In this document: piece by piece, positions 1 through 64,000 of the stretch
Layout: every line of letters starts with the position of its first letter
How positions within the stretch are numbered: the first letter of the stretch is position 1
Assembly: GCA_902552345.1 (NCBI GenBank)
Contig: CACDGO010000002.1
Location: 176,696 to 240,695 of the forward strand
Source of the DNA: an uncultured Pelagibacteraceae bacterium
Lineage (GTDB): Bacteria > Pseudomonadota > Alphaproteobacteria > Pelagibacterales > Pelagibacteraceae
Reading direction: 5' to 3'
DNA length: 64,000 bases
Notes under the pieces: generated by a model
What the model saw: the letters and a program-made list of their open reading frames with translations, nothing else
Database searches by the model: none
Told to the model about the DNA's origin: nothing
Translations under genes and position numbers: made by a program

Positions 1-144
1 AGATTTTCCTCCTCCGCCGCCTCCAGCGCCTCCTTGAGGTTTACAAGCCGCTAAAATTCCGCCGGCTGCCACTGCTCCGGCAACTTTAAAGAATTTACGT
101 CTTGAAGGAGATTTCTTTTTTATGATCTTTTTTTCTTTAGACAT
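1..144 (-). CDS. 5' part of a Tat-exported lipoprotein (possibly a substrate-binding protein), truncated by the window edge
   Basis: Not in the ORF track. Manual minus-strand translation from ATG at 144: MSKEKKIIKKKSPSRRKFFKVAGAVAAGGILAACKPQGGAGGGGGGKS. SRRKFFK twin-arginine motif, lipobox-like LAAC, Gly-rich linker. Function unknown from this fragment. Confidence 0.75.
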   Translation of the reverse strand, partial: MSKEKKIIKKKSPSRRKFFKVAGAVAAGGILAACKPQGGAGGGGGGKS

Positions 145-256
145 ATGTCCTCCCATTGTTAATTAACATCAAGATTTAAGCATAAACTCAAATCAGAGTC
201 TCGATATTTTTAAAACTTTTTTAAATTGAAAATTAAAGATTCAATCTATGAGTGTG

Positions 257-1213
257 TTAATTTACCTTATCTTTAGGCACTTTGCCTGAAAAAAAGTCTT
301 CAAGATTTTTTGTTGCTCGATAAGCCATGTCCCATCTAGTTCTTTTTGTTGCGCTTCCAAGATGAGGTAGTAAAAAAATATTTTTTAAACTTAAATACTC
401 TGGATGAATTTTAGGTTCACCGTTATATACATCTAAGCCATAGGCAAAAACAGTTCCATTTTTTAATGCTTCTATCATGGCATCGTCATCGACTATATCT
501 CCTCTAGCTGCATTACCTATGACGGTATTTTCTTTTAAATAACTTAAAGTTTCTCTGTTTACTAACTTTGTTGTTTCTGGAGTTGCTGGACAATTAATAG
601 ATAAAAATTCACTTTTTTCAAATAAGCTTTTTAAATCTTTATGATAGATCGCACCATCTTCTAATTCAGGTGAAAGTTTAGATCGGTTGTGATAGTGAAT
701 TTCCATATTAAAAGCTTTTGCTCTTTTAGCAACTGCTCTTCCTATTCTTCCCATTCCAAGTATTCCAAGACTTTTATTAGACATTTGCTTGCCTAATAAA
801 AAATCCCAAGACCACTTCCAACTTTGAGTTTCTGCGGCCAGCCGTCCCTCGTAAGCTTTTCTTGATGCTCCTAACAAAAGTAAAATCTGAATATCAGCAG
901 TTGCATCAGTCAATACATCTGGTGTATTTGTTACAGTAATGCCTCTTTCTTTTGCAGCTTTAATATCTATGTTTCCGAAACCTACCGCGCCATTAGCAAT
1001 TATTTTGATGGAGCTGGAGAGTTTAGATATTGTGTCGGCATTAATTGGGTCCGAAACAGAACTTAATATCCCATGAAAATTTTTAGAATTTTCTATAATT
1101 TCTTGAGGCTTATAAATCTTATCATCTTTATTTAAAGTAACTTCAAATAACTCTTTTAACTTCTCCTCATTTTCTTTGAGAAGTCTTCTTGTTACTAATA
1201 CTTTTTTTTTCAT
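257..1213 (-). CDS. D-2-hydroxyacid dehydrogenase (glyoxylate/hydroxypyruvate reductase-like)
   Basis: NAD-binding GMGRIGRAVAKRA, catalytic-region NAARGDIVDD and PHLGSAT motifs. Confidence 0.9.
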   Translation of the reverse strand: MKKKVLVTRRLLKENEEKLKELFEVTLNKDDKIYKPQEIIENSKNFHGILSSVSDPINADTISKLSSSIKIIANGAVGFGNIDIKAAKERGITVTNTPDVLTDATADIQILLLLGASRKAYEGRLAAETQSWKWSWDFLLGKQMSNKSLGILGMGRIGRAVAKRAKAFNMEIHYHNRSKLSPELEDGAIYHKDLKSLFEKSEFLSINCPATPETTKLVNRETLSYLKENTVIGNAARGDIVDDDAMIEALKNGTVFAYGLDVYNGEPKIHPEYLSLKNIFLLPHLGSATKRTRWDMAYRATKNLEDFFSGKVPKDKVN

Positions 1214-1214
1214 C

Positions 1215-2513
1215 TTAGAAGTTATTTAATTTATAAGGCTTTGGACCACCCGTAAACCAATCAAGTAGTTCTACTGTATGTATGATAGGTATTCTGGTAC
1301 CAGCAGAAATTTGTGTCATACATCCAATATTGCCGGTTGATATAAAGTCAGGTGAAATTTTCTCAATATTTTTCACTTTATTTTTCAAAAGCGTTTTAGC
1401 CATTTTTTGATGTAAAATATTATATGTTCCTGCAGATCCACAGCATAAATGACCTTCGGGTATATCTAATACTTCGTTACCAGTTTTTGAAATCAAATCT
1501 TTTGGTTGTTGATGAACTTTTTGACCATGCTGCATAGAGCAAGCTGAATGATAAGCTATTTTATACTTTTTATCGGAATTAACGTTGATATTTAATTTAA
1601 GATTTTCATCTAAATACTCGGTTATATCTTTTGTTAGTTCTGAAATCTTTTTAGCTTTTTTCTTTAAATTTTTATCATCTTTGAAAATATGACCATAGTC
1701 TTTTAAAGTAGTTCCACATCCAGATGTATTACTAATTATCGCATCTAAGCCGTTCTTAAGATATTCCTCATGCCAACTTTCAATATTTTTTTTAAAAGAG
1801 TCATGGGCTAATTTTTTCTTACCCAAATGATGGTTTAAAGATCCACAACAATTTATATCCGGCATAACAACAACTTCTACTTTGTGTCTATTCAAAAGTC
1901 TAATAGTTGCCTCATTTATCTCTGGTGAAATCACTCTTTGAACACATCCTGTTAAAAGAGCAACTCTTGAGATTTTTTTACCTTTATTAACTTCGTAAAC
2001 TTTTTTTTCTTTTAATTTTTTTCCTGGAATTTTATCTGGCATTAAATGTAATGCGTTCCTTAAAAATTTTGGAAATAAAAAGCTAAATGGCTTTATAATT
2101 TTTGATGAAATAGCCATTAATAAAAACATGTTTGGTCTTGGTAATACAAAAGAAAGAATGTTTCTAAATAATCTATCTAAAAAAGGTCTTTTATATGTTT
2201 CTTCAACATAATTTCGTCCATGATCAATCAAATGCATATAGTTTACACCTGAAGGGCAAGTAGTCATGCAAGCGTAACAAGATAAACAACTATCTATATG
2301 TTTTGCAATTTCTTTAGTAGCGGGTTTTTTATTTTCCAACATATCTTTAATTAGATAAATTCTGCCTCTTGGACCTTCTAATTCCTCCCCGTTAACTCCA
2401 TAAGTAGGGCACGTTGCGTTACACATTCCACAATGAACACATTTTCTTATTATTGTTTCACTTGTTTTATTATCTTTGTTTAAAAGTTGTTTATCTGTAA
2501 ATGAGGTCTGCAT
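1215..2513 (-). CDS. glcF: Glycolate oxidase iron-sulfur subunit
   Basis: Two 4Fe-4S motifs (CVHCGMCNATCPTYG, CLSCYACMTTCPSG), CCG domains, adjacent to glcE/glcD. Confidence 0.93.
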   Translation of the reverse strand: MQTSFTDKQLLNKDNKTSETIIRKCVHCGMCNATCPTYGVNGEELEGPRGRIYLIKDMLENKKPATKEIAKHIDSCLSCYACMTTCPSGVNYMHLIDHGRNYVEETYKRPFLDRLFRNILSFVLPRPNMFLLMAISSKIIKPFSFLFPKFLRNALHLMPDKIPGKKLKEKKVYEVNKGKKISRVALLTGCVQRVISPEINEATIRLLNRHKVEVVVMPDINCCGSLNHHLGKKKLAHDSFKKNIESWHEEYLKNGLDAIISNTSGCGTTLKDYGHIFKDDKNLKKKAKKISELTKDITEYLDENLKLNINVNSDKKYKIAYHSACSMQHGQKVHQQPKDLISKTGNEVLDIPEGHLCCGSAGTYNILHQKMAKTLLKNKVKNIEKISPDFISTGNIGCMTQISAGTRIPIIHTVELLDWFTGGPKPYKLNNF

Positions 2514-3773
2514 TTAAACTCCTGTATACATTTTTCCTGGGTTAAAAATTCTTTTTGGATCAAAACTCCTTTTTAATTTTTCACTTATTTTATACTTAAT
2601 TGGATCTATTGTAAAAATGTCTGCAGAAGCCTTCAGATCCTCTTCGATTTTAATGATTGTGCAATAACCATAATGTTTTTTCATAATTTGTTTAATTTCA
2701 TTAAGTATTTTACTATTTATCTCATTAAAAGCCATCCAAACTAAACTTCCTCCCCAATCGATAAAATAACTTACATCATTGCTTTTAAGCTTTTGAATAA
2801 TTTGCAATGTCTCACTTATTGGAGCGACTATTCTGAGTAAATTACTCTTTAAATTTTTAAAGACTTCTAAATTTTTCGTTCTATTCCAAAAAATCTTACT
2901 TTGTTCAGTATCTAAAATTGATACTTCATGACTTAAAAGACCAAGTTCTTTGGATAATCTATCAATTCTTTGATCTACTGAGTTTGCAGGGCCTTCAATT
3001 CTTAAAGCTGTTAAACCACCTTCATGATTAAGGTCGTTTAAAATAAAATTTTTTCCAAAATAATCTGGATAAAATACACCTCCAGATGGATCTGTTGAAG
3101 AAGAAAGAGATTTACCGAGGTAGCCTAGTGCTTTCTTAAGGTGAGGATTTTTTATTACCAAAGTTTTACTTGTTTCAGGTTTTGGTAAAACTTTTATTGA
3201 AAGCTCTGTTAGTATGGAGAGTGTTCCAAATGACCCTGACAACAATTTACATAAATCATATCCAGTAACATTTTTTACAACAGTCCCTCCAGATTTTATA
3301 GTTTCACCTTTTCCATTTAAACCTTGGAAACCTAATACGTGATCCCTAACACTACCAACTTTAAATCTTCTTGATCCCGCAAAATTACAAGAGACAACTC
3401 CACCAATTGAGCCGCTGTTACTTTCTCCAGTAAATAAATAACCAAAATCATTAGGTTCAAACGCTAATTGTTGATTATTTTTATCCAAATGCTCAACTAT
3501 TTCTTTTATTGGAGTTCCTGCTTTGACTTTTATATATAATTCCTCAGGTTTATATTCGATTATTCCGCTATAATTTGAAAGATCTAGAGTTTTTTCGGAT
3601 TGAAAATTTCTACCAATTTTATATTTGGATTTCAATCCATTAATCTCTAAAGGTATGTTTTTTCTGAAACAATTCTTTACTATTTCAACTATCTCTTCTC
3701 TAGACGATGGTTTAAAGACGTTTTGATTAAAATCTAGGGATGTCTGGGAATTTTGTTTTTCCTCCATGGACAT
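2514..3773 (-). CDS. glcE: Glycolate oxidase FAD-binding subunit
   Basis: FAD-linked oxidase (GSIGGVVSCNFAGSRR, GGTVVKNVTGYDLCKLLSGSFGTL). Start uncertain (3794, 3773 or 3767); all overlap the glcD 3' end. Confidence 0.9.
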   Translation of the reverse strand: MSMEEKQNSQTSLDFNQNVFKPSSREEIVEIVKNCFRKNIPLEINGLKSKYKIGRNFQSEKTLDLSNYSGIIEYKPEELYIKVKAGTPIKEIVEHLDKNNQQLAFEPNDFGYLFTGESNSGSIGGVVSCNFAGSRRFKVGSVRDHVLGFQGLNGKGETIKSGGTVVKNVTGYDLCKLLSGSFGTLSILTELSIKVLPKPETSKTLVIKNPHLKKALGYLGKSLSSSTDPSGGVFYPDYFGKNFILNDLNHEGGLTALRIEGPANSVDQRIDRLSKELGLLSHEVSILDTEQSKIFWNRTKNLEVFKNLKSNLLRIVAPISETLQIIQKLKSNDVSYFIDWGGSLVWMAFNEINSKILNEIKQIMKKHYGYCTIIKIEEDLKASADIFTIDPIKYKISEKLKRSFDPKRIFNPGKMYTGV

Positions 3774-5223
3774 GAACTCTTCCTTCCTCAGCACATTTTC
3801 TAAGTATTGGATACACTTTGCCTGGATTTAATAATGAATTAGGATCTAAAGCAGCTTTAATCGTTAATTGTTGCTGTATATCTTTATCGTTAAAAGCTTC
3901 ACACATTAATTCCCTTTTCTCTATTCCAACCCCATGTTCGCCTGTAAGTGCGCCACCTACTTGAACACAGTATTTGAGGATATCTGCTCCAAACTCCTCG
4001 CATTTTCTAAGAGATTCTTTATCATTTGCATCGAACATTATTAAGGGGTGAAGGTTCCCATCACCAGCGTGAAAGGCGTTAGCTACTGGTAAATTATATT
4101 TTTTAGACAATCTTGTGATTTCATTTAGAACTTCTGCTAATTTTCCTCTTGGTATTGAGCCATCCATACACATATAGTCAGGCGCTAAAACACCACAAGC
4201 TGGGAAAGCTGCTTTTCTTCCCGCCCAGAATTTTAATCTTTCCTCTTTTGTTTTATTAACTTTTAAGCTAGAGGAATTATTTTTTTCTGCAATTTCTTTT
4301 ACCTTTTGAATATAAGCTTCAACCTCATGCTCTTCACCATCAAATTCTATGATCATTATCGCTTCAGCGTCTGTTGGGTAACCGGCTTTAGAATAATCGT
4401 TAGTAGCTTTCGTTAAAGCCTTATCCATTATTTCGCAACCAGCAGGTATACAACCTTTGGCAATTATTTCCGCAACACAATTACCTGCATCCTCAATAGT
4501 TGGAAAACCTATCAAAGCTGCTTTCACAACCTCAGGAGACTTTAAAATTTTTACAGTGACCTCTGTGATTACTCCTAAAAGACCTTCTGAACCCGTCATT
4601 AAACCTAAAAAGTCATAACCTTCAGCATCCATCGCTTTACCCCCAAATCTAGTAATAGTGCCATCCATCAAAACTACTTCGATACCTAAAAGGTTATTTG
4701 TAGTAGCTCCATACTTCAAAGAATGAACACCGCCAGAATTTTCAGCAACGTTTCCACCAATCGAACAAGCAATTTGACTAGATGGATCTGGAGCGTAGTA
4801 AAAACCTTTATCTTGAACAGCATGAGTAATTGCTAAATTTGTTACACAAGGCTGGGTAACCACACATCTATTTTCGTAATCAATTTCAATAATTTTATTA
4901 AATTTTCCCATTGCCATTAAAACACAATCCTCTAAAGGCAAAGAACCGCCTGACAGTCCCGTTCCAGCTCCTCTTGGAACAACTTTAACTTTATTTTCAT
5001 TACAGTATTTTAAAATCCTACTAACTTCATCTACACTCTCAGGCATAACCACAACTAGAGGCATTTTTCTATACGCAGTCAAAGCGTCTGTTTCGAAAGG
5101 TTTTAGTTCATCAACATGATGAAGTACATTTTTAGAGTTTATAATTTCTTTAAGATCTGAAACAATTTTGTCTTTTTTAGACATAACCACTTTGTCAACT
5201 TTTGGCATTTGTAAACTACTCAT
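3727..5223 (-). CDS. glcD: Glycolate oxidase subunit, FAD-linked
   Basis: VVPRGAGTGLSGG FAD motif, HAGDGNLHP, GGALTGEHGVGIEK. Confidence 0.94.
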   Translation of the reverse strand: MSSLQMPKVDKVVMSKKDKIVSDLKEIINSKNVLHHVDELKPFETDALTAYRKMPLVVVMPESVDEVSRILKYCNENKVKVVPRGAGTGLSGGSLPLEDCVLMAMGKFNKIIEIDYENRCVVTQPCVTNLAITHAVQDKGFYYAPDPSSQIACSIGGNVAENSGGVHSLKYGATTNNLLGIEVVLMDGTITRFGGKAMDAEGYDFLGLMTGSEGLLGVITEVTVKILKSPEVVKAALIGFPTIEDAGNCVAEIIAKGCIPAGCEIMDKALTKATNDYSKAGYPTDAEAIMIIEFDGEEHEVEAYIQKVKEIAEKNNSSSLKVNKTKEERLKFWAGRKAAFPACGVLAPDYMCMDGSIPRGKLAEVLNEITRLSKKYNLPVANAFHAGDGNLHPLIMFDANDKESLRKCEEFGADILKYCVQVGGALTGEHGVGIEKRELMCEAFNDKDIQQQLTIKAALDPNSLLNPGKVYPILRKCAEEGRVHVHGGKTKFPDIPRF

Positions 5224-5231
5224 AATTAATC

Positions 5232-6395
5232 CTACTTAAGCATTTTTGAGATTTTTTCTAGTGCTTTTTGAATGTTATCCCTCGAAGCTGCAAAGCTAAA
5301 ACGAACGTAATCTGTAGATGTTTTTCCAAAAGCTGTTCCAGGTACAATTGCCACACCAGCCTCATGCATACATTTTTTTGAAAATTCCGATCCACTCATG
5401 CCTGTTCCTTTAACATTTGGAAAAGCATAAAATGCTCCTCCTGGCATGCTACACGTTACTCCTGGTAAATCATTTAATCCTTTGTGGATTAATTTTCTTC
5501 TTTGGTCAAATTTTTCCATCATGTGATAAATAGAGTCGTCGGGACCATCTAACGCTGCTATTCCAGCAAACTGAGAAGGTGCATTTACACAAGAAAAACT
5601 ATTTATTGCTAATTTGGTTACATGAGAAATTAATTTTTCTGGCCAAACACTCCAACCCATTCTCCAACCAGTCATAGAATAAGCTTTACTCCATCCGTCT
5701 AAAACTATTAATCTATCCTGTAAATCAGGATAATTAAAAAAAGTTGGCATTTCTTTTCCATCAAAAATTTGTCTACTATAAATTTCATCACTAAGGATTG
5801 TAACATGCGGATGTTTCTTTAAACCTTCTGCTAGAAAATCGATCGCTGGTTTTTCAACAAAACTTCCTGTCGGATTATTAGGATTAATCAAAATGACAAG
5901 GCGAGTCTTATCAGTAATTAAAGATAAAATTTTTTCAGGATCAAACTTTAAATCTTTCTCCTTCGTGAGGTCATATGGAATTGCTTTAGCGCCTGTATAA
6001 TTTATCATAGACTCATAAATTGGAAAACCAGGTGTTGGATGAACTATCTCAGCACCAGGTTCGCCAATCATTTGAATAGCAAAATACATTGTTGGTTTTC
6101 CTCCTGGCATAATCATAACTCTTTCGGGATCAATATCTTTTTTATAGAGACTCTTTATTTTTCGAGAAACTGCCTGCCTACATTCCGTGATACCATTAGC
6201 TAAAACATATCCATGATGTCCATCATCAATAGCTTTTTTCGCTGCATCCATAATATGTTGAGGCGTTTTAAAATCGGGTTGGCCAAGTCCTAAGTGAATC
6301 ATTTCTTTTCCTTGAGCCTCAAGTTTTTTAGCTTCAGCTAAAACACTAAATGCTGTTTCTGTTCCAAGCCTGTCTAAATTTTTTGCAATTTTCAT
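5232..6395 (-). CDS. Class I/II pyridoxal-phosphate aminotransferase
   Basis: NPNNPTGS, SDEIYSRQIFDG, DGWSKAYSMTGWRMGW PLP motif. Confidence 0.9.
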   Translation of the reverse strand: MKIAKNLDRLGTETAFSVLAEAKKLEAQGKEMIHLGLGQPDFKTPQHIMDAAKKAIDDGHHGYVLANGITECRQAVSRKIKSLYKKDIDPERVMIMPGGKPTMYFAIQMIGEPGAEIVHPTPGFPIYESMINYTGAKAIPYDLTKEKDLKFDPEKILSLITDKTRLVILINPNNPTGSFVEKPAIDFLAEGLKKHPHVTILSDEIYSRQIFDGKEMPTFFNYPDLQDRLIVLDGWSKAYSMTGWRMGWSVWPEKLISHVTKLAINSFSCVNAPSQFAGIAALDGPDDSIYHMMEKFDQRRKLIHKGLNDLPGVTCSMPGGAFYAFPNVKGTGMSGSEFSKKCMHEAGVAIVPGTAFGKTSTDYVRFSFAASRDNIQKALEKISKMLK

Positions 6396-6444
6396 TTTCT
6401 AAACCTAATATTTATTGACACTTTTGCAAACTAGTTTTTTTGCA

Positions 6445-7593
6445 TCACCTATAAGCAATTTTCGTTTTATTTAGCTCTTTTATGCTCTTGCATCCTAATA
6501 AAATCATATCTCTTCTTATTTCATCTCTCATTCTTGTAAGAATTTGCTCTACACCTTTCTGACCGCCTGCACCTAATGCAAATAAAAAACCTTTTCCAAA
6601 ACTACATGCCGTTGCTCCCAAAGAAAGTGCTTTAAGAACATGTGTTCCTCTTCTTATTCCGCCGTCTAAAATAATTTCTATTTTTCCTCCAACAGCATCT
6701 GCTATCGCTGGTAGTTGATCAAATGGAGATCTAGATCCATCAAGTTGTCTCCCCCCATGATTTGAAAGCATTATTGCAGATGCACCAATATCAACTGCCC
6801 TTTTTGCATCTTCAACTGACATTACTCCTTTTAAGGCAAAGGGACCTCCCCATTTTTTTACCACGTACTCAGCGTCTTTCCAGCTCATCGCGGGGTCGTA
6901 TTGCTCGTTGATATATTCCATAACTCCTTTTGCAATACTAGATCCTTTTTTTGTCCAGTGAGAAACATTGGCTAGTTGAAATTGTTCATGTGTCAAATAA
7001 TTGAATGCCCATTTAGGATGCATTGCAAAACTCATTAAACTTTTTAGAGTTAGTTTTGGAGGAGTGGTAAATCCCCATCTATGATCTCTTTCACGATTTC
7101 CTGCAACTACGGTATCAACAGTTAAGCACATAGCTTTAAACCCTGAACTTTTGCATCTATCAATAAGATTATCTGTAAGACCTTGATCTTTATGAATATA
7201 AAGCTGAAAAAGTTTTGGGCCGCCAGAAATATTCGCAATTTCCTCTATTGAGGAAGTTGCCATTGTGGACATACTGTAAAAAGTTCCAAATTTTTCTGCA
7301 GCTCTTGCTGAAGCTTTATCTCCATCATGGTGGTAAAGTCTTTGCATCGCTGTTGGTGACAAAAAAATTGGTAGATCAATTTTTTGACCGAAGACTTCAG
7401 TTGATAAATCTGGTTCACCTACGCTTGCTAAAATATTTGGAACTAAATCACACTTTAAAAAGGACTCAGTATTTCGCTTTAAAGTGGTTTCGTCGTCTGC
7501 TCCACCATCAATATAGTGAAAAATAGGTGCAGGTAAATTTTTTTTTGCTAATTTTCTAAAATCTTCAAAATTATAACAATCGTTTAAGTTCAT
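6445..7593 (-). CDS. FMN-dependent alpha-hydroxy-acid oxidase/dehydrogenase (LldD-like)
   Basis: SNHGGRQLDGSRSPFDQLP and DGGIRRGTHVLKALSLGA signatures. Confidence 0.9.
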   Translation of the reverse strand: MNLNDCYNFEDFRKLAKKNLPAPIFHYIDGGADDETTLKRNTESFLKCDLVPNILASVGEPDLSTEVFGQKIDLPIFLSPTAMQRLYHHDGDKASARAAEKFGTFYSMSTMATSSIEEIANISGGPKLFQLYIHKDQGLTDNLIDRCKSSGFKAMCLTVDTVVAGNRERDHRWGFTTPPKLTLKSLMSFAMHPKWAFNYLTHEQFQLANVSHWTKKGSSIAKGVMEYINEQYDPAMSWKDAEYVVKKWGGPFALKGVMSVEDAKRAVDIGASAIMLSNHGGRQLDGSRSPFDQLPAIADAVGGKIEIILDGGIRRGTHVLKALSLGATACSFGKGFLFALGAGGQKGVEQILTRMRDEIRRDMILLGCKSIKELNKTKIAYR

Positions 7594-7598
7594 TGTTA

Positions 7599-8102
7599 TT
7601 AAAAATTTTTAGAAAAGGTAATTTGTTGATTATCTGTGCCGGGATTTATATCTCCCCAATCATTATTTGATATGTGACTATAGCTATAACTTAACTTTGA
7701 ATTTTCAAAAATATCTAACCCAACTTTAATTTCACTTTTGAACTCTAAAACGCTCCCCAAATCTTTTCCATCTCCCTTTTCGTAATAACCAGGAGAAAAG
7801 CTTGGTAAAATTTTTAATGGTCCAACTCCATACTGACCCTCTATACCTGTATAAAAATATACTGAACTGTCGCCGGTAATAAAAGCGCCTGTAATAGGTT
7901 TAAAAGTTCCTAAAAGTGTATCTCTAAAAAGATCAGGATTTTTATGTTCAATGCCAAATAAAGAAGTTTGATCGTCTCCCTCTTCATCAATTACATCAAA
8001 AGTGCCAGTGTAAAATGATAAATTAGCGTTTCTTTCATCTGCTAAAGCTGGAAAAATAAAAGCAATTAAAAAGATTAATTTTATGTAAAATTTAATTTTC
8101 AT
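7599..8102 (-). CDS. PagL-like/acyloxyacyl hydrolase family outer-membrane protein (putative lipid A 3-O-deacylase)
   Basis: Signal peptide; C-terminal SYSHISNNDWGDINPGTDNQQITFSKNF resembles the PagL H-x-S-N...NPG motif. Start set at MKIKFYIK. Confidence 0.6.
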   Translation of the reverse strand: MKIKFYIKLIFLIAFIFPALADERNANLSFYTGTFDVIDEEGDDQTSLFGIEHKNPDLFRDTLLGTFKPITGAFITGDSSVYFYTGIEGQYGVGPLKILPSFSPGYYEKGDGKDLGSVLEFKSEIKVGLDIFENSKLSYSYSHISNNDWGDINPGTDNQQITFSKNF

Positions 8103-8146
8103 GATCAAAAAATACAACTAATTAGTTAATATGTACAGTTGGCAAT

Positions 8147-8515
8147 TTAAGCTTTTTTTGAGGATTTTCTTATAAAAAAAACAATAATTACTCCACCGAT
8201 AATAAGAGCTAAGTATGGTAAGCCCCATAGCAAAAAGTTATCTAAATTAAATTTTGGCTTATATAAAATCCAGTCTCCATATTTATCAGAAAGAAAACTA
8301 TAAATTTGCTCTTCTGTTTTTCCTTGCTCAATTAGGTCTTTAACGACCATTTTTAAAGTTAAAGCAAAATCAGAATTTGAGTCTGCTATTGATTGACCTT
8401 GGCAAACTAAACATCTCAAGTTTTTATGTATCTTGCTTTCCTCCACAAGCTCATTTGAATGTAGATTGATATTAATATTAAGAAAAAAAACTATAAGAAA
8501 AATTTTAAATTTCAT
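8147..8515 (-). CDS. ccmH: Cytochrome c-type biogenesis protein CcmH
   Basis: LRCLVCQGQSIADS CXXC motif, C-terminal TM, adjacent to ccmG. Confidence 0.92.
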   Translation of the reverse strand: MKFKIFLIVFFLNININLHSNELVEESKIHKNLRCLVCQGQSIADSNSDFALTLKMVVKDLIEQGKTEEQIYSFLSDKYGDWILYKPKFNLDNFLLWGLPYLALIIGGVIIVFFIRKSSKKA

Positions 8516-9033
8516 AAAGAATTTATTATATCCTTTATATAATTTATATCTTGATTATTTAGAGGTCCAATAAATTTTTTTAAAATCATTGTTTCATTAT
8601 TAACTAATATACTTTCTGGTATGCCATAAATTCCAAAATTGACTGATTGCTTTCCTGTCATATCTTTTGCCAGATCATTATATGGATTTCCTAGCTCATT
8701 TAAAAATTTAGATGCATTAATTTTTTTATCTTTAAAGTTAACTCCCAAAATCTTTAAATTTTTTTCTTTTGACAATTGCATTAAATAGGGGTGTTCTACT
8801 CTGCATGGAGCACACCACGATGCCCAAAAATTAATAAGCGTGTAATCATTTTTTTTTAAATCCTCATTAGTATAAATATTTTTTTCATGAAAACTTTTTA
8901 AATTGAATTTTGTTAATTTCTTACCTACTAGATAGTCAGTGCTATAATTAGTTTCTCTATTCAATGAGTTGTAAAATACAAAAAAAACAAAAATGAATAG
9001 TAAAACTATTGAAGATCTAATTATTTTTTGCAT
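8512..9033 (-). CDS. ccmG: Thiol:disulfide interchange protein CcmG/DsbE
   Basis: NFWASWCAPCRVEHP thioredoxin motif; operon context. Confidence 0.92.
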   Translation of the reverse strand: MQKIIRSSIVLLFIFVFFVFYNSLNRETNYSTDYLVGKKLTKFNLKSFHEKNIYTNEDLKKNDYTLINFWASWCAPCRVEHPYLMQLSKEKNLKILGVNFKDKKINASKFLNELGNPYNDLAKDMTGKQSVNFGIYGIPESILVNNETMILKKFIGPLNNQDINYIKDIINSL

Positions 9034-10891
9034 TTTTAAATAAACTTAAAAATCCCCCTAAAGACAGTAGTATTACAGATATCCAGATCCAAACCATAAG
9101 TGGCTTGTGCTGAAATTTAATATTGTAGTATTCTGAACGATCAATATTACTCATCGTTAAATAATGGTCTCCTAAATAGTTTGTTTGGATAGAGGCTTCA
9201 TACGTAAGGGTTTGTGGGTTTTCATAAATTCTTATTTCAGGATATAAAATTTTTCTTTCCATCGTAATTGAATTATTTACCTCTAATTTGCCAACTACAG
9301 CTTTATAATTAACTTCTTGATTTAATTTAAGATCTAAAAGAGCAAATTCATAGTTATCTATTTTTTTTGCCTCACCAAGTTTTAAATTGAAATCTTTTTC
9401 AACAGAAAAATTATGATTTAATCCAATGAATAAAATTAAAAAACCAAAAGATAAGTGAGAAACTATTCTTGGCAAGCTCGATCTACTTTTTTTAAAAAAA
9501 TCTAAAAAAGAGGATATAATTAGGAATAAAGAAGATATTAAGATTAAATTTGAAATTAAGCTATAACTTTTAAGAAAATAAAAGATTGCAATATTTATAA
9601 TAATTGCTCCTCCAAGAATTAATAATATGTTTTTTAAGTTTGAAAATTTATTTTTAATCCATTTTGCTTGAGGACCAATAGCCATTAAAAATAAAAATAC
9701 TACTACAACTGGTATTATCACAGAATTGTAAAAAGGAGGTCCAACTGAAATCTTATTGTTTGAAATTACGTCTGTAAATATTGGGTACAAAGTACCTAAT
9801 AATACTGTTATTAAATAAAACATCATGAACCAGTTATTTATCAAAACAAAAGTTTCCTTGCTGTTTGAATTAATAAAATCGTTAGTTGGCTTAAATTTAT
9901 TGAACAAAAAATAAATTGATGCAAAAATCATTAAACTTAAAAATATTAGAATGAATATACCTCTTGATGGATCGTTAGCAAAAGTATGAACTGAATTAAG
10001 TATGCCAGACCTAACCAAAAAAGTACCTGTTACACTTAAAGTAAACGTTAATAAGCAAAGTATTATTGTCCAAAAATAAAGTGTGTTTCTTTTTTCTAAA
10101 ACTAATAAACTATGCAACAGTGCTGTCATTGCGAACCACGGGAGTAAGGAAGCATTTTCAACTGGGTCCCAAAACCAAAAACCGCCCCAACCTAACTCAT
10201 AATATGCCCATATTGACCCAACCAAAATGCCTAACGTTTGGAAAACCCATGATATCAAAACCCAACTTTTAATTGACTGAGCAAAGTTTCTTCCAGAATA
10301 ATTTGAAATCATTGAAGCCATAGCCGCAGAAAAATATATAGATGATCCCACAAATCCAACATAAAGTAGAGGTGGGTGAATAGCTAAAGCTGGATCCTGT
10401 AATATTGGGTTCAAACCTAACCCCTCTTTAGGAATTGGGCTAATAAAACTAAAAGGGTTAGAATTAAAAATTATAAAAAATAAAAAACCTAAAATTAACA
10501 AGTTTTGAATTATTAAAGTATAAAGTCTGTAGTTCTTTGGGTGGTTTTTATTAAAAATTAAAAATAGAAAAGAGAAAATTGTAAGTATTATAACCCAAAG
10601 CAATAAGCTGCCCTCGTGATTTCCCCAAGTCCCAGAAATTTTATAGAAAAGAGGCTTTAGTGAATGAGAATTTTGATAAACAGTTATTAAAGAAAAGTCA
10701 GAAACGATAAAAGCAGCAGTGAGAGTAAAAAAACAAATCAAAACTATAGTGCTTTGCAACAAACTTATTTGGTAAATATTTTTGAAAATAAAATTACTTT
10801 CAGTTTTTAAACATTTGAAAGAATTATAAATAATTAAAGAACTTAAAAAAATATTTATCAATAAAAGAAAATTTCCAGTATTACTTAGCAT
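9017..10891 (-). CDS. ccmF: Heme lyase subunit CcmF
   Basis: WWD-type motif WGGFWFWDPVENASLLPW, many TM segments. Confidence 0.95.
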   Translation of the reverse strand: MLSNTGNFLLLINIFLSSLIIYNSFKCLKTESNFIFKNIYQISLLQSTIVLICFFTLTAAFIVSDFSLITVYQNSHSLKPLFYKISGTWGNHEGSLLLWVIILTIFSFLFLIFNKNHPKNYRLYTLIIQNLLILGFLFFIIFNSNPFSFISPIPKEGLGLNPILQDPALAIHPPLLYVGFVGSSIYFSAAMASMISNYSGRNFAQSIKSWVLISWVFQTLGILVGSIWAYYELGWGGFWFWDPVENASLLPWFAMTALLHSLLVLEKRNTLYFWTIILCLLTFTLSVTGTFLVRSGILNSVHTFANDPSRGIFILIFLSLMIFASIYFLFNKFKPTNDFINSNSKETFVLINNWFMMFYLITVLLGTLYPIFTDVISNNKISVGPPFYNSVIIPVVVVFLFLMAIGPQAKWIKNKFSNLKNILLILGGAIIINIAIFYFLKSYSLISNLILISSLFLIISSFLDFFKKSRSSLPRIVSHLSFGFLILFIGLNHNFSVEKDFNLKLGEAKKIDNYEFALLDLKLNQEVNYKAVVGKLEVNNSITMERKILYPEIRIYENPQTLTYEASIQTNYLGDHYLTMSNIDRSEYYNIKFQHKPLMVWIWISVILLSLGGFLSLFKNAKNN

Positions 10892-11309
10892 TTTCTTTCA
10901 TTATGTTTTTTATTTCTGGGGGCATATAATTCTCATCATGTTTTGCTAAAATTCTGTCAGCAACAAAAAACTTTTTATCCTGCAGCTTACCTTCTGCCAC
11001 TACTCCTTTGCCTTCTGCAAATAGGTTTGGTATCGTTCCTTTAAAACTCACATTGATTTCATTTTTAAAATCTGTAATTATAAATCTAATTTCTTGATCT
11101 TTTATTTTTAGCGTGTCCTTTTTAACCATTCCACCAACTCTAATCTTTTTATCAAAATTTATTTCCTGGTTTATTTTAATATCAGTAGGAGAATTAAAAT
11201 ATAAAATATTTTCGTTCAGAGCATTTAAAATAAAAAAAATTCCAATGACTGATGAAAATAGTAGTATTGCTAAAAGAGAGGCCCTTTTTTTTACGTTTTT
11301 TGGAAGCAT
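10881..11309 (-). CDS. ccmE: Heme chaperone CcmE
   Basis: VGGMVKK and heme-binding region AKHDENYMPPE. Confidence 0.95.
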   Translation of the reverse strand: MLPKNVKKRASLLAILLFSSVIGIFFILNALNENILYFNSPTDIKINQEINFDKKIRVGGMVKKDTLKIKDQEIRFIITDFKNEINVSFKGTIPNLFAEGKGVVAEGKLQDKKFFVADRILAKHDENYMPPEIKNIMKENAK

Positions 11310-11317
11310 TAAATGCT

Positions 11318-11551
11318 TTAAATCGTTTTATTGTATGATGCTAATATTTTCGAAGCTATTTTAGAATTTCTTAAAACTGTTTTTTTTTGTTGAACAGAAA
11401 GTTCTTCAATTTCTTTGGCGAATTCCTTTTCATACTTTTTAAGTGTTTTTCTTGTCTTGCAGTAAACGAGCCCGCAAACTAAAAAAGTAATCACAAAAGA
11501 TGACCACACGAAAATTCCGTATCCATTCATAGTTATAAAATTACTGATCAT
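11318..11551 (-). CDS. ccmD: Heme exporter protein CcmD
   Basis: Small single-TM protein between ccmC and ccmE. Confidence 0.75.
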   Translation of the reverse strand: MISNFITMNGYGIFVWSSFVITFLVCGLVYCKTRKTLKKYEKEFAKEIEELSVQQKKTVLRNSKIASKILASYNKTI

Positions 11552-12254
11552 ATCTTTTTAAATTCTTTTTCTTAATTCTAATGATTTCTGTCTTGTATTT
11601 CATTAGAAAAATTAGCGCACAATACAAAATTAATACAAAAAACATAAGAAATAAAGGCGTTAACATTGAGGAATGTATTGTACTGGTTCCAGTAATCTTA
11701 ATACTTGCAGGTTGGTGTAGCGTGTTCCACCATTCCACGGAGTATTTAATGATTGGGATATTTATTATGCCAATAATTGCAACAATACTTGAGATTTTGT
11801 TTGCTTTATCATCGTCATCAAAAAATTTATGTATAACAATTAAAACTAAATAAAATAGTGCCATAATTACCATAGAGGTTATCCTTGCATCCCAGACCCA
11901 AAAAGTTCCCCATGTAGGCTGACCCCAAATTGATCCAGTTACTATTGCTATACAAGTAAACATTAAGCCTATTGGTGCAATGCTCTTTGTTATCAATTTT
12001 AAATTTTTAATTTTAAAGATAAAATTCAAAATAGATAAAATGGCTATACAGCTGAAGGAAGCAAGACTTATCCAGGCCGCTGGTACATGCACATACATTA
12101 TCCTTACACTATCGCCTTGTAGGTAATCAGGGGGAGAAAAAATTAATGCAAATGATAGAGCAATTAACAATAAAACAAAAAATATCGAATTAATAAAATT
12201 TATTAATTTTTCTATTATAGCGAAAATATAACTATTATGAAAAAAATTTAACAT
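11541..12254 (-). CDS. ccmC: Heme exporter/handling protein CcmC
   Basis: MYVHVPAAWISL and WGQPTWGTFWVWDARITS motifs. Confidence 0.95.
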   Translation of the reverse strand: MLNFFHNSYIFAIIEKLINFINSIFFVLLLIALSFALIFSPPDYLQGDSVRIMYVHVPAAWISLASFSCIAILSILNFIFKIKNLKLITKSIAPIGLMFTCIAIVTGSIWGQPTWGTFWVWDARITSMVIMALFYLVLIVIHKFFDDDDKANKISSIVAIIGIINIPIIKYSVEWWNTLHQPASIKITGTSTIHSSMLTPLFLMFFVLILYCALIFLMKYKTEIIRIKKKNLKRYDQ

Positions 12255-12290
12255 TCAATTTAACTACTATAATAATATTTTTTTGTGAAG

Positions 12291-12398
12291 TTCTATTATA
12301 CGCCCAATTAAGAATTGGAGGGAGTAATATAAGAATTTTATTCTCAATTGGGCTTAAACTCTAATATTATAGAAAATCTCTGTGTTCTATATTAGAAC
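12291..12398 (-). ncRNA. Candidate structured RNA or 5' leader between hspQ and the ccm operon
   Basis: 14-nt arms 12302-12315 (gcccaattaagaat) and 12340-12353 (attctcaattgggc) pair fully on the minus strand with one G-U; outer arms 12291-12300/12365-12374 pair 9/10; a further hairpin gttcta-tat-tagaac at 12384-12398. Confidence 0.35.
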
Positions 12399-12428
12399 AA
12401 ATATTGTTTTATTTTAGGCGTGATAAAT

Positions 12429-12752
12429 TTAATTAGAGATTTTAAAGTAATTAGCACCTTTTTTGCCTGAAAAAATTTCTTCAATTAAAGGATGCTTGAC
12501 TGGTTCTTTTGACTTATCTAGCAATAAATTTTGTTCTGAAACATAGGCCTCGTAAGTTACTTCGTTGCTTTCAGCTAATAAGTGATAAAAAGGTTGATCT
12601 TTTCTAGGTCTAACTTCCTTAGGAATGGATTGATACCATTCTTCAGAATTATTAAACTCGAAATCAACATCATAGATTACACCCCTAAAATCAAAGTGAC
12701 GGTGCTTAACGACTTCACCAATTGAAAATTTTGCACTATTACTTACTGCCAT
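12429..12752 (-). CDS. hspQ: HspQ/YccV family heat shock (hemimethylated DNA-binding-like) protein
   Basis: FSIGEVVKHRHFDFRGVIYDVD and QPFYHLLAE...AYVSEQNL. Confidence 0.88.
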   Translation of the reverse strand: MAVSNSAKFSIGEVVKHRHFDFRGVIYDVDFEFNNSEEWYQSIPKEVRPRKDQPFYHLLAESNEVTYEAYVSEQNLLLDKSKEPVKHPLIEEIFSGKKGANYFKISN

Positions 12753-12829
12753 ACCTAATAGTTAGTAATTTTTTTATTAAAATCAATATCTAATTTGTTT
12801 AAATTTTATAATGTGTTAATCTATATGTT

Positions 12830-13375
12830 GTGAATAAGTCATTTTTAAAATTTATCACAGACTTTGGGCCATTATTAATTTTTTTCACAATATATTACAA
12901 GAATGACAATAACCTCATAGTTGCTATTCCTCCTTTAATAGTAGCGACTATTGTTGCGGTTATAGTTATGTATTTTGTAGAAAAAAAAATTCCGTATGTT
13001 CCTTTAGTTGGAGGAATAATCATAACTCTTTTTGGAGGCCTAACTTTATACTTTAACAATCCAGTGTTTATTTATATGAAGCCAACAATTGTAAATATCA
13101 TTTTTTCTGGAATATTAATTATCAGTAAAGTTTTTTTTCAAAGAAACTTTCTAAAGTTTTTTTTACAGACTGCTTTTCAATTAAATGATACTGGGTGGGA
13201 TAAATTAAACTTCAGATGGGCTTATTTTTTTATTTTTTTAGCTATATTGAATGAAATTATTTGGAGAACACAACCAGAAACTACTTGGGTAAACTTCAAA
13301 GTGTGGGGAATTTTACCAATAACTTTTATATTTACAGCTTTTCAAGTACCCCTCATAAATAAATATAAAATATGA
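12830..13375 (+). CDS. yciB: Septation protein A/inner membrane protein YciB family
   Basis: DFGPLLIFF, LNEIIWR, family-type TM pattern; GTG start. Confidence 0.85.
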   Translation: MNKSFLKFITDFGPLLIFFTIYYKNDNNLIVAIPPLIVATIVAVIVMYFVEKKIPYVPLVGGIIITLFGGLTLYFNNPVFIYMKPTIVNIIFSGILIISKVFFQRNFLKFFLQTAFQLNDTGWDKLNFRWAYFFIFLAILNEIIWRTQPETTWVNFKVWGILPITFIFTAFQVPLINKYKI

Positions 13376-13719
13376 ACAAAATTAAATTAATTATAAATAA
13401 TGATTTAAAAAAAAATGAAAAGGAGAGATTTTTTATTAAGAAAGAACTCCAATGTATTTTAAATCTTTATGCAAAAATGGTTTCGAATGGATCGTGGAAA
13501 GATTACTCTTTTTCAACTGGAGTAAAAGAGGTTTCATTTGATGTTTACCAAAGAGCTTCGGAAAAGCCTGTGCTTAGAATTACTAAAAATCTTAGGCCCA
13601 ATTATTTTAATGAAAAGTATTTTATTAAAGACAAAGATGGAAAAATAATTAAAAAATCAGAGAATTTAAATCTTTTAATAGATAGAACTAGTTGGAATAA
13701 GCTAAGACTAATAAAATAA
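13372..13719 (+). CDS. DUF2794 family protein
   Basis: KMVSNGSWKDYSFSTGVKEVSFDVYQRASEKPVLRITK matches my recollection of the alphaproteobacterial DUF2794 family. Confidence 0.7.
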   Translation: MNKIKLIINNDLKKNEKERFFIKKELQCILNLYAKMVSNGSWKDYSFSTGVKEVSFDVYQRASEKPVLRITKNLRPNYFNEKYFIKDKDGKIIKKSENLNLLIDRTSWNKLRLIK

Positions 13720-14472
13720 TTATCTTCTTTGACCAAAAAGTCTTAAAAGCATTATGAAAAGATTTATAAAATCAAGGTAAAGTGTCAAAGCCCCCATAAC
13801 AGCTTTTTTACCAATTAATTCACCGCTATCACTCACTAGATACATGTTCTTAATTTTTTGAGTATCGTAAGCAGTTAGACCTACAAAAACTAAAACTCCA
13901 ATAATTGATATAACAAAATACATCATTGAAGATTTCATGAAAATATTTACTAAAGAGGCAATTATTATTCCAAAAAGACCCATCATTAAAAATGATCCTA
14001 ATTTTGTTAGATCTCTTTTAGTTGTATATCCATAAATGCTCATCGCACCAAAGGTACCTGCTGTGATAAAGAAAACTCTAGTTATACTAGCGCCAGTGTA
14101 AATTAAAAATATCGATGAAAGTGATGCTCCCATTAAAGCTGCAAAAACCCAAAAAGTAGTTTGTGCTTTTGCTGCAGACATTTTTGCAATTCCAAAACTC
14201 ATGTAAAAAACTATTGCAAGGGGAGCTAACATTATAACCCATTTTAAGCCTGAGGCATAAATAGAGTTACCAAAACTTGTTAGTCCGACTATCTGTCCCT
14301 CAGTAGAAGTTACGACGGCCATTTTAAAAAATAACAAAGCTACAAATCCAGTCAGAAGCACACCAGATGCCATGTAGTTGTAAACTTTAAGCATGTATGA
14401 ACGTAAACCTTGATCTATAATTGCTTCAGAAGCTGACGAACGGATTGTTGATCTTTGTTTATTAATTTCCAT
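13720..14472 (-). CDS. Bax inhibitor-1/YccA family membrane protein
   Basis: Seven-TM pattern, GLTAYDTQKIKNMY signature, DFINLFIMLLRLFG C-terminus; start likely MEINKQR. Confidence 0.88.
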   Translation of the reverse strand: MEINKQRSTIRSSASEAIIDQGLRSYMLKVYNYMASGVLLTGFVALLFFKMAVVTSTEGQIVGLTSFGNSIYASGLKWVIMLAPLAIVFYMSFGIAKMSAAKAQTTFWVFAALMGASLSSIFLIYTGASITRVFFITAGTFGAMSIYGYTTKRDLTKLGSFLMMGLFGIIIASLVNIFMKSSMMYFVISIIGVLVFVGLTAYDTQKIKNMYLVSDSGELIGKKAVMGALTLYLDFINLFIMLLRLFGQRR

Positions 14473-14552
14473 ATATAAATATATAAGTTTTTTTAAATAC
14501 TTTTCAATAGGCAAAAATTGACCTAAAAAACTGTTATAATTATTAAGTTTTT

Positions 14553-15590
14553 ATGAAATTTAAAAAATTGGGCACTACAGATTTAGATGTGAGCTTAATA
14601 TGTTTAGGAACTATGACATGGGGCACACAAAATACTGAAAAGGATGCTTTTGAACAAATGGATTACTCCTTAAGTGAAGGGGTTAACTTTTTTGACACTG
14701 CAGAACTTTACTCGGTGCCGCCTAACTCGGACTCTTATGGCAAAACCGAAGTAATGATTGGAAATTGGTTTGAAAAAAGAAAAAATAGAGAAAAAATAAT
14801 TTTAGCTTCAAAAGTTGCAGGTCCAGGATGTAGTTGGATTAGAGGTGGAGGAAATAATTTTGATGAACAAACAATTGGAAAAGCAATCGATGGGAGTTTA
14901 AAAAGATTAAAAACAGATTATATTGACTTGTACCAGCTGCATTGGCCCGAAAGATCAACCAATTACTTCGGCAAAAGAGATTATACTGTTGATAGTGATG
15001 AAGGAGAGTGGAATAGCTTTGAAAACGTTCTCGAAGCCCTAGAAAAATTTATTCAGAGCGGAAAAATTAGATACATTGGCATGTCAAATGAAACTCCATA
15101 CGGTCTATCAAAATATATTGAATTATCTAAAAATAAAAAATTACCTCGGATGATGTCAGTACAAAACCCTTACAATTTAGTTAATAGAACTTATGAAATT
15201 GGAATGTCTGAAATTTCAATTAGAGAAAGATGTGGACTTCTAGTCTATTATCCTCTTGCTACAGGTGCGCTATCTGGAAAATATAGAAATGGTCAAATGC
15301 CAAAAAATTCTAGACAAGCTTTATTCAAAGGTTGGGAAAGACATCTAAATCCTTTAGCTATGAAAGCATACGAGGAATATTATAAATTAGCTAAAGAAAG
15401 TAAAATGACAATGGCTCAGTTAGCACAGGCTTTTGTAAACACCAGACCTTTTGTTACGAGTAATATTATAGGGGCAACAACAATGGAGCAATTAAAGGAA
15501 AATATAGATAGTGTAAACATTGAACTATCCGATGAAATTTTAAAAAAAATTGATGTTATCCATAATAATAACCCAAATCCATCTCCTTAA
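14553..15590 (+). CDS. Aldo/keto reductase
   Basis: NFFDTAELY, DYIDLYQLHWP, IGATTMEQLKENI. Confidence 0.92.
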   Translation: MKFKKLGTTDLDVSLICLGTMTWGTQNTEKDAFEQMDYSLSEGVNFFDTAELYSVPPNSDSYGKTEVMIGNWFEKRKNREKIILASKVAGPGCSWIRGGGNNFDEQTIGKAIDGSLKRLKTDYIDLYQLHWPERSTNYFGKRDYTVDSDEGEWNSFENVLEALEKFIQSGKIRYIGMSNETPYGLSKYIELSKNKKLPRMMSVQNPYNLVNRTYEIGMSEISIRERCGLLVYYPLATGALSGKYRNGQMPKNSRQALFKGWERHLNPLAMKAYEEYYKLAKESKMTMAQLAQAFVNTRPFVTSNIIGATTMEQLKENIDSVNIELSDEILKKIDVIHNNNPNPSP

Positions 15591-15633
15591 TACAAGGCAT
15601 TGAAATAGATAATTTTTAGTATAAAAATAAAAT

Positions 15634-16134
15634 ATGTCTGTTAAAAAAATTTTTATAATACTAATTCTATGTTTATTTTCTGTTAATTCTTTTGCCGTTA
15701 CGCCAAGATCAACTGGAAAATATAAAAACTGGGAAAGCTTTGTAGCAGAAACTGATAAGGGAAAAATTTGCTTCGCTCAAACTGTTCCGACTAAAAGAGC
15801 GCCAGCTGCTGTAAAAAGAAATAAATCAAAATTATTTGTAGCTTTTAGGCCCTCAGAAGAAATCAAAGATGAAGTGAGTTTAACAAGTGGCCATGATTAT
15901 AAGACATCAAGTGTAACCGCTAGCTCTGGAAAAAGAAGATACTCTTTTTTTTCACAGAAAGATTTTGCTTGGCTATTGGATGATCAGGAAGAGAAAAAAT
16001 TTATTCAATTGATGAAAAAAGCAACTGACATAATTGTAAAAGCAAGAACCACAAAAGGAGCTGAGACAACTGATCACTATTCTATGATGGGATTCACAAA
16101 GGCGTATAACACGGCAAAAAAAACTTGCAGCTAA
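15634..16134 (+). CDS. IalB-like (invasion-associated locus B family) periplasmic protein
   Basis: Signal peptide; YKNWESFVAETDKGKICFAQTVP IalB-like pattern. Confidence 0.65.
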   Translation: MSVKKIFIILILCLFSVNSFAVTPRSTGKYKNWESFVAETDKGKICFAQTVPTKRAPAAVKRNKSKLFVAFRPSEEIKDEVSLTSGHDYKTSSVTASSGKRRYSFFSQKDFAWLLDDQEEKKFIQLMKKATDIIVKARTTKGAETTDHYSMMGFTKAYNTAKKTCS

Positions 16135-17319
16135 ATGAAAAAAATTGTTTTAGCCTACTCAGGTGGTTTGGATACATCTATAATTTTGAGATGGTTACAA
16201 GAAAATTATAAAGCTGAAGTAATTGCTTACACCTCTGATATTGGACAAGTTTTAGATAAAAAAAAAATTATTAAAAATGCTAAAAGACTAGGTGTAAAAA
16301 AAATAATTATTGAAAATTTAAAAAATATCTTTGTGAAAGATTATGTTTTCCCTATGATAAGAGCTCATGCAGTTTATGAAGGAGTATATTTATTAGGCAC
16401 ATCTATTGCCAGGCCGTTAATTGCAAAAAGACAAGTTGAAATTGCAAAAAAATTTAAGGCTTTTGCAGTTTCGCATGGCGCGACTGGAAAAGGTAACGAT
16501 CAAGTAAGATTCGAGCTGGGTTACTCATATTTTGGTAAAAATAAGATTAAAACTATAGCGCCATGGAGAGAATGGAAATTACAATCAAGAGCAGATTTAA
16601 TTAAATACGCTAAAAAAAATAATATACCAATTCCTAAAGATAAAAAGGGAGCACCGCCATTTTCTGTAGATGACAATATTTTTCATACATCAACTGAAGG
16701 CAAGATTTTAGAGGACCCAAAAAACTCTGCTCCTGAATTTATTTATCAGAGAACAGTTTCACCACAAAAAGCTCCTAATAGACCTACAAAAGTAAAAATT
16801 ACTTTTAAGAACAGTGATCCAATTGCAGTAAATGGAAAAAAATTAAGTCCTGAAAAGCTTTTAAGTAAATTGAATATTCTGGCTGGAAAAAATGGAATAG
16901 GGAGAGTTGATCTTGTTGAAAATAGATTTATTGGGATTAAATCCAGAGGTGTTTACGAAACTCCAGGTGGTACTGTGTTATATACTGCACATAGAGCTAT
17001 AGAGTCTGTAACTCTTGATAAAGAAACCGCTCATAAAAAAGAGAGAATAATGCCAGAGTATGCTGAGCTGGTATATAACGGTTACTGGTTTTCGAAAAAA
17101 AGATTAAAATTACAAAGACTTATTGATAAAAAAAGAAACAAAGTGTCTGGTGATATTATTTTAAGTTTATGCAAGGGGAACGTAACTATTTTATCAAGAA
17201 GGACAAAAAATAAAGCTTATTCAATGAAAAAAGTTTCTTTTGAGGAGAATAAAACGTTTAATAAAAGAAAAGTTGAAAATTTCATAAAATTTCACTCTAA
17301 ACAGTTAAATAAAGCTTAA
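16135..17319 (+). CDS. argG: Argininosuccinate synthase
   Basis: VLAYSGGLDTSIILRWL, GATGKGNDQVRFE. Confidence 0.97.
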   Translation: MKKIVLAYSGGLDTSIILRWLQENYKAEVIAYTSDIGQVLDKKKIIKNAKRLGVKKIIIENLKNIFVKDYVFPMIRAHAVYEGVYLLGTSIARPLIAKRQVEIAKKFKAFAVSHGATGKGNDQVRFELGYSYFGKNKIKTIAPWREWKLQSRADLIKYAKKNNIPIPKDKKGAPPFSVDDNIFHTSTEGKILEDPKNSAPEFIYQRTVSPQKAPNRPTKVKITFKNSDPIAVNGKKLSPEKLLSKLNILAGKNGIGRVDLVENRFIGIKSRGVYETPGGTVLYTAHRAIESVTLDKETAHKKERIMPEYAELVYNGYWFSKKRLKLQRLIDKKRNKVSGDIILSLCKGNVTILSRRTKNKAYSMKKVSFEENKTFNKRKVENFIKFHSKQLNKA

Positions 17320-17341
17320 ATTTTTGATAGATTAATATCTA

Positions 17342-17728
17342 ATGAACAGTTCGATTCGAAATATTCAGTTAGTTGCGGTTATAGTGGTTCTTGTATCAAC
17401 TATTATTGCTTTCTTTTTAGAAATGAAAGAAATGTACGAAAACAAAGATATCACATTAGCTGATTTGCTCTTAATGTTCATTTATATCGAAGTAATTGGT
17501 TTAGTGAGATCTTATTGGGAAACTCAATCCGTAAGAATAACATATCCTTTAATCATAGCTATTACAGCGCTAGCTCGGTTTATAATATTACAAGATAAAG
17601 AGAGTGACCCTGCAAACTTAATTTATATTTCTTTAGCTATTTTAATAGTTGCGATTGCTACAGTTATTATAAGATTTAGAAATAGTAAGTACTTAAAAAT
17701 TGAAAAGTCTAGGTCAAGCGAGCTTTAA
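17342..17728 (+). CDS. PsiE-like membrane protein
   Basis: Four TM segments, phosphate-starvation-inducible E family resemblance. Confidence 0.6.
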   Translation: MNSSIRNIQLVAVIVVLVSTIIAFFLEMKEMYENKDITLADLLLMFIYIEVIGLVRSYWETQSVRITYPLIIAITALARFIILQDKESDPANLIYISLAILIVAIATVIIRFRNSKYLKIEKSRSSEL

Positions 17729-18551
17729 AACACGTTAAAGTATTCTTTAATAAACATGCAATCGTCATTGGTCCTACGCCTCCAGGAACAGGAGTTATTG
17801 CTTTAACATTATCTTTTAATTCATCAAAATTAACATCTCCTACTATTTTTTCTCCTACTTTATTAATGCCAACATCTATAACAATTGCATTTTTTTTTAC
17901 CCAATCTTTTTTGATTAAATTTGGAACCCCGACAGCTGCTACTAAAATATCTGCCTTGAGGCACTCATTTTTTAAATTATTTGTTTTTGAGTGAACTATA
18001 GTTACTGAGCAATTTTCCTTTAATAATAATTGAGCCATTGGTTTACCATTTAAATTAGATCTTCCTATTATAACAGCATGTTTGCCTGCTAAATTTGACT
18101 CTATTTTTTTAATCAATAAAAGACATCCCAAAGGTGTACAAGGAACGATTGAGTCATAACCAGATGAAAGATTGCCAACATTTACTGGATTAAAACCGTC
18201 TACGTCTTTGGATGGATTAATTGCATTAATAATTTTCTCTTTACTTATATGGCTAGGCAATGGAAGCTGAACTAAGATACCAGAAATTTCATCGTTTTTA
18301 TTCAATTCTTCAATTTTTTCTAAAATATCTTTCTCACTCACATTTTTTGGATATCTAATTATTTCAGAGTTAATGCCAACTTCTCTAGCACTTTTTTCTT
18401 TATTTTTTACGTATATTAAACTGGGCGCAAAATCTCCGATCAAGATAACTGTAAGACTGGGTGTTTTACCGCTCTTTTTCTTTAAATCTGAAATTTCTTT
18501 TTTAATTTCATTTCTAATAATCTCCGCTTGTTTTTTTCCATCAATAATCAT
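17709..18551 (-). CDS. folD: Methylenetetrahydrofolate dehydrogenase/cyclohydrolase
   Basis: GILVQLPLPSHI, KDVDGFNPVNVGNL, VIIGRSNLNGKPMAQLLL, PGGVGPMT. Confidence 0.97.
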   Translation of the reverse strand: MIIDGKKQAEIIRNEIKKEISDLKKKSGKTPSLTVILIGDFAPSLIYVKNKEKSAREVGINSEIIRYPKNVSEKDILEKIEELNKNDEISGILVQLPLPSHISKEKIINAINPSKDVDGFNPVNVGNLSSGYDSIVPCTPLGCLLLIKKIESNLAGKHAVIIGRSNLNGKPMAQLLLKENCSVTIVHSKTNNLKNECLKADILVAAVGVPNLIKKDWVKKNAIVIDVGINKVGEKIVGDVNFDELKDNVKAITPVPGGVGPMTIACLLKNTLTCFKARLT

Positions 18552-18844
18552 CTTAAAAATAGTCCTGGTGCAAACATTTCAAAAACTAAATTCCTAAAAA
18601 ACATCAATCCTAAAATCAGTATCACTGGAGAGATATCTATAGACCCTAAGTTGGGTAAAAATCTTCTGATAAAGTTTAAAGGTGGAGCTGTAAGTTTGTA
18701 AGAAACGTCTAAAACAGAATATACAAACCTATTACTTGTATTTAAAACATTAAAAGCAACCAGCCAACTAAATATTACGTGAATAATTAATATCCAAATG
18801 TAAAGGCTAATTATATTGTCGAATAGAATTAATATCGACTTCAT
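18548..18844 (-). CDS. YggT family membrane protein
   Basis: PPLNFIRRFLPNLGSIDISPVILIL motif. Confidence 0.88.
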   Translation of the reverse strand: MKSILILFDNIISLYIWILIIHVIFSWLVAFNVLNTSNRFVYSVLDVSYKLTAPPLNFIRRFLPNLGSIDISPVILILGLMFFRNLVFEMFAPGLFLR

Positions 18845-19935
18845 TAATTTTTCTCCACATAAACTGATGTACTTGGAAAAGCAAAAGACGCATTATTTTT
18901 TTCTACTATATTTTTTATTTCAAGGGCTAAAAGATCTTTAACCTTCATCCACTCTAAGTATTTTGTGGTTTTAGTAAAACATATTAGTTTAATGTCTATT
19001 GAACTTGCAGCAAATTGATCGATTTTCACTGATAGCATTGTATTTTCTGATTTTGAAAAAAATTCACTATTTTTTATAAAATTTTCTATCTGTTGTTTGA
19101 TATCAATTAATTGTTTGCTTGTTGTTCTATACTCCAGACCTATAATCCAATTAATCCTCCTATTGGTAATTAAAGAATTATTTATTACTGCTTTTTCTGC
19201 AAACTGAAAATTAGGGATTGTTGCAAGAGATTTGTCAAATCTTCTAACAACTGTAGATCTAAAACCTATTGATTCAACTGTGCCTTCAATAACATCTTCA
19301 ACATATATCCAATCTCCAACTTTAAATCTTTTCTCGACTAAAACTAATATACCTGAAATTAAATTTTTAAATAAATCTTGTGCTCCGAGTGCAACGGCAA
19401 CACCAAATAGTCCTAGTCCGGCTATAATTGGTCCAATTTTAATTCCCCAAAGTTCTAAAACAGCCGCTAATCCTAGAATTATTATTAAGACCTTTAGAGC
19501 TTTGATAATCCAATTAACTAAATCCCTTGAAAGTAAATCACTGACTGATTTTACAACAGTTGAAAAAGGTCCAATGATTTGGTGAAAGGTCCAGAATATA
19601 AGAATTGTAATTAAAGAACGATTAATAGTTTCTAAAAAATCTGCAGCTTGAGTTTCAATAGTTAGATAACTAGTAGCTACAAAAAAACCTAATACGATCG
19701 GAAAAAACTTAGCTGGCCCTTCCATGGACTTTACAAGGGTATTATCAAAGTTATTTGAGGTTTTTGATACGTAATTCTCCAATCTTTTAATAACGAATTT
19801 TGAAAAAATTCCTCTTAAAAAAAGAAAAAATAAAAAAATTATTAAAGCAATAATAATATCGGAAATATTAACTCCTGAAATACCTTTATTCCAAACATCT
19901 AAAAATAATATCTTAAAATTTTGCAATACTTCCAT
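18844..19935 (-). CDS. MscS-family mechanosensitive channel
   Basis: GLGLFGVAVALGAQDLFKNLISGILVLVEKRFKVGDWI, FRSTVVRRFD. Confidence 0.92.
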   Translation of the reverse strand: MEVLQNFKILFLDVWNKGISGVNISDIIIALIIFLFFLFLRGIFSKFVIKRLENYVSKTSNNFDNTLVKSMEGPAKFFPIVLGFFVATSYLTIETQAADFLETINRSLITILIFWTFHQIIGPFSTVVKSVSDLLSRDLVNWIIKALKVLIIILGLAAVLELWGIKIGPIIAGLGLFGVAVALGAQDLFKNLISGILVLVEKRFKVGDWIYVEDVIEGTVESIGFRSTVVRRFDKSLATIPNFQFAEKAVINNSLITNRRINWIIGLEYRTTSKQLIDIKQQIENFIKNSEFFSKSENTMLSVKIDQFAASSIDIKLICFTKTTKYLEWMKVKDLLALEIKNIVEKNNASFAFPSTSVYVEKN

Positions 19936-20634
19936 CTAATTTCCAATTTTTATAAGTTCATCTCCAGCTTCGAAGGTTTCTAAATTTTTCCATCCAGCTT
20001 CATTGAAAACATTTATAACTTTTTCACTTATACACATAACTTTTGAGCCTGTCATCAGTCCATTGAGTGAGTACTTTTTTGTTAAATCAATAAAGCTTTC
20101 TGCGCTCCTTTTTGAGTAAACAAAAATTATGTTGGGAGGATGATTTTTGATTAAATTATGAGTATCTTTATTTAATTCTTTAATTTTTTCTGAGGTATAA
20201 TTGATAATTTTATCTATTTGAAATCCTTCCTTTTGTAGCTCTAAATCCAAGTCTGATGTAATATTATCTCCACATATATACGCCAAGACTTTTTTTTTAT
20301 CTAAGTCACCTGAATTAACAATAATATTCTTTAAAGCATTTATCGTTCCTCCAGCTGAAATAGTATTATTATAACCTTGCTGCCTTACAATCTTTTCGGT
20401 AATTGCTCCAACACAGAAACAAAGTTTATTTCTGTCTGGTTTTAATAGTTTAAGACTCCTTATTGCATTAGCGCTTGTAAATATAAATGCATTGTATTTC
20501 TCGGAGTCAATAGGATCAAGTTCTGCTTTAGAGATCTTTAAAGTAGGTACATGAATAATTTTATGACCTAAAGAAAGTAATTTGCCCATTAAATCTTCAG
20601 AGTCAATTAAAGGTCTTGTTATTATAATATTCAT
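19936..20634 (-). CDS. hemD: Uroporphyrinogen-III synthase
   Basis: Low-identity HemD pattern (ITRP, FTSANAIRSL); adjacent to hemC. Confidence 0.8.
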   Translation of the reverse strand: MNIIITRPLIDSEDLMGKLLSLGHKIIHVPTLKISKAELDPIDSEKYNAFIFTSANAIRSLKLLKPDRNKLCFCVGAITEKIVRQQGYNNTISAGGTINALKNIIVNSGDLDKKKVLAYICGDNITSDLDLELQKEGFQIDKIINYTSEKIKELNKDTHNLIKNHPPNIIFVYSKRSAESFIDLTKKYSLNGLMTGSKVMCISEKVINVFNEAGWKNLETFEAGDELIKIGN

Positions 20635-21548
20635 TTTTTTTTAAATTTTTCTCCAGCTAGATTTAATAATTTTTCCCCAACACTTTTTCCTATAAAAGAA
20701 GCGTCAACATCTCTGCCTGTAAGTTCATATTCAAAACTCTCTTGACCGCTATCTGAAAAAAGCTGAGCTTTAAGTTTTAAATTATGGTTTTCAATTTCGG
20801 CTAACCCACCTATTGCGGTATCGCAATCACCTCCAATGGTTTGAAGCATTTTTCTTTCAGCGATAGCGCAAAGATTAGTTGTATTATCGTTAATTCTTTT
20901 TATTAAATTTTTAATTTTATCTTCCTTTCTACATTGTACTGCAATTATTCCTTGTCCCACCGCTGGTAAAATTTGCTCACAATTAAAAGTGAAGCTAATT
21001 TTTTTATCGAGTTTAAGTGATTTAACTCCAGCAGCTGCTAGAATGACGCCATCTAATTTGTTCTCATTAATTTTACTAATTCTAGTATCAATATTTCCCC
21101 GAATATTGATTACAGAAATATTGCTATTTATTTTTTTTAATTGAAGTTCTCTCCTCTTTGAACTTGAGCCGATTTTTACGCCATTTCTTAAATCAGAAAT
21201 ATTTTTAATTTTTTCACTAATTATTACATCTCTGAAATCGTTTCTTTTTAAATATGCTCCTATCAGTAAACTCTCGTTTTCATTAGCCTCCATATCTTTT
21301 AAAGAATGAACAGCAATATCTATTTCTTTTTTTAATAAACTTTCTTCAATTTCTTTACAAAATAAATTTTTTCCACCTATTTCTGAGATGTTCTTATTAA
21401 GATTTAAATCACCTGATGTTTTTATAGCTTTAAAATTAATATTTTCCTCATTAAGATCATTATTGTTTTTCAGTAATAGCTCTTTAACTTTAGCTACATA
21501 AGTTAATGAAAGTTTACTGCCTCGGGCTCCAATTGTAATTTTTGTCAT
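20631..21548 (-). CDS. hemC: Porphobilinogen deaminase
   Basis: GARGSKLSL, AVHSLKDME, GIIAVQCRKED, GGDCDTAIGG. Confidence 0.96.
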   Translation of the reverse strand: MTKITIGARGSKLSLTYVAKVKELLLKNNNDLNEENINFKAIKTSGDLNLNKNISEIGGKNLFCKEIEESLLKKEIDIAVHSLKDMEANENESLLIGAYLKRNDFRDVIISEKIKNISDLRNGVKIGSSSKRRELQLKKINSNISVINIRGNIDTRISKINENKLDGVILAAAGVKSLKLDKKISFTFNCEQILPAVGQGIIAVQCRKEDKIKNLIKRINDNTTNLCAIAERKMLQTIGGDCDTAIGGLAEIENHNLKLKAQLFSDSGQESFEYELTGRDVDASFIGKSVGEKLLNLAGEKFKKK

Positions 21549-21603
21549 TAATTGATTATATATTTGATAGAAGTATTTTATACTATTTTAATTTTTTAAA
21601 GAG

Positions 21604-22680
21604 ATGACAAAAAAGATTACATTTTTAGGAATTGAAACCAGCTGCGATGAAACTGCTGCATCTGTAATTAGGGAAAATGATAAGGGCACCGCAGACGTTT
21701 TATCAAATATCGTTTCAAGTCAGATTTCAGAGCATAAAAAATTTGGAGGAGTTGTACCTGAATTGGCTGCTAGAGCGCATATCGAAAATATTGAATATAT
21801 AATCAAAGCTGCCTTAGAGAAGAGTAAAATTTCTTTAAATGAAATAGATGGAATTGCAGCTACTGCGGGTCCAGGTTTAATTGTATGTTTAACAGTTGGG
21901 CTTAACATAGGTAAATCAATTGCTGCATTTTCAAGTAAACCATTCGTTGCGGTCAATCATTTAGAGGGTCATGCTCTTAGTCCGGGACTAGAAAATAATA
22001 TTAAATTCCCCTATTTACTTTTGTTAATCTCCGGAGGCCACTCTCAATTTTTAATTGTGAATGATATTAATGAATACGAACAATTAGGAACCACAATCGA
22101 CGATGCTTTAGGCGAAGCTTTTGATAAAACTGCAAAGATGTTGAATCTAGGATATCCAGGGGGACCGAATATTGAGAAATTTGCAAAATTAGGAGACAAA
22201 AACCTCTTTAAACTTCCTGAACCAATAATAAATAAAGCAGGATGTAATTTATCATTTGCTGGGCTTAAAACTGCCGTTTTAAGAGAGTCAAAAAAAATAA
22301 ATAATAGCGAAAAATTAAAATTTAGTCTTGCGGCATCTTTTCAAAATACCGTAAACAAAATTCTTTATAAAAAAACAAAAATTGCAATTGAAATGTTTAA
22401 AGAAAAAATTAATACATCGAATATTAATCTAGTTGTAGCTGGAGGTGTAGCTGCTAATATTTCGATAAGAGAAAATTTAAAAAAACTTTCAGACGAAATG
22501 GGATTTAAAACTGTTTATCCTAATTTAAAATTTTGTGGTGATAATGCTGCAATGATTGCCTGGGCTGGTATTCAAAGATTTAAAAAAAATTTATTAAATA
22601 AAATTGATGTCGAAGCTAAATCTAGATGGCCTTTAGATGAAAATGCACCCTACATGAAAGGGCCAGGTTTAAAGTTATAA
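21604..22680 (+). CDS. tsaD: tRNA N6-adenosine threonylcarbamoyltransferase
   Basis: GIETSCDETAASVI, NHLEGHALSP, LISGGHSQ. Confidence 0.97.
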   Translation: MTKKITFLGIETSCDETAASVIRENDKGTADVLSNIVSSQISEHKKFGGVVPELAARAHIENIEYIIKAALEKSKISLNEIDGIAATAGPGLIVCLTVGLNIGKSIAAFSSKPFVAVNHLEGHALSPGLENNIKFPYLLLLISGGHSQFLIVNDINEYEQLGTTIDDALGEAFDKTAKMLNLGYPGGPNIEKFAKLGDKNLFKLPEPIINKAGCNLSFAGLKTAVLRESKKINNSEKLKFSLAASFQNTVNKILYKKTKIAIEMFKEKINTSNINLVVAGGVAANISIRENLKKLSDEMGFKTVYPNLKFCGDNAAMIAWAGIQRFKKNLLNKIDVEAKSRWPLDENAPYMKGPGLKL

Positions 22681-23093
22681 TGAATTATTGGTTACTTAAG
22701 TCTGAACCCGATGTTTGGTCGATTGAGCAACAAAAAAAAGCTGGAATAAAAGGTGCTCCCTGGGACGGTGTAAGGAATTATCAAGCTGCAAACAATTTGA
22801 GAAAAATGAAAAATAACGATTTATGTTTTTTTTACCATTCAAATATTGGAAAAGAAATTGTTGGTATAGTTAAAGTAATTAAATCGGCGTTTATCGATAA
22901 AACTGATAAGAAAAAGAGGTTTGTGGCCGTTCAAGTTAGGTTTGTAAGTAAATTTAAAAGGGCTATTTCTTTGGAGAAAATTAAAAAAAACAAGAATATT
23001 TCTCATTTACCGTTGATAAAACAGAGCAGGTTGTCAGTAATGCCGATAGATTATAAAAGCTGGAAAATTATTTGTAACATGGGTAAAGTATAA
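22680..23093 (+). CDS. EVE domain-containing protein
   Basis: [17 protein letters not shown]...[17 protein letters not shown]. Confidence 0.9.
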
Positions 23094-23110
23094 AAAAATT
23101 AGAGGTATTT

Positions 23111-25246
23111 GTGGCAAAAAAGAAAAAAAAGAAAAAATCAAAATTAAAAAATTCTAGAAAGAAATCTAGAAAAGTAAAAAAGTCTAGAAAAGTTCTCAGA
23201 CCTAGAAAGAAAACTAAGAAATCCAAAAAAAGAAAAAAATCTAGAAAAAAAACTAGAAAAGCAAGACGAATTATTTTTAAAGCTCCTACGCACTCTAAAG
23301 ATAGTGATGGTAATTCAGTTATAAGAGTGTCAGATAGTTGGGCAAATCATGCCTACGTAAACGACTCTAAATATAAAAAAAAATATAAAATGTCCATTAA
23401 AGAAAACGATAAATTTTGGGCTAAAGAGGGAAAAAGAATTACTTGGATGAAAAAGTATACAAAAATTAAAGATGTTAAGTACAGCAAAGATGAAGTTAAA
23501 ATAAAGTGGTATTATGATGGAACTTTAAATGCTTCAGCGAACTGTATAGATAGACATTTAAAGAAGAATCCAAATAAAACAGCAATTATTTGGGTCGGTG
23601 ATGATCCCGCTGATACAAAGAAAATTTCTTACAAAGAGTTACATCAAAACGTATGCAGAGCTGCAAATGGTTTAAAAAGCTTAGGTATACAAAAAGGAGA
23701 TAGGGTTACAATTTATCTGACTATGATCCCCGAATTAGCTTACATTATGTTGGCTTGCGCAAGAATTGGTGCTGTTCACTCAATTATTTTTGGTGGTTTT
23801 TCGCCTGACTCAATAGCCACAAGGATAACTGACTGTGAGTCTGAATATTTAATAACCGCAGATGAAGGAGTTAGAGGAGGAAAAATAATTCCATTAAAAA
23901 AAATTGCTGATGAGGCCTTAGATCAATGTCCCGGAGTAAAAAAATGTGTAGTTGTTGAAAGAACTGGAAATCAAGTTGACTGGAATAATGAGAGAGATGT
24001 TTCTTATAAAGATCTTATTTCATCGGTTCCCTCAAAATGCGAGCCTGAGGAAATGAACGCAGAGGATCCTCTATTTATTTTATATACTTCTGGTTCTACT
24101 GGAAAACCTAAAGGTGTTTTGCACACTACAGGTGGTTACATGGTTTATGCTTCGATGACCCATCAGTATATTTTTGACTACAAGGCTAATGATATTTATT
24201 GGTGTACGGCTGACATAGGTTGGGTAACTGGTCATAGTTATATTATTTATGGACCTCTCTCTAATGGAGCGACAACTATCATGTTTGAAGGAGTTCCAAA
24301 TTATCCAGATAGCTCTAGATGGTGGCAAATAGTGGATAAGTATAAAGTAAATATTTTTTATACTGCTCCAACAGCAATAAGAGCTTTAATGCGAGAGGGA
24401 GATAAGCCTGTAAAGAAAACAAGTAGAAAAACTCTAAAGTTATTAGGAACTGTTGGAGAGCCCATAAATCCAGAGGCTTGGATGTGGTATTACAAAACAA
24501 TTGGAGACTCTAGATGTCCGATTGTTGATACTTGGTGGCAAACAGAAACTGGAGGAATTTTAATAGCGCCTCAACCTGGCGCCATAGATTTAAAACCTGG
24601 CTCAGCAACTAAACCCTTTTATGGCATCAAGCCAGTTCTAGTTGATAAAGATGGTAAAACTATAAAAGGTGAAGGTAAGGGAAGACTTTGTATGGCTGCT
24701 TCTTGGCCAGGTCAAATGCGGACAGTTTATGGGGATCATCAAAGATTCATAGATACATATTTTTCTCAATTTGATGGAAAATATTTCACTGGAGACGGAT
24801 GTAGAAGAGATAAAGATGGTTATTATTGGATTACGGGAAGAGTGGATGATGTAATTATTGTATCAGGTCACAACCTTGGAACAGCTGAAATTGAAAGTGC
24901 GTTTGTTGCGCATCCTAAAGTAGCTGAGGCTGCTGTAGTTGGATTTCCGCATAGTATAAAAGGCAATGGGTTATATTGTTATGTGACTTTAAATGCTGGT
25001 GAAAACCCCACTGGAGATTTAGAAAGAGATCTTAAACTTTGGGTTAGAAAACAAATCGGTCCAATAGCTACACCAGATGTAATTCAATTTGCACCTGGGT
25101 TACCAAAAACAAGATCTGGGAAAATTATGAGAAGAATTCTAAGAAAAATTGCTGCCAATGAGCCTGATAGTTTAGGAGATACAACAACTTTGGCGGATCC
25201 CAGTGTAGTAACTTCTCTTGTAGAGAATAGACAAAATAAAGGTTAA
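23111..25246 (+). CDS. acs: Acetyl-CoA synthetase with a Lys/Arg-rich N-terminal extension
   Basis: [40 protein letters not shown]; extension of about 59 aa with no in-frame stop; GTG start. Confidence 0.95.
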
Positions 25247-25884
25247 TTAAATTTTAAATCTTTTGTTAATTTTTTAAACTCGTCTTTCATCAATCCCCAT
25301 TTTAGATGGATTGAGTTCAAGACTATTTTTTTATCAAGTGATTTAAGTTCATCTGCAATAGGTGACCAGTAATATAATGCTTGACCACTTTCCTTAAAAG
25401 GATCATTTAAGTGATAGTTTGAAAAATTTACTTTATTTAACCTCTCTAAAAAATTTTTTTTACCTCTTTCAAAAATTTCATCGCTTAAACCATTTTTTTT
25501 TTCGTTTTCTAAGATATTTAAAAAGATTTCTTTACAATCATTCTCCTTTAAGTTTTTTTCTGAAATAAGATAGGAGAAAACATAAAAAGCACAGTCAGCT
25601 AATGCAACCACATAAATGTTCCATTTTGCAATGTTTATTGATTTAAGAAAAACTTCATCCTCCATCATCGCAATATACTTAACTCCTATTCTAGTTTTCA
25701 GGTAGCCGTATAGAGTTGTTTGTGCAACATGGGCTGATCTTTCTTGAATGAAATTTTCTAGATCTTTTTTGGATTTTATTCTTTTAAAAAGACCAGATAT
25801 TTTCCAGATTGGAATTACATATTCCCAAATATCAATTAGAGTGGTTCTAAGAGTGTTTCGCAATTTATCTAAATTCAATTTCAC
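25243..25884 (-). CDS. Conserved hypothetical protein next to the acetate module
   Basis: 213-aa ORF filling the space between acs and the symporter operon; family not recognised. Confidence 0.65.
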
Positions 25885-25999
25885 GTTGTATATAAAAAAC
25901 CCTTTATTTGCTTGTCTTATAGCATTTCAAATTGGTTTTGGGGTCCTTTTTTCTCTTTAAATTCAACTCATAATCAGTATGCTCCCCAGCAATAAGAGT

Positions 26000-26017
26000 A
26001 CTTTTTACGTAAAAAGT
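26000..26017. promoter_or_regulatory. Perfect 18-bp palindrome upstream of the symporter operon (putative operator)
   Basis: actttttacgtaaaaagt equals its own reverse complement; ends 22 bp before the ATG at 26040. Confidence 0.5.
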
Positions 26018-26039
26018 TAAAAAATAAATAGGGGGAAAT

Positions 26040-26297
26040 ATGTCAAATAAAGACGCATATTGGAACAAGACCAAAAACCATATGATCGTAACATTGGTTC
26101 TTTGGGCTTTCTTCTCATTAGTGATCTTCATGTTTGGTTCAGAGCTGAACACGATGTCTTTTCTTGGCTATCCACTAGCATATTACATGACTGCGCAAGG
26201 TTCACTTCTTGCCTTTGTGATAATTTTGTTTTGGACTGCAAATAAACAAGAAAAAATCGACGAAGAACATGGTTTCTCAGAAAGAGAGGATGACTAA
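26040..26297 (+). CDS. DUF4212 family small subunit of a sodium:solute symporter
   Basis: YWNKTKNHMIVTLVLWAFFSLVIF...; start overlap with the symporter gene; SD-like aggggg upstream. Confidence 0.88.
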   Translation: MSNKDAYWNKTKNHMIVTLVLWAFFSLVIFMFGSELNTMSFLGYPLAYYMTAQGSLLAFVIILFWTANKQEKIDEEHGFSEREDD

Positions 26298-28153
26298 TGT
26301 TTAAAGGAGATTTTATACAAAACCTTCCTAAAATATATGGTACCTACACTGGTGGCTTTATAGTGTTCATCATTTTGATGGCACTAGCAGAGCAAGCAGG
26401 TGTGTCAGCTAAAAACATCGGAGTGATGTTCGTAGCTTTCACGGTATTGATTTATGCCTTAATTGGTTATTTATCAAGAACCATACAAGTAGATGCCTAT
26501 TATGTTGCAGGAAGACAAGTGCCAACCGTATTTAACGGAATGGCAACAGCAGCTGACTGGATGTCAGGTGCATCATTCGTAGCTTTAGCGGGTGGAGTTT
26601 ACTTTGGTGGCTATACTTATATGGCCTTCTTAGTAGGTTGGACAGGTGGATACGTACTTGTTGCAACTCTAATGGCTCCGTACCTAAGAAAGTTTGGATG
26701 TTACACAGTTCCTGATTTTATCGGAACACGATACGGTGGTAATGCAGTAAGAGCTGCAGCTGTATTCGTGCTTTTCATAGCATCATTTACTTACGTAACA
26801 GCACAAATTAATGCTACGGGAACAATTGCTTCTAGAGCTCTTGGAATTCCATTCGAAGCGGGTGTATGGGTAGGATTAATAAGTATCCTTATCTGTTCAA
26901 TGCTTGGTGGAATGAGAGCTGTAACTTGGACACAGGTTGCTCAGTACATTGTATTAATCATCGCATACTTAATACCAGTATTCTGGATTAGTTCTAACGT
27001 AGGTGGAGGAATTTTCCCTCACTTAATGTTAGGTGATGAAGTTGCAAGACTTGGCGAACTTGAACAACAATTTGGACTAGTTAAAAACAGCGCCGCAGAT
27101 ATGAAAGCAGCTGGGGTACCAGGAGGATTGAAATACATCTCTGGAACTCACTCTGGAGTACCTGAAGGTGGAATGGCTGTCTGGAAATACTTATCGTTAG
27201 CGATTTGTATGATGGTGGGAACTGCATCGTTACCTCATATCTTAATGAGATACTTTACAACTCCTACAGTAAGAGCAGCAAGAAAATCAGTAGCTTGGTC
27301 GCTATTCTTTATTTTCTTACTTTACTCTTCAGCGCCTATGTTAGCGACATTGTCTAAATTAGCATTGATGGATCCAAATCTACCAACTGGAATTATCGGA
27401 AAATCTATTTCTGAAGTTCAGTCGATAGAGTGGGTACAAAGATGGTCTGAAGTTAAACAAGTATTTATCGCAGACTTTAATGGTGACGGAATACTTCAGT
27501 TGAACGAGTGGTTCATGAGAGGTGACGTTGTAGTATTAGCTACTCCAGAAGTAGCGGGTCTACCGTTCGTAATCTCAGGACTAGTGTTTGCTGGTGGTAT
27601 GGCTGCTGCCATGTCAACTGCCGACGGATTAGTTCTTGCGATCTCAAATGCGTTATCACACGACATTTATTACAAGATCATAAATCCAAAAGCGGAAACT
27701 GCTAAAAGACTATTAGTTGCTCGTGTACTACTAGTAATCATCGGAGCTGCAGGTGCTTACATAGCCTCTTTCAGGCTAACAAGTATCTTAGGTTCAGTTG
27801 CTTGGGCATTCGACTTTGCAATGTCAGGCTTATTCTTCCCACTTGTACTTGGTGTATGGTGGAAGAGAGCTACTAGAGAAGGTGCAATCGCCGGTATCGT
27901 AGCAGGAATTGTGTCAGGAACAGTTTACTTAACGTGGGTGTTCCCTAAATTCTCAGTTCCTTTATGGGGCGGTGTAAATACTCCTTTCTTAGGTATTGAC
28001 CACTTAAGATTTGGTTTAATTGGAGCACCAATTTGTTTAGTTGTAATGGTAGTAGTCAGTTTAATGACTAAAGAACCAAGTCCAGCTACACAAAAATTAG
28101 TAGACGATACAAGAATACCAACAGGTAAGGCTATTCTTGGTAAGCAACACTAA
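26297..28153 (+). CDS. Sodium:solute symporter, probable acetate/monocarboxylate type (ActP/VC_2705-like)
   Basis: SSS family motifs (ADWMSGASFVALAGG, GGMAAAMSTADGLVLAISNALSHD); DUF4212 partner. Confidence 0.9.
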   Translation: MFKGDFIQNLPKIYGTYTGGFIVFIILMALAEQAGVSAKNIGVMFVAFTVLIYALIGYLSRTIQVDAYYVAGRQVPTVFNGMATAADWMSGASFVALAGGVYFGGYTYMAFLVGWTGGYVLVATLMAPYLRKFGCYTVPDFIGTRYGGNAVRAAAVFVLFIASFTYVTAQINATGTIASRALGIPFEAGVWVGLISILICSMLGGMRAVTWTQVAQYIVLIIAYLIPVFWISSNVGGGIFPHLMLGDEVARLGELEQQFGLVKNSAADMKAAGVPGGLKYISGTHSGVPEGGMAVWKYLSLAICMMVGTASLPHILMRYFTTPTVRAARKSVAWSLFFIFLLYSSAPMLATLSKLALMDPNLPTGIIGKSISEVQSIEWVQRWSEVKQVFIADFNGDGILQLNEWFMRGDVVVLATPEVAGLPFVISGLVFAGGMAAAMSTADGLVLAISNALSHDIYYKIINPKAETAKRLLVARVLLVIIGAAGAYIASFRLTSILGSVAWAFDFAMSGLFFPLVLGVWWKRATREGAIAGIVAGIVSGTVYLTWVFPKFSVPLWGGVNTPFLGIDHLRFGLIGAPICLVVMVVVSLMTKEPSPATQKLVDDTRIPTGKAILGKQH

Positions 28154-28172
28154 TTAACAATTATTTAAGATT

Positions 28173-28204
28173 AAAAGGGGCGATTTATTCGCCCCTTTTT
28201 TTTT
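28173..28204 (+). terminator. Intrinsic terminator after the symporter operon
   Basis: aaaaggggcga-tttat-tcgcccctttt: 11-bp perfect stem, 5-nt loop, T-run. Confidence 0.92.
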
Positions 28205-28229
28205 ACCTAAATCATGGTAATTTAAAAAT

Positions 28230-28565
28230 ATGATACCAACTTGGGCAATAGTTTTAGATTATACGCTCGGAACAATAATGTGGACTTTAATTGGTCGTGC
28301 ATTCATGAATATTTTTCAAAAAGAGGATTCTACATTTTTTTTCATGAGAATATTTGTAAAAACCACGAACCCTATAATTAATTTATTTAAATTCATTACT
28401 CCAAGTTTCTTATTTGGACCTTTCATAGCCTTATACGTTGCATGGTTTTTTTATTTATTTAGATTTTACGCCATGCCTTATATTCTTGGTTATGATGTTT
28501 GGGGAATGCTAGCATTTCCTTTAGAGAGCGATTTTTCAAGACAATTATATCAACTGTTCAATTAA
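28230..28565 (+). CDS. Small membrane protein, YggT-like
   Basis: TM segments, NPIINLFKFITPSFLFGPFIALYVAWFF. Confidence 0.55.
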   Translation: MIPTWAIVLDYTLGTIMWTLIGRAFMNIFQKEDSTFFFMRIFVKTTNPIINLFKFITPSFLFGPFIALYVAWFFYLFRFYAMPYILGYDVWGMLAFPLESDFSRQLYQLFN

Positions 28566-28575
28566 TCTTATTTTT

Positions 28576-28603
28576 TTGACAAAATTTAAGATTAAAATAT
28601 AAA
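28576..28603 (+). promoter_or_regulatory. Sigma70-type promoter for rpe
   Basis: TTGACA (28576-28581), 16-bp spacer, TATAAA (28598-28603); ATG at 28610. Confidence 0.6.
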
Positions 28604-28609
28604 TGTAGA

Positions 28610-29272
28610 ATGAGCAGTCTAATCAAAATTTCACCGTCTATTTTATCAGCTGATTTTAGTAAATTAGGGGCAGAAGTTATTTCTCTGGAAAAAGCAGGTG
28701 CTGATTATATACACATTGATGTAATGGATGGACATTTTGTGCCAAATCTCACTATTGGCCCAGAAGTAATTAAAAAACTGAGACCTCTAACAAAAAAAGT
28801 TTTCGATGTTCATTTAATGATTTCTCCAGTAGATGATTTTATTAAAGACTACGCTAATGCAGGAGCGGATATTATTACCTTTCACCCTGAGGCTACTAAA
28901 GACACTTCTAAAACTATAGAGTTAATTAAAAAAGAAAACAAAAAAGTTGGAATTTCTCTTAAACCAAAATCAAGTATTGATTTGATAAAAGATCATCTTA
29001 GTGAAATTGATTTAGTTCTAATAATGAGTGTTGAACCAGGATTTGGAGGACAAAAGTTTATGCCAGAAGTATTAGAAAAAACAAAACAACTTAAAGAAAT
29101 AATAAAGTCAAAAGGATTTAATGTAGACATTGAAATAGATGGAGGGATTAATTTTGAAAATTGTTCTTTAGCAAAACAAGCTGGAGCTAATATTCTTGTT
29201 TCAGGATCAACTATTTTTAAAGAGAACAAAGGCGATCTTAAAAAAAATATAGAAATTCTTAGAAAAAATTAA
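28610..29272 (+). CDS. rpe: Ribulose-phosphate 3-epimerase
   Basis: SPSILSADFSKLG, HIDVMDGHFVPNLTIGP, VEPGFGGQKF. Confidence 0.97.
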   Translation: MSSLIKISPSILSADFSKLGAEVISLEKAGADYIHIDVMDGHFVPNLTIGPEVIKKLRPLTKKVFDVHLMISPVDDFIKDYANAGADIITFHPEATKDTSKTIELIKKENKKVGISLKPKSSIDLIKDHLSEIDLVLIMSVEPGFGGQKFMPEVLEKTKQLKEIIKSKGFNVDIEIDGGINFENCSLAKQAGANILVSGSTIFKENKGDLKKNIEILRKN

Positions 29273-29275
29273 TAG

Positions 29276-30919
29276 ATGTTTGGCTTAAAAGGTGCCTATT
29301 TTTATTTTGTTGCAATTCAAATAACTTTTATCAAATTTCTTAAAAAAATTTATTTTCTATCTGATCATTACCACAATTCTTTAAAGTCAAAAATTCCTTC
29401 TCAAGTTTATTTTAATCCAAATCCATTTTTATTATCTCTTATTTCTCCTTATAGAAAAAAATCATTTAGAATTAACGAAATAAATGTCAATGACTTTTGG
29501 GTGAAAAATAAAAACAAGAATATTAACGATCATCATAATTTTTTATGGTTAAGTTTAATTGACAGAAAAGTAGATGGTAAAAGTATACAAAAAATTATTT
29601 ATCTATGGATGTTTAAATATTCAAAATTTAAAAGAAAAGTTTGGGAAAACTCTACTTTAAGCGACAGAATAATTAGTTGGATACTCAATGTTGATATTAT
29701 CATCAATAACGGGACATTTGAATTTAAAAAACAATTTTTTCAAAATATAATTTTGCAGTGTAACCATTTAAAAAGGAATATAAGATTTGAAAAGAATCCT
29801 AATAAGAAAGTCCAGGCATTATCTGCTATAATACTATCAGGAATAATTTTTAAAGAATATGAGGAGAATTATAATTTTGGTATTAAAGCTTTAGAAAAAT
29901 TTGTTAATTCAAATTTTGATGATGATGGTTTCCCATTAACTAGAAGTCCAAATGACCTCATATTTTTTGCTAAATATTTTTTATTATGTCATGAAAACAT
30001 TAAAGACGCTCAACAATATATGCCTGAGTTTCTTGATGAAATTATTCAAAAAAATTTAATGTGTATTAAATTTTTTAAAACTCCAAATAATCAAATGCCA
30101 CTTTTCAATGGAGCTTCTGAAAAAATGCTTAATCATTTTGAAAAATACCTTGAGAATTTTAAAGTAAGTAAAAGTGATAAAAAACAAATAATTGGTGGCA
30201 TATTCCATGCAAAATCTAAACAACAAGTTCTTTACTTTGACATAGGTAAGCCGCCTGGAAAAAATTTCTCGAAAAATTATCAATCAGGTCCTCTTTCTTT
30301 TGAGTATTTTTTAGATGGAATAAAAATAATAACCAATTGTGGATTTGGAAATAATATTTCCCCCAAAGCGGAACTCATTAGTCGATTAACTGCTAGTCAG
30401 TCTACATTAACTATTAATGATACTAGTATAACAAAATTTGAGAGGAATAAGCTAATCAACAGAGTGTTTGGAAATTCAATTAAAAACACTTTTAAAACAA
30501 ATGATTTAAAATTCAAGACTGACAAAGATTTAGTTGGTTGTTCAACGTCTCACAATGGATATGAAAAAAATTTCAATTGTATTCATAAAAGAGAGATTTA
30601 TCTTGATCGATATAACAATAAGTTAAACGGTGTTGATCATATTTTTAAAAAGAAAGATGGAATTCCAATAAGATATGTACTAAGATTTCATTTAAATCCT
30701 GAACTCTCTGCTGTAAAAACAATTAGTGGAAGTAGTGCCTTGATACAAATATCAAAGAATAAATCACTTATTTTTACAGTTAAAGATGAAAATATTGAAA
30801 TAGAGAAGAGTATTTATTTAGGAGGAAAAAAAATATTAGATAATACTTGTATAACTATTTCTGGTAATCTAGTTAATAAAGATAAGTTTTTTAGTTGGGA
30901 AATTAAGAAAAAAATTTAG
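29276..30919 (+). CDS. Heparinase II/III-like family protein
   Basis: All-alpha N-terminal half, beta-rich C-terminal half (LTINDTSITKF...), location before purH as I recall for other alphaproteobacteria. Confidence 0.75.
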   Translation: MFGLKGAYFYFVAIQITFIKFLKKIYFLSDHYHNSLKSKIPSQVYFNPNPFLLSLISPYRKKSFRINEINVNDFWVKNKNKNINDHHNFLWLSLIDRKVDGKSIQKIIYLWMFKYSKFKRKVWENSTLSDRIISWILNVDIIINNGTFEFKKQFFQNIILQCNHLKRNIRFEKNPNKKVQALSAIILSGIIFKEYEENYNFGIKALEKFVNSNFDDDGFPLTRSPNDLIFFAKYFLLCHENIKDAQQYMPEFLDEIIQKNLMCIKFFKTPNNQMPLFNGASEKMLNHFEKYLENFKVSKSDKKQIIGGIFHAKSKQQVLYFDIGKPPGKNFSKNYQSGPLSFEYFLDGIKIITNCGFGNNISPKAELISRLTASQSTLTINDTSITKFERNKLINRVFGNSIKNTFKTNDLKFKTDKDLVGCSTSHNGYEKNFNCIHKREIYLDRYNNKLNGVDHIFKKKDGIPIRYVLRFHLNPELSAVKTISGSSALIQISKNKSLIFTVKDENIEIEKSIYLGGKKILDNTCITISGNLVNKDKFFSWEIKKKI

Positions 30920-30921
30920 TA

Positions 30922-32472
30922 ATGAATTTAAAAATAAAAAGTGCCTTGGTTTCTGTATTTGATAAAGAAAATATTCCCTCCTTATTAAAATGTCTAAAAA
31001 AACACAAGATCAAAATTATTAGTTCTGGAGGAACTTATAAATCTATAAAAAAACTTGGATACGAATGTATTGAACTATCTCATTACACTGGATTTAAGGA
31101 AATGCTTGATGGAAGAGTAAAAACACTTCATCCAAAAATACATGCTGGAATTTTACATGATAGAAAGAATAAATCTCATAAGAGTGAAATGGCTAGACAA
31201 AACTTTCCCTCCATAGATTTGATTGTAGTTAATTTTTATCCATTTCAAAAAGTGGTTACCGGGACCAAAAATCCCAATAAAATTATTGAGAATATAGATA
31301 TTGGTGGACCAACAATGGTTCGCGCTGCGGCAAAAAATTTTAAGAACGTAACAATAATTACCAATAAAAATGATTATTCCTCGCTTATAAAAGAATTAGA
31401 AAAAAACAAAGGAGCAACTTCATTAAAGTTTAGAGAAATCATGTCCTCTAAAGCATTTGGTTTAACTGCTTACTACGATGCTATGATTGCTAATTGGTTT
31501 AACAATAAATTAAACATTCAATTTCCAGAAAGAAAAACTATCTTTGGACGAAAACTAAAAAAGTTAAGATATGGTGAAAATCCACATCAGGAAAGCTCTA
31601 TTTATATAAACGATTATGAAGATAAAAAACTTGGATTCACTCAAATACACGGTAAAGAATTGAGTTACAATAATTTTAACGATATGTTTTCCTCATTAGA
31701 TATTCTTGAGTCCATCAAAGGAAAAGCTGGTACAGTAATTATAAAACATGCAAATCCTTGTGGGGTTTCAGAACATAAAAATCCTTTAGTTTCATTTAAA
31801 AATGCATATGCATGTGATCCAATAAGTGCTTTTGGCGGAGTTATTGCGTGCAACTATAAAATTAAAAAAAATATTGCACTGGAAATAAATAAAAATTTTC
31901 TCGAGGTTATACTTGGTAAAGGCTTTGATAAAGACTCTTTAAAAATATTAAAGAAGAAAAAAAACTTAAGAATTATCGATATTTCAAAATTCAAACCTAA
32001 AAATATATCATCGTTTAGGATTTTTGATGGATCTTTTTTAATTCAAAATAAAAATAAAATAGTTCTAGATAGAAAAAAAATTAAATGTGTCACAAAACTT
32101 AAACCTAGCAAAAAAGAATTAGCAGAAATAGAATTTGCTTTTAATATTAGTAAGTACGTTAAATCTAATGCAATTGTTTTGTGTAATAATTTTTCAACAA
32201 TTGGGATTGGGGCAGGCCAGCCTAGTAGACTCGATAGCTGCAAGTTGGCGATACAAAAAGCACGACAATTTCAATCAGGAAAGATTAAAAACTCAGTTGC
32301 CGCTTCAGATGCATTTTTTCCTTTTGCAGACGGTATACAAAAGCTAATAAAAGCAGGTATAAAAATAATAGTTCAACCCGGTGGATCAATTAGAGATCAG
32401 GAAATAATCAATGCTGCTGATAAGGCTAAGATTAAAATGCTATTTACAGGCGTGAGACATTTCAATCATTAA
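30922..32472 (+). CDS. purH: Bifunctional AICAR transformylase/IMP cyclohydrolase
   Basis: DGRVKTLHPKIHAGIL, RYGENPHQ, IKHANPCGVS. Confidence 0.97.
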   Translation: MNLKIKSALVSVFDKENIPSLLKCLKKHKIKIISSGGTYKSIKKLGYECIELSHYTGFKEMLDGRVKTLHPKIHAGILHDRKNKSHKSEMARQNFPSIDLIVVNFYPFQKVVTGTKNPNKIIENIDIGGPTMVRAAAKNFKNVTIITNKNDYSSLIKELEKNKGATSLKFREIMSSKAFGLTAYYDAMIANWFNNKLNIQFPERKTIFGRKLKKLRYGENPHQESSIYINDYEDKKLGFTQIHGKELSYNNFNDMFSSLDILESIKGKAGTVIIKHANPCGVSEHKNPLVSFKNAYACDPISAFGGVIACNYKIKKNIALEINKNFLEVILGKGFDKDSLKILKKKKNLRIIDISKFKPKNISSFRIFDGSFLIQNKNKIVLDRKKIKCVTKLKPSKKELAEIEFAFNISKYVKSNAIVLCNNFSTIGIGAGQPSRLDSCKLAIQKARQFQSGKIKNSVAASDAFFPFADGIQKLIKAGIKIIVQPGGSIRDQEIINAADKAKIKMLFTGVRHFNH

Positions 32473-32807
32473 TTTATCTTATCTATTTTAGCTGCTAAAA
32501 TAAAATCACTTTCGGCAAGACCTTTTATTGCGTGGGTAAAAATTTTTACCTTGCAGTAACCCCAACCGAAATTAATATCGGGATGATGGTTCTCTATCTC
32601 TGCAATTTCGCCTACTTTGTTAACAAATTTTTGGCTTTCTTCAAAATTCTTAAATTTAAATTCTTTAATTAAGTAAAAGTTTTCCTCTTCGCCTTTTTTA
32701 ACTTCCCAATCATCTACTTTTTTTAAATATTTGTGTATTTCACTTTTATCAAATGGAGGGATATTACCGTCACATGCAACACACTTTTTTTTTGAAAGAT
32801 CAGACAT
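32469..32807 (-). CDS. phhB: 4a-hydroxytetrahydrobiopterin dehydratase
   Basis: ENHHPDINFGWGYCKVKIFTHAIKGL; start MSDLSKKK forms a TAATG junction with the upstream gene's stop. Confidence 0.9.
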   Translation of the reverse strand: MSDLSKKKCVACDGNIPPFDKSEIHKYLKKVDDWEVKKGEEENFYLIKEFKFKNFEESQKFVNKVGEIAEIENHHPDINFGWGYCKVKIFTHAIKGLAESDFILAAKIDKIN

Positions 32808-33700
32808 TATAAAAAATTTTTTAACCAGTTGATAACTTCTTTTGGTTTCTCCTCTTGCAAATAATGACCGCAATCAAGACCTTCGCCAATTGGTTTCGAA
32901 ATACTATAATCTCCCCAGACATTTAAAACATCCCCCCAAACTTTTCCGGTATCGCTTCTGTTTCCCCATAATACTAAAAGAGGGCAACTAATCTTATTCT
33001 TTTTTTCATAGTCAATGTTATCCATGTCTAAATCACAAGATGGTGATGCTCTATAGTCTTCGCATGATCCCCTAATAGTTTTGTAATTAAAACATCTAAC
33101 ATATTCATCAAAGGTTTCTTTACAAAAATCTAAACTTGCTCCTCTTTTTGATAGTTTTTTTTTCATATAATAACCAGCTGGTATGGAAGATAGCATTCTT
33201 TCCGGAAGATCATAAGGTTGCATCATTAAAAGCCAATGCCATTTAGAAATTGCCCACCCTTTTTTTTGAACAGTCCAAATATGTCGATTTGGCATAATAT
33301 CAAGCAATGCTAATTTTTTTATTTTATCACTAGCATCTAAAGCCATTCTATGTGCTGTTCTTGCCCCTCGATCATGACCAACTAAGTTAAACTTTTCATA
33401 ACCTAAAATTTTCATCAAATTAATTTGATCGTTTCCCATTGCTCTAAAAGAGTAATTTAAATGATTTTCACCACCATCCTCTGGGCCTATACTGTCTCCG
33501 TACCCTCTTAAATCTGCAGCTATAATGTAAAATTTTTTTTTTAAATCATCAGCTATTTTGTGCCATGTTACGTGTGACATAGGATTCCCATGCAATAACA
33601 ATAATGGCTCTCCTGAACCACCATGTCTAAATGTTATTTCTGCTTTTCCAAATCCTTGGTTTTCAATGGTAATCTTTTCTTTTTTAAAATCTGAAAACAT
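32807..33700 (-). CDS. Alpha/beta hydrolase, haloacetate (fluoroacetate) dehalogenase-like
   Basis: LLLHGNPMSHVTWHKI, ADLRGYGDS, GHDRGARTAHRMALD, WHWLLMMQPYDLPERM, EDYRAS, GHYLQEEKP. Confidence 0.8.
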   Translation of the reverse strand: MFSDFKKEKITIENQGFGKAEITFRHGGSGEPLLLLHGNPMSHVTWHKIADDLKKKFYIIAADLRGYGDSIGPEDGGENHLNYSFRAMGNDQINLMKILGYEKFNLVGHDRGARTAHRMALDASDKIKKLALLDIMPNRHIWTVQKKGWAISKWHWLLMMQPYDLPERMLSSIPAGYYMKKKLSKRGASLDFCKETFDEYVRCFNYKTIRGSCEDYRASPSCDLDMDNIDYEKKNKISCPLLVLWGNRSDTGKVWGDVLNVWGDYSISKPIGEGLDCGHYLQEEKPKEVINWLKNFL

Positions 33701-33704
33701 AATA

Positions 33705-33779
33705 TGGAGCGGGCAAAGGGACTTGAACCCTCGACCTTCTCGTTGGCAACGAGACGCTCTACCACTGAGCTATGCCCGC
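33705..33779 (-). tRNA. tRNA-Gly (anticodon GCC)
   Basis: Reverse complement gcgggcatagctcagtggtagagcgtctcgttgccaacgagaaggtcgagggttcaagtccctttgcccgctcca: full cloverleaf, encoded CCA. Confidence 0.97.
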
Positions 33780-33885
33780 TTATTCTAATATTATTGAAAG
33801 TATTAGCTTTTTAAAAATTAAGCAAGGTACAAATTTGCAAATAATGTCACTACCAGTAATATAAAATTTTTAATATAATAAGCAC

Positions 33886-34503
33886 ATGAAATCTTTTCCT
33901 TCAGTAATTCCAGTTTTCCCTCTTAGTGGGGTGATCTACTTTCCCAAGACTAATCTACCATTAAATATTTTTGAACAGCGTTATTTAGATCTTGTCAATG
34001 ACACTTACGAAAATGATAAGTTAATGGGGATGGTGCAATCTCAAAGAAATGGAAATCAAGTTTATAAAATCGGATGCTTAGGTAAAATAAGTGACCTTCG
34101 AAAAAGCGAGGATGGAAGAATATTGATAAATCTCACTGGAGTAACTAGATTTAAAATACTAGAAGAAGTAGAAAATAAAAAACTATATAGAGAATTCAAA
34201 GTTGATTATAAAAGTTTTGAGATAGACCTTAAAGATCCATCAGGTGATTTAGACACGAATGATCTTATGCGCAAAGCTAAAAAATTTTTCAAAAAAAATG
34301 GGTTATTATTAAATTGGAGAGAATTTGAAAAACTAGATAAGACTCAAAAAATAAACACTCTTTCGATGATTTCACCAGTCACTAACGAGGAAAAACAAAA
34401 ACTTTTAGAGGCTATGACAATTAAAGATAAGGTTAACACTCTTGAGAGTATTATAAGTTTTTATTTACATGATGTAGATTTTAACAATCAAACGGTTCAG
34501 TAA
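33886..34503 (+). CDS. LON substrate-binding (N-terminal-like) domain protein
   Basis: IPVFPLSGVIYFPKTNLPLNIFEQRYLDLV. Confidence 0.9.
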   Translation: MKSFPSVIPVFPLSGVIYFPKTNLPLNIFEQRYLDLVNDTYENDKLMGMVQSQRNGNQVYKIGCLGKISDLRKSEDGRILINLTGVTRFKILEEVENKKLYREFKVDYKSFEIDLKDPSGDLDTNDLMRKAKKFFKKNGLLLNWREFEKLDKTQKINTLSMISPVTNEEKQKLLEAMTIKDKVNTLESIISFYLHDVDFNNQTVQ

Positions 34504-34505
34504 AG

Positions 34506-35780
34506 TTAATTAGCAGACTTATTCATTGAGTCAAAAAAGTCGGAATTGTTTTTTGTGTTTTTCAACTTAGAAATCAAAAACTCTATTCCATCCATGGTTC
34601 CCATAGGGCTTATTATCCTTCTAAGAACGTTCATCTTGGATAATTCATCTTTAGCAAATAAAAGTTCCTCTCTTCTTGTTCCTGATCTTGTAATATCCAA
34701 AGCAGGATAAATTCTTTTGTCAGCAACTTTTCTATCAAGAATTAATTCTGAATTACCTGTACCTTTAAATTCTTCAAAAATTACTTCGTCCATTCTGCTT
34801 CCAGTGTCTATTAGTGCAGTTGAAATTATTGTTAATGAACCGCCTTCCTCTACATTTCGAGCAGCTCCGAAAAATCTTTTTGGTCTTTGAAGGGCATTCG
34901 CATCTACTCCTCCAGTTAATACTTTGCCCGAACTGGGTATCACTGCATTATAGGCTCTACCTAACCTTGTTATCGAGTCTAATAAAATTACAACATCTTT
35001 TTTGTGTTCTACTAGCCTTTTTGCTTTCTCGATTACCATCTCTGCGACAGCAACGTGTCTCGATGCTGGTTCATCGAATGTTGAAGCGACTACTTCTCCT
35101 TTGACTGATCTTTGCATGTCTGTAACCTCTTCGGGTCTTTCGTCTATGAGCAACACCATCAAATAACACTCTGGATGGTTCGCAGTAATCGACTGAGCAA
35201 TATTTTGTAGGATAATAGTCTTGCCAGCTCTTGGTGGTGAAACTATTAAAGATCTTTGACCTTTTCCAATTGGGCTGACAAGGTCAATCAATCTTGCAGT
35301 GTTATCGGGTTTCTTTTCAATTTTTGTAGTTTCAACTTCAAGCTTTATTCTTTCGTTTGGATAAAGTGGTGTTAAATTGTCAAAAGCAATTTTGTTTTTA
35401 CCTTTATCAGGTTCGTCAAAATTAATTTTATTTACCTTTAAAAGTGCAAAATACCTTTCTGCATCTTTTGGTCCTCTGATTTCACCTTCGACGGAATCAC
35501 CTGTTCTTAATCCAAATCTCCTTATTTGACTCGGACTGACATAAATATCATCTGGACCCGGTAGATAGTTTGACTCGATAGCACGAAGAAAACCAAACCC
35601 ATCTTGCAGAACTTCCAGCACCCCTGTTGCTGTGATTTGTTCATTTTTTTCTGCCAATTTCTTTAAAATTGCAAATAATATTTCTTGTTTTCTTAAAGTA
35701 CTTGGATTTTCAATTCCTAATTTCTCGGCTTCTATAATAAGCTCTGCAGGGTTTTTTTGCTTTAGTTCTTGTAAGTTCAT
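34506..35780 (-). CDS. rho: Transcription termination factor Rho
   Basis: [39 protein letters not shown]. Confidence 0.98.
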
Positions 35781-35847
35781 GTGATTGATATTGATATAAG
35801 AAAAGTATCAAAAATATATGTCTTTTTGGAAAAATTTCAACCCCTAA

Positions 35848-36279
35848 TTATATCGGTTTGAATATAACAACAAAAATTACTACAATTAGTATTATTGTAG
35901 GAATTTCGTTATATATCCTGAAAAATTTGGAGGTTTTTTGGTTATTATCCTTTGCAAAATCGTTTAAATATTTTCCAAGAGTAAAGTGATAATAAGTTAG
36001 AATTACAACTGCGACTGTTTTTATTTGCATCCATAATTCGAAAAGGACATCAAAACCAAGACTTTGAATAAGTAAAATACCAAATAACCACGAAATTAAC
36101 ATCGCAGGCATCATTATATAATTATAAAGCTTTCTTTCCATTGTCTTAAATATTTTTCTTTGCGAGTCATGATCTGCTTCTGAATGATAAACAAATATCC
36201 TTGGTAAATAAAGAAGGCCAGCCATCCAAGATATTACAGCTATAAGATGTAATGATTTAAAAAAAAGATATAAACTCAT
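35848..36279 (-). CDS. hemJ: Protoporphyrinogen oxidase HemJ
   Basis: KSLHLIAVISWMAGLLYLPRIFVYH; adjacent to hemH/hemE. Confidence 0.93.
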   Translation of the reverse strand: MSLYLFFKSLHLIAVISWMAGLLYLPRIFVYHSEADHDSQRKIFKTMERKLYNYIMMPAMLISWLFGILLIQSLGFDVLFELWMQIKTVAVVILTYYHFTLGKYLNDFAKDNNQKTSKFFRIYNEIPTIILIVVIFVVIFKPI

Positions 36280-36280
36280 C

Positions 36281-37273
36281 CTATAAATATTTGCTTATTA
36301 ATTTTTCAAATAATTTAATATGATCTGAGCTATCGTTTAAACATGGAATAAAATCAAAATTTTTACCACCCTTCTCCATAAAGCTCTCTCTTCCCTGAAT
36401 ATTTATTTCTTCGAGAGTTTCTACACAATCAGAAGCAAAACCAGGACAGATTACTAATAAATTTTCAATTCCTTCTCCTGGCAACTTTTCTAAAGTTTTA
36501 TCCGTATAAGGTGTTAACCATTCTTGTGGTCCAAATCTTGACTGAAAGGTTGTCTGAATCTCAATTTTGCTGAATTTCTCTTTCATTAGCCTAGTTGTTT
36601 TGTGGCAGTAACAATGATACGGATCTCCTTTGTCGAAATAAGATTTAGGAATTCCATGATACGAGGAAATTATTAAATCCGGCTTCCAGCTAATCTCTTT
36701 GATTTTCTTCTCGATGCTTTTGATCAAAGCCTCGATATACAAAGGCTCACTTTCGTAATGCGGAATAATTTGTAAGCTTGGTTGCCACCTCATCCTCATT
36801 AATGACCTATAAACTTCATCACAAACTGTTGCGGTTGTTGCTGCTGCATATTGTGGGTAAAGAGGCAATACTATTATATTCTCACACCCTTTTTCTTTAA
36901 GATTTGTTAACTTGGACCTAATGCTTGGGTTTCCATATCTCATTGCAAAATCCACTATAATGTTTTCGTGTCCTATTATTTTATTTAGTTTAGAAGATTG
37001 TTCCTTTGTAAAGTATAATAGAGGGGACTCGTTGCTATCCTTTCTCCAAATTTGCTTATAAGCGTGAGCAGTTTTAGAGGGTCGAAAAGTTAAAATAAAC
37101 AGATTTAAAATAACTTGCCAAATTAATGGGTTAACTTCTATGACTCTTCTGTCTGATAAAAATTCCTTTAAGTATTTTCTTATATCCCACCAACTGGTCG
37201 AGTCGGGTGTTCCTAGGTTAATAATCAAAACACCGGTTTTACCAAATTTGACTTCTGGGTGTTTACTATCCAT
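36281..37273 (-). CDS. hemH: Ferrochelatase
   Basis: INLGTPDS, LPLYPQYAAATTA, SYHGIPKSYFDKGDPYHCYCHKT. Confidence 0.97.
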   Translation of the reverse strand: MDSKHPEVKFGKTGVLIINLGTPDSTSWWDIRKYLKEFLSDRRVIEVNPLIWQVILNLFILTFRPSKTAHAYKQIWRKDSNESPLLYFTKEQSSKLNKIIGHENIIVDFAMRYGNPSIRSKLTNLKEKGCENIIVLPLYPQYAAATTATVCDEVYRSLMRMRWQPSLQIIPHYESEPLYIEALIKSIEKKIKEISWKPDLIISSYHGIPKSYFDKGDPYHCYCHKTTRLMKEKFSKIEIQTTFQSRFGPQEWLTPYTDKTLEKLPGEGIENLLVICPGFASDCVETLEEINIQGRESFMEKGGKNFDFIPCLNDSSDHIKLFEKLISKYL

Positions 37274-38276
37274 ATGAGTTCCTATAAAAACTTATTAGTT
37301 TGCTTACTTTAACAGGATCTGTTTCGGGAAGTAACCCGTGACCTAGATTCAAAACGTAAGGTATTTCTTTAAAAGTTTGGATGTATTTCGTCGCTGTCTC
37401 GATAATATCTTCTTCGGACTTTAACAATATCTTTGGGTCGATGCCTCCTTGTATAACCACATTTTTCAATTTTTCCTTTGCCCACAAGGGATCGATCTCA
37501 GGGTCTATATTAATTCCATCTGGTTTGACTATCTTGTTAAAATCTTCATATTTTTCTTTTATGCCCTTGGGATAAGAAATGGCTGGTATTTCTCCTTTCT
37601 TACAAAAATCTATGATTTTTGCGTTAGGCTTAAAAATATAACTATTCAAATTCTCATTTGGTGCTAAACCTGCCCATGAGTCAAAGATTTGAACAACATC
37701 CGCTCCAGCTTTTATTTGATTATTAATGTGTACCATTATATATCTGTTCAGATCATTTAAAATTTTATTTATTGTTGAATGAGAATTATTAAGTTTATTA
37801 ATATCTATTTCTGTTTTACTCTTTTTTAGTTTAAGCATATAAATTAATAAAGTCCATGGAGCACCCACAAAAGATATTAATGACTTTTTTTTATCAAGTT
37901 CGTTCCTTGTAATTTCTATCGCTTTGTAAACTGGCTCAAGTTTTCTTGAAAATTTTTTTTCATCATTATTTATGAAGGTGTTTAGACTAAACTCACTAAG
38001 CTGTGGGCCATCATCTTTTAAAAATTCAATATTTTGACCTAAAGCATAAGGTACCATTAATATATCAGAAAAAATAATAGCTGAGTCTAAATCAAACCTT
38101 TTTATTGGTTGTAGAGTGATTTCTGAACTTAATTTACTATTTAGACAAATTTTTATAAAGTCTTTATTTTGAAGTCTTATCTTTCTAAATTCAGGAAGGT
38201 ATCGACCTGCTTGTCTCATAAACCACACTGATTTGCAAATTGTTTTGTTTATTAAGATATCTTTAAGATTACTCAT
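37266..38276 (-). CDS. hemE: Uroporphyrinogen decarboxylase
   Basis: VWFMRQAGRYLPEFR, IFDSWAG, LNLGHGLLPETDP. Confidence 0.97.
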   Translation of the reverse strand: MSNLKDILINKTICKSVWFMRQAGRYLPEFRKIRLQNKDFIKICLNSKLSSEITLQPIKRFDLDSAIIFSDILMVPYALGQNIEFLKDDGPQLSEFSLNTFINNDEKKFSRKLEPVYKAIEITRNELDKKKSLISFVGAPWTLLIYMLKLKKSKTEIDINKLNNSHSTINKILNDLNRYIMVHINNQIKAGADVVQIFDSWAGLAPNENLNSYIFKPNAKIIDFCKKGEIPAISYPKGIKEKYEDFNKIVKPDGINIDPEIDPLWAKEKLKNVVIQGGIDPKILLKSEEDIIETATKYIQTFKEIPYVLNLGHGLLPETDPVKVSKLISFYRNSYG

Positions 38277-38548
38277 TATAAATAAAAGTATTTTTAAAAT
38301 TTAGTATTAGTAGATGGACTTGTTAAATACACCTATAGTTTTTTATACATATTTTATACATATTTAAATTAATAAAAATTTGCTAAAACCCTTAATTTGA
38401 TGACTTTATTAACCCTATAAACATCAGTAAAACAAGTTTATTAACATGGAACAAAATGTTTAAATTTTGTTAATTAGTGTTAACTTTTTACTCGATAATT
38501 TAAAATAAGTGGAAAAGAATAGTTTATTATTTATTTATTAACAAACTT
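38277..38548. other. oriC: Candidate chromosomal replication origin (oriC)
   Basis: Longest spacer in the window; between divergent hemE and ppsR as at known alphaproteobacterial origins; 11-bp tandem repeat, three TTTATTAAC copies, phased TTAA motifs, extreme A+T. Confidence 0.6.
38341..38362. repeat. 11-bp perfect tandem repeat (TTTTATACATA x2)
   Basis: ttttatacata at 38341-38351 and 38352-38362. Confidence 0.9.
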
Positions 38549-39367
38549 ATGAACGAAAAATACAATGTATATCTAGTGTCTGACTCTACTGGTGAAACCT
38601 TAGATAGAATTTTTTTGTCCCTAAAATCTCAGTTTGCCAACTTTGAATATATCAAAAAAGAGTACGCATTTGTAAGAACAGAGCAACAGATTGATAAAAT
38701 TATTAAAGAATGCACTGGGTTTCCTAATTCACTTATCTTATATACTATAGTCGAAACAAAATTAGCAAAGTATATTTCAAATAAAAGTGAAAAAAACAAT
38801 GTCCCTTGTTTTGGGATCTTAGGAAATCTTATTTTAAGTTTTTCAAAACTTTTAAATCAAAAGGCAATACACAAACCTAGCGCTCAACATGTGCTGGATG
38901 ATGATTATTATAAAAGAATTGAGGCCATACAATATACAATGTCACATGATGATGGAAGAAATGTGAGTGATCTCGGTAAAGCTGATGTAATTTTACTTGG
39001 TATAAGTAGGACAAGCAAAACCCCAACATCAATATATTTAGCAAACAGAGGTTATAAAACTATAAACATTCCTTTAGTTCTCGATCAGAAACTCCCAATT
39101 GGTTTAGCAGCAAATAACAAAGCATGTGTCATAGGTTTAGTTGCAGACCCTGAAAGGCTAGCAGACATAAGGAGGAATAGAGTGGCTATTATGAAAGACA
39201 ATAATCTTAAAGATTATACTGATATCGATTATATAAAGAGGGAAATACAAGATTCTAAAAATCTTTTCAAAAAAAATAATTGGCCGATAATAGATGTCAC
39301 AAGAAGATCAGTAGAGGAAACAGCTGCATCTATTCTTAAGATAATTGAAATTAAAAAAAATAAATGA
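38549..39367 (+). CDS. ppsR: Pyruvate phosphate dikinase/PEP synthase regulatory protein (DUF299)
   Basis: VSDSTGETLDRI, LLGISRTSKTPTSIYLANRGYKTINIPLV. Confidence 0.95.
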   Translation: MNEKYNVYLVSDSTGETLDRIFLSLKSQFANFEYIKKEYAFVRTEQQIDKIIKECTGFPNSLILYTIVETKLAKYISNKSEKNNVPCFGILGNLILSFSKLLNQKAIHKPSAQHVLDDDYYKRIEAIQYTMSHDDGRNVSDLGKADVILLGISRTSKTPTSIYLANRGYKTINIPLVLDQKLPIGLAANNKACVIGLVADPERLADIRRNRVAIMKDNNLKDYTDIDYIKREIQDSKNLFKKNNWPIIDVTRRSVEETAASILKIIEIKKNK

Positions 39368-39948
39368 AAATTATTTTAGCATCTAAAAGTGGAGTAAGGA
39401 AAAAAATTTTGGACAATTATAAAATTGAAAGCGAGGTAGTAATTTCAAATGTAGATGAAGATTCTATTAAAAATTCCTTGTTAGCTGAGGGAGCAGACCC
39501 ATTACTTATCTCGAAAAATCTAGCTGAGTTAAAATCAATAAAAGTTAGTAGTAAATATCCAAACAGGCTAGTATTAGGCGCAGATAGTGTTATCTCCATT
39601 AATGGTGAATTAATTAATAAACCCGAGAGCAGAGAAGAGGCCCTCTTAATTTTAAAAAAACTTAATAATTCAAAACACAATTTAATTAGTTCTGTTTGTA
39701 TTTCAAAGAATGGCTCCATGATTTGGAATCATACAGATTCATCAGAACTAAAAATGAAAAATTTTTCAGAAGAAGAACTTTCTACCTATTTAAATAAGAT
39801 AAAAACAAAAACATTATTAGATTATGGAGTTTATCAGGTGGAAGCTGATGGCCTTGATCTATTTGAGTATATTAAAGGAGATATCAATTCAATAATGGGT
39901 CTGCCAATAAAAGATATAATAAACTATATTAAAAATTATAAAATATGA
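39364..39948 (+). CDS. maf: Maf family nucleotide pyrophosphatase
   Basis: ILASKSGVRKKIL, LVLGADSVI, GVYQVEADGL, IMGLP. Confidence 0.93.
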   Translation: MKIILASKSGVRKKILDNYKIESEVVISNVDEDSIKNSLLAEGADPLLISKNLAELKSIKVSSKYPNRLVLGADSVISINGELINKPESREEALLILKKLNNSKHNLISSVCISKNGSMIWNHTDSSELKMKNFSEEELSTYLNKIKTKTLLDYGVYQVEADGLDLFEYIKGDINSIMGLPIKDIINYIKNYKI

Positions 39949-40766
39949 AAAAAAAGTTTGGAATAATCGGAAATCCAATTAAACACTCCCTTTCACCTAT
40001 TCTTCATAACCATTGGTTTAAAAAATATAAAATTGATGCTGATTATTCAATATTAGATGTGAAAGATAATAATCTAGAAAATATCGTGGGTGAATTAAAA
40101 AACAGAAATTTGAGTGGTATTAACATTACGCTTCCTTATAAGCAAAAAATTGTCCCACACTTAGATACTTTAATTAATGATGCTGAGTATACAAATTCAG
40201 TTAATACTCTTTATATTGATGATCATGGGGATCTTGTAGGAGAGAATACAGATGTTTTCGGATTACAAGCAGCATATTTAAAAGAGTTAGATAATTCTTT
40301 TGTTATGAAAGCGTTAGTCATAGGAGCTGGTGGTGTTTCACCGTCAGTTATATTTTCGCTTCAAAAATCAGGGGTAAAAAATATTTCTATTGCAAATAGG
40401 ACAATTGAAAAATGTAGATTTCTCAAAAAAAAATTTAGGTTTTTAAATATAATCGAATGGAAAAATATAAAAGATGAATTAATTAACTTTGATATAATTA
40501 TAAATGCAACCAGCCTTGGACTTAAAAATGGAGATGACTTTGACTTTGATTTTGAAAATACTAAAGACGATTTAATTTTTATAGACACAATATACAATCC
40601 ACTGGAAACTAAATCGTTCAAATATTTAAAAAGAAAAGGTATTAAAGTTTTTAATGGCCTTGACATGTTTATTTATCAAGGTCAAAAAGCATTTTACTTA
40701 TGGAATAAAATAAATCCCGAAATTGATCAAACTTTAATAGATCTTTTATTATCAAAATTAAAATGA
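39945..40766 (+). CDS. aroE: Shikimate dehydrogenase
   Basis: GIIGNPIKHSLSPILHN, GINITLPYKQKI, VIGAGGVSPSV. Confidence 0.96.
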   Translation: MKKKFGIIGNPIKHSLSPILHNHWFKKYKIDADYSILDVKDNNLENIVGELKNRNLSGINITLPYKQKIVPHLDTLINDAEYTNSVNTLYIDDHGDLVGENTDVFGLQAAYLKELDNSFVMKALVIGAGGVSPSVIFSLQKSGVKNISIANRTIEKCRFLKKKFRFLNIIEWKNIKDELINFDIIINATSLGLKNGDDFDFDFENTKDDLIFIDTIYNPLETKSFKYLKRKGIKVFNGLDMFIYQGQKAFYLWNKINPEIDQTLIDLLLSKLK

Positions 40767-41326
40767 AAAAAATTGGTATAACTGGATCTTTAGCGTCCGG
40801 AAAAACAACAGCAAGTCAAATTTTAACTGGAAGAAAGTTTCCCTTATTCAGTGCTGATAAAATAGTAAATAGTTTATATAGCAAAAAAAATATTAAATCG
40901 ATTTTGTTTAATAAATTTAAAATTACAAAAAATTCTAATCTAAAGAAAAATATTAGAAAAAGGATTTTAGAAAATAAACGAAATATTAAAAAACTCGAAA
41001 AAATTATCCATCCAATAGTTAGGAAAGAAATGTATAAATTTTTAAAAAAAAATAAAGAAAAAAGACTCGTTTTTTTGGAAATACCTTTACTTATTGAGAG
41101 CAAGCTTATGAAAAATTTTGATACAATAATCTTTATAAAAGCAAAAAAAAGTATTCGTCTTAAAAGATTTATAAAAAAGGGAGGCGATAAAAGAATTTTT
41201 AATACCCTAAATGACAAGCAGTTAAGTGATGTGAAAAAGGCTAAATTTTCAGATATTATAGTTGTGAATGATGGAAATTTTAAAATTTTTAAAAAAAATT
41301 TATTAGATATAATAAAGAATCTATGA
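40763..41326 (+). CDS. coaE: Dephospho-CoA kinase
   Basis: KIGITGSLASGKTTAS, IHPIVRKEM, LVFLEIPLLIES. Confidence 0.95.
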   Translation: MKKIGITGSLASGKTTASQILTGRKFPLFSADKIVNSLYSKKNIKSILFNKFKITKNSNLKKNIRKRILENKRNIKKLEKIIHPIVRKEMYKFLKKNKEKRLVFLEIPLLIESKLMKNFDTIIFIKAKKSIRLKRFIKKGGDKRIFNTLNDKQLSDVKKAKFSDIIVVNDGNFKIFKKNLLDIIKNL

Positions 41327-41982
41327 ATGAAGTATTCCTTGATACAGAAACAACTGGCTTATCTTTTAATGAGGGCCATAAGATTGTAGAAATTGCTTGC
41401 ATAGAAACACAAGACCTAATTCCTACTGGCAATGTTTTTCATAAACTAATTAATCCTCTTAGGGATGTTCCTGATCAAGCCTTCCAGGTACACGGCTTTA
41501 GCAGTGATTATTTAAGTAAAAAACAAATATTTGATGAAATAGCTGAAGAATTTTTAAAGTTTATCAATAATAAAAAGATTATCATTCACAACGCTTCTTT
41601 TGATTTAGGATTTCTTAATGGTGAATTAAATTTAATCAATAAACAGCAAATAAATAAAAACAATGTGATAGACTCTTTAGAAATCGCTAGAAATAAATTT
41701 CCTGGAACATCAAATTCCCTTGATGCCCTTTGTAGAAAGTTTAACATTGATTTATCTAAACGGGTTAAGCATAACGCCTTATTAGACTGCGAACTATTAA
41801 GAGAAGTTTATATAAATCTTTTAGAAGTAAAAGAACCAAAATTTAACCTTTCCTCCCAAAATACCGAGCAGCAAATATTTAAAAATAAAAGTTACAATAA
41901 AGCAGTTGTGAAAATACCAGATAGCGAAATTAATGTGCACAAGAACTTTTTAAAAAAGGAGATCAAAAAAAATTTCTACTGA
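41323..41982 (+). CDS. dnaQ: DNA polymerase III epsilon subunit
   Basis: VFLDTETTGLSFNEGHKIVEIACIE, HNASFDLGFLN, HNALLDCELL. Confidence 0.95.
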   Translation: MNEVFLDTETTGLSFNEGHKIVEIACIETQDLIPTGNVFHKLINPLRDVPDQAFQVHGFSSDYLSKKQIFDEIAEEFLKFINNKKIIIHNASFDLGFLNGELNLINKQQINKNNVIDSLEIARNKFPGTSNSLDALCRKFNIDLSKRVKHNALLDCELLREVYINLLEVKEPKFNLSSQNTEQQIFKNKSYNKAVVKIPDSEINVHKNFLKKEIKKNFY

Positions 41983-42404
41983 ATTCTGTTTAAATTATAA
42001 AGTTTTTCAAAATCCACTGTCTCATTGATTTTTACATCTCTAAATCCAGAATTTTCAAATAAACTAATAAAGATCTTTCTCAATTCAGCATAAACTTCTG
42101 TTGGTACAGATATTAAGACAATTTTTTCAATTTCATTCTTTGAAATACTACTGTCTGTTAATTGAACAATAGTTGAAAATTCAATTTTTGAATTTATTTT
42201 CTCAAAATCATCTTTTATAGGTGTCAAACTAAGAGTTAAAATTATTTCAATAATATTTTTATCTACTTGATTACTTTTTATATCAATATTAATTTTATAA
42301 TTTGATATATTTTTAGAAAGTAAGAAAAAAGATTTTGAACTAGGAATACTAAAGTTCAAATTTTTTATATATTTTCCAATAATTTTATAGTTCATCTTTG
42401 TCAT
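41976..42404 (-). CDS. secB: Protein-export chaperone SecB
   Basis: KYIKNLNFSIPSSKSFF and SecB-like size and pattern; next to dnaQ. Confidence 0.82.
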   Translation of the reverse strand: MTKMNYKIIGKYIKNLNFSIPSSKSFFLLSKNISNYKINIDIKSNQVDKNIIEIILTLSLTPIKDDFEKINSKIEFSTIVQLTDSSISKNEIEKIVLISVPTEVYAELRKIFISLFENSGFRDVKINETVDFEKLYNLNRIQ

Positions 42405-42804
42405 TATTTATTATCTCACCGTCAATAGTGTTATTTTTTTTTTGAGGTTCTTTAAATATTCTTTTTTTAAATAAAAATTTAAAAATAATCCGTCTAATAA
42501 AAGGAATTAATAACATGAAGCCAATTAAGTCAGTAAAAAAACCTGGAACAATTAAAAATAAAGCAGCGATAGCGATTGATGCACCAGACAATATCTCATA
42601 AATTGGAGCTTTATTTTGATATAGATTGATTACACCTGATTTAAGCGTTCTAAGACCTTCAATTCTAGCATAATAAATTCCGACTACTGCTGTTAATATT
42701 ATAAGAGCAACTGTATTCAAGGCGCCTATTTTGCCTCCAATTTTTATCATTAAAAATATCTCTAATGCTGGTAATCCTACAAAAATTAAGAAAAATGTGT
42801 TCAT
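42385..42804 (-). CDS. fxsA: FxsA family membrane protein
   Basis: LPALEIFLMIKIGGKIGALNTVALIILTAVVGIYYARIEGLRTL. Confidence 0.9.
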   Translation of the reverse strand: MNTFFLIFVGLPALEIFLMIKIGGKIGALNTVALIILTAVVGIYYARIEGLRTLKSGVINLYQNKAPIYEILSGASIAIAALFLIVPGFFTDLIGFMLLIPFIRRIIFKFLFKKRIFKEPQKKNNTIDGEIINNDKDEL

Positions 42805-42848
42805 TTGTCTGATACAAAATTATATTATTCATGTATATTTATCAAATT

Positions 42849-43451
42849 ATGAGTAATAGTTTTGGGTATCTTGACATAATTTTATTGGGAATGATTGCAG
42901 GTTTCATTATCCTTCGTCTAAGAAGTATTTTGGGTAGAAAAACAGGACACGAGTCTAAAGTATATCCCAATTTTGCAGAAAAAAAATTTAGCATGCCCCA
43001 ACAGGACGCTAAACCAAAAGAAAAAAATCTTAATATATTGGAAGGTAAAGATAAAAAAGAATTTCTAAGGGGAGCAGAGATCGCTTATGAAAGCATCTTA
43101 ACATCTTTTGCTGCTGGAGACTTGATTAAATTAAAAGCTTTACTTTCAGCTAACATGTTTTCAAACTTCTCAGAGGCTATTAAATCGAGAAATAAAAACA
43201 ACATTAAATCTGAATTTACTTTTATTGGCGTAAAAGAATCCTCTGTTGAGAAGTACGAGAAGATAAAAGACAATCTTTTTGCAACTGTTAAATTTGTTGC
43301 TGAGGTAATTTCCGTTAAAAGAGACAAAGATAATAAAATTATAGAAGGCAATCCTGATAAAATTAAATTTGTTACGGATAGCTGGAAATTTACAAAGAAT
43401 ATTAACAATAAAAGTCCAAATTGGTATTTATCTGAAATTATCAGCCAGTGA
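42849..43451 (+). CDS. Tim44/TimA-like domain protein
   Basis: N-terminal TM, Tim44-like domain (FLRGAEIAYESILTSFAAGDLIKLKALLSANMFSNFSEAI); start set at MSNSFGYLD. Confidence 0.88.
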   Translation: MSNSFGYLDIILLGMIAGFIILRLRSILGRKTGHESKVYPNFAEKKFSMPQQDAKPKEKNLNILEGKDKKEFLRGAEIAYESILTSFAAGDLIKLKALLSANMFSNFSEAIKSRNKNNIKSEFTFIGVKESSVEKYEKIKDNLFATVKFVAEVISVKRDKDNKIIEGNPDKIKFVTDSWKFTKNINNKSPNWYLSEIISQ

Positions 43452-43864
43452 TTAAAAAGAAGGTTCTTTCCCAAGAAGATAGGAAAATTTGGGAGGATTA
43501 TATAAAAAATCCATCAGATATTTACGATAAAGATAAAAATAATCAAAAAAAAAAAAGAAATTCTAGGTTTAAATTTGATCTTCACGGTTTTACTTTGGAT
43601 GGTGCGAATAAAAAAGTAAGAGAAATTTTATTCTTTTGCGTGGAGAATAAATACAGAGAATTGTTGTTAATTACTGGTAAAGGAATACACTCTTCTAGTG
43701 ACAAAGATGCTTATATTTCGAAAGATTTTGGAAAATTAAAATTTTCAGTTCCAGAATACATCAAATCTAATCCTGAACTTAATAAATTAATTATTTCAGT
43801 TAATGAAGCTGATATTAAGGATGGTGGAGAGGGTGCAATTATAATTAAATTAAAAAACTTATAA
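43448..43864 (+). CDS. Smr/MutS2-type domain protein
   Basis: [30 protein letters not shown]. Confidence 0.9.
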
Positions 43865-45235
43865 TATAAACTTCGATAAATCTGTATCCTTAACTAGGTT
43901 ACCTAAATTATCTTGAACGAATTTTTTATCCACTGTTATTGTTTCTCCAGCCTTATCGGTAGCATTAAAACTAATTTCGTCTAATACTTTTTCAATAATA
44001 GTATGAAGTCTCCTTGCTCCGATATTTTCAACAGTAGAGTTTACCTCAGCAGATATTTTCGCAAGCATATCAATGCCGTCATCTGAGAACTTAAGATTAA
44101 CATTTTCGGTTTTTAAAAGTGCTTTATACTGTTTAATTAAACTATTATCTGGTTCTTTTAGAATTCTTTTAAAGTCATCTTCATTAAGAGCATTTAATTC
44201 TACCCTTATTGGTAATCTTCCTTGTAATTCTGGTAATAGGTCTGATGGCTTTGCTAGTTGGAAGGCACCTGATGCTATGAATAATATATGATCAGTTTTT
44301 ATAGGGCCGTGCTTAGTACTTACCGTTGTACCTTCTATTAATGGTAATAAATCTCTTTGGACGCCTTCTCTTGATACATCACCACCTACTCTATCGCTTC
44401 TTGCTGAAACTTTGTCAATTTCATCTAAAAAAACTATACCATTTTCCTCTGTAGCTTTTTTAGCTTCTTTGATAATTTTATCTTCCTCTATCATTTTATC
44501 AGACTCTTGTGCAACTAAAATACCGTGGGACTCTTTAACAGACATTTTCTTCTTCTTACCTTTTTTGCCTCCCATAGATTTACCTAAGATATCTCCCAAA
44601 TTTACCATCCCAACATTTCCTCCAGGCATTCCAGGAATTTCAAAGCTTTGAACTCCAGATGAAGAGTTTTGAACTTCTATTTCTATTTCGTTATCATCGA
44701 GATCACCATTTCTTAATCTTTTTCTGAAACTCTCTCTAGTAGCAACACTTGCTTTGTTTCCAACTAATGCGTCCAATACTTTTTCTTCTGCTTTTAATTC
44801 AGCTTTGGCTTTTACTTCTTTTCTTTTTCTTTCTCTTTCCATAGCTATAGCTATTTCTATCAAGTCCCTTATGATTTGTTCGACGTCTCTTCCAACGTAC
44901 CCAACCTCAGTGAATCTTGTTGCTTCAACTTTTATAAATGGCGCCTCAGCTAATTTTGAGAGTCTTCTCGAAATTTCTGTTTTACCAACACCTGTTGGAC
45001 CAATCATAAGAATATTTTTTGGTAATACTTCATCCCGCATTTCGTCTGTGAGGGCCTGTCTTCTCCATCTATTTCTTAGAGCAACGGCAACAGCTTTTTT
45101 TGCTTCTTTTTGGCCTATTACATATCTATCTAATTCAGAAACAATCTCTCTTGGTGAAAGAGCGCTCACCTTTGAGCTGTCGTCTTTTGACCCTTTGACT
45201 AGTTTAAGATTTGTTTCTTTTTTTGATTTAGACAT
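43859..45235 (-). CDS. hslU: HslUV protease ATPase subunit
   Basis: [44 protein letters not shown]. Confidence 0.98.
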
Positions 45236-45774
45236 TAAATTTTTTCCATCGTTACATTGTTATTTGTAAATACACAGATATCAGAAGCAACTTTCAAAGC
45301 TTTCTTAGCAATCTCTTCAGCTTTCATATCAGTTTCAATTAATACTTTTGCTGCTGCAAGAGCATAATTACCACCAGATCCAATTCCAATAATTCCATCT
45401 TCAGGCTCTAAAACATCTCCGGTACCAGAAATAATAAAACTATGATTTTTATCTGCAACTGCCATAAGTGCTTCTAATCTTCTCAAAAATTTATCACTTC
45501 TCCAATCTTTTGCCAGTTCAACGGCTGCTCTTTGTAAGTTTCCAGCATGTTTTTCTAACTTTGCCTCAAGCCTTTCAAATAATGTAAGTGCGTCTGCGGT
45601 CGAGCCTGCAAACCCCGCGATTACTCCTCTGCTTTCAATTTTTCTTACTTTCTTGGCTTTGCTTTTTAAAACTGTGTTACCCAGACTAACTTGCCCATCT
45701 CCTGCTACAATGGTTTCGCCACCTTTTCTAAGAAGGACAATCGTAGTACCGTGCCATTTTTCAGCTGTATTCAT
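45235..45774 (-). CDS. hslV: HslUV protease proteolytic subunit
   Basis: [25 protein letters not shown]. Confidence 0.98.
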
Positions 45775-45869
45775 GGAGTTATATGTGGAGATTAATTTAG
45801 AATCTTCAATAGCGATTTATTGATAAAATGACCATTTAAATATATATCAAAGGTAAATTAGGCAAGTTT

Positions 45870-46460
45870 ATGAGTAGAAAAGCAAAAATTACTAGAAAAA
45901 CAAAAGAGACCAGTATATTAGTCGCGGTCAATTTAGACGGAAAAGGAAAATATAAAATTAAAACTGGCATAGGTTTTCTAGATCACATGTTAGAACAATT
46001 ATCAAAACACTCTCTTATAGATTTAGAAGTTCAAGCTAAGGGAGATACACATATTGACTTACACCACACAACTGAGGATACAGGTATTGCAATTGGTGAA
46101 GCAATTAAAAAAGCTGCTGGCAATAGGAAAGGTATTACAAGATACGCCTCAACAATGATTCCTATGGATGAAACTTTAAGCAGAGTATCTATAGATGTAT
46201 CAAATAGACCTTATTTAATTTGGAAAGTTAATTTACCAGTAGAAAAATTAGGTGAGATGGATACAGAATTATTTAAAGAGTGGTTTCAAGCTTTTTCACA
46301 ATCAGCTGGAGTTACTCTGCATATTGAAAATATTTATGGTGAAAACAGTCACCACAAGATTGAGTCATGTTACAAAGGTTTAGCTAGATCATTAAAAGAT
46401 GCTTTAGCAATAGATAAGAGAATTAAAAATTCTATACCTTCTACAAAAGGCTCTATTTAA
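45870..46460 (+). CDS. hisB: Imidazoleglycerol-phosphate dehydratase
   Basis: [30 protein letters not shown]. Confidence 0.97.
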
Positions 46461-46462
46461 AA

Positions 46463-47092
46463 TTGATGAACGTCACTATTGTTGACTACCAATCGGGCAA
46501 TATTAGCTCTGTTATAAATTCTTTTACAGAGGTAGCCAAAGGTAAAGTTAATCTAGAAGTAACTTCAGACATTAATAAAATTAAGTCTAGTGACAAGATT
46601 GTTTTACCAGGGCAAGGTTCATTTAAAAGTTGCGTAGACTCTCTAAATAGAATTTCTGGTTTAGTAGACACGCTAAAAGATTTTACAATTACAAATAAGA
46701 AACCTTTATTAGGAATTTGTGTAGGATTACAAATGTTCGCAGATATCGGGTATGAAGAAGTAGAAACAAAAGGATTAGGTTGGATTTCTGGTAGAGTTTC
46801 CAAAATTGATAATCAAAAAGGCAAATTTAAACTTCCGCACATTGGTTGGAATGAAATTGAAATTCAAAAAGAAAGTAAAATATTTAAAGATATAAAAAAT
46901 AAATCTCATATGTATTTCGTGCACAGCTATGAATTTATTCCTGAAGATAAATCAGTAATTTCAGCTACAACAGACTATTCATCAAATATTGTATGTGCAG
47001 TAGAAAGAGAAAATTTATTTGGTACTCAATTTCACCCTGAGAAAAGTGATAAAATTGGATTAAAAATAATTGATAACTTTTTAAAATTATAA
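46463..47092 (+). CDS. hisH: Imidazole glycerol phosphate synthase subunit HisH
   Basis: VLPGQGSF, LLGICVGLQMFAD, GTQFHPEKS. Confidence 0.97.
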   Translation: MMNVTIVDYQSGNISSVINSFTEVAKGKVNLEVTSDINKIKSSDKIVLPGQGSFKSCVDSLNRISGLVDTLKDFTITNKKPLLGICVGLQMFADIGYEEVETKGLGWISGRVSKIDNQKGKFKLPHIGWNEIEIQKESKIFKDIKNKSHMYFVHSYEFIPEDKSVISATTDYSSNIVCAVERENLFGTQFHPEKSDKIGLKIIDNFLKL

Positions 47093-47817
47093 TGAAAATA
47101 TTTCCTGCAATAGACATTAAAGATAAAAAATGTGTGAGGTTAATTAAAGGAGATTTTAAAAATAAAACTGAATACGAAACTTCACCTATTGATCAAGCTG
47201 GTAAATATAAAGATCATGGCTTTAAAAATTTACATATTGTTGACTTAGATGGAGCTCTAACAGGTAATACAGTTAACCTAGATGTTATTCAAGAAATAGT
47301 AAGTAAGTATGATTTGAAGATTGAAATAGGTGGCGGTGTTAGATCTTTAGACAGTATTAAGAAATATATTGATTTAGGCGTCGAGAAAGTAATTTTAGGA
47401 AGTGGTGGTATAAAAAACAAAGAATTTTTAAAAGAGTCATGTGAAAAGTTTAAAGGTCAAATTGCTTTAGGATTAGACGCAAAGGATGGAAATCTCTCTG
47501 TGTCAGGTTGGAAAGAAAATTTGAATATTAAAACCATAGACTTTCTTAAAGAAGTCAATAGCTATGGAATGAGCAGAATAATTTACACTGACATAAATAG
47601 AGATGGAATGAAGACTAGCCCTAACTTAGATGAGACAGTAAAAATTGCAGAGCTTTCTAATTGTCCTGTTGTGATATCAGGAGGTGTTTCCTCAATAAAC
47701 GATATTAAGAAAGTTAAAGAGTTAAACAATAATAAAATTGAAGGTATTATCGTTGGCAAAGCTATTTATGATGGTGATATTAAACTTGATGAGCTAGCAA
47801 AGGAGATTGATGCTTAA
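47092..47817 (+). CDS. hisA: ProFAR isomerase HisA
   Basis: [37 protein letters not shown]. Confidence 0.97.
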
Positions 47818-48568
47818 AAATAGAATTATACCTTGTCTTGATGTTAAGAATGGAAGAGTTGTTAAAGGTATTAACTTTGTTGAATTAAAAGATGCTGGAG
47901 ATCCAGTTGAGCAAGCTAAGATTTATAGTGATGGAGGCGCCGATGAGATTTGTTTCTTAGATATCACAGCATCAAATGAAAATAGAGATACAATTATTGA
48001 AATTGTGAGAAAAACTGCAAAAGAATGTTTTGTTCCATTAACTGTTGGCGGTGGTGTGAGGACTATTCAAAATATAACTGATTTATTATTAGCTGGTGCT
48101 GATAAGGTTTCCATTAATACTGCTGCAGTAAAAAATGTAAATTTTGTAAAAGAGGCTTCAAAAAAATTCGGATCTCAGTGTATTGTTATTGCGATTGATG
48201 CTAAAAAAGTTTCAGATAATAAATGGGAAGTTTTTACTCACGGCGGAAGAAATAAAACTGGTATCGATGCAGTGGAGTTTGCTAAAAAAGTAGAGGAAAA
48301 TGGAGCTGGAGAAATTTTATTAACCTCAATGGATAAAGATGGAACTAAGTCTGGTTACGACGTTGACTTACTAAAAAAGATTACTAATAGTACCAACATT
48401 CCTATAATAGCTTCTGGAGGAGTTGGAACTCTAGATCATTTATATGATGGCATTGTTAAAGGCGGTGCTAGCGCTGTTTTAGCAGCTTCGATATTTCATT
48501 ACGGTGAATATAAAATTAAAGACGCTAAAGAATATTTGAATTCTAAAAATGTTTCGGTAAGGTTATAA
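47810..48568 (+). CDS. hisF: Imidazole glycerol phosphate synthase subunit HisF
   Basis: [37 protein letters not shown]. Confidence 0.97.
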
Positions 48569-48569
48569 A

Positions 48570-48854
48570 ATGTTTGACAACTTAGAAGAATTAATAAAAA
48601 TAATTAGAGAGAGAAAAAGCTCTTCACCGGATAAATCTTATACAAATAAACTCTTGAATGATAAAAACTTAAGTGTTTCAAAAGTAAAAGAGGAAATAGG
48701 TGAATTGATAGAATCAGTGGAAAAAAATTCTAATAAGATACATGAAGCTGCTGATGTGGTTTATCATCTGATGGTATACCTAGAGGCAAACGACATAAAA
48801 ATTGAAGATGTAATGAAAGAATTAGAAAGTAGAAAAAAACAAGAGTTCAAATGA
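48570..48854 (+). CDS. hisE: Phosphoribosyl-ATP pyrophosphatase
   Basis: SYTNKLLNDKNLSVSKVKEEIGELIES...EAADVVYHLMVYL. Confidence 0.93.
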   Translation: MFDNLEELIKIIRERKSSSPDKSYTNKLLNDKNLSVSKVKEEIGELIESVEKNSNKIHEAADVVYHLMVYLEANDIKIEDVMKELESRKKQEFK

Positions 48855-49195
48855 GTAAAGTTAAAATTTTTTTCATTCTTTTTGGGCTTTTTGTGTTGTA
48901 CAAAGGATATACAGCGTTTAGAGATTTTGAAATTGGAGTTGGAAATCGAGCTGTTGATATAAAAGTAAAATCTGGTGGAGATGTAGAAGGGGAGGTAATT
49001 GCGCTTATGATGTACTTTGGAGAGCCATTAAAGCTAAAAGAACACTTATACACCCCATCTAGGTCTGTGTGTTTAAATCTAAAAGAAAATGCCGAGAGTA
49101 GCTCATCGGCATTTTATAAATGTTCAAGAGTAAATGCTAAAATTATAGAAGGTAAAATTGTTGAAGTAATTGAGGAATTAGAGATTATCCAATGA
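48851..49195 (+). CDS. Hypothetical single-TM protein coupled to hisE and hinT
   Basis: 4-nt ATGA overlaps with both neighbours; N-terminal TM; contains a 10-bp perfect inverted repeat. Confidence 0.75.
   Translation: MSKVKIFFILFGLFVLYKGYTAFRDFEIGVGNRAVDIKVKSGGDVEGEVIALMMYFGEPLKLKEHLYTPSRSVCLNLKENAESSSSAFYKCSRVNAKIIEGKIVEVIEELEIIQ
49086..49115 (+). repeat. Terminator-like perfect inverted repeat inside a CDS
   Basis: aaaatgccga-gagtagctca-tcggcatttt. Confidence 0.85.
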
Positions 49196-49548
49196 CCTAC
49201 GATAAGAATAATATATTTGCAAAAATTCTAAGAGGAGAAATTCCTTGTAAAAAAGTTTATGAAAATGATCATGTATTAGCTTTTCACGATATTAATCCTC
49301 AAAAGAAAGTTCATGTTTTAGTTATTCCTAAAGGTGAGTACGTAGATCTTGATGATTTCAACAGCAAAGCTTCAGATAAAGAGATTGTAGAGTTAAACAA
49401 AGCAGTGACGCATGTCGCAAACTTAATGGGTGCAAAAGATAAAGGATATCGAGCTTTAACTAATATTGGAAGTGATGGTGGTCAGGAAGTTCCACATTTA
49501 CACTTTCATATATTTGCAGGTGAAAAGGTTGGAAAGATGGTCAGCTGA
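49192..49548 (+). CDS. hinT: HIT family protein
   Basis: NIFAKILRGEIPCKKVYEND, HLHFHIFAG. Confidence 0.94.
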   Translation: MTYDKNNIFAKILRGEIPCKKVYENDHVLAFHDINPQKKVHVLVIPKGEYVDLDDFNSKASDKEIVELNKAVTHVANLMGAKDKGYRALTNIGSDGGQEVPHLHFHIFAGEKVGKMVS

Positions 49549-50054
49549 TGGTTTCAAGAGTAAAAAGATATTTTTTAGAAATTAAAGATTTTTCAAAAAC
49601 AGTTGATTTAAATCTTCCAGAAAATTTCCAAATTATTTTAGATGATAAAGATAATTTCCACTTAAACAGATTTTTTTATAAACAAATAGGCGTAGATCAC
49701 TATTGGAGAGACAGATTACTTTGGTCTGATAGTGAGTGGGTAAAGTATGTTACGAATAAAAATTTAGAAACGCATTTTCTTAAAAAAGGTGAAGATTTAG
49801 TAGGATATTACGAACAAGAATATCATCCTGGATCAAATGAAGTTGAGCTTATCAATCTAGGAGTGCTAAAAGAATTCAGAGGTTTGAAACTTGGATCGAC
49901 ACTTGTAAATCATGCTATTGCAAGTGCATCAAGAAAAAATCCTGAAAGAATGTGGGTTCATACTTGTAGTTTAGACCATAAACATGCATTACAAAATTAT
50001 AAATCCAAAGGTTTTGAGATTTTTAAAGAAGAAGAAATTGATTTTGTAGCTTAG
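49548..50054 (+). CDS. GNAT family N-acetyltransferase
   Basis: INLGVLKEFRGLKLGSTLVNHAI acetyl-CoA-binding-like motif. Confidence 0.8.
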   Translation: MVSRVKRYFLEIKDFSKTVDLNLPENFQIILDDKDNFHLNRFFYKQIGVDHYWRDRLLWSDSEWVKYVTNKNLETHFLKKGEDLVGYYEQEYHPGSNEVELINLGVLKEFRGLKLGSTLVNHAIASASRKNPERMWVHTCSLDHKHALQNYKSKGFEIFKEEEIDFVA

Positions 50055-50608
50055 TTTATTTCAGGCATTTTAAAGGTGCCTTTTTTAAAAACGTCATTTT
50101 TGGCAACAATGTTCAAGGAGAAAGTTATATTATTGTTGTATTGATCTTTAATCTCCCACCCTTTCAAATTTAGATTTTTTTTGTCAAATAAAACTGTAAT
50201 TTTGTTGTCACCAAAATAAATAAGCTTAATTATTTGATCATTTACCTCTAATTCTCCTGATTGCACAATTTCTAAAAGTTTATCTTTATATAAAATATTT
50301 AAGAATGGAGATTTTGAAATAGGATAGTGATAAGTTTTATTATACCTTTTTTGTGTAATTGCTAACCTCTTATTATTAATAACTAGTTCTTTTTTCTTGT
50401 CATCAAAGTAATTGCATTTTAATTTTCCAGGAAACTCTAAAAGACAACTACCTTTTTCTCTTTTTTCATTAATTAATTGATCAAATGTAAATTCTAAAGA
50501 GTTTAAGCTATTTAATTGAGCAACTATTTGATCTTTTTCATTAGCTAACAAATTCGTTATTATTAATAGAAAAAATGAGATTAAAAATGTTTTTTTAAAG
50601 AACTTCAC
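50051..50608 (-). CDS. lolA: Outer-membrane lipoprotein carrier protein LolA
   Basis: Signal peptide, LNSLEFTFDQLINEKREKGSCLLEFPGKLKCNY; GTG start at 50608 (VKFFKKTF) preferred, upstream ATGs possible; follows ftsK. Confidence 0.82.
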   Translation of the reverse strand: MKFFKKTFLISFFLLIITNLLANEKDQIVAQLNSLNSLEFTFDQLINEKREKGSCLLEFPGKLKCNYFDDKKKELVINNKRLAITQKRYNKTYHYPISKSPFLNILYKDKLLEIVQSGELEVNDQIIKLIYFGDNKITVLFDKKNLNLKGWEIKDQYNNNITFSLNIVAKNDVFKKGTFKMPEIN

Positions 50609-52676
50609 GTTTACCAACATGATTTGCTTTACTAACAATACCTTTTTCTTCCATCATATCAATAATCCTAGCAGCTCTATTATATCCGATTTGTAATTTT
50701 CTCTGTAAAAAACTTGTAGAGGCTTTTCCTTCTGCTTTAATAATTTCTACGGCTTGATTAAATAATTCATCCTCATCACCTTCATTTCCAGGGGTTAATG
50801 AGCTTTCTGTTGTTTCTTGCGAAGTAATTTCCTCCATATAATCTGGTTCTCCCTGTGCTCTTAATGAGTTTGTAATTTTCTCAATTTCTTGTTCAGAAAC
50901 ATATGGACCGTGAATTCTAACTATTCTGTTTGCTGATGACATGAATAACATGTCTCCTTTTCCAAGTAATTGTTCGGCACCCTGCTCCCCTAAAATGGTT
51001 CTACTATCAATTTTGGAACTTACTTGGAAAGATATTCTTGTAGGGAAATTTGCTTTTATTGTACCTGTTATCACATCAACACTTGGTCTTTGAGTAGCCA
51101 TGATGATATGAATTCCTGCAGCTCTTGCCATTTGGGATAATTTTTGAATATAGTTTTCGATTTCTTTTCCAGCTACAAGCATTAAATCTGACATCTCGTC
51201 AACTACTACAACGATGTAAGGCATTTTAAGTTTGTGCTTAGAGTTATAGCCATCAATGTTTCTTACTCCTACCTTGCTCATTAATTTATATCTGCTGTTC
51301 ATTTCTTTTACTGTCCAAGATAAAGCTGATGTAGCTTTTTTAGCATCAGTAATAACTGGAGTTAATAAATGAGGTATTCCTTCATAAGTAGATAGCTCTA
51401 ACATTTTTGGATCAATTAAAATAAATTTACAAAGGTCTGGACTTAGTTTGTAAAGTAGAGAAACAATTATTGTATTAATACAAACAGACTTTCCTGAACC
51501 AGTGGTACCTGCAATTAAAAGATGAGGCATTGATGTTAAATCACCAACAATTGGCATTCCTGAAATACTTTTACCTAGTGCTATTGGAAGTCTCACATCT
51601 TTCTTTTGAAATTTATCATAAGAAATTATTTCTCGTAGTGATACGCCCTCCCTTTCTTCGTTAGGAATTTCAATTCCAACAGTATTTTTTCCAGGAATGA
51701 CGGAAACTCTTGTAGAAGTTGAACTAGTATTTCTTGCTAAATCCTCAGATAAATTAATTATTTTTGATACTTTTACACCAGGTGCTGGTTCAAATTCATA
51801 AAGGCTTACTACAGGACCATTATTTATTGTTTTAATTTTTCCGTCTATACCAAAGTCTAATAATATTTTTTCCATAAACTCAGCGTCAGGACGATTTTTA
51901 TTTCCGTCAGAACTAAGTTTAGATAAATTTTTTTCTAAATAATTTATATCTGGTAATTTATATTTATTTTTTGTAGTGACTTGCTCTGTTTGAGAACTTG
52001 TGTCAGTATCAAATGAAAAAGATTGCTGTGGCTTTTCCAATGTCTGTGGCTGGTCTTCAATATTAATTTTACTAAAATCTGGTTCAATATTTTCTACAGG
52101 CTTTCTCCTAAAAAGTGAAATAATTACTGAGAATACTTTTTTATAATTTATATCGGTTGAAAATGAAAAAAAAATAATAGTTAATAAAAGCAGTCCATAA
52201 ATTGAATATGTATTATCAATCCACGGAGCCCAAGTATTAATAAAGTTATATGTTATTTTTCCAACGAAACCTGAATTGCCATTATCAATTAACCAAAAAG
52301 AATTATCGAATGTTAAATAGATAAAAACTGTTCCAACTGTTAAATATGCCACAACTAAAAATAGTTTTAAAATTATTCTTCTTAATTCTTTCTTTATTAT
52401 TAAATCTAATCCCCAAAATAAAAAATTAAGTAATAATAAAAAAGAGGCCAAACCGAAACTTTGTAATAAAAAATCTGCAACGCTACTTCCATAAATTCCA
52501 AAAAAATTTTGGATCTCGAAACTCCTATCCCCATAAATGAATGAAGGATCTTCAGGAGAATATGTTGTAAAAGCTATAGCGAGTGCGACACTTGATAAAA
52601 CAAGGATTAAACCTAGCAATTCAAAGGTTCGCTTTTTCAAAAAATTTGTTACACTATCTAAAAAGTTTGTATTCAT
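50595..52676 (-). CDS. ftsK: DNA translocase FtsK
   Basis: MPHLLIAGTTGSGKSVCIN, FILIDPKMLELS, MATQRPSVDVITG, C-terminal gamma domain. Confidence 0.97.
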   Translation of the reverse strand: MNTNFLDSVTNFLKKRTFELLGLILVLSSVALAIAFTTYSPEDPSFIYGDRSFEIQNFFGIYGSSVADFLLQSFGLASFLLLLNFLFWGLDLIIKKELRRIILKLFLVVAYLTVGTVFIYLTFDNSFWLIDNGNSGFVGKITYNFINTWAPWIDNTYSIYGLLLLTIIFFSFSTDINYKKVFSVIISLFRRKPVENIEPDFSKINIEDQPQTLEKPQQSFSFDTDTSSQTEQVTTKNKYKLPDINYLEKNLSKLSSDGNKNRPDAEFMEKILLDFGIDGKIKTINNGPVVSLYEFEPAPGVKVSKIINLSEDLARNTSSTSTRVSVIPGKNTVGIEIPNEEREGVSLREIISYDKFQKKDVRLPIALGKSISGMPIVGDLTSMPHLLIAGTTGSGKSVCINTIIVSLLYKLSPDLCKFILIDPKMLELSTYEGIPHLLTPVITDAKKATSALSWTVKEMNSRYKLMSKVGVRNIDGYNSKHKLKMPYIVVVVDEMSDLMLVAGKEIENYIQKLSQMARAAGIHIIMATQRPSVDVITGTIKANFPTRISFQVSSKIDSRTILGEQGAEQLLGKGDMLFMSSANRIVRIHGPYVSEQEIEKITNSLRAQGEPDYMEEITSQETTESSLTPGNEGDEDELFNQAVEIIKAEGKASTSFLQRKLQIGYNRAARIIDMMEEKGIVSKANHVGKREVL

Positions 52677-52731
52677 TACGAATCGATTACGTACTTTTTA
52701 CCATTTTTATGAAAGTGTTAAAAATTTTAAT

Positions 52732-53841
52732 ATGATAAAACAGAGAATATGCATTGTCGGAGACGGTCTTTCAGGCTTAATGACAGCTGTAATTTTATCT
52801 AAAGTATCGGGTGTAGAGGTAAATCTAATAGCTAAAAAAGGCATAAAAAACGCTGATAAAAGGACCACTGCCATATCAGATACAAATTACAAGTTCATCA
52901 ATCAAAATATTAAAAGTTTGGAACAAAAGTTGTTCTGGCCTTCACAAAAAATTGACCTTTTTTACGAAACTTCTAAAGAAAATATAAATTTTTTAAATCT
53001 AAAAGAAGCAAATTCCAATCTAATGTATGTTTTTGAAAATGATAAAATTAAAAGTGTATTATTGAAAGAAATTTCAAAAAATAAAATTAAATTAATCAAA
53101 AAAGATTTAAAAAACTTAGATGAATTAAAAAATTATGATTTGATTATCCTCTGTGTAGGAGGACAATCTAACATTTACAATAACATAACAAAAATTAGAT
53201 CTATCAAGAAAGATTATAAAGAAATAGCTATTACAGGATATGTAAAACATCATTTTAATAAAATTAACACAAGCCAATTCTTTTTAAAAGAAGGCCCGTT
53301 AGCTATACTGCCTTTTTCAAAAAATTATTTCTCTTTTGTTTGGAGTGTAAAAAAACATTTTTTCAAAAATAATTTAAAAAAAATTTCAACTTTAGTAAAA
53401 AACAAAATAGTAGAATTGTTGAAGAACAAACATGATATTACTATTGGTAATATCCAGTCGTATCCTATTTCTCTAAGTTTAAGACGACAATATCATCAAA
53501 AAAATATATTAATCCTTGGTGAAGGTCTGCACACTATACATCCAGTGGCCGGTCAGGGTTTTAATCTAGTTCTAAGGGATATAAAAAAATTAAATGAGAT
53601 TATAAAATATTACGTGAGTTTAGGTATTTCTATTAAAAATAGCTATGCCCTAAATGATTTTTATAATAGTAGAAAACCTGAAAATACTATTATGAGTTTA
53701 GGTGTCGATGCTACTCATAGCTTCTTTAAACAAAATAAATATTTGGATCCCTTCAAAGAAATTATTGTAAAAAATATTAAGAACAATGAAACATTAAAAA
53801 AATTCAGTAAAATAATCTCTAATCGAGGTTTATCATTATAA
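52732..53841 (+). CDS. UbiH/UbiF-like FAD-dependent monooxygenase (divergent)
   Basis: ICIVGDGLSGLMTAVIL, GEGLHTIHPVAGQGFNLVLRDI; true start MIKQRIC at 52732, not 52537. Confidence 0.75.
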   Translation: MIKQRICIVGDGLSGLMTAVILSKVSGVEVNLIAKKGIKNADKRTTAISDTNYKFINQNIKSLEQKLFWPSQKIDLFYETSKENINFLNLKEANSNLMYVFENDKIKSVLLKEISKNKIKLIKKDLKNLDELKNYDLIILCVGGQSNIYNNITKIRSIKKDYKEIAITGYVKHHFNKINTSQFFLKEGPLAILPFSKNYFSFVWSVKKHFFKNNLKKISTLVKNKIVELLKNKHDITIGNIQSYPISLSLRRQYHQKNILILGEGLHTIHPVAGQGFNLVLRDIKKLNEIIKYYVSLGISIKNSYALNDFYNSRKPENTIMSLGVDATHSFFKQNKYLDPFKEIIVKNIKNNETLKKFSKIISNRGLSL

Positions 53842-53845
53842 TTCA

Positions 53846-55174
53846 ATGAACATTTTTGCTTTATCTTCGGGTAGAGGTCCCTCTGGAATAGCTATCGTTA
53901 GAATATCAGGTAGTGAAACACTCAAGATTTGTCAAAATTTGACTAAGTCTAAAGATATAAAGTCGAACGAAGTTAATTTTTGTAAGTTCTATAACCCTAA
54001 CAATGGTAATGTAATAGATCCGGAGGCTCTATTATTGTGGTTTCCTGGGCCAAACAGCTATACTGGAGAAGATCTAGCAGAATTACAAATCCATGGAAGT
54101 AACGCAGTAATAAACGCTTTATTAAGAGTACTTTCCGAGCAAAAAAACTGCAGATTAGCTGAACCAGGTGAGTTCACTAAAATTGCATTTCAAAATGATA
54201 AAATCGATTTGTTAAAAGCAGAAAGTATAGGAGATCTTATTCATTCCGAGACGGAACTACAAAGACAACAAGCAGTTAAATTAGTTCAGGGCAATGCATC
54301 AAATTATTATAATGATCTGAGGGAAAAAATAATAAAATCCCTTGCTTTTATAGAAGCAAAAATTGATTTCGCAGAGGAAGATCTTCCAGAAAAAGTACTA
54401 AAAGATGCACACAAATCAATTAAAGAAATTCATTCAGAAATTACAAAAATAATTGAAGATAATAAAGTTGGAGAAAAAATTAGAGATGGTTTTAGGGTTT
54501 CAATTACAGGAGAAGTTAATGCGGGGAAATCATCATTACTAAATTTACTTTCAAAAAGAGAAGTAGCAATTGTATCAGATGAGGCTGGTACGACTAGAGA
54601 TGTTATAGAAACCTATTTGAATTTGGATGGATACCCTGTAATTCTGGCTGATACTGCTGGTATAAGAAAAGCTAAAAATGAAGTTGAAAAAAAAGGTATT
54701 TCTTTAGCATTAGGCAAATCAAAAGAAGCAGATTTAAATATAGTAGTAATCGATAATTCATCAAAAAAAATTAATAAAGAAATACAGAGTATGATTAATA
54801 AGGATACTGTAATATTATTAAATAAATCTGATGTTTCAGATAAACAAAATCATAAATTTAATGTTGATACAGTTTTAGCTTCAGTAAAAAATAATGAAAA
54901 TATCGACAAATTAATAGATTTGATTAAAGCTAAGTTAAGCAAAAAATTTACATCCAATAATAGCGCTTTAATTACTAGAGAAAGGCACAGAGTTAAGCTA
55001 AATGATTGTTTAAAAGAAATTGATAAGTTTCTTAAAAAGGATCAAAACAAAGACCTTGAATTAGCAGCAGAAGACTTAAGAATGGCCACACGACATCTTG
55101 GTAGCATCGTCGGTAAGGTAGATGTGGAAGAAATACTTGGATCTATATTCAAAGACTTCTGTATCGGTAAATAA
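53846..55174 (+). CDS. mnmE: tRNA modification GTPase MnmE
   Basis: SSGRGPSGIAIVRISG, GEVNAGKSSLLN, DTAGIRKAK, C-terminal FCIGK. Confidence 0.97.
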   Translation: MNIFALSSGRGPSGIAIVRISGSETLKICQNLTKSKDIKSNEVNFCKFYNPNNGNVIDPEALLLWFPGPNSYTGEDLAELQIHGSNAVINALLRVLSEQKNCRLAEPGEFTKIAFQNDKIDLLKAESIGDLIHSETELQRQQAVKLVQGNASNYYNDLREKIIKSLAFIEAKIDFAEEDLPEKVLKDAHKSIKEIHSEITKIIEDNKVGEKIRDGFRVSITGEVNAGKSSLLNLLSKREVAIVSDEAGTTRDVIETYLNLDGYPVILADTAGIRKAKNEVEKKGISLALGKSKEADLNIVVIDNSSKKINKEIQSMINKDTVILLNKSDVSDKQNHKFNVDTVLASVKNNENIDKLIDLIKAKLSKKFTSNNSALITRERHRVKLNDCLKEIDKFLKKDQNKDLELAAEDLRMATRHLGSIVGKVDVEEILGSIFKDFCIGK

Positions 55175-55216
55175 AATACTTCTTGTATTCTTAATCTAGA
55201 GGTTTACATTTACAGA

Positions 55217-57085
55217 ATGACAAAACAATGCTTTGATGTAGTAGTTATAGGTGGAGGACATGCCGGATGTGAGGCTGCAGCTGCTTCCGCTAGAATGGGC
55301 GTAAATACTGCTCTTTTTACCCATAAAATCGAGACTATTGGGGAAATGTCGTGTAATCCCGCTATAGGAGGACTTGGAAAAGGGCATCTTGTTAGGGAAA
55401 TCGATGCTTTAGATGGTGTGATGGGTGTAGTAGCTGATAAATCAGGTATTCAATTTAGATTATTAAATAGAAGTCGTGGTCCAGCAGTACAAGGACCAAG
55501 GACTCAGTCAGATAGAGCCCTTTACAAAGAACACATGCAAAAAATCTTACTTAATTACAAAAATCTAGAGATAATAGCAGATCCTGTTGTTAAATTTTTA
55601 TTTGAGGGTGATAAAGTTATAGGTTTTGTATGTCAAAGTGGAAATGAAATCAGAACTAAAGAACTAATCCTAACTACCGGCACTTTTCTTAATGGATTAA
55701 TACACATTGGTGAGACTCAAATACCAGCAGGTAGGTATGATGAGAAACCATCTACAGGTTTGAGCGAACAATTATCAAAATTCAAAATGAAAATTGGAAG
55801 ATTAAAAACAGGAACACCCCCTAGGCTAGATGGGGACACAATAAATTATGATGATTTGGAAATGCAGCCTGCAGATGACAATCATTATTATTTTTCTTTC
55901 CTAACGAAAAAGATTGACAATAAACAGATTAAATGTGGGATGACTTACACAAATAATGATGTCCATAAAATTATAAGTGATAACATTTCCAGAAGTGCTA
56001 TGTATTCAGGTAACATTAAAGGAGTAGGTCCAAGATACTGTCCGTCAATAGAGGATAAGATCGTTAAATTTAAGGAAAAGGAAAAGCATCAGATTTTTTT
56101 AGAGCCTGAAGGATTAAAGGACAATACTATTTACCCAAATGGCATATCAACTTCTCTACCAGAGGAGATACAGCTCAAAATATTAGCTAAAATCAAGGGT
56201 TTAGAGCGTGTTAAAATGAGGAGAGCTGGATATGCTATAGAGTACGATTATGTTGACCCGAGGGAGTTAAAAGCAACCCTCGAGACTAAAAAAATTAATT
56301 CTCTATTCCTTGCTGGGCAAATTAATGGAACTACAGGATATGAAGAGGCTGCAGCGCAAGGCTTGATAGCTGGGATCAATGCGGCTTTAAAAGTTTTAAA
56401 TCAAGAGGAGTTTATTTTAGATAGATCAACTTCTTATATTGGTGTCATGATTGATGACCTAATCACTAAAGGTGTTACAGAACCTTATAGAATGTTTACA
56501 TCTAGAGCTGAATATAGATTAACTTTAAGAGCTGATAATGCCGATCAAAGGTTAACCGATTTTGGAATTAATTTAAATTTAGTGAAGTCTGAGAGAAAAA
56601 AAATGTTTAATGAAAAGAAAAGAAATATTTTAGCTCTTAATACAATTTTAAAAAATAATTATTTAACTCCTAATCAAGCTAAGAAATTTGAAATTAAAAT
56701 TGCTATGGACGGAGTCAAAAGAACTTGTTTAGAGATTATGGGTCAGCGAAAAGTAAATATGGCAAAAATAAGGCAAGCATTTCCAGACATTCCTAGTTTT
56801 CCAAGCTCCATAGAAAATCAAGTTGTAACAGATGCTCACTATATGGGTTATTTGGAAAGGCAAGACAGAGATATAGAGTCTTTTAAAAAAGATGAGTCTG
56901 TTATTATACCTGACGGTATAGATTATGAAAAGCTGAGTGGTCTATCTAATGAAATCAAGACCAAACTCCTAAAGGTTAAACCAAAAACTTTGGGTCAGGC
57001 TATTCGTATCGACGGAGTAACGCCTGCATCAATAATAATTCTACTTTCACACATTAAAAAACTTAGATATAAAGCTACTGCTTAA
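55217..57085 (+). CDS. mnmG: tRNA uridine-5-carboxymethylaminomethyl modification enzyme MnmG
   Basis: [43 protein letters not shown]. Confidence 0.98.
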
Positions 57086-57702
57086 TGCAGCAGTTGGAAG
57101 TTATTAATATTTTAAAAAAAGACCTTAATTTTGATGATATTTCTATTCAAAAGTTAAAAAAATTTGCTGAGTTAGTATTAAGCGAAAACAAAAATCATAA
57201 TTTGATAGCAAAAAGTACAGAGTCTTCAATCTGGCATAGGCATATTTTGGATTCGGCCCAGTTAGTAAAATTTATAGATTTTAAATCACTTTCTTTAGCG
57301 GATTTAGGATCAGGAGCAGGATTTCCGGGAATAGTTATAGAAATATTCAATAAAAACAAGGATTTTCACGTGAAATTGTATGAAAAATCATCGGTAAAAA
57401 GGCAATTCTTAATTAAAGTAATTAATGAATTAAATTTAAATGCAAAAGTTTGTGGTGATTATAGAGAACAAGTCCTAGATTCTGATATAATAGTTTGTAG
57501 AGCTTTTAAAAAATTGGAACAAGTAATACAAGTTTCACGTGAAATTGCTAAAAAGCCACATAAATTAATGATTTTAAAGGGCCAAAATGCACAGGAAGAG
57601 ATAAATAAAACTTTTAAAACACGAAAATATTCTTATAAATTAGTCAAGAGTATTACGAATGACAAATCGAAAATAATTTTGATGCAAATAGACTTTAAAT
57701 GA
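57085..57702 (+). CDS. rsmG: 16S rRNA (guanine527-N7)-methyltransferase
   Basis: NLIAKSTESSIWHRHILDSAQL, LADLGSGAGFPGIV. Confidence 0.95.
   Translation: MQQLEVINILKKDLNFDDISIQKLKKFAELVLSENKNHNLIAKSTESSIWHRHILDSAQLVKFIDFKSLSLADLGSGAGFPGIVIEIFNKNKDFHVKLYEKSSVKRQFLIKVINELNLNAKVCGDYREQVLDSDIIVCRAFKKLEQVIQVSREIAKKPHKLMILKGQNAQEEINKTFKTRKYSYKLVKSITNDKSKIILMQIDFK
57364..57375. promoter_or_regulatory. parS: parS-like site 1
   Basis: TTTCACGTGAAA core of consensus TGTTTCACGTGAAACA; in rsmG upstream of parAB. Confidence 0.75.
57531..57546. promoter_or_regulatory. parS: parS-like site 2
   Basis: AGTTTCACGTGAAATT, 13/16 match to TGTTTCACGTGAAACA. Confidence 0.82.
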
Positions 57703-58496
57703 CAACACCAACAATATTAGCGGTAATTAATCAAAAGGGCGGAGTAGGTAAAACAACTACGGTAATAAATTTAGCAGCATCACTGTCCATTTTGGGTCAA
57801 AATAATTTGGTTATAGATTTAGATCCACAAGGTAACGCAACAACGGGTCTTGGTAAGAACAACAGCGATGAGAGCAAAAATATTTATAATCTTTTAATAA
57901 AAAAAATTAATTTAAAAGAGACAGTTCAAAAAACCGAAATTAAAAATTTAGATTTAATCGGATCTCACGTAAATTTATCTGGCCTCGAAGTTGAAACAGC
58001 TAATGACTCTAATAGGGCTTTTGTATTGAAAGAAATTCTCTCAGCGGAGAAGAATGGTTTACTTAATAATTATGATAATATATTTATTGACTGCCCTCCA
58101 TCACTAAGTCTTTTGACTATAATGGCTTTAGTGGCATCAGATGAATTGTTGGTACCACTGCAAACAGAATTCTTTGCACTAGAAGGAATAACTCAACTTG
58201 TGAAAACAATAGATAGAATAAAAGAAAATCTAAATCCTTCATTAGAGATTAGAGGTATCTTATTAACAATGTTTGATAAAAGAAATAAACTATCTTCTCA
58301 GGTCGATGAAGAAGCAAGAAACTATTTCAAAGAAAAAGTTTACCAAACAGTCATACAAAGAAATGTACGTTTATCTGAGGCACCATCCCATGGTATGCCT
58401 TGTGTAGTCTATGATAAAAACTGCGTTGGAAGTAAATCATATTTTAAATTAGCTGAAGAGTTTATGAAAAGAAGCAATATTGAAAGTGCTGCATGA
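57699..58496 (+). CDS. parA: Chromosome partitioning ATPase ParA
   Basis: VINQKGGVGKTTTVINLAASL, DLDPQGNATTGLG. Confidence 0.97.
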   Translation: MTTPTILAVINQKGGVGKTTTVINLAASLSILGQNNLVIDLDPQGNATTGLGKNNSDESKNIYNLLIKKINLKETVQKTEIKNLDLIGSHVNLSGLEVETANDSNRAFVLKEILSAEKNGLLNNYDNIFIDCPPSLSLLTIMALVASDELLVPLQTEFFALEGITQLVKTIDRIKENLNPSLEIRGILLTMFDKRNKLSSQVDEEARNYFKEKVYQTVIQRNVRLSEAPSHGMPCVVYDKNCVGSKSYFKLAEEFMKRSNIESAA

Positions 58497-59344
58497 GCAA
58501 TAAAAAAAAAGGTTTAGGAAGAGGATTATCCGCGCTATTTGGTGATTCTAAGCCAGTGAGCGAAAATAAAGAAGTAAATTCTGTAACAAGAGTATCTATT
58601 GGTGATCTTAGTAGAAACCCTTACCAACCAAGAATGAACTTTAGGGAGGAAAAATTAGAGGAACTAGCAAACTCAATTAAAAAAAATGGAATTATTCAGC
58701 CAATAGCCGTAAGACCTAGTAAAAGTGAGAAAGGTAAGTTCGAGATTGTAGCAGGTGAGAGAAGATGGATAGCCGCGCAAAGAGCAGGTTTACATGAAAT
58801 CCCCGTTGTAATTCTTGAATTAAGCGATGTCGAGTCTTTGGAAGTAGCGATAGTTGAAAATATCCAGAGAGACGATTTGAATCCAATAGAGGAAGCAAGA
58901 GGGTATAAAAGATTGAATGAGGAATTTGAGTATGACCATGAGAGTATTTCTAAATTAATGTCAAAAAGTCGAAGCCATATCAGCAATACCTTAAGATTAC
59001 TTACATTGCCAAAAGATATTGTTGGAATGTTAGAGGAAGGTACTTTAACGTCAGGTCAAGCTCGCCCGTTAATAGGTTTATCTAATGCCTCCTCTATTGC
59101 TGAGGAAATTGTTTCAAAAAATTATAGCGCAAGAAAAGTAGAATATTTAATTAGAAATAAGAAAAGCAATTCTAATGAAAAAATCGTTGATGCTAATATT
59201 TTGAAAGCTCAAGAAAGAATAGAGAAAATTCTTGGTTTAAAAGTTAATATTTTAAATAAAAAAAACAATTCAGGCAAAATAACTATTGGTTATAAAGATT
59301 TAGACCAATTCCAATTTATTTCTAATTTGCTGACTAAGAATTAG
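58493..59344 (+). CDS. parB: Chromosome partitioning protein ParB
   Basis: KKGLGRGLSALFGD, NPYQPR, GERRWIAAQRAG, ENIQRDDLNPIEEA. Confidence 0.97.
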   Translation: MSNKKKGLGRGLSALFGDSKPVSENKEVNSVTRVSIGDLSRNPYQPRMNFREEKLEELANSIKKNGIIQPIAVRPSKSEKGKFEIVAGERRWIAAQRAGLHEIPVVILELSDVESLEVAIVENIQRDDLNPIEEARGYKRLNEEFEYDHESISKLMSKSRSHISNTLRLLTLPKDIVGMLEEGTLTSGQARPLIGLSNASSIAEEIVSKNYSARKVEYLIRNKKSNSNEKIVDANILKAQERIEKILGLKVNILNKKNNSGKITIGYKDLDQFQFISNLLTKN

Positions 59345-60323
59345 CTACATTACAAACATCTATAATCAATTTTTTCATTAAAATATTTTTATTTATCAAT
59401 GAATTTGACTTAATCAAAACTTCAAACGAAAAAGTTTTATTTTGCATTTGTTCTAACTTATTTTGATTCCATTTACTTGATTGAACTATAAATTGTGGTT
59501 TGTCTTTCCAAAATATTGGTGGTTTCAATTTTTCTAATTTTAATTCAATATTTTCATTTTTTGGTAATTTACTTATTTCTTTTAATTTTGCTAATCTTTG
59601 GTTAAGTATATTTAAATAATAAATATTTTTATCTTGTTCTAAAACAGTGTCATCAAGTAATTTATTTGTTTGTGTTTTATTTCCACTAAATGCAGCGTCT
59701 CTAAGTTGTGAAAAATCCTCATTAATCCTTAAATCCAAAAGTGTTTCCAGTTTTTTGTTATCAATTATTTTATCTTTAAAAAAAGTTTTTATTTTTTCAA
59801 TTTCATTATTTAATTTGGCTCTATTAAGATTACAATTCTCTGCAATTAGATTAAGATTTTGAGGAGTTAGACCGCTAAAACCTTTTAATTTTTCTGTTAC
59901 TATTTTTTTAATTCCAACATCGTTGTCTAAGTAGCATGGTACTATGGCGCATTCTTTTGTTTTTTCGAAAAAACTTCTTAGTTTTGATTTTTTTTCCAAA
60001 ATTTGAGAAAAAAAATAAATTTTTTGATTATTATTTCTTAAATCTAAATCATCTATGAAACCTAAGATCTTATCATTAACCTGATTAATAAAATAAATTT
60101 TTTTTTGCTCGAAGAGCGAGAGGTTTTGTAATTCATTTTGTATCACCTCTTTTTTATTCATAACCAATTCCTGGTCAAAATTTAAAATTTTATTTTGTTT
60201 ATTTTGAAATTTTATTTTATTTTTTAAATCGTCAATGAGACCAATGTTTTCACCGTAAATAAGAACTAAATGTTCTTTTATAGTTTCTATATTATTTTCT
60301 ACAATATAACTTTTATATATCAT
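59334..60323 (-). CDS. holA: DNA polymerase III delta subunit
   Basis: HolA-like N-terminus and C-terminal clamp-loader pattern; adjacent to lptE/leuS. Confidence 0.8.
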   Translation of the reverse strand: MIYKSYIVENNIETIKEHLVLIYGENIGLIDDLKNKIKFQNKQNKILNFDQELVMNKKEVIQNELQNLSLFEQKKIYFINQVNDKILGFIDDLDLRNNNQKIYFFSQILEKKSKLRSFFEKTKECAIVPCYLDNDVGIKKIVTEKLKGFSGLTPQNLNLIAENCNLNRAKLNNEIEKIKTFFKDKIIDNKKLETLLDLRINEDFSQLRDAAFSGNKTQTNKLLDDTVLEQDKNIYYLNILNQRLAKLKEISKLPKNENIELKLEKLKPPIFWKDKPQFIVQSSKWNQNKLEQMQNKTFSFEVLIKSNSLINKNILMKKLIIDVCNVANS

Positions 60324-60786
60324 TTAGTATTGATCTTAGCTCGTAAAGAATTTCATCTGATAAATCATCAGTCAATAATTCAATTAATTTTTTCTCATTT
60401 CTAATCGTTATTGAGTGTTGCTTATTGACGTTATAACTTCCTACTTTATTTATAAAAAATTCTTTTGATATTTTTTTGTTTATAATGTTAACAGAAACAT
60501 TTACAGATACGTTTATTTCATATTTGGTAATTTGATTCTTAATATTTCTTTCTTTGACATTTTTATCTTTTGTCGTATTCAATAAAATTTTAATTAATTC
60601 CTTATCATTATTCTTTGAATTGAATTGTAATTTGTTTTTAATTTTGAAATTAATTATACTGTTCCCTGTAGTTTCAATTTCCGCAATATCAAAATTAGTT
60701 ATTTCAGATTGGTCTATTGCTTTAAATCCACAATTCGTTGTAAAAAAAAATATTAAAATCAATGCTATAGTTGATAATTTTTTCAC
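60313..60786 (-). CDS. lptE: LPS-assembly lipoprotein LptE-like
   Basis: Lipobox TTNCGFKAI, size, position between holA and leuS. Confidence 0.75.
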   Translation of the reverse strand: MKKLSTIALILIFFFTTNCGFKAIDQSEITNFDIAEIETTGNSIINFKIKNKLQFNSKNNDKELIKILLNTTKDKNVKERNIKNQITKYEINVSVNVSVNIINKKISKEFFINKVGSYNVNKQHSITIRNEKKLIELLTDDLSDEILYELRSILNDI

Positions 60787-63302
60787 AGTTGTTTTATTAT
60801 ATAATTTATAATCTTATTCTTAACAAAAATTTTCTTCGTTATTTTTTGATTTTCGAAGTATTTTTTAGCTTTAGAATTATTTTTAATAATTTCATCAACT
60901 TCTTTTTCTGCAGTATCTTTCTTGATAGTAATTACGTCTCTAGTTTTACCATTTATTTGCACTGCAAATTTGATCTCATCTTGTAGATTTCCCTCTATTA
61001 CCGGCCAATTATCTACCGTTTTGCATTTAAATAACTCAAGACACTCGTATGCTAAGTGAGGAGTAAGAGGCATCATTAATTTCATAAATTTAATTATACA
61101 ATCCTTAAATACTTTATTATCAATTTTAGCATCCAAAGATACTTTAAAAAAATTATAAAGTTCATAAAAATGAGCTATTGCTACATTAAATCTGAAATTA
61201 TTTATCGCAAGATCAATTTTATTAACAAAACTATTTATTCCTATTAAAAATTTTTCTTCTTGTATCTCATTTTTAGCATCTAATTTTCTGTTTAAAATTA
61301 AAATGTTTAAATTCCAAACTTTTTGTAAAAATTTATTAGCTGATGAAACTCCCACGTTTGACCATTGCACGTCTTTTTCTGGCGGGCTGTCAGATAATAT
61401 GAACCATCTTACAGCATCTGCGCCATAAATATTTATCATATCTTCAGGATCCACAGTGTTCTTTTTTGATTTTGACATAGACTCAGATGGACCAACTGTT
61501 ACTTTGCTTTTATCTGACTTTTTGACAAATGTTTTTTCGTCAACTTTTTCTACTTCATTAGGATATAACCAGTTTCCCTTTTGATCTTTAAAAGATCGAT
61601 GACATACCATACCTTGAGTAAACAAATTTTTAAAAGGCTCTGATAATTTTATATTTTTATTACAAAGGCTAATTCCTTTTGTAAAAAATCTTGAGTAAAG
61701 TAAATGGAGAATTGCGTGTTCAATCCCTCCAATATACTGATCAACTGGCATCCAATATTTTACTTGTTTTTCATCTAAGGCAGAATCATCATTATTTGGA
61801 GAGCAAAATCTCAAAAAATACCAAGATGAATCTACGAAAGTATCTAGAGTATCTGTTTCTCTTATAGCTTTTTTTCCAGAAGATTTGTGAGTTGTGTGTT
61901 TCCAAGAAGCATGACTTTCGAGAGGGTTGCCTGGTGAATTAAGATCAACATCTTCAGGCAAAGTGACAGGCAATTCACTTTTATCTACAGTAACAACTTT
62001 TCCGTCCTCTAAATATAAAATAGGGATAGGACAACCCCAATATCTTTGTCTTGAAATACCCCAATCCTTCAATCTATATAAAGTTTTTCTTTTACCTAAA
62101 CCTTCTTTCTCAATCTGACTAATTATTTTTTCTTTTGCTGTCTGAATATCTAGATTGTTTAGAAATGATGAGTTAATTAATTTTCCGTTACCTGTGTAAG
62201 CTTCTTTAAGCGAACCTTTACTATTTACGTCAGAAACTACTTCAATTATTTCAAGTTCGTATTTTTTTGCGAAATCAAAATCTCTTTGGTCATGCGCAGG
62301 ACAACCAAATATTGCACCACTCCCATAATCCATCAAAACAAAATTTGCAAAATATACCGGTAAAGTTTTTTTTTTAATAAAGGGATGTTTTACAAAAATA
62401 TTTGTTTCAAAACCTAATTTTTCCGCATTTGCTAAAGCCTCTTCAGTTGTGCCGAACTTATTACATTCCTCTTTAAATTTTAAAAATTTTTGATCTTTTA
62501 AGAATTTCTCACTCAAATAATGGTCTACAGATAAAGCGATAAAACTGGCTCCAAATATTGTATCCGGTCTTGTTGTAAAAACATTTATCTCACCATCTTG
62601 ACTATCCATTTGAAAATTTATTTCACATCCATATGATTTTCCAATCCAATTTTTTTGCATTAGTTTAACTTTGTCAGGCCATCCTTTTAAGGACTCTAAA
62701 TCGCTTAATAGGTCATCTGAAAATTTAGTTATATTGAAAAACCATTGTGACAATTTTTTTCTTTGAACTACAGCATTTGATCTCCATCCCCTTCCATTTA
62801 CTACTTGCTCATTAGCTAATACTGTTTTCTCTACAGGATCCCAATTTACATATGTTTCTTTCCTAGAAACAAGCCCTTTGTTGTAAAAATCAATAAACAA
62901 AGATTGTTGATGCTTGTAATACTCTTTATCGCAAGTTGATATTTCTCTATCCCAATCTATGGATAACCCTAATTGTTTTAGTTGCATTTTCATGTATGCG
63001 ATATTTTGATTGGTCCATTTTCGAGGATGTGAATTGTTTTGTTTTGAGGCATTTTCTGCAGGTAAACCAAAAGAGTCCCAGCCCATGGGATGCAGAACAT
63101 TGTAACCATTTAAATATTTGTATCTAGCGATGACATCGCCAATAGTATAATTCCTAACATGACCCATATGAATTTTTCCAGATGGATATGGAAACATTTC
63201 AAGACAATAATATTTTTTATTTGATTTTTCGTTTTTAACTGATACGGCATGATCTTTTTCACGCCATTTTTTTTCTATTTTTTGAAAGTTATATCTTTCC
63301 AT
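60783..63302 (-). CDS. leuS: Leucyl-tRNA synthetase
   Basis: FPYPSGKIHMGHVRNYTIGDV, MSKSKKNTVDPE (KMSKS). Confidence 0.98.
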   Translation of the reverse strand: MERYNFQKIEKKWREKDHAVSVKNEKSNKKYYCLEMFPYPSGKIHMGHVRNYTIGDVIARYKYLNGYNVLHPMGWDSFGLPAENASKQNNSHPRKWTNQNIAYMKMQLKQLGLSIDWDREISTCDKEYYKHQQSLFIDFYNKGLVSRKETYVNWDPVEKTVLANEQVVNGRGWRSNAVVQRKKLSQWFFNITKFSDDLLSDLESLKGWPDKVKLMQKNWIGKSYGCEINFQMDSQDGEINVFTTRPDTIFGASFIALSVDHYLSEKFLKDQKFLKFKEECNKFGTTEEALANAEKLGFETNIFVKHPFIKKKTLPVYFANFVLMDYGSGAIFGCPAHDQRDFDFAKKYELEIIEVVSDVNSKGSLKEAYTGNGKLINSSFLNNLDIQTAKEKIISQIEKEGLGKRKTLYRLKDWGISRQRYWGCPIPILYLEDGKVVTVDKSELPVTLPEDVDLNSPGNPLESHASWKHTTHKSSGKKAIRETDTLDTFVDSSWYFLRFCSPNNDDSALDEKQVKYWMPVDQYIGGIEHAILHLLYSRFFTKGISLCNKNIKLSEPFKNLFTQGMVCHRSFKDQKGNWLYPNEVEKVDEKTFVKKSDKSKVTVGPSESMSKSKKNTVDPEDMINIYGADAVRWFILSDSPPEKDVQWSNVGVSSANKFLQKVWNLNILILNRKLDAKNEIQEEKFLIGINSFVNKIDLAINNFRFNVAIAHFYELYNFFKVSLDAKIDNKVFKDCIIKFMKLMMPLTPHLAYECLELFKCKTVDNWPVIEGNLQDEIKFAVQINGKTRDVITIKKDTAEKEVDEIIKNNSKAKKYFENQKITKKIFVKNKIINYIIKQL

Positions 63303-63317
63303 TTACAAACAAAAAAA

Positions 63318-63875
63318 CTATTTCTTAGATTTTTTTAATTCAAGTTCAAGAGCAGCAGCTTTTGCTAATATTGATCTTTGTAGTTCAAATTTAATGTTTG
63401 AATCAATTTCGTTTATTGAACAAACTTCATTGGTTTTACATTTTTTGTTATGAACAATAATTTTAATACTATTTGATTGTATTTCGTTAGACATAAATCT
63501 CACTGTAATCTTTATGGAATCGTTAGTATTATTGGAGTCGTTGTACCAATCAGTTATAATTATACCCCCTGAGTAATCTACGGTTGACAATGGCATAAAA
63601 TCTATAATTTCTAAAGATGCTCTCCATAGTGGATTAGAAGTACTAAACTCATAGTTAGTTCCACCTCTCCTTCCCAAAGCACCTTTTAAACTCACACCTC
63701 TTCCCTCTTCGATGTTTTTACGGGCTCTATCCTTTGCGCCAACTGGTACACTAGGGTCAACCTTTTTTGGTTGAGCAAATTTAGGAACTGAACATGAACT
63801 CACAACTAAGAACGTAAAAATTAGGAAATTTGTCCAAAAAAACTTAATTTTCGAATATTTTCTATTAAAAATCAT
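63318..63875 (-). CDS. DUF3576-like lipoprotein
   Basis: Lipobox VVSSCSVPK; NPLWRASLEIIDFMPLSTVDYSGGIIITDWY. Confidence 0.8.
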   Translation of the reverse strand: MIFNRKYSKIKFFWTNFLIFTFLVVSSCSVPKFAQPKKVDPSVPVGAKDRARKNIEEGRGVSLKGALGRRGGTNYEFSTSNPLWRASLEIIDFMPLSTVDYSGGIIITDWYNDSNNTNDSIKITVRFMSNEIQSNSIKIIVHNKKCKTNEVCSINEIDSNIKFELQRSILAKAAALELELKKSKK

Positions 63876-64000
63876 AATGACTTAATTTTTATAGCTTAAA
63901 ATTGTGATTTTCTGTACCTTTTTAAGTGTTGCAAAAATACAACTCTACCCAAAAATATCAGCATTTTCAATAGTTTTTTGACTTTTGCAGAGCTTAATAT

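Follow-up and report, generated by a model that had tools for sequence, protein, structure and literature searches.

The spacer between the divergent genes hemE and ppsR in the window (the whole analysed stretch of 64 kb, which is the end of a 240,695-bp contig in an assembly of 997,704 bp, 20 contigs and 85.9% completeness) is very probably the chromosomal replication origin (oriC). This assignment, already proposed by the sequence-only reading, is supported by conserved synteny and spacer length, clustered DnaA-box-like sites, a skew basin with an opposite terminus, the proximity of parS, and the persistence of the spacer after the loss of hemE in one genus. The location is expected from the distant relatives Caulobacter and Rickettsia and is well supported; since the origin position of HTCC1062 has already been marked by hand in a figure (PMC4033161), the location itself is no discovery. 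A published description of the HTCC1062 origin sequence was not found in the literature searched, and the present analysis contributes the case built on sequence, a DnaA-trio-like element, the TTATNAACA form of the box, and the persistence of the spacer without hemE.

The flanking genes were identified with curated models (Table 1) and are divergent as had been claimed, with hemE on the minus strand and ppsR on the plus strand, while the G+C content of the spacer compares with 23-41% across 2-kb windows, so that its A+T content is above the genome level. The pair hemE and COG1806 flanks the experimentally proven Caulobacter origin and the R. prowazekii origin (PMC1914354), which bears out the adjacency of hemE to known origins cited in the earlier reading, and the spacer lies between these same two genes, as in Cori-type origins. 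No gap in the window is longer when ORFs of at least 45 or at least 60 aa are counted as genes; this fails at a limit of 90 aa, where a 412-bp gap at 25885-26296 exceeds the 272-bp spacer.

Table 1. Coordinates of the putative origin, its candidate elements and its neighbourhood in the window.
Feature	Position	Strand	Basis or remark
Probable oriC, divergent hemE/ppsR spacer	38277..38548	.	272 bp, 18% G+C
hemE, uroporphyrinogen decarboxylase, flank	37266..38276	-	TIGR01464, 302.9 bits, just under cut-off 302.95
ppsR / COG1806 / DUF299, flank	38549..39367	+	NF003742, 310 bits, cut-off 225
Probable DNA unwinding element	38277..38313	.	very AT-rich, abuts hemE start codon; inferred; E. coli DUE-R1 polarity
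DnaA-trio-like repeats TAG TAT TAG TAG	38302..38313	+	composite element enriched in relatives
Linker ATGGACT, trios to box	38314..38320	+	7 bp here; 4 bp (e.g. GTCC) in most relatives
Reverse DnaA-box-like site, plus strand TGTTAAATA	38321..38329	-	alignment
Tandem DnaA-box-like sites TTATACATA x2 (the TTTTATACATA repeat of the earlier reading)	38343..38362	+	shuffles; TTTATACAT enrichment
Degenerate DnaA-box-like sites TTATTAACC, CTATAAACA	38406..38423	+	alignment; TTATAAACA in most relatives
DnaA-box-like site TTATTAACA	38438..38446	+	9-mer enrichment, alignment
Conserved block, three TGTTNAA repeats	38457..38484	-	~10-11 bp apart; box-like, reverse orientation; role inferred
DnaA-box-like site TTATTAACA	38535..38543	+	14 bp upstream of ppsR ATG; position common to most relatives
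gidA-gidB-parA-parB cluster	55217..59344	+	typical origin-proximal neighbourhood
parS core TTTCACGTGAAA within gidB	57364..57375	.	perfect core
Second parS core TTTCACGTGAAA within gidB	57533..57544	.	perfect core

The relatives found via ppsR are Pelagibacteraceae, strain HIMB058 included, and viral contigs contained no ppsR relative. Of 50 relatives, 48 have divergent hemE and ppsR genes with 258-289 bp between them, and in a named set of 78 loci, whose genomes are partly shared with the set of 48, the spacer measures 263-285 bp. A few of these boundaries are accurate only to within some bases, due to hemE matches that fall short of the start codon. The order of the sites is also kept: in the alignment the fixed blocks begin near hemE with a stretch rich in TAG/TAA that includes GGTC and TGTTNATTA, continue with TTTATACAT repeats, TATAAACA, TTATTAACA and the TGTT block, and close with another TTATTAACA at 14 bp from ppsR. 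The motif TTATNNACA is present at 113 sites in the 48 spacers (96 forward and 17 reverse) versus 15.4 +/- 3.8 in shuffles, and the most enriched 9-mers, with no motif preset, are TTATTAACA (34 spacers versus 1.6 expected), TTTATACAT (30 of 48 versus 1.5), TTATAAACA and TTATCAACA, figures that overstate significance since the relatives are not independent and that reflect conservation as well as repetition because the spacers share ancestry. The consensus DnaA box TTATCCACA is nearly absent from these 48 spacers. A lack of conservation of the repeats in relatives had been named in advance as a ground for abandoning the oriC reading; the comparison across SAR11 relatives leaves this reading standing.

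The ranking of sites over a whole genome is a test of density that is unaffected by the shared ancestry of the spacers. In the complete relative G003 (1.2 Mb) the spacer is the sole 300-bp window holding four TTATNNACA sites and ranks first among 111 intergenic stretches, being the densest such cluster of the genome; on the contig of the window it is first among 24 stretches, with only two exact TTATNNACA sites. A DnaA-box cluster, as in Cori-type origins, is thus found for TTATNNACA in the relatives and in G003. G003 has another, small group of TTATNAACA-type sites at a distance of 15 kb from the origin, in front of a porin-like gene (C1:81989-82193, L069); DnaA binding, a regulatory role and chance are all possible explanations.

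All the features listed by the sequence-only reading are present in the spacer where it had placed them, and their weight was assessed against 5000 dinucleotide shuffles of it. The tandem TTTTATACATA at 38341-38351 and 38352-38362 is unusual as an 11-mer tandem (P=0.002), and the three copies of TTTATTAAC at 38405, 38437 and 38534 occur in 0 of 5000 shuffles, a result to be read with the 8% of shuffles in which any 9-mer is present three times. TTTATTAAC(A) is itself a DnaA-box-like site, a point that had not been stated, and TTATNAACA occurs twice, at the TTATTAACA sites (P=0.009), with no match to TTATNCACA in this spacer. The 22-bp inverted repeat at 38450-38471 is present at chance level (P=0.26) and unconserved in the alignment of relatives, and was dropped as an origin element; the minus-strand TTTTCCACT at 38508-38516 is likewise present, is kept in few relatives only, and was dropped as a supporting DnaA box. 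The TGTTNAA block is strongly conserved, with nearly helical spacing, and also yields a TTAA-N6/7-TTAA spacing; it could represent DnaA boxes of low strength or what is left of former CtrA sites.

Near hemE the spacer holds an element that is absent from the list of the earlier reading, in which TAG-type trinucleotides are separated by a short linker from a reverse DnaA box. The element was described by the pattern of TA[GAT] repeats, a 4-bp linker and TGTNNAT, and its stricter form is found in 27 of 50 spacers versus 1.7 expected in shuffles, an enrichment that is descriptive since the search pattern was shaped after viewing the alignment; about one third of the spacers are without the strict motif. 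Its distance to the hemE start is ~44 bp in nearly all cases, and the opposite strand carries it in none of the 50 spacers. It resembles the DnaA-trio unwinding system (BUS) and may have the same function; the definition of that system calls for a minimum of three NAN trios no farther than 16 bp from a DnaA box with at most two mismatches. In several relatives of the Pelagibacter genus the reverse box reads TGTGAATAA, the complement of the consensus-type TTATTCACA, which has one mismatch to TTATCCACA and is accompanied by three to four trios; in the window the four trios are separated by 7 bp from TGTTAAATA, and the complement of this site, TATTTAACA, differs from TTATCCACA at three or more positions.

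In two complete genomes of genus g7 (G007 and G015; L047 and L049) hemE is gone upstream of ppsR, where rho now flanks the spacer, and the best hemE match elsewhere is only 31-32% identical. The 353-bp spacer of this genus retains a trio-like element and TTATAAACA boxes and, since these motifs are kept without hemE, the signal is not that of a hemE promoter. An ordinary divergent hemE/ppsR promoter region, in which the repeats bind a transcription factor or DnaA acting as a regulator, is therefore a very unlikely explanation of the whole spacer: lying between two divergent start codons it must hold at least promoter parts, but its length and site order are kept while the flanking proteins diverge to ~50% identity, the density of its sites is the highest of the G003 genome, and skew and parS point to it. 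In a further complete relative (G028, C1:358212-359173) the origin-adjacent hemE is broken into pieces in two reading frames, one of them interrupted by stops, for which a frameshift, decay and a sequencing error are alternative explanations.

Because the assembly of the window is fragmented, the check by cumulative GC skew named in the earlier reading was run in four complete relatives (G003, G012, G028 and G015), and the position of the minimum does not refute the origin. At the spacer the curve is 1-7% of its amplitude higher than at the minimum, which lies at a distance of 26-34 kb (28-32 kb in the g7 genome G015), and the terminus is 527-631 kb from the spacer; in G003, where the spacer is at 67 kb, the curve has its minimum at 98 kb and its maximum at 674 kb, and the three further genomes, sampled over about one third of their length, agree with it. 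In all four the skew switches at the site, at a resolution of ~30 kb, and the terminus is opposite.

The raw minima are located ~30 kb to one side of the spacer, the hemE side in most cases, an offset that most likely reflects local gene orientation, and in many bacteria the origin is found at dnaA. Both facts would favour another origin site within the surrounding 100 kb, such as dnaA or the point ~30 kb toward hemE where the raw skew is lowest, yet such a placement is hardly credible in view of the strand-corrected data. In G003 the fourfold T/A skew, fitted with a simple two-switch model whose support interval is approximate, switches within 32-72 kb, which includes the spacer, while the fit is 11-14 units worse at dnaA (128-132 kb) and 100 kb is also disfavoured; the fourfold G/C skew alone is uninformative and the keto skew did not favour the spacer. 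Moreover, no box cluster of equal density is present at the alternative positions in G003, and dnaA switches sides of the spacer between genera: in g4 and g9 it lies 61-64 kb away toward hemE, in g5 and g7 70-73 kb away toward ppsR. Similar distances on opposite sides are the pattern of inversions about an origin, which is supportive and not proof. In the genome of the window (G000) dnaA is near the start of contig 1 (C1:17377-17850), ~43 kb plus a gap of unstated size from the spacer if the end of contig 2 joins at the ppsR side.

The hemE/ppsR origin is also favoured by its parS context. The parS-like sites placed ~19 kb away by the sequence-only reading are borne out as two perfect TTTCACGTGAAA cores inside gidB, detected by the core search, and the strict parS consensus with at most two mismatches gave no match. 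In G003 the sole perfect parS core is likewise in gidB, 8 kb from the spacer.

As regards regulation, CtrA was not found among the four OmpR-type matches of G003 (CtrA model 120.6 versus a cut-off of 350), whose best models are PhoB and others, and it is reported to be lacking in Pelagibacter (PMC2877005). The control by CtrA through TTAA-N7-TTAA that characterizes Cori-type origins is not recovered in G003; since CtrA is a variable trait of these origins, membership based on location stands. The TTAA-N7-TTAA motif is enriched in the spacers of the relatives (32 sites versus ~13), probably via the conserved TGTTNAA block, and TTAA-N6-7-TTAA forms are present in the window at 38460 and 38470. 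Genes of the HU/IHF family are present. Although G003 yielded no CtrA, a GcrA-family gene is retained in SAR11 genomes, which is an unusual remnant of the cell-cycle circuit of Alphaproteobacteria. In DnaA the box-reading domain IV has its RDHTT motif unchanged, so that no altered box specificity is evident, and the boxes may be low-affinity by design.

DnaA binding, unwinding and firing at the spacer can be predicted from this arrangement. DnaA-ATP would bind a series of boxes across the spacer, most of them weak and rich in A+T (TTATNAACA and TTATACAT forms), and also the reverse-oriented box near the hemE start codon, from which DnaA would load across the short linker onto the TAG-type DnaA-trios in the AT-rich stretch beside hemE; this stretch would melt and admit the helicase, and forks would leave both ways. 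The spacer can tentatively be described as a CtrA-free origin of the Cori type, which has shifted by drift to the AT-rich box TTATNAACA and has kept an ancestral DnaA-trio module despite the deletion of hemE in one lineage, this fuller account being possible rather than probable.

Few bacterial groups in the ocean are as abundant as SAR11. Estimates of its growth rates are often based on the read coverage from origin to terminus, for which a sequence-defined origin fixes the coverage peak. One published method sets the origin at dnaA (PMC7852909), which is 60-73 kb from the spacer in complete relatives. The spacer also offers a short, testable DNA for replication start in a minimal, CtrA-free cell cycle.

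Among known systems, the BUS of Bacillus subtilis and most bacteria shares with the candidate element beside hemE a box, a short linker and 3'-GAT-5' repeats with similar polarity (PMC8287927, PMC8235120); the published linker is ~4 bp (PMC8287927), GGCC in B. subtilis (PMC8235120), and the difference resides in the box, which in this genus has mostly the degenerate TGTTNATTA form. The E. coli unwinding element and box R1 have the same order and polarity. The Cori of Caulobacter crescentus is similarly AT-rich, located between hemE and COG1806 and provided with several weak DnaA sites, but it is controlled by CtrA sites, whereas the search in the SAR11 relative G003 gave no CtrA. The Rickettsia prowazekii origin has the same flanking pair (PMC1914354) and is described with CtrA and IHF sites, in contrast to the TTATNAACA-type boxes of SAR11. 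Finally, the origins of Wolbachia and the Anaplasmataceae also consist of an AT-rich spacer adjoining hemE, whose other flank is COG1253 and not COG1806 (PMC1914354).
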